Shown in pieces: positions 1 to 64,000 of a DNA stretch of 64,000 nt (the stretch's first letter is position 1; every line of letters begins with the position of its first letter). The DNA lies in assembly GCA_000310025.1 (NCBI GenBank), contig FN649740.1, positions 264,728-328,727 on the forward strand, in the 5' to 3' direction. The DNA is from Ectocarpus siliculosus (lineage: Eukaryota; Sar; Phaeophyceae; Ectocarpales; Ectocarpaceae). The translations under genes were made by a program, and so were the position numbers. The notes beneath the pieces were generated by a model that saw only the letters and a program-made list of their open reading frames with translations, was not told the DNA's origin and did no database searches.

Positions 1-293
1 CCCTACACCACACCCTGCGTCACACCTGCACGACGAAAAAAAAGCGGAACAAGCAAGAGGACACACTACTTGGAACGATCAAAGAGAGGCAGACTGCGGA
101 ACTAGCGTCTGATGAGAGACTGTGCGGGCGGACACACCACTTCGAGAGCAGAGTTAAACGGTGTCTGAAAGATAAGCTCGAGAGCAGAGCTAAACGGTGT
201 CTGCAAGATTAGCTCTTGGCGGCCCAGAAGAAGTAGATGCAAAGCGGCCTTGAGACCAGTCCACCCTGTTCGAGAAGAAACAACAACCCCCAC

Positions 294-3200
294 CTCACTA
301 GGGGCCACCGACGCCTGTCCCCGGGTTTGCGCCCACATGGCGTACGCAGTTGTTAGGGCCCCGTTCCAGATCACCACTGCGGAGAATACCAGGAGCAGGT
401 CAGGCTTCGAGGCCAGGGCACCAAGAAAGCTAATTAAAAAAATCGGCCGAACGTTTTTGGTTGTAGATGATGCGGCGAAGAAGCATGGGTGGAGAGGGAG
501 GATCAGGACTCAGCGGTAGAGCTGGAGACAGGAAGAGTTCGCGTTCATGTTGGTAGAATGGCTTCAACTTTGAGAGTTGATGGGAGCAAAATCAAGTGCC
601 GGTTCTACGTGTTTGCAAAACGGGCGGGCGCGTAGCAGTAGATACACACCCCAGCACGATCACCAACGCGATCGCACCACTATGTAGCGGGGAATCGATC
701 TAGCCTTGACACCAGCATTCAGCCTCTTCGCGGACGGTGTCTCTGCGGATACTGTGTAGAAAATGCGACCATGTTCAAGGTCAATCTTCACAATACCCCA
801 AGGCGATCAAGCCGGAGTCGCCTGCGACGTCTGGAGTCAGGGGACTATTCTTTCTGGGTCTATCATGATACTATCGCATTTAAGATGAATTCATTAGCAT
901 TGTGCACCCTCTCTGGGTGGGTAGATAGCCTGTGACCATGGAAGGCGTCCGCGTCATTTGGACCCGTACGGATGATAGGAGGCACTGCGAGGTATCAGAA
1001 CGGTTCTCAAATGTGCGAAGACAACAACACAAAACAACAAAGCACGTTACATGCGAGACCGCATGAGGTCTCCAGCTTAGCGTCTTGACAGGGATGCGTG
1101 CCCAACCACCGAATTCCTGCAGCCACCAACGATAAAGAGCCCCACACCTACCCCCCGCCGGCCTTGCTCCCAACCTACCTCGCGAAGTTGTCCGCTTGCC
1201 CCCCTAAGAACCCCGCCACCACCAGCGATAGCGCGGAGAGCCCAAGCTCCGAGAGCGCCTTCGCCCTTGCGAGAGACAGCGTGTCCAGCTTAGACACGTG
1301 TACCCCTGCTTGCAGAAAGGCATGGAGAGGGGCATCGGATTCCTGAGGAATACAACAATTCCAATCCGAGGTTGGCTCGAACAGATGAAACCGTGATCGG
1401 AGGTTTGGACTGCTGCGGTTGCGCAGGATAGATTCTTTGATATTTAGCAACATTCGATTCCACCAAGCGACGTTTTGAGCGTCAACGTGGACGAAAGCTT
1501 CAGTTCAAACTCAAACACGTTTTTGGTGTTGGGTGTAGTACTGATGAGCAGCCTGTGATTCGTGAGTCTACCTATCATCGAGGAAGCACCCACAACCTCA
1601 GTCGGTTGCACAGCGTATAGGGAGCACAGAGAAGAGAACAACGGACCGCACTGCCTCTCGCCGTACCCAACGACACAAAGAACAAGTTAGGATGACCAAA
1701 ATAGGATGCCACACCACAGAACAGCAATCGAATTCACTGCGCAAACCAACATGATCACGCCTGCCTCTAAAGTACGATACTACAATTTGTGATGGGGAAC
1801 GGCCCATGACTAATAAGTAAATCGTCAAGCAAGAAAAATATACCGAAAGGTCAATTGACCCCTTTCGCTCGCACCTAATCGCACGACATGGAGGGAGTAA
1901 AATAGGGCAGAACAGGCCACTAGCAAGTCTCCCCGAAGGTTTCCGCTCGTGACGCTTTCCCACAGCCCCGACGGGGCCAGCCGAGTGGCTGAAAGAGAAC
2001 CTGTATGGGCGGCCGTAGTACACAGAGGTGGGAGGCACGGATGACCGAGATCAGAGATGATTAATCTCTTACAGTATCATGTAGGAAACACATAAACTGC
2101 GTCCATTGCGAGTGTCGGACCAGAGAGTGTCGGGCCATAGGCAGGAACGGGGGCCGTGCTGATTATGGTCGGAAGAGCACCGGTAAACGGCGGGACAACG
2201 GAAGGTACATAAATTTTAAATCGGGCGGTGCAACCTATGTTGTGCGGCGCAAGCAACCGAGGAATATGATCCTAAAAATAACTAGTAGGCGAAGGAGCAC
2301 GGTTTGATGGAAAGGCAGATACTTTAGGACAAAACATACACGCGACGTGAACTTCACACTCTCGAGAGGCGCAACGCTGTGGTGGCAGGAGAAACCAGGA
2401 GAGCTGTCTTCACGCTGGAGGTGCTACGGCTACGGGTAGGTGCTTGCCTAGAGTTTACCTACAGCAAGTAGGCCTGATGTTATTTCAAGTACCACTGGTA
2501 TACTTACATACATGTAGTTTTGGTGGATTGGTCTGCTTCACACCTACGAAACGAAGCCATATAACCTTCGAAAACGTCACATTTTTCACGAGACAAGCTG
2601 CGACGCTACTATATGTAGCATGGTCTGAAATTCAGAGAACTCTTGGTATTTACTGTGCTCGGGATAACCTATCTCACCAGCCTGGGCTCACCGGAAATGT
2701 ACTTGAAAAGATCAGCTCCCGGAGGAAGGATGCCTCCAAGACTCACCAGCGCAACTCCCACCGTGGCAACCGCGCACGCCAACCACACCTGCCACCGCCA
2801 GATAAAATTTCAATCAAGATACGTACAGTCAATCGTTGCTATCAACATACATTTTATTGGGCTGTGATCAGCTACGGTACATGTTCTTCGGTGGCGCCGT
2901 TGATCTTCACTTCTTTTAGGCATGCGGGCGAGAAGAACGCACGCATGGACGCACACATCGAAATGACCTCTCACCACTCTCCTCACAGACTACACAAGCG
3001 ACCATTTCCGTGCTACCGTTAAGCTAGATATCATCGATACCGCGCGATCCGTGTCCTGGCGAACCCTAAGTGCATCATTAGGTCGAGGTCACATACGCGA
3101 GAGGTGTCGACTTAGGCATTTCCTGCGAGACTTGTGGGGTACCATGGTTGCCGGCTGAACTGCAAAATTGTTGTTGTCCAGACACTGCTGTTAAGGTTGC

Positions 3201-5205
3201 TGTTGTGGACATATTTCCTTCGATTCTTTGGCCGAGTACAAATTGATGATCAAACCGCACCCAATCAAAGCAAAGCAAATCCTATCACAGCAACCACTCC
3301 TACTGTTCCGATACAAAATAGAAAAAATGCCAAAAGCACGCGAGTGGTGTACCGTACTCCTGCAATTGGCGCGAGTTCTCCCTGATTCGGGCAGGCATGC
3401 GTTCACCTGTGGCTTGAGCTTTCGCCGCCCCAAAAACGCTTCCAAAACCGGCACGATGACCGTCGTAAGCTGCACCAGGAACCCTGCCCTGCTCGCCGAG
3501 GTCAACTCCAATCCCCACACCTGGCGGTGTGAGCGCATTCAGCACAGAGTCAACAACCCACAAGAAGATATAAAAATCACACGTTTGTGATCTGTAGCCG
3601 ACACTCCTGGGACCGCGGTACTTGATCATAGGGGTTTCCAATTTCCAGAGCAAGCTCGCCGATGACGGTGATAAAACGCCGCGCGATAAACCACACCTTT
3701 CAACAGGATAATAGGTGCCTCAGGGACGTGTGTTGAATGCCACGTTCCTAGCTTGAGCGCGGCAACGTCTGAGCGATGTGTGTTGCACGACCGTGCTAGT
3801 CGTCTGACGTGTTGCCTTCAGCCCCCGAAACATGCACTTTTCTCAGGCTATCCTTGTAACATGGTCTGAGCCGAGCTAGCCTAGGACCGGATCGCTATCT
3901 AGACAAGGTTCTCCTATCCTGCCCTTGACGACTCTTGCCTGTACGGTGCCAGCAAGAAAAAGCCACAGTCCTAGTTCAGCTCCCGCTCGTGCGGTGTAGC
4001 GGTTTAGTAGTGCTTTCTCTTTTGGCGGAAGTTCTGCCTCTTCCTCGACTTCGTGTCTCCCCCCCCCTTTCGTGGGCAGGGGCAGCAGTTTCAGAGAGTT
4101 AGCATCATGCGAGGAAGGAGGATGACAGTGGTTCGACAGGGTTAGTCACCGGGACAGTATAACGGGCAAATCTGTTGAAAAAGGGCGAAATAGTGTTGTG
4201 GGTGTTGTTCAAAACGGTAGGAGCGGGTTGGCAAAAGTGTAAGGATGTGTTCATCCGTCAAGTCTTGGGCGCACATCACCCACCCACAAATTGCAGTGTA
4301 CGTCGAAACAGCAGTTAGTCCTGCAGGTAGGTGCAGTCGTTGAAGACACTTTAAGAACATCTATTGGTTTCTAAACAGCACTATGTACTGCTGTTGATAC
4401 GTCGAACGTATCCCAGCAAGCCTCAGGTTGTGCAGCTACCGTGAGGGTGTTGTGCAACCAGTGTGCTTCAAAGCAAAGCAACGTTGATACCCGTCACACA
4501 TGCGAAGAACGACATACTACTACCACGGGGTGCAACGGTCAACAACGGCAGCACGGAGAGGGAAGGTAAGTGCCCACAGATAGATCCTGCTGTGCAGCGT
4601 GGGTAATCTGCTGTATCATTTTGTAGGACACGTGCAGATATTATCCGAGGTCGTGACCACTCACCTGCTGTTGCTGTCCGATGTCTTCTGGCGGTGTTGA
4701 GACTGGCGACAGCCGCGAACGTCAGCACGGACACCACGTAGCACGCAAAGTTGAACAGCAGCCCCGGCGGCGATTCTCCCATCTGGTACAAGTACTTTAC
4801 GCTAGGAGCGTAAGTACCCCACACCAACGGTACGGTGGCGAGCACGAGGAGGCCGCTCCGCTCCGAGCGGATGTTCTTCCCTTTGCTAGCCGGTAGCGTC
4901 GCACCATCCTTCCCAGCACCATCCGCATCGATGTCCGGCTTGAGGCTGGTATTGCAGGACACCACTGTCTCTGGCACACCAGTTTCTGCCGTGTTAAGGC
5001 GGACGGAGGGGCCGGCGCGCCGCCTGGCCCAAAGCCTGTCGGCTTGGCCGGACTGCGGTTTCTTCATGAGGCGACTGCTGCTGCTTCGGAGAGGCTGATG
5101 TGCGAAGCCAAACTGCAAGGAGACGCTGCATCTAGAGGCTACCAATACGGCCATAGCCAGAGCACGCCATAAATCCATGCAGCACGCACGCAAGCACACC
5201 GCCAC
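294..5205 (-). CDS. Plastid-type EamA/DMT-family transporter, 3' end outside the window
   Basis: This looks like a drug/metabolite transporter superfamily (EamA) membrane protein, probably in a plastid membrane; the substrate cannot be told. Exons in transcript order are 5205-4665, 4048-3939, 3520-3407, 2788-2692, 1988-1875, 1305-1179, a tentative 751-711, and 376-294; phases match throughout. Exon 1 gives a hydrophobic signal peptide followed by FGFAHQPLR, resembling the heterokont Phe-type transit motif, then the first membrane segment (LVWGTYAPSVKYLY). Later exons carry the family-typical runs AGAELGLWLFLAGTVQ, LTSASRAGFLVQLTTVIVP, ACAVATVGVALVSLGG, ACSALFYSLHVVRLG and VIWNGALTTAYAMWAQT. 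The last EamA helices lie beyond the left edge. Intron 2 uses a GC donor (CAG|GCAAGA). The gene is divergent from the Sel1-repeat gene. Family assignment is firm. The 751-711 exon and the end of the 376-294 exon are less certain. Confidence 0.85.
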
Positions 5206-5418
5206 GCCCTGGTTGTTTGTTGTCGACCTGTCCCTTTGCGTCTGCTTGATCTCTATAACACCGGCCGCCGCGGGGTTTCATCGCACGGAGCGTTATGGTT
5301 TTCTTGACAGTCTCGCGGTTCCTTGTCGAAAAAGTGAGTTGCCTTGTTTTGGGTGTGAAAGAGCTAGCAGTCTCTCAGCGCTGGCCTCGTGTGCGACTAC
5401 CGCCACCCTGCTCGGAAG
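5206..5418. promoter_or_regulatory. Short divergent intergenic region, presumed bidirectional promoter
   Basis: Only 213 bp separate the start codons of the minus-strand EamA transporter and the plus-strand Sel1-repeat gene. Both 5' UTRs and both promoters must lie here unless transcripts overlap. I see no clear TATA box. Function is inferred from gene orientation only. Confidence 0.45.
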
Positions 5419-8400
5419 ATGAAGCGCGTCTTTGGTGCCGTGTCTGGCGCTTTCAGATCCCTCGTTCCCAAGGCAACCGCGCCGGCCGCACATCACCAGG
5501 AATCAGTTCGGAAGGCGATGGAGTCTCTCGCGCCCCCGGGCAGGAGGTTGCCGTCCGAGAGCAAGACGCTGGCGATGGAGCTCGTGGCGGCTGCTTCAGA
5601 GGGGGACAAGGAGAAAGAACTCTCGCTGAAGACCCCAGAGGAAATGTTCCTCGCTGCTAACGCTTTGCATCAGGTGCGTCCACCAGCTAATTTGTGTGTG
5701 TCCGTTTTGAGTCAGTCATGACCGGATTGAGTCGGCTACTGCTGCTGCTGCACCCGGATACTGCTGTTGTGCGCACAACGGCCGTCGTGTACCATTCCCC
5801 GACTCTCGTTGGAGAAGCCGGTAGCTGATCCACCACATGCTTGTGTGATAACACTTAAAGCCATCCACCCTCTTGTCTTGGCACTCACCCTGTTCACCCC
5901 GGGTTTCTGGACGAACTACTGCTGTAGGGCAAACACATACCGGCGGACAAGGAGACCGCCTTTGCGCTCTGGAAGAAAGCAGCAGAAGCCGGCCACCCCA
6001 AAGCCATGTGAGTTAATCACCGCTGCTGCCTCTCTCGACATCCAGCTTGTGCCAGCGGGAGGGAATCCTCGGGACTTGCCAAAGAAAAGGCTGTAGCTGG
6101 GTCAGTTTGGTTGCATGCTGGTCCTCCGTGGTGCTTGCCTTTGTTGTGTGCAAGGGTTCGGGTAGCCGCCGCTCATCAGCGTGTACATATCTTCTTCATC
6201 TTCCGTTCCCCTCGTCGTCAGTGCTCCGGACTCCGGACTCAAGCTAACGCTTGTCCCATCGCCACAGCTAATTAGGCGCTCATTTGACCACAACTCGATC
6301 AAAACTTGGTCTTGGGGGGTGTTTTCTTGCGTGTTTGCGTCGATGTCGTAACTCGACAGGTACTCGTACGCCGGCTGCTTGAGGAACGGGGACGGCACTA
6401 AGAAAGACCTTCCCACCGCGGTGTCGCTGTTCGAGCGATTGGGGGACCAGGGCTTGCTTGAAGCCAAGGTGCGTCGCGGGTGTGTCTGTTGAGCCATCGG
6501 GGCCTGCAAACCAAGACGTGATGAGCAACTGCAAGGACTGGTTGGTGCTTGCTCGATAGTTGCTCCCGAGATGGAGCTTGGACGGACCGGCACCGGTTGC
6601 TGCTGTATTGCGTCGCGTTGGGTCCATGAACTCACATGCCCATTACCCCGCTCCCCGGACCGTTCCAGCACGCGCTAGGGCTAGTGTTGTCGTCGGGCGA
6701 GGGGGAGGATGTGGGAATCCCGCAGGACGAGGAGCGTGCGCTCGAGCTCTTCAAGGCCGCTGCCACTGGTGAGGGGTGACCTTGACGTTAGCGCGCGTGT
6801 TGATGACGGTGTCCATGTGTAACCAGTAACAAGTCTCCAGCTTCAGAGACCACGTCTTGCATCGAACGCGGGTGAGAAGAACCGAGAGCGAGTTGGGTTG
6901 AATGGCGTCACGTTGAGCGAACCGTTTGTGAATGTAGAGACATGGCGCCTTCCCTCCACAACCGAAACGCATTGTCCCGCCATCGTTTCCCTTGTTCTAC
7001 TACCGCAGCACCCACATCATTTGGTGTATGCTCTTTCGTGGACCTCCCTTTTCCCTTTTCCTGTACCCCTTTAACCGCGATATGACCTACTTTTTCGGTA
7101 CCTCAATACCTTGTACTTTTTGCTCTTTGTGCTCGTGCCTCTTGATCGGGATGCGACAATCACGCGCTTCCAAGGCGGCTTCGTTCCCGCGATACACGCC
7201 GCGGCATCCATGATGGAGGCTGGCAAGGGGGGAGAGAAGGAGGACGCCAAAGCCGTCCAGTGAGTGAATCTTGCCGAACAAGTGATTCCCGCCCTCTTTT
7301 CGGTATGTTCTACCCAGCCACAACGCCCACACCACATTGACACATGCAGCAGCTGGCTCAACTCACATGATGCCACAATTGGCGCGAACTCGCCCTGTTT
7401 TGTGTTGTCCCTGCCGGCACAGGTGGTTGGAGGTGGCCATGGAGGCTGGGGATCCCATGGCGTACTCTACCCTCGCAACGTGGTATACAGCTGGCAGGTG
7501 ATGAAAACGGCGACAACAGAGTGTACCACCTTTCTGTTTGCATATGTTTGCCAATAGTGCAACACGGTGGCGACAGTTGATCGAGAGGAAGGCTGCGCTT
7601 GGCGTGAGGATCAATCACCGCAACCGTTACGCGAACGCGGTGGCTGGTTAGGGACGGTGTACCAAGTGGCTTGATTTTCACTGTGGTGGTAGATGCTGTA
7701 GCACTCTTGAACTGTCGCAGCGAAAGCTCTGCACATCTTCATACCGTACCCCGTGCTTTCAAGTCAGAAGCTACAGGATGCACGAGCAACGCGACACCGT
7801 CACTAACATCAAACGCATAGGTAGAGCTGCCCCTGCAAATGCATGCACTCGCATTGTACTAGACAACTGGAACTTACGCCCAGAAATATCAAGCGCGACC
7901 ACTGTCTTGCGCGCCGTACAGCATAACGGGAAGCTCGGCTGTCCAATGCGTGTCTTGCCGCAGTTACGAGCCTATTTTTTTTATCCATATCCATGACGGT
8001 GCTGCATTCTTTTCGTCGTGCTGTTTCTATAGGCACCATTCCTCCTACCCCCCCCCCGCCGCCACCGTATCACTGCCTCCTGTGTGCTACTGCGGTGCAA
8101 TTGCGATCTGACTTTGTATGCCCGACCAAATCACTCAGGGCGGGCCTAGAATTGGATCACAAGAAGGCTTTCGAGCTACACCTTCAGGCGGCCAACATGA
8201 ACATGCCCCGAGCGCAGTACAACACGGCCGTTCACTACCTTGAAGGCACCGGAATCGAGCAGGTGGGAAGCGGTTTTCGCCTGTCGAGCTGATTGTGACC
8301 CGGTTAGACCTGCAGTCACGCAGTTTGGGCGTACGCAACACGAAACCGCTGGTTTACCCATGGTTAGAAATCGTAGTTGGTGAGCCTAACGAAAAGCCTT

Positions 8401-9500
8401 CTACCATCCAGGTCGGAGTATTGTTGTTCTGGGTGATAACTTGCACAGACAAGTGCGATATGTCACACACTGCAAGGCTGTGCTGCTCGTTTCGGAACAG
8501 AGGTGTGGTACAAACTAGTACCCACCTTTAACCCAACTATATCCCAGCTATGACATGGCGGCATTCCTTAACTGGAGCTAGACATTTCGATTCTTTTGGG
8601 AACAGACATGCTCATTTACTGCGGGAGAAGGAGAGACTAACCGATTGGGCGCAACACAACCCATCTGTCTCTCTTATGAATAGAATCGCCGCCCGGTTTT
8701 CCTGATCATGACCCTCAACGAAACCACAACGCGTCTGAAACGTCACGACCAAACACACGATTTTGCAGAATACAAATCGTCTCCAACCGTTTTTCCGCTT
8801 TTTTATATATGTCAATTTTTTCATGTGCTTATCTTCAGAACCTCCCGGAAGCGGCGGCATGGTTCGAAAGAGCGGGGGCCTTGGGAATGCCGCAGGCGAT
8901 GCTCAACCTAGGGAAAATGTTGGAGAACGTAAGTGGGTTGAGAATGCAAGCAGTTGATGATGTTGTCGCTGGATCGATTACGTCCTTCCGTTTTGTTTTA
9001 TCGGTGGCTTTGGTGTTCTACGACTACGCCGCACAATTTTATATTCCTAGCTATTTAGTCCTTTGTACTTCAACTTGTTTGAACTCCGAATCAAAGTCAG
9101 CGATGTCTGTGTGTGCAACGCTGGGAGCAGACGAGTTCGAGTTAAGTCCTGCCAAGCAAGCATGCGATGGACCACAACGAAAACCCACAATCGTAATGTT
9201 CTTCCACTCATGTGGAATGCACACAACGTTCAGGGTATCGGTGTCGAGGTGGATCGAGAGCGAGCTTTAAAGCTGTACCAGGCGGCCTTGCGCGCCGAGG
9301 GGCAGCTGGAGGGAGGCTTGGCGACGGCCGGGGATGACACAATGGCTGCGCTGTTCGAGGCAAAGCAAGAGGGGCTTTCGTCGGAAACGAAGAAAGGGAA
9401 TATCGCACGAGGAGACCAAGCAGACGAGCACGGAGAAGATCAAGGCGTGAAACGGCTAGGCGAATCCTCCTCTTCTTCGTCCGAAAAGGCTTCTGCATGA
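5419..9500 (+). CDS. Sel1-like repeat (SLR) protein, 394 aa, nine exons
   Basis: This is a soluble solenoid scaffold protein of the Sel1/TPR-like class, probably mediating protein-protein contacts; partners are unknown. Exons are 5419-5673, 5928-6007, 6360-6468, 6669-6768, 7175-7259, 7423-7497, 8139-8262, 8839-8928 and 9234-9500. They sum to 1185 nt, all junctions GT-AG and in phase. Successive Sel1 units read, for example, AFALWKKAAEAGHPKAMYSY, ALELFKAAATGGFVPAIHAA, AFELHLQAANMNMPRAQYNT and AAWFERAGALGMPQAMLNL. The first ATG in frame is at 5419, giving a basic, slightly hydrophobic start (MKRVFGAVSGAFRSLVPK) that could be a mitochondrial presequence; this is inference. The C-terminus is a Ser/Glu/Lys-rich tail ending SSSSSSEKASA. 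Introns fall inside or between repeats, as expected for repeat proteins grown by exon duplication. The family call is strong; the cellular role is unknown. Confidence 0.88.
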
Positions 9501-10261
9501 CACGCATGCATGCATGAACGTCTCGAGTTGCTGCATAGCGCACGAGGCCATGCGCGAGACCCGTTCGTTTACGAAGTGGTGCCCGTCAACAGGACACCTA
9601 TCGCGTAGCGGCGCACAGGGGTTGTAGTGAACTCCTTCTAATTCCGCGGGTGCGTAGGTTACCTTGCAGTTAAAGGCCGACGGTGTGCTGCTTGTAGCGA
9701 CCGTATCGATCAACAAGTCTATTCGCAACCGGAGGCACGTTAGTGCGGGACGTTCATGACTTGCCGCCTTGCTGTTAGGGAGATGATGCACAGCTTGACA
9801 AAATGACAAGCACGGACCTGGTAACAGCGGTTCAGAAACGGCAGGCCTAGTATGCTCTCAGTTCATACCACCTTCCCGGGTAGGGGTACAGTAGTTCCGC
9901 TGAGTGGAGGATGCCGGCTGGTGTCTACCGACCCGTATGAGGGCACAGCATAAGTGTAAGCACGGAAGAAGACGTCCGTTGTAGAGGAAACGAAGCACCA
10001 GCTGTGTTGGGGATACTGCTAGGTACCGCTCACGCTACTGCTGGAGACGCCGATCTACTGTAGAGCTTTTACCTCGAGTGGTCGCTGTGGAACTGATCGC
10101 TCGTGCCTTGATAAAGAACTCGGAGATTTCGAGGGTGAGACGCGTCGAGGCCCGGACATGTCTAGTGTGCGTGGATTCCTGTCGCGCCCAACGAAATTTG
10201 GCGGTATCCCGCGCCAAGCTCGCTTGCGACCTCGTGAAGCACACACACACACGCACCACGT

Positions 10262-10590
10262 AGGGCTAGGGAATAACTGCCCAGAGATTCTTGTCAAAAT
10301 GAGGGTCAGAATGATGGTAGCGAAAACAAGGAGGATAATAGTGAAAGTACCTATAAACGAACTAGAGTACAAGGTAAAAGCCTTGGTAGACGCGTCCAGT
10401 TTTCTGCTGTTGCTGCTGTTTCTTTGATCCGAAGGATAGTTTAGCCTCTCCCATGCTGCCCCCTCACGGGGTCCCAGTTCATGGCAGATAGAAGTGTTTT
10501 GTGTTTTCCACCGCACTAAGACTGACGCCTTTTCATTGGTCAGCCGGTTAGCGCGGTCGATGCTAATAATAAAACACACACACACACATC
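10262..10590 (-). repeat. Repeat R1, copy 1 (about 330 bp)
   Basis: Closely matches 11036-11370 on the same strand over its whole length, from the shared GGGCTAGGGAA start to a shared GATGCTAATAATAAAA run followed by an AC microsatellite. Small indels and substitutions separate the copies. The orientation given is that in which a third copy (54608-54850) reads on the plus strand. Confidence 0.85.
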
Positions 10591-11035
10591 CCTCCTTACT
10601 GCTGCTGTTTCAACGTATTGTGGTCTTGGCAAAGGCACCAATTGACTCATCGTTGCTATCGCCAACCACTTGGCGCACGAAGCTTTTTGCCGGGGGAATT
10701 TTGACGACGAAAGAGCCTCAGTTCGCCTGAAAGCTTTTCATACTATTACAGGATTCGGAGACGGTTTACTTTCGAGCTAGCTCGTTTTCTGTCGATGCGA
10801 ACTCGCGATGTACTCAAACGTCATGGGCTACTGATCGACCAACTTCCACCAGGGCCAATCGGTTGGGATCTCTGCGACAACGATAGTAATGAAGGTAATT
10901 CTTTTGGGAGTAATGGAGACGAAGGAAAGGGAAAGAGAAGAAAGGAGGACGAAGACGGCGACGGAGGAGTAAAACATGGAGGAGTGGAAGAGAGCAAAGG
11001 GTTTGAGCCAGATGACCTTCCTCAACACAAAAACG

Positions 11036-11370
11036 CAGGGCTAGGGAAGAACTGCCAGAGATTCTTGTCAAAACGATGATCAGAATGATGGTAGCCAAAA
11101 CAAGGAGGATAAAGTGAAAATACTCCTAAACGAACTAGAGTACAAGGCAATAGCCCTGGTAGACGCGTCCAGTTTTCTTCTGTTGCTGCCGTTTCTGTCT
11201 TTGATCCGGAGGATAGTTTAGCCTCCCCCATGCTGCCCCCTCACGGGGTCCCAGAGTTCATATGGCAGATAGAAGAAGTGTTTTGTGTTTTCCACTTCAC
11301 TAAGACTGACGCCTTTTCATTGGTCAGCCGGTTAGCGCGGTCGATGCTAATAATAAAAACACACACATCT
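11036..11370 (-). repeat. Repeat R1, copy 2 (about 330 bp)
   Basis: Second member of the direct pair, about 445 bp after copy 1. The two copies flank a non-duplicated internal segment (10591-11035). The layout resembles the terminal repeats of a very small non-autonomous LTR element (TRIM). I could not find a convincing primer-binding site or target-site duplication, so a simple segmental duplication is equally possible. Confidence 0.8.
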
Positions 11371-11794
11371 GTTTCACAGCCGAAGAGGCAAGAAGCCTTG
11401 ATCAAAGGAGGGCGCCACGAGTACAATATTTAACATTTACTTGATTGATTAGCACCGCGCAGCGAAGACGTGGGTACTCTCTCTTGATTGTACTTGTAAA
11501 CTTCGTAAAACGGAGAGATGGAATGACATTTAGCGATCCAAGAATCAGAGCCAAATGGCATGAGGCTCACACCAGCTACTGCTTAGCATGGCAGTATCAT
11601 ATGATATGATACTGCATGAACGACGTGGAGGGGGCGGAGGGGCTCCGCGAGATGACTACCCACCCATCGGAGCTCCGCAGAATCGATGCAGTATCCGCAC
11701 AAACAATCATGTCACCGCACCTGGCCACCACCTCTGCAGCTACTCTATAATACTCCGGAGTACATCCAGCTCTGAGATCAACCTGCCTGCTGCC

Positions 11795-14700
11795 ATGTCG
11801 ATGAGTGGCTGCCCTATGGCCCGTGTCCCAGAAATCGCTGGCGTCGTGCTTGCCGTCGTATGTCTTGCGAAGGTATGCAAAGCCTTCACCGCTTCATCAC
11901 GCGGCGCACTCTCCTCGGGCAGCACGAACAACCACGGTGTTCCTCAGGAGCTGTGAGTGTGAACTATGTGTGATAAGGCTATCTGTGTGCGTCAGTGGGG
12001 AAGCAGGAGCAACAAGAACTATCTACAGGGCTCACCCGAACCGCGTTTGCGTTTCAAGTTGATCACGCTGTGTCCGTCGTCGTACAGGCAACCAACCACG
12101 TCACGCAACGACAGTTTGAAAACCGCACCGGTGTGATGATTTACTGCTGTACTGCTGTACACTACACTGCTTGCTTCTACGGCCGCCGCCGCTCCTGTTG
12201 CTGTTGCTGCTGCTGTTGCTGCTGTACTTGTTGCTGTTGTTGTTGTCTTGTGTGCCAATGCAGAACATGGTTGTCGTATGTCGCACATACCACTGGTGGC
12301 ATACCAGGTGTTGTGCGACTACACAAGAGAAATGCGGTGCAATGCTGACTACGCAAGCTGTTGTAACATTTTTTTTTTTTTTTCACTTCATATCAGCGCT
12401 CACAGCACTAGTGCCGTTTATTCCAACCCGTGGTCACACAGAAGAGCCTCTCTCTACCCTCCCCTCCTGCGGTACTTTGCCTTCGGTTTTTAATGCAAGA
12501 AGAGTTCAGCACTCTCTTCCCTCTGTGTACACACGAACTAGCGCTATCCACTTGGCCAGGAGCGGAAGCGAGAGAAAAACTCACTTTGCAAGAAAAGCTC
12601 GCCTACGCTGGGATTCGAACCCCTGACCTGACCTCTAGAAGGTTACGAGGCTACCAACTAAACCACCGGGGCGACCGACAGTCTGGGAGTCATCATGCGC
12701 AGTATCGAACATTCAGATACGGAGTATGCGAAAGCGCTGCGAAAGAGAGGCACACAAAAATGAGGCAAATCCAATCGAACGAGAGCAGATCTCGTACACC
12801 AGTGGTGGCGCTAGCACACATGTTGCTCCTCTCTATGCTATGAAACAATAGCGATTATTTGTGCTTGTGCTGTATGTATCTGCTACAGCATTTTGGGCAG
12901 TTTTCGCACCTCTAGACACTGCTGTAGACATGTGGAGGCCTGGCGGGCATTCATTTCCCCGACGGGCCGAGGATTTCACCGACAGGAACAATCGCCGTAG
13001 ACCTGCATTTCTGTTTTTTTGGAGCTGCACGCCATCTGGCCAAACAAGAGACCAATTCGAAGATCTGATGCGGTTCTCGGGTCACCCGGTTCCTCCACGG
13101 GTTAATCCCGATGAACATATGCGGGAGACAACCACCTCTTCCCGTGCATGTCCCTCTCTGGGTGGCGCTATTGTGTGTTTGGGCTCGATATTTGCTTTCG
13201 TGCTGAAACTATATAGGTCCAAGTGCGAGAGCGCTCTCCTAGAGCGGCTGAAGCTAGCCACGGAGGTCGCTCTGCAAGCCGGTGCCGCCATGAAGCTGGT
13301 CATCAACACCAAGAAGGAAGGCATTGTCCACAAGGGGGCCACAGACCTGTGAGACTGTCGGCACTACAGTAGCAATCGCAGGCATATATAATTCTATCGA
13401 GAGAGGTCGGTCGTTGCGTTTGTACAGACTAGCACCTTGGTTGGCGAAGGATTCACTGCCGACATTTTTTGCGTGGGCGAAACAGGTCTTAGTGCGACAT
13501 CCCCCCCCCTTGTCGTCTGAGCAATGTTCTAGGCCGGTCTTGTCTTTGGGACAGACACCCCTCTTCCTTCGTTCTAAAGGACAGGGCATCGATAGCCCCG
13601 GTCGCGACCCGTTGTGTTCACGCCCTGCGACAGGGGTCAGTTGCCAGATGAATTCGGAATTGCCGGTTGCGGGTGACCTTCTTTGTTTCGTGAAAGCGGC
13701 AACAACAACAACAACAACAACGCTTTAACAAAATACGCGGCAACAACAATAACGCTTGAACAAAATAACAGGGTGACGGCAACGGACAAGGCAAACGAGA
13801 AGCTAATCTTCGATGCGGTGAGAAAGAGCTTCCCAGGGGACGTGCTCATCGGAGAGGAATCTAGCGCGGACGCTGGCTCCATCGCCGCGCTTACGGACGA
13901 GCCAACCTGGATCGTCGACCCCGTAGATGGCACTACCAACTTCGTGCACGGGTTTCCTATGACCTGCGTCAGCATCGGCTTTGGACGCGGAAGCAAGGTC
14001 AGTCGGTTCTACGCGTGTTGTAGTGGCGGAGGAGGATCAGAGCGGCTGACAACGCCGGGGCTGGCGCGTGTGACAAACCGGCTCGCGTTGTACCATCAGT
14101 TTCTTGAGGGTCTGTCGCATTTCCCTTTCTCGTCTTTCTTTTGGTGCTGCCATTAGCCTTGTGTACTTTTCTCGCGAAACGTTTCGTCTTCTTTGTGTGT
14201 CTATCGTTGCTGCAAGCAGTGCCCCAGTTTTCACCTTTCGGCCTGTAGTGTACGATCTGTTTGTTGCTTTTCGTGTCTTGCGACGTTCTGCGGGTAGACA
14301 TGTTGCCGCACTGTGTGCAGACGACTGGTATGAGTTATCCATAGGGTTATCAATGCCGTACGAAACTAACCTCCCGCTGCCCTTTTTCCATTGCCCTTTA
14401 AGTGGTCCCGTTTTTGTACGATTGTTTTGTCCCCGGTCGTCAGATGGAGGTTGGCGTGGTATATGATCCTTGCGCGGACGAGTTGTACCAGGCTGTTCGA
14501 GGCTTCGGGGCCTTCGTGAATGGACGGAAGGCGTCCTCCTCGGACTGCACCGAGTTGGGGAACGCCGTTGTGGTGAGGGGGGGGAACAGGGCACTCGATT
14601 TTGAACAAAACACACACACAAGAAATCACAAGCAGAAAGACAGCCCGTCGGACACTATTTTCAGGTTGACGTGTTGGAGTCTATGTAGTGAAGCTTGAGA

Positions 14701-16069
14701 GACGCGCGTTTGGCCACTTGGAACTCAGTTGAGTCTTTGATTAGGTTTTGGGCACTTTCGTTTTTGGCTCGAACGAGCAGACCGGGAAGCTGGTTGTTAC
14801 ATTGGTTGCCCTACCTGACTCAAGTCTCGACCGTATTGGTATACATAGCCGTTATCGTTGCCTCTAGAAGGGAATGTAGCCGGAGTTTTTTGGTTTAGGC
14901 ACGGACGAAAGGAGAACCAGACCCCGCGGTACTATTAATTCATTAGACAGTAGAGGCGAATGTGTGACCCACCCCCCCTCCCCATCCTCAGATAACGGAG
15001 TACGGGTACCAGAGGGACCCCGTGGCGGTTCGGAAGATGATGGAGGTTACGGAGAAGGTTCTCAGAAAATGCCGGGGCCTTCGGCAGGTGCAGTCAGAGT
15101 ATTCCTGCGTGCTCTTCCTAGGTAGCACATGTTGTTGAACTACTGTTTCACATTGGTGGGAACGTACCGTCACGGCGTGCTCGGGTTGCACCCATCTCCG
15201 TCCCTCACTCCCCGTATTCCCACCGCCGGTTTTTCACCGTGGAAAGGCAGCCTGTTTTCGTGAACAAACCCAGTCGCGATATAGGTGTCTCCAGCCCGTT
15301 TTCCAAGCGGTTCCAACGATTGCGTCTCGTCAAAATCTACACCCGTGTAACCAAGGCGTTTTTTGGGCCTCCTCCTGATTGGTCCATGCTCGCCTTGGGC
15401 CTGCTTTTTACAGGTTGGCAGCGGGTGCCTGGACCTTTGTTGGGTGGGCTGCGGCAGGGTAGACGCCTTGTACTCGGGGGTGGCTGGAGAGGGTTGGCAG
15501 CCGTGGGACTATGCCGCAGGTTGGCTTTTCATCGAAGAGGCGGGGGGGGTCGTCAAGCAAGTGAGACGGAGACGCTATGCATAGTAGTTGTGGCCCAAAC
15601 AGGATTGGATCCGATTCGGTTGCACGATATATCGGACCTCACGTTATTTAGGCTTATGAATGATCGCGTATGTTGCAAGGTGCTGATTCTGTCTTTAAAG
15701 TGGTTGCAACTTCATGATGTTACCCGAAATGGCACAACGAAGCTCCCTTCGTGCCCTATGGGCAACGGCGAAGCCCCAGCGGCGTGTATGCAAGTCACAT
15801 CGTTGTTTGTGGGGGGTCCAGTGCTTGTAGTCGCTGCAAACTTGCGTGCCCTTCTCCTCAACATCAGAGTTTGGAGTAGCACTAAACGGGTTTCTTCGTG
15901 GTTTTTACACTATCCACCCTCATGCCTTTTATATGTTGTTCTCGCCCCCGTTCGTCGTGTTGTCTTCTTACAAAAGGTGGACGGAAGCCCCTTCCACGTG
16001 TTCAGCAAGTCTGTACTGTCCGCCGCGAGCCGAGAACTCGCGGACGAGCTCGTGTCGACCATACGGTGA
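11795..16069 (+). CDS. Inositol monophosphatase family enzyme, probably plastid-targeted, 326 aa
   Basis: This is a Mg2+-dependent sugar or inositol phosphate phosphatase. Family members hydrolyse myo-inositol-1-phosphate, galactose-1-phosphate or histidinol-phosphate, and the substrate is not decided by sequence here. Seven exons: 11795-11952, 13217-13348, 13772-13997, 14444-14572, 14992-15087, 15414-15560 and 15977-16069 (981 nt, all phases match). The metal-site motifs are present: GEESSA near residues 124-129, [15 protein letters not shown] at 143-157 (Asp146 and Asp149 as ligands) and PWDYAAG around 277-283. Exon 1 supplies a hydrophobic signal peptide followed by [11 protein letters not shown], an ASAFAP-like Ala-Phe motif, so import into a secondary plastid is likely (inference). 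Intron 1 (1.26 kb) carries an antisense tRNA-derived SINE and a CTG/TTG-rich run. The length fits the family after removal of the presequence. Confidence 0.93.
12190..12245. repeat. Interrupted CTG/TTG microsatellite in intron 1 of the IMPase gene
   Basis: About 55 bp composed almost wholly of CTG and TTG triplets, with a few interruptions. It lies in an intron, so it has no coding effect. It produces spurious Cys-rich and Gln-rich open frames on the two strands. Confidence 0.8.
12369..12674 (-). mobile_element. tRNA-derived SINE, copy A (antisense in IMPase intron 1)
   Basis: Read on the minus strand, the element starts with a tRNA-like head of about 70 bp. This has an A-box-like TTTAGTTGGTA and a perfect B box GGTTCGAATCC, followed by about 220 bp of non-tRNA body and a 15-nt poly(A) tail (seen as T at 12369-12383). 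It aligns over nearly 300 bp with 53042-53339, roughly nine positions in ten identical by eye. That structure (pol III promoter head, body, poly(A)) defines a SINE. I see no clear target-site duplication. The head cannot form a full seven-pair acceptor stem, so it is not a functional tRNA gene. Confidence 0.82.
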
Positions 16070-17447
16070 CATTTTGATTATAGCTAGAATTTCTTGGGTG
16101 TTTATCTAGCTTAGCAGGATCTGCTAGGGTGAGCGCTTCCTGACAGAGCACGGCCATCTACGTGTCAGCATTTCCTAAGTCGTGTTTTGGAGATTTTTCG
16201 TGGGGTCCGTCGAAAGGAATCGATCCCATCCGCGTTTTCTGTCTTCTCCGAAGCGGTGTCCATTGCCCGCTCCTGAGGCTCGCACCGTTCCCTGTCTCTC
16301 TCTGTACTGTGCGTTGACCAATCTGCTCCGCCTCTCGGTCTTGCTAGCTACATATATACATCTGACGAACATCGTCGAGATCAAAACTGATGTAACCGTC
16401 AAGAGATGGAGGGCCCATTGGAGCCGGACTGGATCAGAAACAAGGTGGTTGATCTTCAACCACAACCAACGTTGGCACGTCGCAAGGATTGTTCGTTGTT
16501 TTTAGGTGTTTGTCGTGATCAGGCTGTACTTCTGCGGCCAGTTCTGGGCTTGACTGTTGTTGAGAGCCCGCGAGGCGTTGTGCAAGGTGTTCACCAGGCT
16601 GTTCATGTACTTGGCGCGCGCAAGAGAAACGACTGCTTCCTCTGTTGACACCGTGGAGGGTAAAGACCGGGAAATACTTCCTCGTGAGCCTGCGTTTGAC
16701 AAGAGGGACAAAGATCTGTGGTTCTTGTCAATCACACCCGCTGCTGCTGTTGTATGGAAACACGACAAAAATAAAATGTGCCAAGGGCGACTGCTTGTGC
16801 TTCGAACATGAGCGGCTTCGCCCCTTATATTAAGCGCATCAACGTTTCAGCGTGTGCACATACTGGAAGCGGCATCTTTCCCACGCCAATAAATGTACTG
16901 CTCGTGCCGTTGTGGATGTGATAGTGGTTGCTACTTGTAGGGGTGGTATGGGACAACTAGCGATCTGCAGTTAGCCTAACCCTTGAATATACACAAAAAC
17001 CACAGCGAGAACTCTGCACTAACCTGCCCGAAACCCTCAGAATCGTCGCACAATCCAGTGGGCCGACAAAAGAAAAAAGCGACACAGCACGCACTGATCT
17101 AACCCGGCTTTCCCATTTTTACATATCGGAGGCTAGTCATGGTAAAGTACTATATTAATCAATACACATGTGATATGCAAGAATGGTACTGGTACAACAA
17201 AGGTAGACAGACTACAATATTTATGTCCGGTCGGTGAATGGGCACAGATAACACTTTAATTTGCTCTATCAACAGAGGGCGCAACCAAAACTCTACGCGC
17301 AACCCTTCTAGGTGCCTCGGGAGCCTCAAAAACATTGACTTCGGATTGTGGCACTGCAGCAGCGACGACACATACCTGAAACAACCCTACAACATCCACA
17401 CACGGCGCAAAACGGTGTTTCGGTTGTTAGCCTGCGAACCACGCAAG
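16070..17447. other. Convergent intergenic spacer
   Basis: This separates the 3' ends of the plus-strand IMPase gene and the minus-strand duplicated-domain gene. It presumably contains both 3' UTRs. Small open frames here show no recognisable domain, and I see no repeat or RNA gene. Confidence 0.5.
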
Positions 17448-20400
17448 TCAAGCCACAAAGGGCGATCGGTCGCCACCGTCAGCGGTGCATCTGTCCGTGT
17501 CAAGCCACACTGGCGGTGGAGGGCCCGCGGTTCCATCCAAGTGATCGTGCCGGCCGGCCTCTTCGTCCACCATCCAGCTGAGCAGCTCCTTTTGCCTCAC
17601 GTCGTACTCACTCCTGCTGTCCTCCTTCATCCTCTCGTGCCGCAGTTCGTTCTCGCGGATGGCGAGGGCCCACAGCTGGCGGCGCTGGCTGCTCGCCGTT
17701 GTGATCGGCACCACGGAGATGTCCCCAGGGGCGGCAGCAACCCCGCAAGGTCCCAATGGCGAAGAATCTGCCGCTCTTGCCCTCTTGACGCGGTGCAGCA
17801 GCAGCGTTGCCCCCCACCTTTCCGCCACCTTCGAACCGATGTCCCTGCCACTATAGCCGACGTTCCGAACGGCGCTGTTCGAGGTGCTCTTGCTAGCCTT
17901 TTCTCGCTCCTCCTTGCCACTCACAAGGAGTGCCGTCGTATGCAAGTTTGCGCGCGTCACCACCGCGGCCGCTTCTGCCGCCGCGGCCGCTGCTGCCGCT
18001 CCGCTCAAGTTGCTCCTGGTGATTGCGGGGCCGCTCATCCCGTGGACGACGTCTAGCTCGCCCGCTTGCACCTTGGCATCCTGAAGCATTGTCGCAAGTA
18101 ATTTCTTCAGTGCGGCCGCCTTCGTCTGGCGAGCCCTCCTCAGCTCGCTTGCGGTCATCCTAAGCTCTATACGTGGCCCGCCTGGAAAGCTGGTCGGGCT
18201 GGAAAGGGTGAAGACGTCGTCGTTGCCGAGGGCGGCCGACCGGACTCCAAGCCCGCCCACTGTTGGTGCGGTTGCTACCGTTGCGGCCGCGGCTCTCGTG
18301 ATCGCAGGTGTCACAACGAGGTGGCTGTTTGCAGGAGCGCCAATGTCGCCACCTTCACTGACAGTATCCGAATCTACTTCCGCCGGCGGTGACGAGAGCA
18401 TCGTACCTCCGGTCGCTGCGGCCAACTCGGCCAGTTCTGCCAGCTCCGCCATTTCCGCCGTTGCCGCCGCCACCGCCGCTTCCCCGCTTGATTCGTTGTC
18501 CTGCTGCTGCTGCTGCTGCTGCTGCTTCTCTTGCTGTTGCTGCTCTTGCTGCTGTTGAATCGCTTCCGTTTGAGTATGAGACCCCCCTCCTTCGAGAAGA
18601 ACGGGGCCACCACTACCCACAACCGTCAGTGGTACCACGTCAGTAGGCATGGCTGGGGCAGTGGGCGACTCGTCCAATCCAGAAATGTCAGGGCTTTGAG
18701 CTGTGCCGAGAATCGCATCAGCACTCCGCCTAGCGCGCATGTCTTCGCCCCTCCTCCTTGTCCATACCCGGAAAATCTCTCCCGCAATGGCGCGTTTGAC
18801 GAGGTCTGGGGCGGCGAAGTTCGCCAGTACGGCGTCACAGCACGCCCTGAACGCAGAATAGATCGACCCACGTTTTGGTTCGATGGCAGACAAGAGCGGG
18901 AGTGAGCAAGCGTGAGGTCTGCAAAATTGTCTTGGAGTGTCGATTGAATTGGCCCAGCACGACATGCCGCAGATAATGTCGATCAAGGGTCAGTGGCTTG
19001 TGCCCCCGACTACGTCTTCAAAGCCCCAAACGCCAAATGGTGCACTACTATCCCCCAAAGAAGAAAGAAATACCACAAGCTTCTTATTCGCAAGGACTCA
19101 CACTGCTCAGGATGATATTGGAAACGGAGTGAGGACAACGCGGAACCACTCGCGACTTCGCAACATCTTACTGTGCCCGGCAGAATAAACTCCTTCCCCC
19201 CTCCTTTCCGGACCCGGGTCAAGTAAATCACACGCAACCAGCCAGAACGAAACGCCAGCACGCAATTGCACCCCCCTGAACCACGAGTTCACTCAACCAT
19301 CTGCATCCCTTGTTCGCCACCCGACAGACTTGACTTACCTCAGAGCCAAGAGATTTTTTCTTGTGATGTCCAACCCGTGTGCCACCACCAGCTCCGACGA
19401 CGGCACAATCTCCCCGTCCACCATAAACCCCGTCAGCGGGACCTTTAACACATCCAAGGGCATACGACGTGTAGGGATCGGAATAACGAAATACGACAAT
19501 TTGACCGTACAGCTCACTCTCGAAACACGTGACGTGCACATGAGCTTGAACTCGTCAGCGATCACGATCTCTCTAGTTCGATTTTAGCTTACCTTGAGCC
19601 GTAGGGAGGGCCGGCACTGCTTCCCCTCCACGATTTGCACGTGGAGCGGCAGGTCGTATTCGACGGCGCTCTCGCCACCTTCTCCCCCCTCTTCCGTTGC
19701 CGCAGGAACCACCACCGTCTTCTTCTTCTTCTTCTTTCTTCGGTGCATCGACGTGGAATCAAGGTCCTTCGTCCTCGGCCGGCCGTTGTCATGGTCGTCA
19801 ACGAATCCGTCGTTCGCGAAGGCAGCAGCGCCACCAAACAACAACGAGAACTCAGCATTGGCACCCCCGACCGTAGCTCTGCTTCCTCCTCCTTCTCCCG
19901 CGACACGTCTGCCGCCAGAACGAGGATCTGACGATGCCGGCTGCAGCGATTCAGGTGAGCGTGAAAATCCTGTCGCCCCCGGTTCCGGCCCTACAGTTTC
20001 CGCCCCGCCGGAGCCGTACACATCTACGGATGGAGGCGCCGGCTCCAGCTTTCCCTCAAGAACTTTGGGGTCCGATTTCAGCGCTTCCAGCGCCATCTTG
20101 CACTGAAGAGGCCGGTTGACGGCTCGGAGGTCGCCCGCTTTCACCCTTAACTCCATGTCGCTACCCGTGTAGGTCATGTGGATAACTCGAGAGTCCGGTA
20201 CCCATCTCCCCGCTGGTGTTGGCGACGGCGGCCCAGACCGGTCGACATCAAAACAAAAAAAGCGGCAGAACAGCGCATACAAGTTACACCAAACATACAG
20301 AATAAAACGAAGCAGAGAAAAACACGCCGTACGAATGAAAAACTAAACAGGTGAATTATTTTGGGCACTCAAAGTACAGCCGCAGGGATTAACTTCGCAG

Positions 20401-22216
20401 TGGGACGATATCGATCTGATTCCGGAGGCTGGGTCATCCTGGCTACCCTGGAGTGCTTTACGTGCCTGGCCTCGCGAAGCTAACACTAGCAAGCGTGTTC
20501 GGGTAAGAATCGCCCAGTCCGGTGTTCTCTCCAGAACCAGCCGGTCGACGCTTATACTACTCACGAACCACACACATACACGCGCGCAGTCCCTGCGGGC
20601 TTTCTCAACGCCGATCAACTCAACTGAAACAAATAGCATCGCATGATACAACATGATTACCTCCATAGTGGCTGGATTCCACGGCCAATGATGAGCCCTC
20701 TGGCGGTTTGACATGTTCCTCGTCGTAGCGAATCATGGCTTCCGCTGCGATGATTGTGTGAATCGACGTGGGCATCTTCGATCGGTCTGTGGGAAGCAGC
20801 GTGTCCCGGAATGCCCTGCCTCGACCGGAGAAGATGATCGTTTTTTAGTGGCGAGCAACGCGGGGTGGCCTTCGTGGATATCAAGTGAAGAAAAATGAAG
20901 TGACAACAGTAGCATTTCACACGAGGAGAGAGCTACAAGGATGAGTTCCGTGGGCACTCGGTGGTAGGTCAACAGAGAGTTTTGCAGGAAAGCGATGAGG
21001 GACACGTATCAACATCGCCATCTGCTACAAGGCGTCATCCTCGCCGTGTTTCCTACAAGTATAACGCACCACCGCTGTTCCGGGCTGCAAGCGCTGTTCC
21101 GGGCTGCAAGACACGGATAGCCACAAAGGAGTATGGCGAAGTGATTCCCATGGGAATAACTGGCTGTTGTATCGAGCAAAACATGATGATAATGACTACT
21201 GCTGTATCGAGGAAAACGTGACGATAGGTACGGGCTAAAATAGATGCTCATTTCTCCAGGGTCATTCCTCGTCCAAGGTTGGTGGGCACGTTCAGTAGAC
21301 GCATGTAAGAAATCATGTTTCCGGTCGCACCGCCTGCCGAAGTTTGGCCAAGCCTCGTGAGGGAGAAAGAAGAAGAGCAAATAAAACTCTGTGCTACACA
21401 GAGCCCCAAATACGATGGATTCAAGAGGGGTCGCACACGTTACTTGTGAATGTCGCATTGGGGAGAGAGGGGGGGGGCAATGGTGTGATCGACGTAGGTG
21501 GTGTTGATGTTGCGGTTTCTCACGGTCACATGACTACTTGCTACCGTACCGTGTAGATCATGTACCATGGTAAAGAAGTACAGAGGTCGGTTCAGAGGGA
21601 GGGGTGCCTTCTTTGCGGTTGATCAGCACAAACATGCATGGACGACGCCCCGGACACCAATTTTCAACCTTGCACACATGGTTCACATCCTCTTGCTTGC
21701 GAGCATTACGCACCTTAGGGCCAAGAGGTTCTCTCTCGTGAATCCTGGCAGTACACCGAAGTTGTAAGCCCTGTTCTTGAGAGTGCACTTCTCGTTGTCT
21801 ATGCGAAACCCTCCCAATGTGATATCCAGCTTCACACCGCCGGCCTGCCTGTAGATATTGGTGGGGATCACGACCAAATCCCCGTTTTCCAGCCTCATCA
21901 GTCGCTTTCTCTTGGGGGCTGCCACTGGCTTTGTGGTTGCTGCGATCGGCAGCGTCGTGTGGGAGATGCCAGCGGCTGCAGCGGCGGCACTGAACACAGA
22001 CGCAGCTACGACGGTTGGAGTACCATTGCTGGCAGCCCCCTTGACTTCCCGCGATGAATTAGCACCTCCAATCAACGATAGTAGCGGTGATTCTCGCACC
22101 TCAGCCGGTGCTGGCAAAGGTCCGGCGGCTGCCGAAGCTTCGACTGCCGCAACGGCTGCTGCTGTAAGGGTTGCAATATCGGAAGGCCCCCGACTTGCAC
22201 CTTGCCCCGCATCCAT
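17448..22216 (-). CDS. Unrecognised 984-aa protein with two copies of a novel-looking domain
   Basis: I do not recognise this family. Exons in transcript order: 22216-21714, 20815-20661, 20212-19593, 19544-19339 and 18918-17448 (2955 nt, in phase, no internal stop). An Ala-rich N-terminus leads to a module with VVIPTNIYRQ, LGGFRID and TRENLLALR, a helix-like stretch, then MELRVKAGDLR. A second module repeats this order: YFVIPIPTRR, LTGFMVD, TRKNLLALR, a matching helical stretch, a Gln-rich linker (18500-18560), then IELRMTASELR. In both modules a phase-2 intron falls at the same place, inside the last codon of NLLALR, so exon-level duplication is likely. Basic runs (KRKR, RRKKKKKK) suggest nuclear location; this is inference. 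The acceptor at 19545 has a poor pyrimidine tract and is the weakest junction. The start ATG at 22216 was chosen because upstream sequence is low quality as protein. The gene is divergent from the TMTC gene. Confidence 0.72.
18497..18555 (-). repeat. CAG/CTG repeat encoding a polyglutamine linker
   Basis: On the minus strand this reads as Gln-rich runs ([19 protein letters not shown]) inside the last exon of the duplicated-domain gene. The triplet tract is interrupted by GAG and AAG codons. It marks a disordered linker between the second module's two conserved halves. Confidence 0.85.
21073..21110. repeat. Perfect 19-bp tandem duplication in an intron
   Basis: The unit CGCTGTTCCGGGCTGCAAG occurs twice back to back within the first intron of the duplicated-domain gene (21713-20816). 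Nothing suggests a function. A second, imperfect duplication of a TGTATCGAG-AAAAC segment follows at about 21166-21225. Confidence 0.8.
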
Positions 22217-22887
22217 ATCTCCGGAGAACGTGGAGAAAGAAGACGCAACACACGCCGACCGGGATGGGTAAGACACCGACCGTTGGTCGTCGATAGGAAG
22301 GGATGATGGCGTGCTGATGCGCTGTGAGGATAAGAGAGAGACAACCACACAGGCAGAGGGGTAGACGGGCACTGCCTGCGCCCACAGCAGAGAGAGTAGA
22401 GAGGAACGAAATGTCGGGGCATCAGTAGACTGGGACAACCGAAGGGTAGGTGTATTGATCCGCATGCTACACGTATACATACTGAGCCCCTTTGGCCGAT
22501 TGACCTGCCCTGCCTGTGCTGCAGCAGCCCCGCCCTGCCACACCTCCTGTCCTTTGCTCTCCTTCCCCCGTTCTTGTTCTTTCCCTCTATATACGAGGGC
22601 CAGGGGCAATGTCTCGTGCCTGGCCGGCCAGCGGGTCGGTGCTGCTGCGACGGGTGCCCAGGTGAAGCCTTACCGCCGTAAACGGATCCAAGGAGAAAAA
22701 GATATAGAGATACACGACCAGATATCCAGAGAGGATTGCCCCGCGACAGCAGTATTGTATCGACTTGTCGTTGGTTCGTGAAAATGATGCAAAGTACCGT
22801 AGTATCACAGAAGAAGGACTGCCCACTCTCGGAGTTTAGTTGGGGTTGACGGCGGGATATACCTTTACCTGTGTGAAGGAAAACACG
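22217..22887. promoter_or_regulatory. Divergent intergenic region between the duplicated-domain and TMTC genes
   Basis: 671 bp between two start codons on opposite strands, so promoters and 5' UTRs of both genes should lie here. Long open frames on the minus strand (for example 22072-22983) run through it but have no family features and are taken as chance. No core promoter motif was identified. Confidence 0.35.
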
Positions 22888-25194
22888 ATGCGGTGCCTCT
22901 CTGTTCGACCCATCATAGCGGGGCGGTGGTCGGTGCCGTCCAAACAGCGTTGTGTGTAATTTTGTCTTGCCAACCTGCAACACACACTGCTTGTCAATTG
23001 TTGCACTCTGTTTAACCCAGGTGGTTGTCGCCAGCTGCTTTGTTCATCATTTCGTTCGGTCTTCACCACGAAACGCTTTTGGGCGGGTTTGTGTGGGACG
23101 ATCGACCTGCGGTGGTGAGAGAAAGAAGCAGCTGCTACAGTAGTAGTTTCCGCGTCATTTAACGAAGTGCAGTCTTCTGATCCAAATCAGAAATCATGTA
23201 TATTCATTTCCTACCGGTACAGAGTGCCTACACCACACACATACAGTTATGCCCCGGTTGCACTTTGAGGCCGTGCGTGTTGGCGGTACTATACATTGCC
23301 CCGTAGCTTATACACGATGCCGCCATCATGCGCCACAACCATCAAACGCATGGTGCAATGTGGTACATCTTGCTACAAGTCACATCGCCTTTGCCCCCCG
23401 AACTACGCGGTATAGGGCAGACCGCATGTCGGTGTTCTTGGTCATCATCAGCCATAAGACACACTCAAAAGAGCACAATTGACGTTCTTGAGATAGGCCT
23501 TTGTGTCTCGATGTTTTCAATCAGTTTCACGGTTGTCACCACCACAAACGGCTGTTGGCTCTTACACTACCCTTCGGCAACGAGGTTCACCTGCATATGA
23601 ATATGTGCGTCATACGATGATTTTGCTCTTCGTTCCTAACAAGGTGGGAAACCAGGATGTGTGGGCCGGATCATCATGGGGAGACATTTGGCGCCACGAC
23701 TTCTGGGGTCAGCAGATAGCCCATGCTGAGAGCCATAAAAGTTTTCGGCCGCTTACCACCGTCACGTTCAAGTACGTGCTGATATGTGGTGATATCGTGT
23801 CACGTTCAAGTATGTGGTGAAACGGTGATTTTCGTAAGCTTTCGCAAAGTTTCTCGGGCTTGAGCTCCGCTCACTGTTAGTCATGTGTTTCTCGTCACGG
23901 CACAGTTGTTTGAAGCGGCCCGTTTTCGTTGGTAACCCTTGTGTCGTACGTGTGTGCTCTCACAGCCTTCCTCGGACAAAGCATCCCTGGTACAATAGGA
24001 GATAAAACCCTCACTATTCACGCACTACACACAACTTCACCCGTGCTTTACTTCGTCCACCTTTGGACAGAATATGTTGCTCGCAAGCCATGAGAGCTAC
24101 TGCTATGACGCAACGGTTGCTCAGTTGCTCAGTTGTGTGTATGTCGTAGCAGTCAAGAGGGGGACGCATATTGCGACAGCACTCCTAGATCTGTTCCCCT
24201 TCGGGAGGGCCACCAGCACCCATCAAAGACCGCACCTGTGTCGCCTCCAGGTTGAACAATTTTCTTGCTCAAAAGATATCCCGAGAGCAACAAGACAGCA
24301 CTACTACTTTCAGCGATCATCACCCGAATGATGAAAACGTCAACTCGATGACAACGGCGGAGTTTGTGGAGAAGAAGGAAGATTTCGCCAGAGGAGCCGG
24401 CCCAGAGCGCCCCGATGCCGTCGGCTTCCATCTGTTCAACGTCATCGTACACGCGGCTACCTGTTCTTCCTCGGTTTGGCTCTTCCGTACCATTTTTGAA
24501 GGCAAGATCAGTGACACTACCTAGTGCCTGTAGAATGTTTTAAGATTGAGGCATCCTGTTTCGCACCTGGCCGAAAACTAGCTTACCCTCGCCCTTTCTT
24601 AAAGAAAACGCTCTTAGTGTTCGTGAACACTTTCATGAGAACGGTGTGCTTCCTGTCTTGTGTGCCCTTGTTCCTGTCATCACCATCGCAGGGGAAGAAT
24701 TGCCGGCGGTAGCGGCATCGCTCTTGTTCACCGTTCATCCGGTGCACGTCGAGGTGGGAGCTGTAGCACGTACCCTATGAATGTGGTTGGCGTAGGTTGA
24801 CGGGTTCCTCGATCGATGTATGATGCGCAGATTCCCGCATGAGGGAAAATACACTGAAGAGTTACGATAGCAGCTGGTTCCGGTGAACGTGTAGAAAAAC
24901 ATTTGCTTCCATTCTACTCGAGAACGTTGTTCACGCTCGAACCCTCCCGAACACATTGCGTATGATTCAACGTGCCAAACTGAAAAAAGGCGGTGGCCCC
25001 GATCGTCGGAAGGGCCGATCTTCTGTGCGGCTTCCTCTCAGTAATAGCTCTGTCTTTGGCTATCGAGGGAGCTTCCTCTAGGAAACAAAGGCAAAGCAGA
25101 AACATTGGGCTTAAATCTCCGGACCGTGGTGTGTTGGAAGACCCCCAACAAGAGCAGAGCAGTCGCCGCCCACCCCGCTACTTCGGCAGCGGCA

Positions 25195-25225
<31 letters not shown>

Positions 25226-28200
25226 TCCCGTGGAGATTGACGAGAGTTTTAGGGACCTTGGATTGGCACCAACTATCCGCGATGGCGAACAGGATTTCGT
25301 ACAACTCAAATCGAAACCAGGGGAGAGCGTTGTGCTCACAGCGGGACAGTCTCGGCAAGGCGAGACCACCGAGGCAACGGCGACAAAAGGGGTCCCACAC
25401 ACGGGCACTCAAGGGCTTGCTACGTCGCTCTCGACGACTGGACCGTCGCCGACCTCCTCTGCCGCCGCTGGAGGCGAGAAACCGATTGGGTCTACGACTG
25501 AAGAAGCAACGTATGTCACGGCGGCTTGCACGGATGTTGGAATGGCGGCGGACACCGGCACCCTTACGACAGTCGCGGTCGATACCAGTGACAACGAAGG
25601 AGAGACTTTTGTGACCCCGGCCTTACACTGCGAAAGCTCCGTCGCCAAAACACAAGAACCAGTGCAAAATCTGCTATCTGGCAACAACGATTCGTCCAGC
25701 CTCAATGATACCCCCGGCGACGACGCTGGGCGCACTGTCGCCGCTGAAGCATCCGTCGAAAGCAGCAACGACGCTACGTCAGAAGCTAGGGGCAGTGTTG
25801 TTACGATGGAAACGATGAAACCACCAGCAACAGCTCTAGAAGCACCTCTTACATACGTTTCCAGCAAAGGATACAATGACGAAGGGGAGGCTACTGCTGT
25901 GCACGGGCGGGCATTGGTAATGGCGGGAAGCGCTTCTTGTCCCCCGTTCCCTATGGGCTTTAATCTTGCCATGACCTCGAATATGGTCCCGGGGAAAGGA
26001 GCTCCCTCGATGCATAATAGAGCTGCTATCGTCATGAAGGAGAAAGACAGCGGGCCTGGAGTGACGAGGTATTGTGCGGCGCTTCTTTTCGCCGCCAGTG
26101 CAACGCTGTGCAAGGAGGTAGGCATCACGGTGTTCGGGCTCATGGCCGGAGGGGAGGTTGTGCGCTTCTTCGAAGAGCGCGAGTGGCGGCAGCGAAAGCG
26201 GAAGCTGTGGCAACGTCGGCGATCGGGGGTCATATCAACAGCGAGAAGTCGTGGGATTTGGCGGAGACAAGCCTTACGGGAATACTGGCGCTGCCGGTTC
26301 ATGATGCGGGTACCGGCGGCTGCGGCGGCGAGAGTCGTATCAGCGACAATCTTTGCCGTGTTGCTGGTGTATCTACACGTACGATTGCACGAGGGGGCGC
26401 GAGTTCGAGAGTGGGGGGTTCTAGAGAACGACATTTCAATATTGCCAAGGTGGGTGCGCTCAGTCGTCGCTTATGCCCCCCTTCACGACCTCTAAGCGTT
26501 TTCGCCTACATATGCAATCCCGCTGAGCTAGCCTCGATCGTCGCGTCATACGCCCTGTTGTCCGTCGCGAAACGTGAGCTGCTTATAGTGACCCCACGGC
26601 CGCCGGTTATTGCGTCATTAAATGCTACTGTCCTACATGACTCAGTCGCACGGAGAGAGCGCTGTCGTACGCTTTCACGCACGCCGTTTACGCCTCAAAG
26701 CTCCTGTGGCCGACCCACCTGTGCTACGACTGGGGTTTCAGGTGCGAGGAACCCTACTGCCCTTGAAAGAAACGCCCCTCATGCTTCTGTTAGGCACACA
26801 CCACTTGAATCTACATAGTTCCTCTTCTATTTGGGGTCCTCACGGACATGCATGGTCTGCTATGCCACGGAATACTAGGAGGGTGGGGCACAGGCATGCT
26901 ATGCGAGAAGGGGGAAAAGTGGCAAAAAAGATAGCATGTGAGTTGAGACACAGAACCTCCTGCCCGGCCCACTCTCGCGATTGATTGATCTGCCGGTCAA
27001 AGCATGTGTCACGTTGTGTTCTCATACCTTACCCTGTCCTCTCCCCTACCCCGTTGCCGCTGCTCGATCGAACAACCAACCGAAACACCAGCTGTATCCC
27101 CCACGTCACGTCGTTGGCCGACTCGGCTAACCTCGCTTCGCTCGCGCTGTACTCTTCGATCCTGGCTGCTGTGGTCTTCGCCGTGGCTCGCTGCGACACA
27201 GCAGTCATGTGGGGAATGGCCTTAATCGTGGTGCCCTTCTTGCCGGCCTCGAATGTTCTGTTCCCCGTCGGCGCAGTGGTTGCGGAGCGGGTACGTACGT
27301 GGGAAAGGACCCGGTGGGAACGGGAGAGGGGGGAAACCCATTCGGTGCTTATCTTGGTCTTGAGGCCGCCAACCACGCCTTACTCATACAGTCATTTTCA
27401 TCGGTTTAGTCACCCTTCGAAAACAGCCGGTCATGTTTCAAAAACAATTTCCGAGGAGCAAGGTTTGGGGGGTCGTATCGTGCGCGATACTCTTTACTTC
27501 AGCAGGAGGTTTCTCGCTCAGATCGTATCGAGACCCGTCTCTTGCTTGTGTTCTCAAGTGCTACTACCCCCCGCCTTGCCGTTTCTCGCCGTTCACACAG
27601 CTTCTGTATCTGCCAAGCCTGGGCGCCTGTGTTCTCGCCAGTTGCACCCTGCGTTCCCGCGACTGGACAAAATCATCACACGGAGAAACTGCTGTACCTG
27701 GCAACGAGAAATATAGTGTCAAATACACGGAAAATTCGAACTCGAACCGAGGAAATGGTTCAACCTTCTCCTCCGAGGGCGGCGGAGAGGACAAGGAGAC
27801 CAATCGACCCTTGTGTTCGCCCTCTTGTAGTGGAACAAGCACATCGAATTCGTTCGGACCGCCTAAAAACGAAAACGGAAGCCAGCAGGATCGGTCGATG
27901 ATTTTCGGGCAGCCTGCAGTCCTTCCCTCCTCGCCGCGACCTTTGGCAGCAAGGGCACCTGCGTGTAGCAGCAGCAGCGCACTCCTTCCTGACCCAGGTG
28001 TAAGAGAGGAGAAGCAAAGCGTTCTACCCCCGCGGCGGGCGCTCTCTATCAGAGGTACGGTCCTACTGCCCGTAAGACGCACCGCCGTGATGGTTTTGTT
28101 ACTGGCCTGGACGACGTACTTTGGCGCGGGGACGCTGCGGCGGTGCAAGGACTGGAGATCCGAGAGAACTCTGTTCGAATCGGCCTTTAAAGTGTGCCCC

Positions 28201-31200
28201 GATGGCATCAAGACACTCAACAACCTCGCCGTGGGCATGCTCAACGAGAAAGAGGCCGGCCGCGCTGAGGAGCTTCTCCGGAGGGCCGTCGAGGTTGGTC
28301 CTAGCCGTAGAGCAAGCAGAATAGGGTCGTCAAGAGGTGGTCAATGAAGCAAGGTTTCGCCCATGCGTCAGACTTGGACGAACAAGAGGCGCAAGTCTAG
28401 ACTACCTCAGCCCCCCCACCTCCTCGACTTTGGTTTCGAAAAAAACATATTGCGCCCATTGAAGGGAGCCATTTGAGACGGTTACAGCTCAACCCGTTGA
28501 TCTACCGTTTACATTCAGCTCCGGAAGGCAATCCTTGCAAGACTCTTATGTGTCGTGCGGTTGGTGGTAGTTGAGAAGTACGACCCCGCCCTCCCCTGAG
28601 GGTAGGTGTCGGTTGGCAACGAAGTTGAATAACAAGCCTCAGTTCACTCTACGTAAACGTCGGACATCAAGTAGTCGTTAGTTACGTGCGTTGTGTGTGT
28701 TCTTTGTGGCAACCATGAATGGCGGTCTAGTTAGATCATATTTGTGTGGGATAAAGAACCTTAAGCTCACACAACGGAGATGATTGTACCGCGTATGTAG
28801 TCTATGTAGTGTACAGGTGGTCACAGATCCACGCGGCGGCAAAATAGTATACCCATGACGAGACAAAAAAGTTGAATTCATTCGAGGTTGTCATATTGGC
28901 AAGGAAATAGGCACACGATGTCGAACGCCTTTCACAGGATGCAGCTTATCGCTTATGCGACTCGCCGAATATCTCACGGCGTTTTGCGCTTTGGTGCGAA
29001 GAGTTAGCCTGCCTCGGTACAAATTCGGCGTGCTCCATCATGGTTGGATTGGGGGTGCGAGGTAAATTGTCTTACGGCTTCAGCACATATGCTCACGTGT
29101 ACCCACCCTTCCCTCGCCATCGCAATGCCCAAAAAGCTGCACCCAGACTTTGGGTTTGCACAGTTCAACCTCGGGGTTAGTCTAATGATACAACGGGACC
29201 ATCTCGGCGCAGTGTCTGCCTTGGAACGAAGCCTGAGGCTTGAGCCCTCGAACACCAAGGTCATGGTCTACCTTGGACAGGCAAGCACACCGTCGAGAGA
29301 ACTGTCATGATGCGCCCAGTTACACGATTGCCCAATCGCTACTAAGTCATGGGCTTGAATGTACAACTGTACACCACGCACGGGTTCAATTCGCCATGTG
29401 TTTCGAGCGATAGGAGCATGTGGCAGTACTCCTTCAATGTCCACTGCGTACTGAGACCAGCGAGTAAGGTGGGCAACGCACATGCATACTTATTGCATTG
29501 TAAAGAGAGTCGTTTAACACACTGTATCGGTCGTCGTGATCCACCTGGGCCAGAGGCAACTACGGGAAGAACTTGTGACTATTTCATTTTGCGCTCATCC
29601 TGATTGTTGTGCAGCAATTCCTGTTGCTACGTGCTGTGGGGTGGATCTCCAAGAAGCACGTTGTTACCACTCCCTCGTTCTCGTTCTGCAAAGGCACGGT
29701 AAACCTCAAAGAACCGTAACCGACCCAAAATGAAGCTTTCCGCCACACCATCGCCACCACCATTATTATTTATTTTCTGATCCGAGATATCGGAGATCCG
29801 TATGCTGTCGAGTACACAAAACACACATGAAAGCACATCTTCGAAGACATTTTTCGGTCGACGCGTTTTTCCTCCGTTGTCCGGTCAGTGCAGGTGTACC
29901 TGGAGCTAACCTTGAAGCGGTTAGAACCCTTGCCCCAGAGAGACCACGGAAACGGCGTTGACGCTGGATTCGACGACACACAACACCACGACGGTGGAGC
30001 CATTGCGGGTGACGGCCAAACGGATGCCAGCAACGACATGCGCTCATCATCAGCTGAGTCGCTCTTATCGAGCGCGGAGTTGAACACCGACCGGGCGTTG
30101 GCGGCGGGAACGGGGCTGCCTCTCGCCAGGCTCGTTAAGGGGCAGGCACTAGCCCTCAGGGGTCAGCATCAGGTGCCGTTATTTTTCCCCACGCCAACCT
30201 CCAAGTGTTTTCCTACTGCCTGCGACATCAAACCACTCCACAGATTTGAGGGGTTGATTGAAATTTATGTCGTTCCACTTGCCACCTAACCAATCCTTGA
30301 AGATCCCTGAGGTTCGGGGTACCTAGCGACGAACATTTTTGCTTTCCCTCGCCCGTCGTGGTGGAATCTTGTGGTTTTGGCGTGTATTTTGCCACGATCC
30401 GTGATCCCCTTGGGTACCAGCAAAGCAGCACACCAGGGGATGCAACAATAGTTCCCGACCTCTCGAGCACACCCCCGTACTGTTTGAGACATGTCTCCTC
30501 TCGTTCGGCAACATTTTTTCCCGTTCGGTCGATAAAGAGTGCTGCAAAGTTCTTCCAGGAAAGCATCGACATTTCACGGCGTCTACTCTCCGGCCGAAGC
30601 GCAGCCAAGGTCCGCAACAACGAAAGCAACAACCCGGTAATCGCGGCAGAGACCATTGAAGTGGCGGACGCCGTTGACCTTGCGAGCACCTACAACCGAC
30701 TGGGTCTGACTTTGAGAGATTCAGGGGAAGATTTGGTTGCCACCAAGGAGGCATTTTTGGCGGGACTGTCGGTGACACCCGACGACCTCGCTCTCCTCGT
30801 CAACGGGGGAGTGGCGCACCAGGTACGAGCAAGCTGTCGTGCACACCGCTCTTCTTGCTGATGACATCATTGTTTCCCGCTAAGTGGATTATCACTCCTC
30901 CAGCAAGTTAAAGAAACAGGCGCTTCCGATATACTTGTCTGTTTCGCGAACAGACTCAGTGGTCTCATCATAAGAGACACCGGAACACGTCATCGCTGTA
31001 TTGGCTGATGTAGCTACAGCACATCACAATTGTTCTTCTATGGCTTGTCTACCTTGTAATGAGCGTCTCTTCTTACAATCCCACCCCCCACCCGTTTGAT
31101 GGGAAGCATTATGACAAAAAAAATGACGGTGTTTTCTCGGCCACAAATGAAACATTAAATGTATGCCAACTCACACAACCTGCCCCCCTGCAGTCAACGG

Positions 31201-32025
31201 AAAGCAAAATCGTCGGTACCTTGGATATATGAGTGCCAACGCCTTTCCTCACGTAAGGTTGACAGTCATATCAGCGACCCTCTCATGCGTGTAACCAAAT
31301 GCGTATGCGCCCACCCTGTATGGTGTCACGTGGCATTCCGTTGAGGGCTGTGAACATGATGCGAAGGGGTGGAGAACCCACACTCGGCACCAAGGGGGGA
31401 CCTTAGTATCAAGAGCCAGCAACATGGTAGCCTCAGGACCGGAAGTGTCGGACCCATTCAAAGTGACGACCAGTGTGTGAAACGAAAGACGCACAGTGCC
31501 CTGAATCCGCCTCGCAAATAGTTTCTTGCAACACCTCGTGCCGACTCGTGCTTGATGGGTGAGCAACCGTTCTGCTCTTTCCCGGGTAAGTGGGGACGCG
31601 TAGATCTGCCCCTGATAGGTACAACCATGCCTGATGCTGAGTACACCCCTTCACTCCCAACACAAACTCGGTCCATTGCTCCCCTCAATCAACAAAAGAC
31701 GGCAGGTGATATCCCTGGCGCTAAAGCCCTTTTCCATCGAGCCCTCTCCCTGCAACCAAACTCGCCGGAGTTGCTAAACAACCTAGGCTGGCTGGAGGAA
31801 CAGACCGGCGGCGGGTCGAAATTGTCGCTAGAGACCGCGGCCGGGTTGTACGAGAGAGCTATAAGGTTGTTGGATGAGAGATCCCCCGTGCTCGGGCGCG
31901 TGGAAGCAAATCTTAGCAGCGTTCAGAATAGGCTGCTGCTGAAGGAAGTTGAAGATTGGCCTCCAGCAACGGCAAAGATAGACGAGAGGTTGGAGGACCC
32001 ATACTACTTTGTAAACCGACAGTAA
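22888..32025 (+). CDS. TMTC-type transmembrane O-mannosyltransferase with TPR repeats, 1329 aa, 12 exons
   Basis: TMTC proteins are ER multi-pass GT-C enzymes that O-mannosylate secretory proteins, with a lumenal TPR tail. Exons: 22888-22955, 23021-23114, 23644-23771, 24251-24501, 24692-24753, 24990-26449, 27092-27290, 27601-28293, 29137-29280, 29894-30172, 30538-30822 and 31699-32025 (3990 nt, every phase matches). Family landmarks in order: GGFVWDDRPAV (Asp49-Asp50, the GT-C acidic pair), HDFWG and SHKSFRPLTTVTF, HLFNVIVHA, FTVHPVHVE, VGRADLLCG, LCKEVGITVFGL, SCIPHVTSL, VPFLPASNVLFPVG, AERLLYLPSLG, then TPR units (FAQFNLGVSL, STYNRLGLTLRDSG, LLNNLGWLEEQ). Two unusual disordered insertions occupy about residues 226-560 and 775-890. 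Introns 4 and 9 use GC donors (AAG|GCAAGA and CAG|GCAAGC). Intron 8 contains dispersed repeat R3. The start ATG gives 22 residues before the first membrane segment. Confidence 0.92.
25195..25223 (+). repeat. Short CAG/AGC run read as polyserine in the TMTC gene
   Basis: Nine or so AGC codons encode a Ser run at the start of the first disordered insertion. The same DNA repeat type is read as Gln in the neighbouring minus-strand gene. Confidence 0.75.
28690..29060 (+). repeat. Dispersed repeat R3, copy 1 (TMTC intron 8)
   Basis: About 370 bp that aligns, with interruptions, to 63115-63495 on the same strand. The clearest shared blocks are GGCGGT-AACCAT-AATGG, CCTCAC or CTCACAC before GGGATGAT or GAGATGATTG, AGGATGCAGCT, ATGCGACTCGCC-AATA, CTCACGGCG and CGGCGTGCTCC. 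No coding capacity or terminal structure was recognised; probably an old mobile-element copy. Confidence 0.7.
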
Positions 32026-33032
32026 CTAGCTGATAGGAGAGAGGAGTATACCAAGAAGGGCGCGGTGTAGTGTGGTACGCTACCCGATGGGAGGGTAAGC
32101 GGTGGGAGATATAGAACGATCCGATGGGCTTTCTCCAAGTGCAGTTTTGGAGGGGGTCTGGGCGCTTGGAGATGGTTTCAGCGGTTTTGGGTAGCCGCGG
32201 TTCAGGAGTTGTTGTCGGTACATTCAGAAACACCAGATACTTTTGGGTCAACAGGAATGGAGACACGTGCACACAAGACAGACCACAACTGTTGGTTTCC
32301 ATAATTTTCACCACTACAGCAGTTAGCGCCTGCACTCAACTTGGCAAGTAAGAATTGAGCTTCGAAAAATTCAAAATCGAATAACTTGAGCCTTTCGTGA
32401 GCCCGGTTAACCCTACGCTACAGCGGCCATTTGTAGCATAACCCTAGGAACTAAGAACCCCAGCCTCGGCAAAACCACTGCAGTTGCGGCATGCGAATAA
32501 GAAACGCCAACTCGGGATCGAGGCTCAATTTCTTGTGACGTCGAGCTGAGGCCAATATATAGAGTTTAGTGTAGGACCCACGGCTGGTAGATGGTTTTCT
32601 TAATTTTGGTTTCGCGAAAGGCCTAATCTCATTTTCCTAGAGAGTCATGCAACGGTAAGGGTTCACGTTTTGGCGTGAATCCCTTCTGAGTTCGCTAACT
32701 GCTACATGGTCAGCCATGACAGATGCACGACGGAAATGCCTAAATACGTTTTTCTTACTTGCGGCCCAAAAGTGCCGTAGAGGTTCTTTGGTGCGGGCCG
32801 CTAACTGTACGCGGGCGATCTACTCCTGTAGTTTCTCCCTCCCTCCTGTACTCCTGTACAGCAGTGCAGACAGCACGAGAGCTCATCCGTCGTTGCTCAT
32901 TCTCGATCCCACATGGAGGGAGAATACGTGTGGCGGCTACATACCAAGGACCAAGAGCTCGTCAGGGCACCACCAACAAGCAAGGCAATACCCTACTATT
33001 TTCCCCAACACCAGATCAAAAGAAAAAACAAA

Positions 33033-33335
33033 ATGTACTGAACAAACTCAAAATAAGCCCAGTTCCCAGCCGGTTTCCCTCCACTCACTGTAAAGACTCC
33101 AAGCACATCCCTTTCGACTGGGTTTATATCTCGAACGAGATATTTTTTCTGTGAGATTATGTCTACTTTCTAAAAATTACTAGGAAAAATAGATACACAC
33201 ACAGAAAGACTACCCGTTCGAGATATACCCACATTCGAACGGGATGTGGTGGAGGCTTTTCAGTGAGTGGAGGAAAACCGGCTGGGTACTGGATTATTTC
33301 GAGTCTATTCAAGTCAATACACTGATGATTTATAT
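33033..33335. repeat. Long imperfect inverted repeat (fold-back element)
   Basis: The left arm (about 33033-33136) is the reverse complement of the right arm (about 33217-33335), with a spacer near 80 bp. Shared segments include CAGCCGGTTTTCCTCCACTC (one base shorter on the left), CACATCCC and TATATCTCGAACG next to the spacer. The arms are roughly 80 percent identical by eye. The layout fits a MITE-like or fold-back transposable element, or a decayed hairpin small-RNA source. No flanking duplication was identified. Confidence 0.72.
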
Positions 33336-34104
33336 CAGTGATACCAGCTGGTGCTAAGTACAAAATGTACACGAACAGAAGAGCGGCGGGGATCGTTCGT
33401 GGCGTCGCACGCGATTGGCTGGTTTGATTTGGCGGCAATTACGCCGTATCTTGGAGTCGTTTCCCAAGTTTTCAAGCCCCCCTGCACCTGTTAGACAACA
33501 AACAGCTCTTCGAACTCTCTGGTTTCTCCTCGAGACAGCTACATCCGGAAGGGATTGTGCTTGACGTGAAGAGGCAAGTATCGTGGGGCAAGATTCTAGA
33601 CGCTGTAATACATATTTACCTCGCCGCGCTTGTTAAAAAAAAACAAACGTGTCGCTCGCTCTAAACTGCGGGACACAAGTGTCGGGGGGGTGTCGATGTG
33701 TTCCTGCACATATAGAGAAGGGGTCAGAGCAGGAAAGGCGCAGCTCTATCCATTGTGTACTGGCCACCGAATTCGAGAGAATAGAGAGGGAGCTGTACAT
33801 GCGCTGGGTTTAGGGTTGGTGTTTTCGTGTCTCCGCCGTCGGACACATGGCCTCCCATCAAGATTAGCGTAGACTACAGCAGCAGACAACTCTACACACC
33901 ATTCTGCAACACAAGATGACCACTAACCTGTGTTGTCGATGACTCCGTCATGTGTAAGGTGGAGCTATCACCGTTGATCAAGAGATCGATGCCCTCCTTC
34001 AACTTACGTTTGCTCGTTCAAATGGCGTTGTCGTTTGTCAGACAGGGCCATTCTACTCCATTGTCTAGACTGCCCGCACGATCGTTGATTTCAGTGCAGC
34101 CGTG

Positions 34105-34270
34105 TAGACGCGACTTTTATTTGTACAAGGCCAAAATCTCCCCAACGTTTGTCGAGGACGATTCCCTCGTTCCGCATTGGGGTCGGGGTGAGACTTCTGA
34201 ATTATGTTGAAAGATTAACCCGGGTTCAAACCCCGCCACCCACCAAGAAGAAATGGTGGAATCACCGAAA
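34105..34270 (-). repeat. tRNA-related repeat R2, copy 1
   Basis: On the minus strand it reads through GGGGTTTGAACCCGGG (an antisense B-box-like block) and then GAGGGAATCGTCCTCGA and GTTGGGGAGATT, all shared with 35580-35725. This is probably a member of a second tRNA-derived short element family. It is distinct in sequence from the SINE at 12.4 and 53 kb. Confidence 0.6.
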
Positions 34271-34440
34271 CAAGAGCACCCAACATCCCAGATTTTCGAA
34301 CTTGTGGTATTTCTGATCACGTGCCGGACGCAGCGCTTTCATTGTCATTAATCGACTACATAGTCACCAGCCGGCGGGCTCCGGATACCCCTAGAAGCCT
34401 TGTCCTTGTCTTCGAACAAACAAACACAGACTCCTGGGGC

Positions 34441-34726
34441 GGGGGTTGCTACGGGGGGGGGGGGGGGGGGGGGGGGCCCCTTGGGAAAAAACTTTTTTAA
34501 AAGGGGGGAACTCCCCCCCCTCCCCCGGAGGAAATTTGGCAAGGGCCCGGGGGGGGGGCCGGGGGGGTTTTTGGGGGAAGCCTGCCCCGGAAAACCTAAA
34601 GGGGGCAAAAGGGGGAAACCCCGGGGGGGAAAAAAAACCCCCCCCCCCCAAAAACCTTTTTTTTCCCCCAAAAAAAAAAGTTCGTTTCCTTTCCGGGGCA
34701 AGGGGGGGATACCCCGGGCTCGGGGT
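34441..34726 (+). other. Low-quality sequence abutting gap 1, partly a corrupted copy of downstream DNA
   Basis: This is mostly homopolymer runs of G, C and A, unlike anything else in the window. The final 46 bases (34681-34726) match 35057-35102 position by position apart from bases replaced by G or C. The shared start is TTCGTTTCCTTTC and the shared end CTCGG-GT. The segment therefore looks like the poor 3' end of a sequencing read wrongly kept next to the gap. Any open frame called here is artefact. Confidence 0.85.
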
Positions 34727-34826
34727 NNNNNNNNNNNNNNNNNNNNNNNNNNNNNNNNNNNNNNNNNNNNNNNNNNNNNNNNNNNNNNNNNNNNNNNNNN
34801 NNNNNNNNNNNNNNNNNNNNNNNNNN
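34727..34826. other. Assembly gap 1 (100 N)
   Basis: Exactly 100 N, a conventional placeholder for a gap of unknown size, followed by a run of 24 G. Confidence 0.99.
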
Positions 34827-35261
34827 GGGGGGGGGGGGGGGGGGGGGGGGTCCATGTGGAGAGAACCTTTTGACAAGGGTCGTACGTCCCCAGCATCCGC
34901 TGAGGACATTCTGCTAGTGCTCTGTGCTGTGCTCTGTGCTGTTTTCTGTGCTATGCTTGCTCGGTATACCTTAAGGTTGCAACAGTGTGTAACGTCTGTG
35001 GTGACAAAGTACTCTACCCTCGCTATGACCTTTCGTTTCCCTACATAGTAGTAGTTCGTTTCCTTTCGCGGGTCAGTGGTGTATCACCGCGGCTCGGTGT
35101 CCAGCCGATTCTACAAATACCAATGTTCGGTGCATCGACCGCCCCACAGCAGGCACATAACTCACAACAGGCACAACCGAGAAACATAAGTATCAACTAT
35201 TGTCTCCAGTACACGATGTAGTGGATTTGCTGCTGGTGCCCATTCACACAACGAAAAAATG

Positions 35262-35345
35262 GCCGTTGATGTGAAAAAAGGGAATCGTCGTCGACAGACA
35301 ATGGGGATATTGTACCTTTATGGAGGTGGTCTCCACATTGCCCCC
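35262..35345 (+). repeat. Repeat R2, copy 2 (partial)
   Basis: Shares AGGGAATCGTCGTCGA, a GGGGA-ATTGTACCT block and GGAGGTGGTCTCCACAT with copy 3 at 35640-35725, about 360 bp away on the same strand. The tRNA-like half is missing or diverged here. Confidence 0.7.
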
Positions 35346-35579
35346 CCCTTTTTCAAGATTTGTTCTTGTTTGCTAGGCAAGAGAAGTCTTCTAGGGGTAA
35401 CCGGAACCCGACCGGCCGGCGGCGGGGTGATTCACGTCTTCACAATCCTCTGTGCGTGATTACACGGGTTCGCTACGTCCGCCACGTCATCAGGAATTCC
35501 GAGTTCGATTGCCAGTGGGTCCTTCTTGGCCCACCCACCGTTTTTCTTTGTTTTTTATCTATTTTTTCGGAAGAAAATT

Positions 35580-35725
35580 TGGGTGAGCAGCGGGATTTGA
35601 ACTCGTGTTTTTTTTTACAACCCGAAGCAAACACCCGTCTCGACGCCGTTGTGAAAAGAGGGAATCGTCCTCGATAGTCGTTGGGGAGATTGTACCTCTA
35701 TGAAGGTGGTCTCCACATGAAACAA
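35580..35725 (+). repeat. Repeat R2, copy 3, with antisense tRNA-like block
   Basis: Starts with GTGAGCAGCGGGATTTGAAC, the reverse complement of a tRNA T-arm, and continues into the AGGGAATCGTCCTCGA and GGTGGTCTCCACAT blocks shared with the other two copies. Read on the minus strand the tRNA-like part would sit at the far end, so the orientation of the parent element is unclear. Confidence 0.62.
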
Positions 35726-36314
35726 GAGATAGGGTTTCGGACACCCGGCGCCGATGGCCCCAAGGTATGCTTAGACCCACCCGCCGTGGACAAACAAGCA
35801 CACCTTTCCGGTTGATTGCGTCTTATGTTGTTGAACCGTGGTGCGTTTGGTTTTTGCTTGCCACGGCCGTTGTTGCTTGCCTCTCCCGGTTTGCACGTCA
35901 ACGTCCACGCCTCAGTATCCTTTCATCTCACACGTCCCAACCTACCTCGTCGCACTTGTTTGTCCAACTCAGAACAATGGTGGTGGTATCTGCTGGCTTG
36001 TGTGTGTTCATGGTGAGCTGGTTTGTCGGTGATGTGATCGGCGCCTACTTAATACTGCAGAACGCGCTGGACAGCACTTCCAATCAGCGGAGGTGAGACG
36101 CCTGTCTCCAAGTCTTGTCCACATTGAGTCTCAAAAAACGTACATGTCACTATGTGCTGTAAACCTACTACTATGCATTCGTGAATACCGTTGAGAGACA
36201 CTCCCTCCTCCACCAGTGGACCGGTGTAGGTCCTCTATGATCTCGCTGTCTCTTGCGGCGGGCTGCTGTGAACGACCTCGGCTCGATTACGTGGTTCTCG
36301 CCCGATCCTCCAGA

Positions 36315-36470
36315 CGTAGAAAAAAAAGTAAAAAAGTAAAAAATCGGAAATGTTACAATATGAAGAAAACATTTTCTAAGAATTAAAAAAAAATACGAAA
36401 AATCACAAAATTTTACCCCGAAGAAGAAAAACCATTAAGTTCATTAAACCATGTAAACCCTTACAATAGG
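36315..36470. other. AT-rich patch
   Basis: About 155 bp dominated by A runs (for example AGAATTAAAAAAAAATACG), in clear contrast to the GC-rich surroundings. It lies just upstream of the tentative small gene starting at 36670. No repeat partner or motif was found. Confidence 0.6.
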
Positions 36471-36669
36471 GGAGCTCGGAACACTTCGGAACACGGTAGA
36501 TTGGAACTCCTAGATTTACGATAAAGGGTCCAGTGCTGGGAACGTTCCTCAAAGCGGGAGAACATCAAAGCGGGGGATAACCTAGTTCAGATATAGAAAA
36601 GTAGAGGCCTGGCGCCTCTTTTTCCTAAATCGAAAGTCGAAAATTGCTTCCAGGAGACGCTTTCAGGAG

Positions 36670-38254
36670 ATGACGTGCCGGGTGTTTTTACTGTTGGTGC
36701 TTGTACCGCTGCTCTATGGTGAGGGTGAGCAAAGTTGAGTCGACCTGTTGTGTGTAGAGCAAAGCGTGTCTCAGAAAATCTATAACCCGTTCCGTGTTTC
36801 CCATATACTTTTATGACGGATCGGGTCGTTTTTTTTCTGGTCATTTTTTTCCTATTTAGAACGTCCCTATTCTGGCTGCGATTCAGCTCGAAGTACGAAA
36901 ATCGCACGCTTTTAGCACAAAAAGCGCGATATTCTCTTCTCGCCGGGGTACCTCGCCGGGGACGGGGGCATCAGCCCACAAAAGACCGGACTGCTGTAAC
37001 CATGATATACGGACGTGTTCAGTTTTGCCCCCGGCAGCGAGAGAGAGGTCGAGGGTGGCGGCGATGATGAGCCGGTGTACGCCCACGATCTAGAGCTGCT
37101 GACTCGACTTGCGCTAGCGGTGTCCAAGAAGGAGTCGACAGCGGCAGAGAAGGTGATTCCGACACTCGGCGAGGGCATCTAGAATCTGTAGATGGTGTTG
37201 GCGGGGAGAGGAGCGGGGGCGAAGTTCTAGAGTTGACCTTCGTCGATAAGGGCATCATCATCAGCGTTGTTGCCCGACGTGTTGCCACGACTGCAACATA
37301 ATGACTTACCTACCCCCATCGTTCCCAGCTGCCGTACCACCGTGCTTTGTACTTGTGGTAGTTCGTTATGCTTACCGCTAGTCCCTACCCCTCGGGTTCT
37401 CCGTTGACCAACAGGAAGAGGAAGAGGGCGAGCGGCTCCGGGATCGGGTTGACAACGCCATTGCTGAAATGTGGAGCAGGTTTCCCCCAGCGGTTGATGG
37501 TGCGTTCGAAAGCTCACATCGTTGTTTTGCTCGCGTTTTCTTGGTCAAACTCAGAAATGGTTCCCTACAGGCCGTACCCCCCTTCCCACCGCACTCCCCG
37601 CTCCTTCCGCCCGCCCCCGGGTCCTCCGGCGACGGGGAGAGCCGGGAGTTAGAGAGGAGGGAAAAATAGAGAGAAAATCAATGCCGGGGAAGCGCAACAA
37701 CGATCAGAAGGGCAACTTTTGTTGTTGAGGTAATTCCCTCCGAACATGCCACACCAAAATGAACAACACTCAAGCCATATTGTACCAAGAAGCAGCCACG
37801 AAGCACTACCGTCATATCAGAATGGCGGGCCAGGGGCATCCTCGATAATGGTATATAGATGCTGTCGTCACTCTACAAATGAGGTTAGCTGGTGTCCGAA
37901 TACCAAAACGAGACCACAGACCGACTCATCTGTCCCAGCTGAACTTTCTCACGAATTTATTGTTATTTTTCTCATTCACAGGACAATGAACGGACGGGTA
38001 GCACCTACAATATAGTGCTTCAACAACGATGAGAGGAGTTGATCGCCTGTCTGGCAAGGGTTGCGATAGATCGTGATCTCGTCGAAGCGAGTCGGACCGA
38101 CCAAGAACTGCAAGACGAAGTGCACCAAAACCTGCTAGAGGGCTTGCAAGAATTGCTCTTGGATAGAGCCGTGTTCTTGTACTGTGTAGACGTGTTTGGG
38201 TTTCGTCGGATTATCCTTCGTACCAACCAATCAGCCACTGTGCTACTGTGGTGA
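36670..38254 (+). CDS. Tentative small secreted acidic protein, 153 aa, four exons
   Basis: I do not recognise this protein. A model with exons 36670-36718, 37046-37152, 37415-37499 and 38034-38254 sums to 462 nt with matching phases. Exon 1 encodes a compact signal peptide (MTCRVFLLLVLVPLLY). The rest is acidic and helix-like: EGGGDDEPVYAHDLELLTRL, then EEEEGERLRDRVDNAIAEMW, then QELQDEVHQNLLEGLQELLL. Internal exons have typical donors (AAG|GTGATT, ATG|GTGCGT). The last acceptor (ATGAG|AG) has almost no pyrimidine tract and is the weak point. The second exon can also be read further in its own frame to a stop at 37182, and an overlapping frame is open to about 37300. Treat the gene as a candidate and the individual exons as better supported than the joined product. 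Confidence 0.38.
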
Positions 38255-39652
38255 GTGTGGTGATTCTGTGTTTGTTGAAAACCCTGCCGCGTTGGAACAG
38301 CAATTCTTCTCCAGACATCCTGGTATTGCTGTTCATCAGACAGCTCAGGTTCAGGACTGTTGAAGTACAAGAGTGGGGGTGCTGTCCCTTCTAACGGTTG
38401 GCTGTGGTCGAATTGTTGTAGACCTCTGCGATGCTCTGCGCCGTTTTTATGTTCCGTGGCAGCGGTTAGAATTGTCCTGCCTGAACTCAGCCGTCAACGC
38501 TCTCTTGGCGTGTGTGACGCCTCATGATGACAAACATTACTGATGAACGTGGTAGACGGTGATCATCTTGGAAGTACGCGCCTTTCCTCTGGGTTGACTT
38601 TTTGCGATGAATCTGCTGAACTGAGAACGATGTACAACAATGATGATCCTGTCCCTCTGAATCTTCCGTACAATCAACGCGAAAGTCTGGATGATGCAAC
38701 ACCGGCCTTGTCGTGAAAACACCTCTCACGTATTCTCGACAGGGCTCAACACTTGATTGATTGGCGCACAGTTGATGTGCTCTGTATCGGCTTGTTAGGT
38801 TGATCGTTTCTAATGTTGGTCGAGAACATTCGCTTCTACGCAATTTTGTTTCCTCATATGCATTGTATCCAGTCAACCAAACAACCCTCCTCTTTTAGAC
38901 CTTCTATGCCGACATGCCGACTCACTTCGCAAGGCGCACGAAGTCCATTTCCATTGCCATTCATTGTCGCTTTCGGTCGTCATCAAACTATCCACGTACT
39001 TGGTCACAGCGGCCATCTCTAGACTACAGACCATAATCAGAGACACAGAGTAATACGGTTTACTACTCTTGAACGGCGGAAATACTGGAGGTGTGCAGAA
39101 CGAAGTCGAATCAGGCGTTGAAAAGACAACAAGCACAAGATGACTGCGGTCACTACTGCTGTACAGCAGTACTTGAGGAACATCGGGCAAGTACGTCCAT
39201 CTGTAGACCATTAGTCTATTTACATATGGTGTCCTCACCTTTTTTTCCCTACCAGCTGTCGATTCAGACATTCCGGCGATGCGGTCTGTTCCCGCGGAGG
39301 AAGAAATCGGTTTGCACACGGCGCAGCAGAGCTTGTCTTTCCAGGTTTTGCATGGCGGGACCCAGAGCGTTTGCACTTCGGCAGCCGAAACGTTGACATG
39401 TCGAACTGCTCTTCGGCAAGTCTCCGGCCTTGGCGGTACTGTCGGGATGAACGAACACCGCCTCCGTGTGTTTTTTTACCGGTTTTTTTTTCACCCCCTT
39501 CCCCCGACCACGTACGCGTGATCGAGGCACACGACACCGGACTCCAGCGTTAGGTTACCCCATACACCCTCCTGACCCTGAAGCCTTGGACAACCCTCCG
39601 GTAGAATACACGGCAAGGTATCAGTTGTGATTTTAAGATATTACCTCTGCTG
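38255..39652. other. Intergenic spacer before the GTP cyclohydrolase II gene
   Basis: No supported gene. The 167-residue minus-strand open frame at 38873-39376 has no domain or splice context. A palindromic ACTGCTGTACAGCAGT (39155-39170) is present. Confidence 0.5.
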
Positions 39653-42600
39653 ATGTTATCAGAGGGAGTGATTGGGGATGATGAGCCGAGGGAACCTTCC
39701 AACCAAGACTTGACTTCAACCACAGGAGGTCTTGGTGTCGCATCTTCGCTTGCCTGCGCTGGGGTGGAGAGTAGCCTGCATTTATTCGGTGGGGTGTTCG
39801 TCGGCAAGGCTGCCGAGGCGTACTGGACGGCGATCTTGCAGCTGCGAAGGGGCGATGGCTCCTGCTTCGAGGATAGCCAGACCGGCGCCGCGAGAGGAGA
39901 CGCGCGGCGGGCCGACGGCGCAATTCGCGGGCTGAAACGGAAACGAGCGGGAGCGGTGGCACCAAGCGATGCCACCCCGCGTGCCCCGGAGGGGCGGGCA
40001 GCGGCTCAAGCAAAGGCCGCAGGGCACGGCTGTACGACCTTCGTATCAGAGTGCAGTTTGCCCACCGAAAAGGGGAACTTCCGGTTGCGAGCCTATCGGT
40101 ATGCGGACGGGGTCAAGACGCACGAACCTGTGGTCATGGTTGCGGGGAACGTGCGAGGCCGAGGTAAGCACAGCAGCTGCTGGGGGGGAAGAGGGTGAGC
40201 ATGCTTAGAAAATGTGCATGCAATTGTAGAATCACCGAGAGAATCCCCTTGGGGATATTTATTCCAGTGTCGTCACACTTGTACGGAAAGCTTAGCTGAA
40301 ATGACAGCTGCTTGTTGACGTTTTTCTAGAAAACACGATTTTGGGATGTTATGTCGCGAGAATGCATGAAACGGCTCTTTTTCGCGACCGCTGTCACCTT
40401 CGTGTTGTACCTACGTTGCCTCCGATTTATCTCCAGTCCGTTGAGCAATTTCTCTGCGTACTTGCGGCGATGGTAAGCGGGACACTCATTTTGTAAAAGG
40501 GATTGATTGAGAGCGGGAAGATGCCATTCCTCGGAAAGTCGAGATGTTTCTAGTGTGAACCGCGGCCGCCGTCGGAAACCGATGCGTCGGATCAACATGT
40601 TGACTGAACCTAGATGAAGTAAAGCTACTACGCAAGAGCTTGGATGTGTCGTCGCCGCCCCCAAATAATCAACCGTACAGATATTCCGCTCACCAAACTA
40701 TCCGGTCTCGATAAAAGGGACGAGGGCGCATCTGTGCGAACTACGTTCGGCCTGATTGAGTGATGATGCCTACTACCCGTAATTGTCGGAGAGATCGCTG
40801 ACTCGGGGGTGCCATCTCTCCTACTCTTATTGTTACCGTGTACTCGTATATTTTACAACGTAAAAGTAGAACAGATGACGGGTTGCCAAGAGTACCAACA
40901 CATTGTTGAGATGGTTCTGCCGCGAGAATGGGTGTGAAGATAAAGGTGCACACGTGCACGCACACACTCACATCGCTGGGCGGGAACTCGCTCGACATGG
41001 GTGGGTGGGTGTGATGCGCTACAGTACTCGCTGCTGTTGTGGGTTTTGTGCTGCTGTGTTCTCCGAGTCGATGTCGCTGTTGTGGCACTACACAGCCCAG
41101 TGTAGACTGCTGGTTCCATTCCTGCTGTGGGCGTGTGATGTGCACTGGTTGCAACTCCCCGGCTGCAAGGTTGGTGGCGGTTTTAGGTACGGTGCCCCGA
41201 AAGCGGCGAAATTGCCGAAACCACTCGAAAATAGACAAGACGCCAGCCTTTTCGTTTAATTATTGGAGACCGTTGATTGGCCGAGGCGGGCTTAAAATCT
41301 GTCCCACGGCCTTTGTGCGTGCCGACGTGGTATTGTACGTTTGTGACCGAATATTTTTTGGCCGACACGCTTGTAATAGCTGACCTCTCCCCCTTGTTAT
41401 TCCTCCGTGTGTGTTGGTGTCCTCAGAGAACGTACCTGTGCGAGTCCACGACCAGTGCCAGACCTCGGAGGTATATATGTATGACATTGGTGGAGATAGA
41501 GAGTTCGCGTGACAAGGGAGGGAGCATTGTATCGTATTTAATACCGCCACCCACTGCTGTGGTGTATCTCCACGTACACGGGGCCCCGTGATTTCGTGCA
41601 GACAAACTAAACTGGGTCCCGTGCAATACGGCATATATGTTCACACTTGCGACCGGGCGTGCCATTCTTTTTGTTCCACCTCGAAACCGTCGCTCGAATT
41701 GTTACCGTCTGCATGTGGTCTCCCCTTTGTAGACTGCAGAGTTCCGATCCAGGTCACACAGAAAAATCCCTCTGCATACCTCCACATGCTACAGCGCGCT
41801 AAGGACAGAATTTTCTTGCTTGTGTCCCGTTGCAGGTGCTCGGGTCGAAACGATGCGACTGTCGGGAGCAGCTAGACTTGTCGCTGCGGTACATCCAGGA
41901 GCACGGGGGCGGCGCTGTTATCTACCTCGCGCAGGAGGGCCGCGGAATTGGGCTAGCGAACAAGGTCGCTGCGTACGCGCTCCAGGTGTGAGCTGCGTGC
42001 ACTGCCATCCTTTCGTAGTGCGGGATTCGTGACGACCTGCAAGTCACACCTTACTACCTTGACACCAAGCTCTCACGTAGGCCGCTGCTGTGCTGCAAAG
42101 GATGCGCTTTACTGCTGTGTAGAAATACCGATGTCCGGGACCATATATGAGATGCCCTAGATTGACCGTTGGGTAGCTGGAAGGCCATGCTGGCGATCGA
42201 TGTCGTGTACTTTTTTTCCCTCTCCCAACCTACGGTCACTCCCAGCTCTGTACCCACGACACATTATTTTTTTCTCTTGCTGAGGGTCACCAATCCTGGG
42301 TCACGAGTGTAACGCCGTGCTTTCTTCTCGACAGGATGATGGACTGGACACTGTAGAAGCAAATCGACAACTCGGCTTTGGAGACGACGAACGCTCGTAC
42401 GAGTGTGTCGAATTCATCCTTGGAGACATGGAGATAAAAGTGAGCTGACGGTTGCTAAGCTCTGACAAATCCGTGCAATGCTGGCCATATCAAGTCTCGT
42501 GTGCTCACCTGGAGTATGGTGCTGGAGTGGTGTCGAACAACGCGTTTGGGTTTGACATAAGGCAACCAAGTTTGCGACGAGCTGGCGAAAAGTATCCTTT

Positions 42601-43327
42601 TCCCTTTAAGACTGAGGTTTGATGGTCCCCTCTGTACGCGTGTTGCTTTCCCTTTCTTCTGTTGATCGACCCCCGATTTTTGACATGGATCACCTCTCGA
42701 ACCATCGCAGTTGCCAAATCATCTATTCTTTCAGGATTGAAGAGCTTTTCGTTCGCAGCCTGTTGAAGATATTTTCAAGCGAAACCGTTCCGTGGTGTTG
42801 GTTTTTTTGTCCCTCACCCGTCGACCGTCGAGCGTTAACGAAAGTCTCACTTTATCAAAGATCAGAGCCTCCGTCCGCTAAGTTACCAACTCATCGCTAG
42901 GTATTTATATACGCTTCTGTAGACTGCAAAATTCAAGGGTGCTATCGGTTTCCAACCTGACATCGCCGTTGAACCGACTAGTCGCACACATCATAGCAGC
43001 CTCTTGATGTCTATCTCTTAGCTCCATCGAGACTGACTGACTTGTTTGCTGTCGTTGAGCACGTCCTCAATGATGCATTCGGCATTCCCTACCTGCTGTC
43101 CGACTCAAGTACATGTCTCCCACCCGCGTTCTTTTTCGTGTCGTTTCGTTTCACCCCCTCAGAGTGTTCAACTCATGACCAACAACCCTTTCAAGATCGA
43201 TTGGCTGAGGGCCACGGGGGTCAAGGTGGAGGGGCGCATTCCCGTCGAGGTGCCCGCCAACGAGCACAACCACGGCTACCTTGAAGCGAAGGCCAGCCGC
43301 ATGAGCCACCTCATTAATACTTTGTAG
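39653..43327 (+). CDS. ribA: GTP cyclohydrolase II (riboflavin synthesis), stand-alone form, 324 aa
   Basis: This catalyses the first committed step of riboflavin synthesis, opening the GTP ring to give 2,5-diamino-6-ribosylamino-4-pyrimidinone phosphate, formate and pyrophosphate. Exons: 39653-40163, 41427-41470, 41836-41985, 42335-42439 and 43163-43327 (975 nt, all GT-AG, in phase). Zinc ligands fit the C-x10-C-x-C pattern: Cys181, Cys192 and Cys194 ([16 protein letters not shown]). The catalytic and GTP-binding stretch follows ([33 protein letters not shown]), then [12 protein letters not shown] and the family C-terminus. The first 125 or so residues are a non-conserved Ala/Arg-rich extension with no DHBP synthase domain, unlike the fused plant RIBA or bacterial RibBA. 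No signal peptide is visible from the chosen ATG. An upstream exon is possible, since 39653 is simply the first ATG of the open frame. Confidence 0.9.
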
Positions 43328-44628
43328 GAAGGGTTTCTGCCGTGGCTACGCCTCCTTGGGAAGCAGTACAGACCGATTGGTGGCCGGTGTTGTTAGTAGA
43401 TGTGGTCATAGAGCGTTGATAGGACAACGTTGCTGTTATAGGGTTGTACTTTGCGGGCAAGGTAGGGAAGGTGCAAATTGCAGTGTGCAACTCGAACGTT
43501 CGTCATGTTCCATGCGGAGGAACTTTGGACATCGGTGTGATCGAGGTCGACAGTGGTGGGAAATGTGCAGATAGTACCACATTTGTTTTGTGTGGATTCT
43601 CCCGTCAGTTTGCCCCATGTAGTTGAGGAGCGATAAGAGCACTCTACCGTATTCCGTGCCACGGGGTGCTAGTATTTTTCAGGCCATGTGTTGAGGAAGA
43701 GACGAGTGTGAGAGTGTTGCTGAGGATGACGCTAAGTGTTGGCGTTGGTGGTGTGGTTGGTGTCCAACGATAATATACGTAATAGACTTTGGTGAACCGG
43801 CGTCAGACTTTTTGTATCGATTACAGGGGACAGAAGGCGTACGAATGGATGGATGACCTTTTTTGCCCAAGAAAGTCTTGAATAACCCCGAACAAAGCTG
43901 CCAATGCTTGACTGTGTAGGTTAAGGAGGCTTGCAAGATGCGGGGACAAGCCTTGGAAGACGAGTGTAACGCCGCAGGCGTGTTAACTCCGTGACGGCAG
44001 CGATGCCGGGCTCATGATCGACTTGCTACTCTTTCAAGCGACTCGTATTCTGTTTCGCTGATGGTGCGGCGCCCTCCAAAGCAACTGGGAAAGCCATTTT
44101 CTCCCAATCTTCGGTTGCCGCTATTTTGTACGTGCAGAAATGCCGACCAAAACGTGAGCTTGCAATTCGCTACCCACCGCTTTGCAATGGCTGGCATAGT
44201 CGTCGCCATCACGTTCATCGGCATACAAACAACGACAGCGGAACACCTACGGAGCGGCGGTACACAGCTGTTCAGCGGCATGCGGTACATTCGCCAAACT
44301 AGTAAACCAGAATGTTGTGCTAGGAACGAGTAGAGCGAACTCAACGCAAAATTTAGTTCACGGGCGACTTGCCCAAGTTTACAACTGTATGACACCCACA
44401 TCACGCCTCACAACAAACTGAAAACACACGTTTACAGCAAACCGTCAAAGCTCTCTACATCAGGCCGACTCCTTGCCCCCCTTATTTCCGCAAGAATTGC
44501 CACAAAACATCAATCCTTTCAAGAACACCCCCCGATCAGCATCGTACGTAAGATACGAGCGCGACAAACTCATCTAGCCGTCCCCCCTACGTGCCCGTGC
44601 CAAGTATCCCATCCTGTCCTCCCTAACT
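43328..44628. other. Convergent intergenic spacer
   Basis: This lies between the 3' ends of the GTP cyclohydrolase II gene and the R3HCC1-like gene. Open frames at 44061-44333 (+) and 44012-44404 (-) overlap each other and show no family signal. No repeat or RNA gene was recognised. Confidence 0.5.
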
Positions 44629-47600
44629 TTACATGTCCCACGAGTCGGTACTCTCCGCAGGGGGGGCCTGCGCATTCTTCGCTCCGCGTCCCCTAACCCC
44701 TCCCTTCGAACTCGCGCTTTTTCGAGCTGATCGGGCGTCCGCGGTCTTTGGCTTTGGCCGACGGATCCCCAGCGCGCCCAAGATCAATCTCGAACCGCTA
44801 GAGGCGTCGGCAGGGGGTCGACCGGGGCGAGCGAGCTCGACTGCGGCAGTAGTAGTAGTTCGTATTTCGTAGGTTTGCCGGCCGAGAAGAGTCGTTGGAG
44901 GCATGGGGGGAGGGAGGGCGGGGTCAATGGAAATCATAAGGGCCATCAGACTTGAAGTTCTAATTAGTTTCGATCAACCATGGGCACCCAAGCCGGAGTG
45001 CTTGTCCCTTGCCAAGACCAAGTCTCGTGGCGTTCGGATTTGACGTCCAACTTAGGATTCTTCGAAAGGAACGCACCACCTACCAAGGGATTTTTGTGGG
45101 AATGGCAAAAACAAAAACGGACCGCGTTCCACCTAGGACGAATTTGTCAAGGTTTGCAATCAAAATCTCACAAATCTGTAAGTTTTTTGCAGCGATGTGT
45201 TGAAATGTTGAAACACCATCTTGAAGGCATTGTGCGTGGCGGCGGCCCCTCTGCTACGGAGACGTATACAATGCATCTCCTTTATGGCCGTACTCAATCC
45301 TCAGTAGTACGCTCATTGAGTATCATCCGCGTTATCGGTATCTGATGTGTCGGTCGGCATGTTAATGCATGCGCAGGAAATACTGACGTGTGGCTTATCT
45401 CGACGTTCGGTGGTCAGCCTCACTCTTTGCGATCTCTCTGGATTGTCTGGGTGTCTCAGCTATCCTTGCCGTCTCCTGGATACCACCGGCTTACCGCCTG
45501 GACTACAACCATCTATCTTGTGTAGCGAAGCCTACGAGCCCATGTGTTCGGATGTGTGACGTGTGCAGTACAACGCGTGTTTGACCGTCGCGCGGAACAT
45601 GCTTATGTTCTGTTTCTGGCATACGGACGATTCACGTGAGAGGAGGAAACTCCATGGGATTCCCACCAAAAATCTGGAAACCCGAACACCATCAGAATTG
45701 GTCTTTACCTCGTCTGTAACCTGTCCTCTTCTCCACCCGCGCCTGTGATAGGAGCTCCACGAAAAGCACCGAATCGCGGTTGTTCCTCGCGGACACTGCC
45801 TGTCGCGCTAACGCCGGAGTAGCAAATGTTACCAACGCCTCATCCGGGCGAGGCCACCTGCAGAGAAGGGTCCCGAGTGCGAGACAAGAAACCAAAAATA
45901 TATATATTGATCGGGCAAAGGGGGGGGGGCAGGTGAAAGGATGATTTCTACACGTTGGGCCTGTTCGGGACAAACTTCACGTTGGGGGACTCAACGGACA
46001 GAAATCCTCATTTTGTTCATGCAACTACGCCTTGCGCGGAACACTGCGAAGGACATCCATCGACTTCATCTACCGTACAAGAAATATCCTTTGGTAGAAA
46101 CCACTCATTGGCTTCGAAGAATGATTTATCAGGCGATAGAACCATTGAGTCCGCCGACCATGACGAACTCAAGGACACGCGCACACGTTCAAAGGTTTGG
46201 TACGACCGAAGAGTTACTCACACGACGAGGCCGCCTAGGGAGACGAAGGACTGCAGCATCGAGTCGCGCTGGCCGGGAGGCAACGCCACCGGAAAGTTGG
46301 ACACCACCGCCGTACATGCCTCCACCTGCTCTCGACTCATTTCCTCTGCGCAACAGGGGGAGTAATTACGACGAACGTAGTAGACCAGATTCAAGTGGAG
46401 ATCGCGGGAAGCACGATACATGATGCGTGCATGCATTTTTTGTGTTTTTGTGTATCCTAGCAGTTATGGACGCCTGGGTCTACACGTCAACCTATGCACA
46501 CCTTTCGGACCTTCGTACGTGGTATGACACTGCTCTATCTCCTCGGACTTGTGGAATGAAGGGCGTTGGTCTGCCAGAGCTGATGCAGCTAGGATAGGGG
46601 TGGCGAGCGGCGAGAATGTGTGCGTGACACCGTGTTGGCGCTGTTTCTTACCGTGCACAATACAAGCGGAGGATCGATCATTGCACGCGTGTCCCGAACA
46701 CGCAACGTACCGGAATACTCCGAGATGTTGGTGCCGTACGCCGACATGCCGCCGCTGACCACGTGGGCCACACGCGCAGGCGCGGGGCGACGGGCGGGGC
46801 TCGCATCCCTGTCCGACGGCCGCTCCCTCTGGCTAACACGAACAGGCGCTCGAGATGTCCACAGGGGACCCATCCCGTCCCCAGCAGCAGCGCCACCGCT
46901 GCTGCCGGAATCTGCGGCTGCTGCTAACTCTGCGTCGAGGGCCTTTCGCCGGCCCGGCGGTACGTATCTGGCTGCTGGCGGCTTGAATGCCGGTAGCTCT
47001 TGATCTTCCTTCTTGTCCCCGGTGACGTTTTCCTCGAATCTCTTGCTGTCGCTGGCAGGAGGAGGCTCAACGATCTTTTGTCTGGCCTCCGAAGCGGCGG
47101 GGGCATTTTCCCCGTCCTGGTGTTCTTCGCTGGTCCGGTCGAGAGCCGATGTTGCCGTAGGTTCCGTGGAGGCACCGTTGGTCCTACTGCTGCCCTCCCT
47201 GTTTTTGGCTGGAGAAGGAGGACAGGACGCCTGACTCTCCAGGGGGGGTGCCGCAGTGGCCTTCGCACCGGTTTTATCGCCGTGGGCGTGGCACAACGAC
47301 GACGACGTTGTACTTGTCGTGGTCGTTTGCTCGGATGCACCCTCTTGTTGGTCTGCTGGAGCTGGTCCGTCGGCGACGACAACAACGCTCGGCTTCTCTT
47401 TCAGCGCCGGACGGCTTCCCTTCCTCTCGCTCGATCCACCGTCTCTTGCCTTCGACGACGTTGACTTGTTGGTGTCTTCTGGACGGGGGCAAGAGGAGTG
47501 GTTTTCGTTGCCGCTGCTGCTGCTTGCAGGAACGGAGGAGGCGGAGGATGCCCCGCCACCTCGCCGGCCAGGCGGCACGTACTGCGCCCACGCCTGCCTG

Positions 47601-48034
47601 GGTTTTCTCCTCCTTTCGGCAGCGGGAAGCGCGGTGTGGTTCACGTCCTGCCGAGTTGGTGCGGGCTGGTCGGAGACTTTATCCTTTATGCTGTCGTCGC
47701 GGTCCGCTGGCGGTGGGAGGAGTACCTCGTCTGGCCTCGTCTCGTCTCCTGCTGATGCTGGTACAGCCGCACCCGGTGCTGCTTTTGTCGCCAGGTTGGT
47801 GCACCCCCATGCCTTTGCCGCCGGTAGAGTTGAACCATTGGTCACTTCTGCTTGTTGCTCGTCTACGGTTTCGCCATCTGCAGCCTTTCCCTGTTGGCGT
47901 GGCTGGCTAGTGGCTGCTGCTGTGTCGTGTCCTCGTCGAGTGTATCCGTCCGCACTTGGTCCATGCGCAGATGATGCCCTCGCGGCTGGAGGGACATAGG
48001 GTACTCGCGGTGCTCGGGACGATCGGAGACTCAT
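44629..48034 (-). CDS. R3HCC1/R3HCC1L-like putative RNA-binding protein, 598 aa
   Basis: Exons in transcript order: 48034-46711, 46345-46222, 45857-45721 and 44840-44629 (1797 nt, in phase). The N-terminal 440 residues are disordered and carry three YVPP motifs (VPYVPPAAR, QYVPPGRRGGG, RYVPPGRRKAL). The small folded C-terminal part reads VVSNFPVALPPGQRDSML, LGGLVVWPRPDEALVTFA and TPALARQAVS. It ends with GSRLILGALGIRRP and closely follows the layout of the C-terminal half of animal R3HCC1/R3HCC1L (an RRM-like fold, then the RLVIGALG-type tail). I do not see an R3H domain itself. The exon 3 donor (ACAG|GTTACA) is weak but gives the correct phase with a strong acceptor at exon 4. Family placement is from remembered motif layout and is moderately confident. 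Binding target is unknown; a role in RNA metabolism is inference. Confidence 0.72.
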
Positions 48035-48754
48035 AGCACCGTTGCTGTCTCTACCTCAGCGCACAGGCTACTGCAGTAGAAAAGGGGTGGAGCGTATGTA
48101 GCAAACGAGAGCTACTGCTGTGTTGCAACACACGCAGTCAGCACAAGACAGAAAGCGGTCAAGACAAGAGGCCTAGCGGCACCGCAGAGTAAATTCTGCA
48201 GCAGGTACCCTGTCTCGCACGCCTTCCGTCACTACTGCTGTGGAAAACCTCTTCAAGAGGAGAGCTGCACGCGCCGGATGACTTTCCAACAAGAGCGGAA
48301 AGCAAAGCACGCTTATGATTTAGTCTAGGGTGTGAAGCACGGAAAGGCACACGTGTTCCAACCTTCCAGCGAAAGCCGGCCCCGACGACAAACGAGCAGG
48401 AGCAGCGACATTCATTGTTGAGACACAAGGACAACGCCGGGTACCACTTCTATTGACCTACAAGAACAAGCTTGTTCGGAGTGTTTCGGAGTTGCAGCAG
48501 TTCGGAGAAGTTGAGCTTGACAGCCGACACAGCGGGAAGATGACTCTGCTGAGACGGGCGGTGCGGCAGGTATAGCTACAGCCGAGAAGGCGTCCATTGG
48601 CGGGGATTGCTCTGTAGAGGGACTTTGATGGCGACGTACAAGGCATGGAGATGTACTGATGTGTGTGAGAGAAGAGATGCGTGTGATCGTCGATCCTCTT
48701 GTTGATGCATGAGAGACAGCAGTGACACTTGTACACGGCACGCGCCCGCGAGCA
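48035..48754. promoter_or_regulatory. Divergent intergenic region between the R3HCC1-like and ClpX genes
   Basis: 720 bp between two start codons on opposite strands, the third head-to-head pair in the window. Three ACTGCTGT-type octamers occur here (48114, 48234, and the reverse complement at 48716). No TATA-like element is evident. Promoter function is inferred from orientation. Confidence 0.35.
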
Positions 48755-48871
48755 ATGCCCACGCTCCCACCCTCGTCGTCAACGCTCCCGCCCCTCTGTC
48801 TTGTTTTCTCCCTTTCCACCTTACAGCCAGCAGCACTATCTGTCGTCTACAACAACAACGCCCAGAGGGTC

Positions 48872-48916
<45 letters not shown>

Positions 48917-51900
48917 GCTGTACTGCAACTTCGACGGCACTCAACAACCAAGGCGCAGCGTCCCGGCGCGGGCAGGCCGACATGTCCCACTTGCCACGTC
49001 GTGTTGGAGACTCGCAGGGACCTGCAGGGAATGTTCGTTACGCGCTGCCCCAAATGTTCCCCGGCGAAGTGGACGCCTCGGAACATCGAGGGCGCTAGCG
49101 TGAGTTGGGTGTACAAGATCTGTATTTTCTTCTCCAAAACCATCTCTCCAATCTCATCTCTCCCCCTGTCGAGCCTGGTCACGCCGCACTATTATAGCAT
49201 GTTTACTCTCGTTGTGACACGCGCCCACACCCGCCGCTTGCACTTGCTGGATCGAGCTACAAGGAAAAAGCGTGTGTCGACCTTGGCATGGTGATTGACT
49301 GATTCGTGTATGTTTGTTGTTGACAGCATTCAAGTAATTGAGTGACGCCGAGTTGTTTCGTATTTGCGTTGAAGTACCACGTGGATAGCAGGTACACCTG
49401 TCGTCCACGTCAAAGTTGTCATGATTGCGGCCAAATCCTACCATGTTTTCCTCAAGTCGATCTATCAGTTCTCCGAGGCGGTTCCATGCCTAGGTCGGAC
49501 CTACCTGAAGATCGCGGGATGAAGAAGCACAGCGCTTTTGACGACGTCGTTAACCAACGGCATCTTTACGTGGTTCACCACTCTAACAAGCCAGTTTGGG
49601 AATAGATATCTTTACGATGGGACGCGCCTTGAGCTGACCAGTAAGCACAGAGGGCTGGTCGTGTTCTTGACATTTTGATGAAGAAGGCATCGTGCCTGAC
49701 GCGGGCGGACTTGTATTCCTTCCAGTTCTGACCGAGTATCCATACGAAAACATGCGTGATACCCGTACGCCCAGAGAATGATAATGGATTCAAAGCACAT
49801 ATGTAGTGTACACATCGGGAGCGTGTGTTCGCCCACCTGCCGCCAACGTTGGCATTTTCGATATTATATCGTTTTTTGAGATACTCCCTTTCTGGGATTC
49901 GTGGCATCCCCCCTCCCCACCACCCCTCCTTCGAATTGTAACGCAGGAGCTCATCGAGCTCCACGCAGCACATAAAAAACCTCTCTGTTTTACTATTGCC
50001 CCAATAGGTATCACCCCGGGCTTCAGCCTCCAGCATAGGTCCAGGAGCAAGCCACCCGGGCATCGGGCAGGTGTTTCCGGACTCGCACCGCCGGTCCGGC
50101 CCGCCCCCGCCTCCACCGTCCCCGCCGCTCACCCCGCCGAACCCACACACGCCCCACGGTAGCCTGGAGCGAGAGCTGCAGGACGGCATCTCGCAGAACT
50201 TCAAGCTCAGCTCGGACTTGTCTCAACAAGCGCGGCGGGGGGGCGCGGCGGCCGGGGGTCGGACCAGCTGGTCTGGGGGGCGGGGGGGGGTCAGCGGGGT
50301 GCGAGACGCCTGGAATGGTCGGGTTGGTGCTGATGGTGGTCGTGGCGGTTTCGCGAGCCCGTTCGCGGGCGATGGAAGTTCTCGACAACAACACCCGGGG
50401 GCGTTTTCCAAGGGGGAGGGAGGGGGAGGGGCGCGGGGGGGAGAATCCCCGCCCGTGGATGCTGTGGGAGACGGGGGTGACGGCGGCGGCAGCGGGGGCG
50501 CCGGAATCGGGCCGGATCGACGATGGGCGGCGGATCTGCTGCCCAAGGAAATTTACGAGAAGCTTTCGGAGCACGTGATCGGACAGGTGAGCGGTCTTCC
50601 AGGGTACCGCAGAATTGTGGTGCGGTGTGTTTTGGAGGTTGCCGTTTTATGATATGTCCCTGCGTCAAGGAAGCACGTTGGAGGCTGCTATTGTCGTGTG
50701 CTTGGACAGAGATCACCTCAAGGGGCGGGGGTACGCGGAGGAGACATGCAAAGACAATGGGTGGTGGTAGTATGGTGTTGGTTCAGGTGGTCCTTGTCGG
50801 GCGGTGCCCAACGGTCGGTTTGATTTCGCGCCCACGCCGTTCAATTTATTTTATAGTTCAGAACTCGATGGTATGAAAGGTGGTCTGTTGTAGTTTGCAT
50901 TTTCTCTCCCAAGTGGCCGTGCTCCATTTGTAGCATATAGTGGCTCCGAGTGTTTGCATCTTTGGATACTTAGATGATGAGAGATGCTTTCTCTTGTGGG
51001 CGCGGTTTGTTGTTGACTGACTGTTGAACGATGTGATGATCCAATCATGAAATACTCGTTCACATCGCCTTTGTCAAGACTACTGTTGCGTTGGCAGCTA
51101 AAGGCAAGCTGTTCGTGTTTCGCGTTGTAGCAGTCCTGAGCAAGAACTCTTCCTGACATTGGCTGGTTGTTCCCGGTCTGATGCTAGTCCGACGGGTCAA
51201 CTGCCGCGTTGACCCGTTGCCTCAATCTGTTTCCCACTCTCTTTGGGCCGTGCAGCACAACGTAAAGCGCGCCTTAGCTGTGGGGATGCACAACCACTTC
51301 AAGCGAATCTCCGTGTGCCCGCCGACGGAGCAGCCGGGGCCCCACAGAGTGCAACACGCACCACCACCTGAGGTACCTCTCCCTCCCCCCTGCTTGCACA
51401 TGTAGATAGCAGCACTTAAGATTATTTTATATATTTGTGTATTATGATGTAGAAGATAGAAGAGGACGTTCAAAACAATCGGTGTGGTAGCTGCCTGATC
51501 GGCCCATCCGTTTATCCTCAATTGCTGGATAAACTGCTCGTGACCCGGGGATACCCTCCTGACATGCTTCATCTCGGTCGTTTAGGTGTTTGGGGGTCTA
51601 AGGTTTCAGCGCTTGGCCATGCAGACAGCGCCCCACCACCCCCCCTCCCAGCGGCTCGCGTAGCATTTTCTTTTCCGCCTATTACTTTTTCTTCCATTGA
51701 ATGTGTGGCGCAGCTGTTCTGGGATCTCGAGGGGAACGTTTGAGTGTCTTTCCCCCCAAGGGATCCACCGTGCTAGAACTATCCCGCTGCGCTGGATGGC
51801 GACATCAGTGGCGGGGTCAAGTAGTATCTAGACCTTGTTCGACGAAAGGAAGCGAAACGTTGGTGGGGCGGGCTTACGTAGGCGTGGGATGGGTGCCTCA

Positions 51901-54900
51901 AGCCTCGCGGCATGCACGACTTGTCGAGAGGAACGATAAAAAGTGTTCGTGCCATGGGTCAACTCGGCATGCAAACAAGGCACCATCGAGTGCAGATGCC
52001 ACTGGTGCTGTGCTGAACCAATTGCCGTGAAATTATGTGTACTTTCTAATAAAGAGTGAACAAAGACAGCGGAGGCGAGGGTCATTCAACGCCAAATGAA
52101 CTCTGGAGGTAAAAAAATGCTTGTTCGTAGAAGAACAAGACATTCAGATAGCACAGTAGGAGCCATCGTCCGTGCAGCAGAGCCCCCAGGATTACACTTA
52201 CACAAAAGGTATAATAAACCCAAGCCATTAGAATCAAGTGCATCCCGTACTGCTGTGCAACAGAGGGTTTGCAGTTTGCCCCCCGAAATCACACCCTGGT
52301 TTGATGGTGTATTGCGAAAAATTGGGTGCGAACGGGCGTGTGTACACGTATAGGACGTCGCTCAGTTCTGTCACGGATCCTACCTGTAATATTTCCGAAA
52401 ATGTTGCTGATGTTGACCGAAAAACCCTGGCGTACACTGATGCAAGGCCTTTGATGCCTGAGGTCGGCTTTTTATTCTCGACCCGTATAACTCGGTGTGC
52501 GACCACGCAAAAGGAATGCGTGCCGATTGGGCCACCATGGAGCAGGAGGTAATCGATAGAGGCGACAATGGACACAGCTAGTGACGTTTTACAACATTAT
52601 ATTAACAGTAACACACTCACGGATGGTTGTGTGTTCTGTTTGTTTGTATGGGTGTTACTCTGTGCAGGCCTTGGAGCAGACGTTGAGTGACGTAGACCTC
52701 CAACTGCCTGGCATCGCCGATCACGACGCCATGGCGAAGCCACAGCAGCAGCAATGGGTAGGGTCCGGGGGCAAGGTGAGGATACCGCAGCATCCTTGAG
52801 AGAAAATATGAGAGGGGGGAGAAGAGGGCGATCCACAGCGGTAGTTACCAAGAACCAGATTTCGTTGAATGTAGGCGTAGCAAGGAGCTGGGGAATATGG
52901 ATTTGGTGTGGCACGAGCGATTGGTGTCGTTGTGTTGTGTGTGCCGGGTTAACCATGTGCAAAGCTAGATCGGGGGAATTAGGCTTGCTTTCGGCTGTGT
53001 GTCTTCAAGGAACCGGCAATTGATAACAGGCGTGCATGCTGTCTAGTTGGTATCCTCGAAACCTTCTAGAGGTCAGGTCAGGGGTTCGAATCCCGGCGTA
53101 GGCGAGCTTTTCTTGCTAAGTGAGTTTTTCTCTCGCTTCCGCTTCTGGCCAAGTGGATAGCGCTAGTTCGTGTGTACACAGAGGGAAGAGAGTGCTGAAC
53201 TCTTCTCGCATTAAAAATCGAAGGCAAAGTACCGCAGGAGGGTAGGGTAGAGAGGGGCTCTTCTGTGCGACCACGGGTTGGAGTAAACGACACTAGAGCT
53301 GTGAGCGCTGATTTGAAGTGAAGACCAAAAAAAAAAAAATGCTGTACTTTTGAGGAGCCCAAGGTATTCTGGAATCCTTTGGATGGTCAAGGTCGCGGGT
53401 TCGAATCCCGGCTTAACACAACTAATCAGAAAGAGCACACTAATCGTGAGCAGTATGCCATGTTTGACTTAATGTTGACAATGGGGGGTAAGAGGACATG
53501 CTCGAAGAGAATTGATGCGCTTCTCGCAGTACAGGTGAAGACATGAACCGCAGAGAGGAATTGCCCTGGGTAACGTAAAATCGGGACGTAACTCCTCAAG
53601 TGTGTGTGGTCACGTGTGTGTTTCGTCCGGTGTTTTGTGGCGCTAGTCTGCATGTTTCGGTATATATTTGACGTATCAGCCGGGGGTAAAACAGGGACTT
53701 TTTCTGTTTTTGTCCCACGTTTCCCCTGTGATGGGGAAGGCAATACAGCTGGGGCGACAACATTTTTCGATGTAGGCAAGAATGAAATAATGAAATTCTG
53801 GCATGGGAAAGGTAGCTGTAGAGGGGGGGGGGGGGAGGAATGGAGGCTTGAGTGCGGTATGGCGGTGGGGACCGGTCGTTTCTGTTGTATGCAGAGGAGA
53901 CAACGGGATGGCAGACAGATGTTAGCCATCGCTGTGTGCTCCTGTTCCATGGTACATGCAGTACATGACGCGTCTTTCCCCGCGGAACGTTCTTGTTTCT
54001 TTTCTCCTGTCGGCTGTTGAGCAGCAGCAAATGCAGGAGCACCAGTACCAGCAGTATCAACGGCACCAGCAGCGACAGCAGGAGCAGCAAGAACCGCCTC
54101 CTCCTCCACAAGACAATGTGCAGGTAAGTTTCCCCTTCGTCGTGCCCACACGCCACACCCCTTCCAGTCTTGCACTATGTACTAAGCTGGTACCGGTACA
54201 TCGCCCAAGCTTGTCGCAGGCAGCTAACAGGGCTCGAGGGTGGAATGTTGTGTCGATACGTTGGCAGCAGTTCTCCGTTAAACCCGCCTCGTTTAAGCAC
54301 CAGAACTTGTTACTGCTGATAATGACGACGTTGTTGAGGTTCATGCACACCACGGACCAACCGCCCACAAGGAGCAACACCTCCCAATGCCCCGCTCCCT
54401 CGGTTGCTCCCTTGCAGCAGGACGTCCAAAAGGCTAAGCTGAACCTGTCGAACGGGATCGAGGTGGAGCCGGTGGTCCTCGACAAGACGAACGTGATGAT
54501 CGTCGGGCCCACGGGGTCGGGCAAGACTCTGCTGGCCAAGACGCTGGCGAAGCTGGTAGACGTGCCTCTCGTGATTGCCGATGCGACGTGCCTAACACAG
54601 GTGTGTGCTTGTGTGTGTGTGTCTTTGTTGTTGGCATCGACCGCGGTTATTGGCTGGCCAATCAAGATACGTCAGTCTCAGCGCGGTTGAAAACAGAAAA
54701 CGCTTCTGAAGGCCGTGGTCTGGGACCCCGTGAGAGGACGTCATGGGGTAGGCTAAACTAATATCGGCTTTTTAGACAACGGTAGAACCAGAAGGCACAT
54801 GTCTACCAAGGCTGCTACTTTGTTTGCGGGTGTGTGTGCAGTGTTTTGTCAGGTGGGGTTTTTATTTCTTGTTTCTTCGCAGATACGTTTGTTGTAGTTT

Positions 54901-57900
54901 CATATGTCGTTCGTTTGTTTTCGGTATCAACGTTTGTTTTCGTCCGTAGTCTTGGCGCACCATGATTCACCACGCGGCTGCATGTAGGACTGTTGTAAAT
55001 GGTGCAACAAGCTTTTTTTTGGCAACCGTGGCTTAAACAGGGAAAAAAACTTGCCTAGCGTAGGATGTGGGATTGCCGTGAGGTATGCATCAGGGCCCAT
55101 ACCACGTCAGGACTATCGGCGTGCCCCCTGGGTCCCTTGATTGATTCGTCGGGGCCCCTTCCCGGTCTGTCTGCTCGCTCTCCTTGTGGGTCCGGTCCGC
55201 AGGCCGGATACGTGGGCGAAGACGTCGAGTCCATCCTGCACAAGCTGTACATGGAGAGCGGCCAGGACATCGAGCGCTGCCAACGCGGAATCGTCTACCT
55301 GGACGAGATCGACAAGGTTTGGTTAGGTTAGGTCTGCATTTGGTTGGCCCTCCCAGTAGTTGCGCTTTGACATGTTTCGTGATGAGCATATATTGTTTTT
55401 GGGTTTCTCTGTGGCGGATTGAGTTTTTTTCTGGCCTTAAACCTAGCGTTCTTAAACCTAGCGACATTGAATGAACACGTCACACTATGCTTGGTTTGGG
55501 TCTTACTCTTCGACAATTTTAAGTCCTACGAACAAATGTTTGGGCTGTGGCGGTAGTTTTTTTTGTGGATTTGGTTTTCGGCCAACTGATATTTTTTTTA
55601 TTGTCCCATGACCTATTCGAGAATCTTGACATAGTCCACACTACGAAAGTATTTAGAATGCTATGCTACATTGCCGGTAATTGGTTTGCCGCTACCTGAA
55701 TGCACATGTGGTGTCGGTGATGATGACGCAAGTGGGATGGATTCGTTCCAGTGTAAAGAAATACCATGTTTTGGTCTATTTTTTGAGCGGTGGAGACACT
55801 AAGTTCCTGTCGACCAGACGTCCATCGCACCGTGGTGGAAGCTGCGCTGTTCTTTGCCTGAAGTGATCTTTTTCAAACACATATCTTATGAATTTTTTTT
55901 TTTGTCAGATTTCAAGGAAGATGGAGAACGTGAGCATCACCCGCGACGTCAGCGGGGAGGGCGTGCAGCAGGCTCTCCTCAAGATCCTAGAGGCAAGTCC
56001 CGTTTGTTTCTCTATTGTTTTTCTTTGTTCTATTGTGTGTGTGTTTCTCGGCCTATTGTTCTTGGTTTGTTTCCTTTGGTTGCGGTCTTGTCGTTGTAGT
56101 ATGCGAATGATGGGTTGCGGGCATCGTTTCCCCTAGCTCAACTTCTTACCGATCCACGTTCGGCATGTACCCCGTCCTCTCATGTGCGTTTTAGAGACGA
56201 CGTCGTGCAAACTGCTGTCTCATTAACCTGTGCTACTACCACCATATGGACATCACAATATCCCTACTGTGTGCATCCCCTGCAGCATGCCATCAATGTC
56301 TCAGCCCTTCTGCAGTGTTTTTTTTTTGTTCTACAACGATCCACCAGCTTGAGCATGCCCTGCAGCACGCCAACCATGTCTCAACCCTTCCCCCGTGAAT
56401 ACTTGTTTTCCACTGCGATCCACCCAGGGCGCCATCGTCAACGTGCCGAAGGACGGGGGCCGCAAGAACCCTCGATCAGACTTCATCCAAGTGGACACGA
56501 CCAACATACTCTTCATCTGCGGGGGCGCGTTCGCCGGCCTGGAGCACCTCATCAACAACCGAATCGCCAAGTCTAGCATAGGCTTCGGGGCTAACCTCCC
56601 CGCCGACCTCACCAATCCGGAGATGCAGGTATAATGCGGAGAGTAGCTGGCTGCGAGCTTCGGGCGAAAGGAAGGACGGCATGGTTGGTTGTGAGGAACG
56701 ACTAAGATAATACATTTAGGGCGACGGCGGGGGGGAAAAGTTCCTCCGCGGGAGTGTTGTTTGGNNNNNNNNNNNNNNNNNNNNNNNNNNNNNNNNNNNN
56801 NNNNNNNNNNNNNNNNNNNNNNNNNNNNNNNNNNNNNNNNNNNNNNNNNNNNNNNNNNNNNNNNGGGGGGGTGGCTTAGGAAAGGGATCCGGAAGTCCAA
56901 ATTAAACCCACAAGGGAGGGGGTTTCCGGAAACCCCTTGGGGGTGGTTTTGTGTTTGTTGTTGTTTGGGCATTAAAAACATTTGGGATTTCGGTTCGGTA
57001 CTTTTAGGTACGGGGCCCAGTTCCACTTTTGGGGGTTGGGATAACAAACGGGGCGGGGAAAGGATTAAAGGATTCTATCAGGGGGAGGAGGAGCCGGAGA
57101 AACTGGTTCAGGAGGGCAGTACAAGTTCCAGTTTGGCATTGGAAGAGGGGGAGTTCCACATGGGGAAGGCGCTTTCAGAGCGGGGGCGGGCCAGGGCCAT
57201 CAAGAGGGACACGGGGGGGGGGGGGCTCCGGTGGATCAGGGAGAGCCTCCTTCTTGAAGCCATGTTCGACGTGCGGGGGTCTGACGGGAATGCTGTTTAT
57301 TTCGAGGAGGATGCTGTGTTGGAGAAAGGAAGGTGAGGCGGTTTAGGGGGGGGGGGGGGGGAGGGGCCGGTGAAAATCGGGAGCTCGTGTAGGGAGGCGA
57401 TGCGGGGTCGGTTTTTTTTTTGTGTTGAGCGATGGACGGAGACTGAGGAAGGCGACAGGCTTGTAGAGGTACAGGACACCAAAGAAGTGGAGCTGGCGGA
57501 TGGATCACATCCGCAGACGCAAGGCGTTTCGAAGAGAGCGAAAGAGGGCATGGGTGACCGCAGGGGGGTCCATAGAACCAGAATAATGACGCATTTTTTA
57601 CGGCAATTGCAAAGATTCTTGTCGAGTCTGTATTCTCTGCTCCCGGCCAGACGCCACGCTACAGATGACTTTTGTCGTTTCTTCTCTACACGGCGGTGGG
57701 TTCGACCTGAAACCATAATTCGATACTGATATGTTCTTCCTTCTTGCGAAAGAAAAGTTCACACAACACACTCCAAACCCCCTCGAACCCCCGTCGTCCC
57801 CTATGCTGATTCGCTCTATCTTGCCTTGTGTTATGTTCGTCGTATCTTGGTATTTATAGTGTGCTTCTCCTCAAGGGGCAGGACACGCTCGAGAGCTACC

Positions 57901-58025
57901 TGGAGCAACAAGCAGGAGGCAAGGATGGGGGAGACAAGAAGACCCCCAAGGCTGACGGGGGTGGCGGTGGTGGGACCAAGGAAGACGGTTGGTTCGACGA
58001 GGTCGAGGACGTCGCGATGTCGTAG
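48755..58025 (+). CDS. clpX: ClpX, AAA+ unfoldase of the ClpXP protease (organellar), interrupted by an assembly gap
   Basis: ClpX unfolds substrates and feeds them to ClpP, here probably in mitochondria: the N-terminus is non-acidic with LQLRRHST, which is inference. Readable exons: 48755-49099, 50008-50586, 51256-51372, 52668-52775, 54022-54123, 54418-54600, 55203-55316, 55909-55992, 56428-56628, a damaged exon near 57115-57332, and 57876-58025. A zinc finger has Cys77, Cys80, Cys98 and Cys101. Then come [16 protein letters not shown], Walker A ([18 protein letters not shown]), [12 protein letters not shown], Walker B ([10 protein letters not shown]), [15 protein letters not shown], and after the gap [11 protein letters not shown]. 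The exon(s) with the pore-following GLIPEF-type segment fall in or beside the gap. Long Gly/Pro- and Gln-rich insertions are unusual. Intron 8 has a GC donor (GAG|GCAAGT). The SINE in intron 4 and repeat R1 in intron 6 are insertions. Confidence 0.92.
48874..48915 (+). repeat. Pure (CAG)14 repeat, read as polyserine in ClpX exon 1
   Basis: Fourteen uninterrupted CAG triplets. In the reading frame that leads into the zinc finger the codons are AGC/AGT, giving 14 Ser directly before the presumed presequence cleavage region. The other two frames would give Gln or Ala, but they do not continue into the zinc finger. Confidence 0.92.
53042..53339 (+). mobile_element. tRNA-derived SINE, copy B (ClpX intron 4)
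   Basis: Same element as 12369-12674, here on the plus strand. It has a tRNA-like head with the B box GGTTCGAATCC, a shared body (for example CTGGCCAAGTGGATAGCGCT), and a 13-nt poly(A) tail at 53327-53339. The 5' 15-20 bases of the head differ from copy A. It lies in the sense orientation in the intron between ClpX exons 4 and 5. Confidence 0.83.
53349..53416 (+). repeat. Second tRNA-like fragment directly after the SINE tail
   Basis: Begins within 10 bp of the poly(A) tail of SINE copy B and contains another perfect B box (CGGGTTCGAATCCCGGC). The preceding sequence does not fold into a full tRNA cloverleaf by eye. It could be the head of a different SINE, or the insertion target of copy B. 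Confidence 0.5.
54608..54850 (+). repeat. Repeat R1, copy 3 (diverged), in ClpX intron 6
   Basis: Matches the reverse complement of the 10.3/11.1-kb copies in order: GT-rich run, GCATCGACCG, GGCTG-CCAATCAA, GCGTCAGTCT-type block, GAAAAC-AAAAC, TCTGGGACCCCGTGAG, GGCTAAACTA, then TCTACCA-GGCT. Identity is much lower than between copies 1 and 2. It begins 7-8 bases after the exon 6 donor site. Confidence 0.72.
56765..56864. other. Assembly gap 2 (100 N) inside the ClpX gene
   Basis: A 100-N placeholder followed by poor sequence to about 57360. Part of the ClpX AAA+ small-domain coding sequence is missing or unreadable as a result. Confidence 0.99.
56865..57360 (+). other. Low-quality sequence after gap 2 containing a damaged ClpX exon
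   Basis: G-rich homopolymer runs dominate. From about 57115 the translation can be followed as ClpX C-terminal domain ([39 protein letters not shown]), but one apparent frame change lies near 57130 and several residues at conserved sites are Gly. These are best explained as base-calling errors, not mutation, because other ClpX exons are intact. Confidence 0.8.
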
Positions 58026-60417
58026 CTTGGCCCTCTCCGTCGATCACGAGTGACTCTGTCGCCACTTCTTTCCCTGGTAACCGTTATCTGCACTGATTCT
58101 AAACCGATTTATCCCTCTGCATTAAACCCGAGTGATGTTCTCCCGGGGGCATGTGACGGAGGGACGATGGCGATGATTTCGTCTACGTTGAGGTAAAAAT
58201 TCCAAGCGTACAACTGGTGGGGAGAGCCGTGGAACCAACTCTAATACGATCTCAAGCAGTGGAGTATTTCGTACTTGTACTAGGTTACCGTGGGGTTGGT
58301 TGAGGTTAGGGTCCTTTCTAAACGGAATGGTTTCTGTACACGTCACTGCGTTTGGATCGGTTACCGTTGTAGGACAAGGTAGTCGAGCACCATGGCTATG
58401 CGCGCACGCTGCCAGCCCTCCGAAAACAGAACAACCAGCGCTTCATGTGTTGGATTTCGTCGGGAACGGATAGAAGCATACGGCGGCCGCAGCTGATTTG
58501 ATTGTCATTTCGACCGCGGCCCGTTGGTGAGAGAAGTCTCAACGGTAAACTATGCCCCAGGAAGATTTGTTGAAGCTTGGAGCTTGGGGCGGTTATGATG
58601 CCGAACGTGCACATTCTAGTTGACTATGAGCCACCACGTACGATTGTAGCTTGGAGATTGCGCGGGGTTGGCCACCTACTAGGGCGTCATGGGGATTCGT
58701 GATTCGCACAGAAGGTTGATCGCTGTTCACGCACGTGAAGTGTTGGATAACACATTGGTCTCGAGCGTAGCTAGACGAATTGCAGCGTGGGTGAGGAGAG
58801 AGGAACGCCTTTCTCTTGTGGGTGTCGAGTAAGCAGGTTGTTGCAACTTGTTGGCCGGGGGGGAGGGTCGTGTGTGTCTTCCGGAACGGCATATGTCAAG
58901 GCTCGCGGCCCTTCCCTTGGTGTTTTCAATTTATTCCGCGCAAGAAGTCGCCTCCTCGTGCCATGCACCGATCGACCGGGCCTCAATTCCGTTCGACTCT
59001 GCATCCGTGGAGACAAAAACAAGCAGGCGACGCTTGCCTTGTGTCTTGTACCGATCGACTGCATTCGATTCAAACGTGTTTTCGTTCGACTGGTAAAGCC
59101 CGTGTAGAAAAAAAAAAAGTGGCGTTTTGCTCTTGGAGCTCGTCTTGCTGCCGTCGACGGCTCTGCTTGTATGCGCGCCGAACAAGTGATGCGTCAGCCC
59201 GTAGGTGGCGGTGTGTACCGTAGGCGACGTAGTTGCCGGGATAACGTGCGGGATTGGTATGGATGGTGTTATCATGGAGTGCATTTGTCCCTTAGCGTGC
59301 ATAAGGGTGGGAGCGTGTTTTTGCCATGAGGTGGGGCTATTGCGATGACAGCAGTGTTGTATGGACACTTTTGGGCCTGCCCGCCACCGCCCCTGGCAAA
59401 GGGAATTGCTGGAAGGACATGCGAACCACCAGGTTGGTGGGGGGTGACGCCGAACGGCAGAGCGTAGGCAGAGGCCGGGGGAGAGATAGAGCATACCGCG
59501 CTCTGTGTTTTGTGAACGAACCTTTTCACGATGGGTTTTAGAATATTATCCACGGGGCATGTTTGAGGAGGGGGAGGATTCGACTGTTGTGACAATTTTT
59601 ATCCTTTGCGCGTGCTACGTTGCAAGGGACAGTGGTAAAAACGAAGGTCGATGGTGTATGATAACGGGCTACCAACATTGGGTTAGGTTGCGCAAGGCCA
59701 CGGCGGTTGGATGCGCGGCCTGATCTCTTGGTGTTTGGTTTTGTTTGGGTCAAGGGGTAGAGGGATACAATGAACGGCCGCGCAGGTTTTGAAGCTGTAG
59801 AGGCTGAGGTCGAAAGGATGGCTAAGGATGCCCTTGCCGTGTAGATATAGGATATAGACAACAATGATTCAAAACTTGCCGATTTCTTGGTCGGTACGGG
59901 TTGTTGCCGTGCTATGCTAGACAAGAGACGTTCCTGTACATGCCACGCGTTTCCCGGCGGTCCGCGCTGTTTCCTACACCCCTTTTGCAGTCAATCATTT
60001 AGTCAACCTTTGTGTTCGCGGACTCCAGAGTTGGGAAGAATGACGGAGTGAAGCCAATAGCAAGACGCTCTCCCCGCCAAGGCAGTCGTTGCGGTGGAGT
60101 ATTAACATTGACGACCATTTTTTTTCTCCAATCTTGAACATCTGCGACAGCCACACTTCGCAAGAGCCGCGATAGCAGGCAACCCTTGATCGATGGTATC
60201 AAAAAAGCCCTTTTTGGGTTGGGTTTTCATGCGTCTCGTGTGTGAGACCGCCTGCTGGCACAACACTTCGACGGAAGGTCGCTCTCTTCTAAATCGTCCT
60301 AGGCGCTAAAAGCCGCGATGAGGACGCATGCATGCTGCCGCTTGGAGCTCTGGGACTCAACCCCCGCAGAGCAGGGCTTTCCAAGACGCATCGAAAGAGG
60401 GGACATTTATATTGTTT
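58026..60417. other. Convergent intergenic spacer, 2.4 kb
   Basis: This lies between the 3' ends of ClpX and the minus-strand gene ending at 60418. Several 70-190 residue open frames occur on both strands, but none shows a domain, codon pattern or splice context. I see no repeat or RNA gene here. Confidence 0.5.
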
Positions 60418-62504
60418 TTAAGACTCGGACGGCGGCGGTATGGAGTCATCATCTGGCTCGAAGTCGTCCTCTCCCTCCTGGTATGGGTCGTCGACGGGCA
60501 GGTCCTGAAATACGTGTCAGGGTGTGCATGAGGTGGTTCAAATCCCAGGGTGAAAAACTCAAAAAAGTATGCAGAGACGCACAGGCTGTTACACGTGTCT
60601 ATATGCGTATGCATGGTCAAGTATCCGCTGCCACTTTGGTATATTGCTGAACGCGTGGTGAGCCATCGAAAAGTCACATAAGGTGTAGCTACAGAATCAG
60701 ACCTGTCTGGACCATATCCATACGGAATAATTAAGTTCACAAGTAACGCGACCGACATCTCGATGAGACAGGGCTGGAAACTTGGTTCTTGAAGAAGGTT
60801 GCTCAAGGCTCAAGAGGGCAGCCTCGACCCCTACGTACCCACGCCCATCCAATCAGACACCCACCTTTATCGTGTCCGCCCAGTCAGGTAACTCTTGGCT
60901 CTGTATCGGGAACTCCATATCCTCAGAATTTGAGGATCCCCTTCTCCTTCCCCCCCCCCCGCCTTCCTTAGCTACCCCATCCAAACCGTCCCCGCACCCC
61001 GTGCCCTCAGGAGCCCCCCTAGAGTTCCCCCTCCGACCTTCAGGCCGCGCGCCTACCGCCGCCACCGCCGCGGCAGCTGTTCCACCGCTATTTTGGGCAT
61101 CTTCTCCACTATTATTCCCGTCTTCCGCACGGCCACCAGTGCCTCGTACCCCGAGCCAAGTCTGTCTTCCCTCCTCAATGCCATCCGAATCCTTTGCGTC
61201 GACACGAGACTGTCGATCCGACACCGACGCTGGGCGGACGGCGCTGCCTGCCTCGCAAGACGGCGCCAAAAAGACCACGCTGTTCCTGCCGCTGCCGCTG
61301 CTGCTGCTGCTGGCGGGGGTGTCACTCAACTTTTCAGGCCGGAGAAGAGAAACATCAGCAACCGCGGCGGGAGCAACGGGGCTGTCAAGAGGTCGCTGTT
61401 CTCCTCGCTTCCTCCGCGCGGATCGGAGACTTTGTTCGCCGCGAGCGGTCGATGTAGTCCTGTTGCCGCGGCTGCTACGGTGTGACGTGATGCTGCTGTG
61501 GTTTCCGACGAACACGTGGTGACCCGTGGGGCCATGCTCGTCTTTTTTCGATCCGTTACTACCGTCAGCGTTACGGGCAGCGACAGCTCCGTGTTTGGCG
61601 GTGGGGTGGTCGATGAGAGACATTCCGGCGGAGCCAAGGAGCTGCGAGGTTGCCTGCCATCCCTCCTGCGGCAGCAGTTATTTAAGTTGCGGTAGCGGCA
61701 GCATACGTCGGGGGGGGGGGGGGGGGAGGGGGACGGATACACGGGTGAAACTCATGACTCGACAAGGATCCGATGTCCAAGGTAAAGAGGGCGGACGTGT
61801 AGCTTGTGTTCTCGGTAGCGACGCCGATGAAGTGGGTGCAGAATAACGGTATGGACAGCAGTGGAAGCGGAAACAACACCATCACCGACTCGCGCTCCTC
61901 CTGGCAGGTGCCTGGGCAGGGGAGGTGCAACTTGAGAATCACGAGGAGAGGAAAGTATTATTAACAGTGTTTCGAACCCGCGTTCTCCCGCTCACCTCCA
62001 CCAGCGCTTTCGGGAACGGCTTGGACTGGTTTCTGGCCATCCTCGTGACGATCTTGCCGCCCTCGATATGCTTGGAGTGCTGGTACTTGTCCTTCGCAGG
62101 TACTCGGTAGGGAGACACGGCCACCTGTGCGTGTCGTGTGCGACACGAAACGTGCACCACCCCCCCCGCCGGACCGAAGAAACATGTGTGAAAGAACAAC
62201 AACTCGTGGAGGAATAGACCTATCGGCGCAAATATTAATTCCGCGTAACGGCGTGCAACGTCATTCTTCACGTGTGGCGTACCTTTTGCTTCTGATACAC
62301 TTTTTTCTGTTTTCTGTTACTTATAGGACACCGCGTGCTTGTTCTCACGATGCCGCACGTTATGCGCGGATACCCACTCACTCTTGTCACGGCAAGGTCG
62401 AGCGCCTTACGCTCCGCCTTCGTCGCCGGCCTACGACGCTTTCCCCTGATGCTCCCGACGTCCTTGCTCATCCCCAACCTGCTTCCGCCGCCCTCCCCCG
62501 AGGT
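60418..62504 (-). CDS. Unrecognised protein with a basic conserved-looking core, four exons, 5' end uncertain
   Basis: I do not recognise the family. Exons in transcript order: 62504-62382, 62124-61996, 61665-60865 and 60504-60418, all frame 0 at both ends and GT-AG. Exon 1 is strongly basic (MSKDVGSIRGKRRRPATKAE starting at its internal ATG, about 62471). Exon 2 reads VAVSPYRVPAKDKYQHSKH then GGKIVTRMARNQSKPFPKAL, which looks like a conserved, folded or nucleic-acid-binding segment. Exon 3 is a long Gly/Ser/Arg-rich disordered stretch ending EFPIQSQELPDWADTIK. The last exon is short and acidic (DLPVDDPYQEGEDDFEPDDD) and gives the stop. Exon 1 may start at the ATG or be spliced from an upstream exon. 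A possible upstream exon at 63792-63704 does not match phase directly. A nuclear or nucleolar role is only a guess from composition. Confidence 0.55.
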
Positions 62505-62873
62505 CTGCACTACCGAGGTGAGAGAACCGCCGTCCGAACGGCACCCCAAGCGGGGGAGAAGCCTATCGCAGGCAGCGGCAGGAATGAAGAGCCCGTGGGA
62601 CCGTAAGATGGGGGAAGGGAGCGGGGGGGTGGTACTAGCTCGTCGCTTGCCGGGGGTGGGTGCTTGACAGCTCACCGTGCGCAACAGAGTAAAAGGGGCA
62701 GGAGGTTGCGAGAGGGCAGGAGACACCTGTGCTTGGTCTTTTGTCATGCACTCTTGGACTTCCTGCTTCAGAACCGACCAACCCTTGAATGTGCACCACC
62801 TCGTTGACAACATATCTAATCATTGACCGCAACATCCTATCTTCTTTGCCTCTCCCCTCTCCGCCCCCCCCGG

Positions 62874-63064
62874 TGTTTGCCATCGGGGTTGGGTTTTCGT
62901 CGCTTGGCAACGACGTTGTAAAACAAGCCGCCCCCCCCGGTGTTTGCCATCGGGGTTGGGGTTTTCGTCGCTTGGCAACGACGTTGTAAAACAAGCCCCC
63001 CACTCAGTGTTTGCCATCGGGATTGGGTTTTCGTCGCTTGGCAACGACGTTGTAAAACAGGCCA
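62874..63064. repeat. Three tandem copies of a 67-bp unit
   Basis: Copies start at 62874, 62941 and 63008, each beginning TGTTTGCCATCGGG and containing TTTTCGTCGCTTGGCAACGA and TTGTAAAACA. Divergence is confined to a few bases and the C-rich junctions. It creates repeated spurious open frames on both strands. Confidence 0.93.
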
Positions 63065-63114
63065 ATTCACTTCGTGAACTCGGCAACCAGGTTACCGTTT
63101 TTTTTTTACCTCGG

Positions 63115-63495
63115 TTTTTTTTTTGGCGGTAACCATAATGGTGTGGTCGAGTAGATCATGTTGTGCGGGGTCGAGAAACCTCACTCCGCGCAAAGGGGGA
63201 TGATCGCACCACGTTGTGTTAAAATGGTCAAGCTTCCTCGAGGCAGTTACACAGTGCTTACAACTGTCTCTGGAAGTGAAAGCACCAGAAAATAAATTAA
63301 GTCATACGTAGCTGTCATCCGTACGCAAGGAAGTAAGCACAAGATGCCGAACACCCTTATCAGGATGCAGCTCACCCTTCATGCGACTCGCCAAATACCT
63401 CACGGCGCTTCGCGCTTGGTGATGTGAGAGCCTGGTCCGGTGAGAACCCGGCGTGCTCCGTCCCGGCTTTGTAGGGATGCGAGGTCCATGGTCAA
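63115..63495 (+). repeat. Dispersed repeat R3, copy 2
   Basis: Partner of 28690-29060; see the shared blocks described there. It follows the 67-bp tandem array almost directly. No coding capacity was recognised. Confidence 0.7.
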
Positions 63496-63703
63496 ACGAC
63501 TACGGCATGCACGACTATGAGTACACCCCCCCCCCCCCCCCCCTCTCCCGTGAAGGCTGTATCTTGATGAAACGTTTTTCCCCCTCTGTTTTCTGATCTC
63601 CCGTATTGGTCACCGTCGTCAGGACCAACCTCTTTCCCTCAACCGTACCGTACCGGGGCGATGGGTGAACGGGTCGGGGAGCGGCAGGGCTTAACCAACT
63701 TAC

Positions 63704-63792
63704 CTGCTGGGCGTAGCACACCGTGCGCCCCGGAGCTTCTTGTTGATGGCCTCTAGGGTGTCAAGCCCTCCCGACGTCATCTCTCGGCGTTT
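63704..63792 (-). other. Candidate coding exon
   Basis: On the minus strand a good acceptor (TTGCACAG) precedes an 89-nt open stretch reading KRREMTSGGLDTLEAINKKL in the only open frame, followed by a strong donor (CAG|GTAAGT). It starts in frame 0 and ends in phase 2, so it cannot join directly to the exon at 62504. It may belong to the unknown minus-strand gene through an unseen exon, or to a different gene. Confidence 0.4.
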
Positions 63793-64000
63793 CTGTGCAA
63801 GGTGTACGATAAGTAAAGAGGGGGTCATTGCATTTGTCTGTGCGGTGTGGCCGTCGCTGGTCACTTTGTCGTTACCCCAGAGTACCAAACACCACGTGAA
63901 CTGTCTTCTAGAATTGCCTGCCTGTGGATTCGGTGTCGTCTCATAATAGTGATACGAGAATCGTGGAGGAAAGCGAGACATCCAGCGACTTGAATACTAC

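Follow-up and report, generated by a model that had tools for sequence, protein, structure and literature searches.

The window analysed here, a 64,000-nucleotide stretch of Ectocarpus siliculosus DNA, contains a gene on the minus strand running from 22216 to 17448, read in five exons. The original prediction described its product as a 984-residue protein with two modules, each carrying the same five blocks in the same order: VIP...R, L-GF-(I/V)D, TR(E/K)NLLALR, a helical stretch with S-I near its start, and (M/I)ELR--A--LR. Judged from sequence comparison, the locus is probably a five-exon, minus-strand gene whose product has about 926 residues. The duplication of an internal unit looks real, but its two copies resemble each other less than first described.

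Gene structure and choice of splice acceptors

One splice choice (exons 22216-21714, 20815-20661, 20212-19593, 19544-19339 and 18918-17448, minus strand) yields 984 residues and one terminal stop, reproducing exactly the coordinates, strand and length first given. That length is nevertheless probably too long, because two of the five blocks claimed as common (VIP...R and S-I) would probably be intron taken for exon; in copy 2 they fall in two stretches with intron-like codon scores. We prefer a model of 926 residues with acceptors at 19442 and 18846 (Table 1). The assumed start, ATG 22216, is not certain, and the frame is open further upstream with two more in-frame ATGs.

Table 1. Features of the gene in window coordinates (a slash marks an exon/intron boundary)
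Feature	Positions	Strand	Content
Exon 1	21714..22216	-	Ala/Ser-rich N-terminus, PKRKR, block A of copy 1; ends within the NLLALR Arg codon, phase 2, AG/GTGCGT
PKRKR basic run	21916-21902	-	Exon 1; precedes copy 1 block A by 22 residues
Intron 1	20816..21713	-	898 bases; within the NLLALR Arg codon, copy 1
Exon 2	20661..20815	-	Helical-looking stretch of copy 1 (AFRDTLLPTDRSKMPTSIHTIIAAEAMIRY...); phase-1 donor GGAG/GTAATC
Exon 3	19593..20212	-	ELR block of copy 1, linker, RRKKKKKK run, start of copy 2 (DLPLHVQIVEGKQCRPSLRLK); donor AAG/GTAAGC
ELR block, copy 1	20165-20118	-	GSDMELRVKAGDLRAV, exon 3
RRKKKKKK basic run	19742-19719	-	Exon 3; precedes copy 2 block A by 38 residues
Disputed stretch	19443..19544	-	LMCTSRVSRVSCTVKLSYFVIPIPTRRMPLDVLK; read as exon by the 984-residue model and as intron by the preferred model
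Exon 4, preferred	19339..19442	-	Remainder of copy 2 block A (VPLTGFMVDGEIV...TRKNLLALR); phase-2 donor AG/GTAAGT
Intron 4, preferred model	18847..19338	-	492 bases; within the NLLALR Arg codon, copy 2
Disputed stretch	18847..18918	-	PHACSLPLLSAIEPKRGSIYSAFR; read as exon by the 984-residue model and as intron by the preferred model
Exon 5	17448..18846	-	Helical-looking stretch of copy 2 (ACCDAVLANFAAPDLVKRAIAGEIFRVW), Gln-rich run, candidate ELR block, two TRxNL, charged C-terminal stretch, stop
Gln-rich run	18557-18501	-	Exon 5
Candidate ELR block, copy 2	18179-18132	-	GPRIELRMTASELRRA, exon 5
Two extra TRxNL motifs	18023-18006, 17960-17943	-	Alanine-rich part of exon 5
Charged C-terminal stretch	17684-17559	-	Exon 5

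Codon usage was scored after training on exons 1, 3 and 5 and on two other long frames, which are unproven long ORFs. The 5th percentile of coding sequence was 0.011. Presumed non-coding sequence, cut into overlapping 102-base pieces that came from the background set itself, averaged -0.25, with 0.141 as its 95th percentile. Scores of 0.214 for exon 2 and 0.158 for the undisputed part of exon 4 are coding-like, though both lie outside the training set. The stretch 19544-19443 scored -0.325 at 47% GC, and 18918-18847 scored -0.193 in the frame concerned, this second stretch having itself belonged to the background set.

It is unlikely, in our judgement, that the 984-residue model is correct, with an intron 3 of 48 bases, exon 5 starting at 18918 and all five blocks common to both modules. 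The model does offer a single open frame of 984 residues with usable GT and AG sites, and including VIP...R leaves the block score nearly equal: acceptor 19442 scores 54 against 52 for 19544, and by gap setting the scores are 65 against 63 or tie at 69. However, both of its extra stretches are intron-like by codon score, and its intron 3 of 48 bases (150 bases with acceptor 19442) is far under the median of 524 bases given for Ectocarpus autosomal introns in PMC12477816. For Ectocarpus, PMC6507550 gives an average intron of 703.8 bases and a GC content of 53.6%, which the window, at 53.5% with N excluded, fits. Moreover, starting exon 5 at 18918 lengthens the alignment of the copies past NLLALR by only 0 or 1, whereas acceptor 18846 lengthens it by 11 to 15, an extension that 59 to 90 of 2000 shuffles also attain, and improves the score between the copies by 11 to 13 points. 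At the other site, acceptor 19442 joins the end of exon 3 to VPLTGF and the alignment of the copies continues; since the gain in score there is only 2 or 0, it is the codon scores and the avoidance of a 48-base intron that make us prefer it. The copy 2 counterparts of VIP...R and S-I are accordingly doubtful, the first having an intron-like codon score and needing the 48-base intron, the second having a negative codon score and bringing a gain of only 0 or 1 past NLLALR.

A repeated block with a shared intron

In the 926-residue model, block A runs VKLDITLGGF...TRENLLALR in copy 1 and LRLKVPLTGF...TRKNLLALR in copy 2, aligning as VKLDITLGGFRIDNEK...FTRENLLALRAFRDTLLP... against LRLKVPLTGFMVDGEI...ITRKNLLALRACCDAVLA... 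with a score of 65. When residues 1-370 were compared with residues 371-926, with low complexity masked and no segments chosen beforehand, block A was the best match, and none of 1000 shuffles reached its score (maximum 59). Shuffling the modules window-wise gave the same answer (0/2000, maximum 48), and with exon 4 as originally predicted the beta-part scored 52, again reached by 0/1000 shuffles. The claim that the L-GF-(I/V)D and TR(E/K)NLLALR blocks are repeated is therefore upheld, far above chance.

Copy 1 exits exon 1 at CTAAG/GTGCGT and copy 2 exits exon 4 at CTGAG/GTAAGT, so that both donors cut after the second base of the NLLALR Arg codon, in phase 2. The matching intron first reported for the final Arg codon of NLLALR in both modules is thus borne out at the level of sequence. 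The preferred model also holds introns that are not shared, one in copy 1 (phase 1, before the ELR element) and one in copy 2 (phase 0, before VPLTGF). Each would have been gained or lost once the duplication had taken place.

Two marks of intragenic exon duplication are seen: the copies are significantly similar in block A, not in the ELR element alone, and by sequence both have an intron at the same aligned position and in the same phase. Because block A is repeated and the intron position and phase are common, the best reading is that an exon-intron-exon unit was duplicated inside one gene. The exon-block duplication originally proposed keeps the support of block A and the shared intron; of its other blocks, two are probably intron and the ELR element is only suggestive. 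Tandem duplication of a domain through exon duplication gives rise to a general kind of protein, and the likeness here lies in two copies within one protein that hold an intron of the same place and phase. What sets the present case apart is that the unit passed no family cut-off in any library searched and that its copies are highly diverged, each with an intron absent from the other.

The ELR element and the helical stretch

The two ELR elements (GSDMELRVKAGDLRAV and GPRIELRMTASELRRA) aligned with a score of 48. None of 1000 shuffles reached this when the two chosen segments were compared, but in a search of the whole tail it was reached by 269/2000 shuffles (192/2000 window-wise), which is not significant. 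After low-complexity masking the score fell to 33, reached by 747/1000 shuffles and below an unrelated match of 34. The order of block A followed by an ELR-like element is the same in both copies, spread across exons 4 and 5 in copy 2. The claim of a shared (M/I)ELR--A--LR block hence stands for its order and not for its score, and the element backs the duplication through position, which we regard as suggestive. For both block A (pN 0.43, pS 0.68) and the ELR element (pN 0.38, pS 0.83), pN is below pS, only a rough sign of constraint because pS is high.

The helical stretch did not hold up as a matching block. Compared apart, the helical stretches were not above chance for either start of exon 5 (397/1000 and 412/1000 shuffles), and anchoring on NLLALR gave only the weak extension reported above.

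Since block A and then the ELR-like element keep their order across exons 4 and 5, these two exons would lie in one transcript. The alternative, that the locus holds two separate genes or that exon 5 forms an independent gene starting at an internal ATG, draws on the fact that the exon 5 frame is open upstream of the acceptor and has in-frame ATGs. Against this, copy 2 has its block A in exon 4, and exon 5 carries its helical stretch and then its ELR element, ordered as in copy 1; moreover, a donor consensus closes exon 4, and unspliced reading meets a stop at once. We consider two genes quite improbable and retain the single five-exon gene.

Exon 5 also contains two extra TRxNL motifs, making 4 occurrences in 926 residues where 0.008 are expected (5000 shuffles), for a motif that was picked after looking. 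A third module was not found when the C-terminal part was compared with copy 1 (548/1000 shuffles, chance-like). The comparison with copy 2 was borderline (27/1000); that match enters an alanine run, and the first extra TRxNL lies inside the matching stretch.

Search for families and relatives

The original prediction had been unable to assign the module to any family. No family cut-off was reached in Pfam, NCBIfam or PHROGs by the stretches scanned, and the relatives sought were viral and prokaryote. In Pfam, copy 1 matched no family and copy 2 matched only DUF3666 (E 0.091, under the cut-off). NCBIfam returned no family for 3 stretches, and PHROGs gave one unconvincing match (E 0.13) for 2 stretches. 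A PDB profile search, in which the copy 2 row had the longer exon 5, yielded one unconvincing match (E 1.4), and a PDB search with the C-terminal part yielded none. The lowest Pfam E-value belonged to TFIIA (E 0.0043, with 17.5 bits where the cut-off is 36.2), a match that falls on the Gln-rich run. No accepted match stands behind a nuclear or binding role.

Could the modules belong to a known family missed by sequence profiles, or could the C-terminus be the R3H-associated region of a known nucleic-acid-binding type? The C-terminal part, at about 17900-17559, weakly matches PF13902 (R3H-assoc) over positions 4-100 of the 127 in the profile, so that the likeness of this charged region covers most of the profile (15.4 bits, E 0.026). 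However, the curated cut-off of 25 bits is not reached, and on the longer reading frame the match drops to 11 bits (E 0.57). From the name of the PF13902 family, an R3H domain is expected in the same protein, and none was matched in the stretches scanned, the spliced protein having been scanned in pieces. Moreover, the PF13902-like region lies outside the duplicated modules, whose own Pfam results are those given above. We regard either possibility as unlikely.

Pattern searches of viral contigs found 33 stretches for block A of copy 1, 59 for the two-copy alignment A3, 120 for the ELR element and 9 for the C-terminus, and no relative was confirmed among any of them; the same holds for 59 stretches found with alignment A3 in prokaryote genomes. 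The DNA of 17448-22216 had no match in phages. Within the window, tblastn of the modules returned the gene itself and otherwise only matches of E 0.26 or weaker. None of the titles listed in literature searches names such a domain, though it could still have been published. A novel Ectocarpus protein described in PMC7922944 was considered as this gene and rejected, having 391 residues and a DUF1768.

The modules were modelled with AlphaFold2 from single-exon pieces, each supplied as an alignment of two rows. The model of the copy 1 ELR element shows two strands and then helices, at low confidence (mean pLDDT 61.8), and that of block A has nothing usable, at very low confidence (mean pLDDT 43.8).

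Surroundings of the gene

Ten neighbouring reading frames were scanned, and nothing seen around the gene pointed to the undescribed system that was originally suggested. One frame, 53926-54690 (+), contains a ClpX-type ATPase stretch, matching ClpX in the PDB (best E 1.3e-12) with Pfam AAA barely over its cut-off. Weak tetratricopeptide-repeat matches at 27364-28347 and 30301-30861 (+) are under the cut-off, as is a weak TFIIB-type zinc-ribbon match at 48713-49294 (+) (18 against 22 bits). Neither Rfam families at gathering scores nor tRNAs were found within the window, and two runs of 100 N (34727-34826 and 56765-56864) mark assembly gaps. Direct repeats between 16500 and 23500 form 8 families (20-35 bases), and the same region has 5 inverted pairs (20-30 bases) as well as 4 tandem rows; no transposon frame was seen among these repeats. 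Intron 1 contains a perfect 19-base double at 21073-21110 and, nearby, a 28-base pair of 86% identity at 21164 and 21199.

A possible nuclear protein with paired modules

Both copies of block A are preceded by a basic run (PKRKR and RRKKKKKK), which we take to be runs of nuclear-localisation type, and the linkers have a high content of Ala, Gln, Gly and Ser. The explanation we favour, tentatively and with somewhat less than even confidence, is a single gene for about 926 residues in which an old intragenic duplication of an intron-bearing unit produced paired binding modules in a nuclear protein. On this explanation, a beta-type exon end, the phase-2 intron and a helical exon start would have been copied within the gene, the ELR element may have been part of the duplicated unit, and all five exons would form a single transcript. 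The protein would be located in the nucleus, where the paired modules could offer a partner protein or nucleic acid two linked surfaces on which to dock. Moreover, the Ala/Gln-rich linkers and the charged C-terminal stretch might recruit further factors, in the manner of a transcription or chromatin cofactor. Taken together, the best reading is an orphan protein, nuclear and probably regulatory, that carries a small alpha/beta unit twice; its nuclear and binding steps are ones that we infer.

A bolder proposal, which we think rather unlikely, is that only brown algae or stramenopiles possess this unit, a new small alpha/beta domain serving as the paired binding module of a nuclear regulator. 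The extra TRxNL motifs of exon 5 would then represent what is left of a third copy, or else shortened forms of the unit's contact motif.

Orphan genes are common in such genomes, and what we describe is currently one predicted gene, for which the collections searched held no detected relative. Should it prove to be a true domain, the unit would represent an unassigned building block in a possible regulator, from a lineage about whose regulators little is known. Moreover, its two diverged copies with their common intron would provide a seed profile with which relatives may be found.
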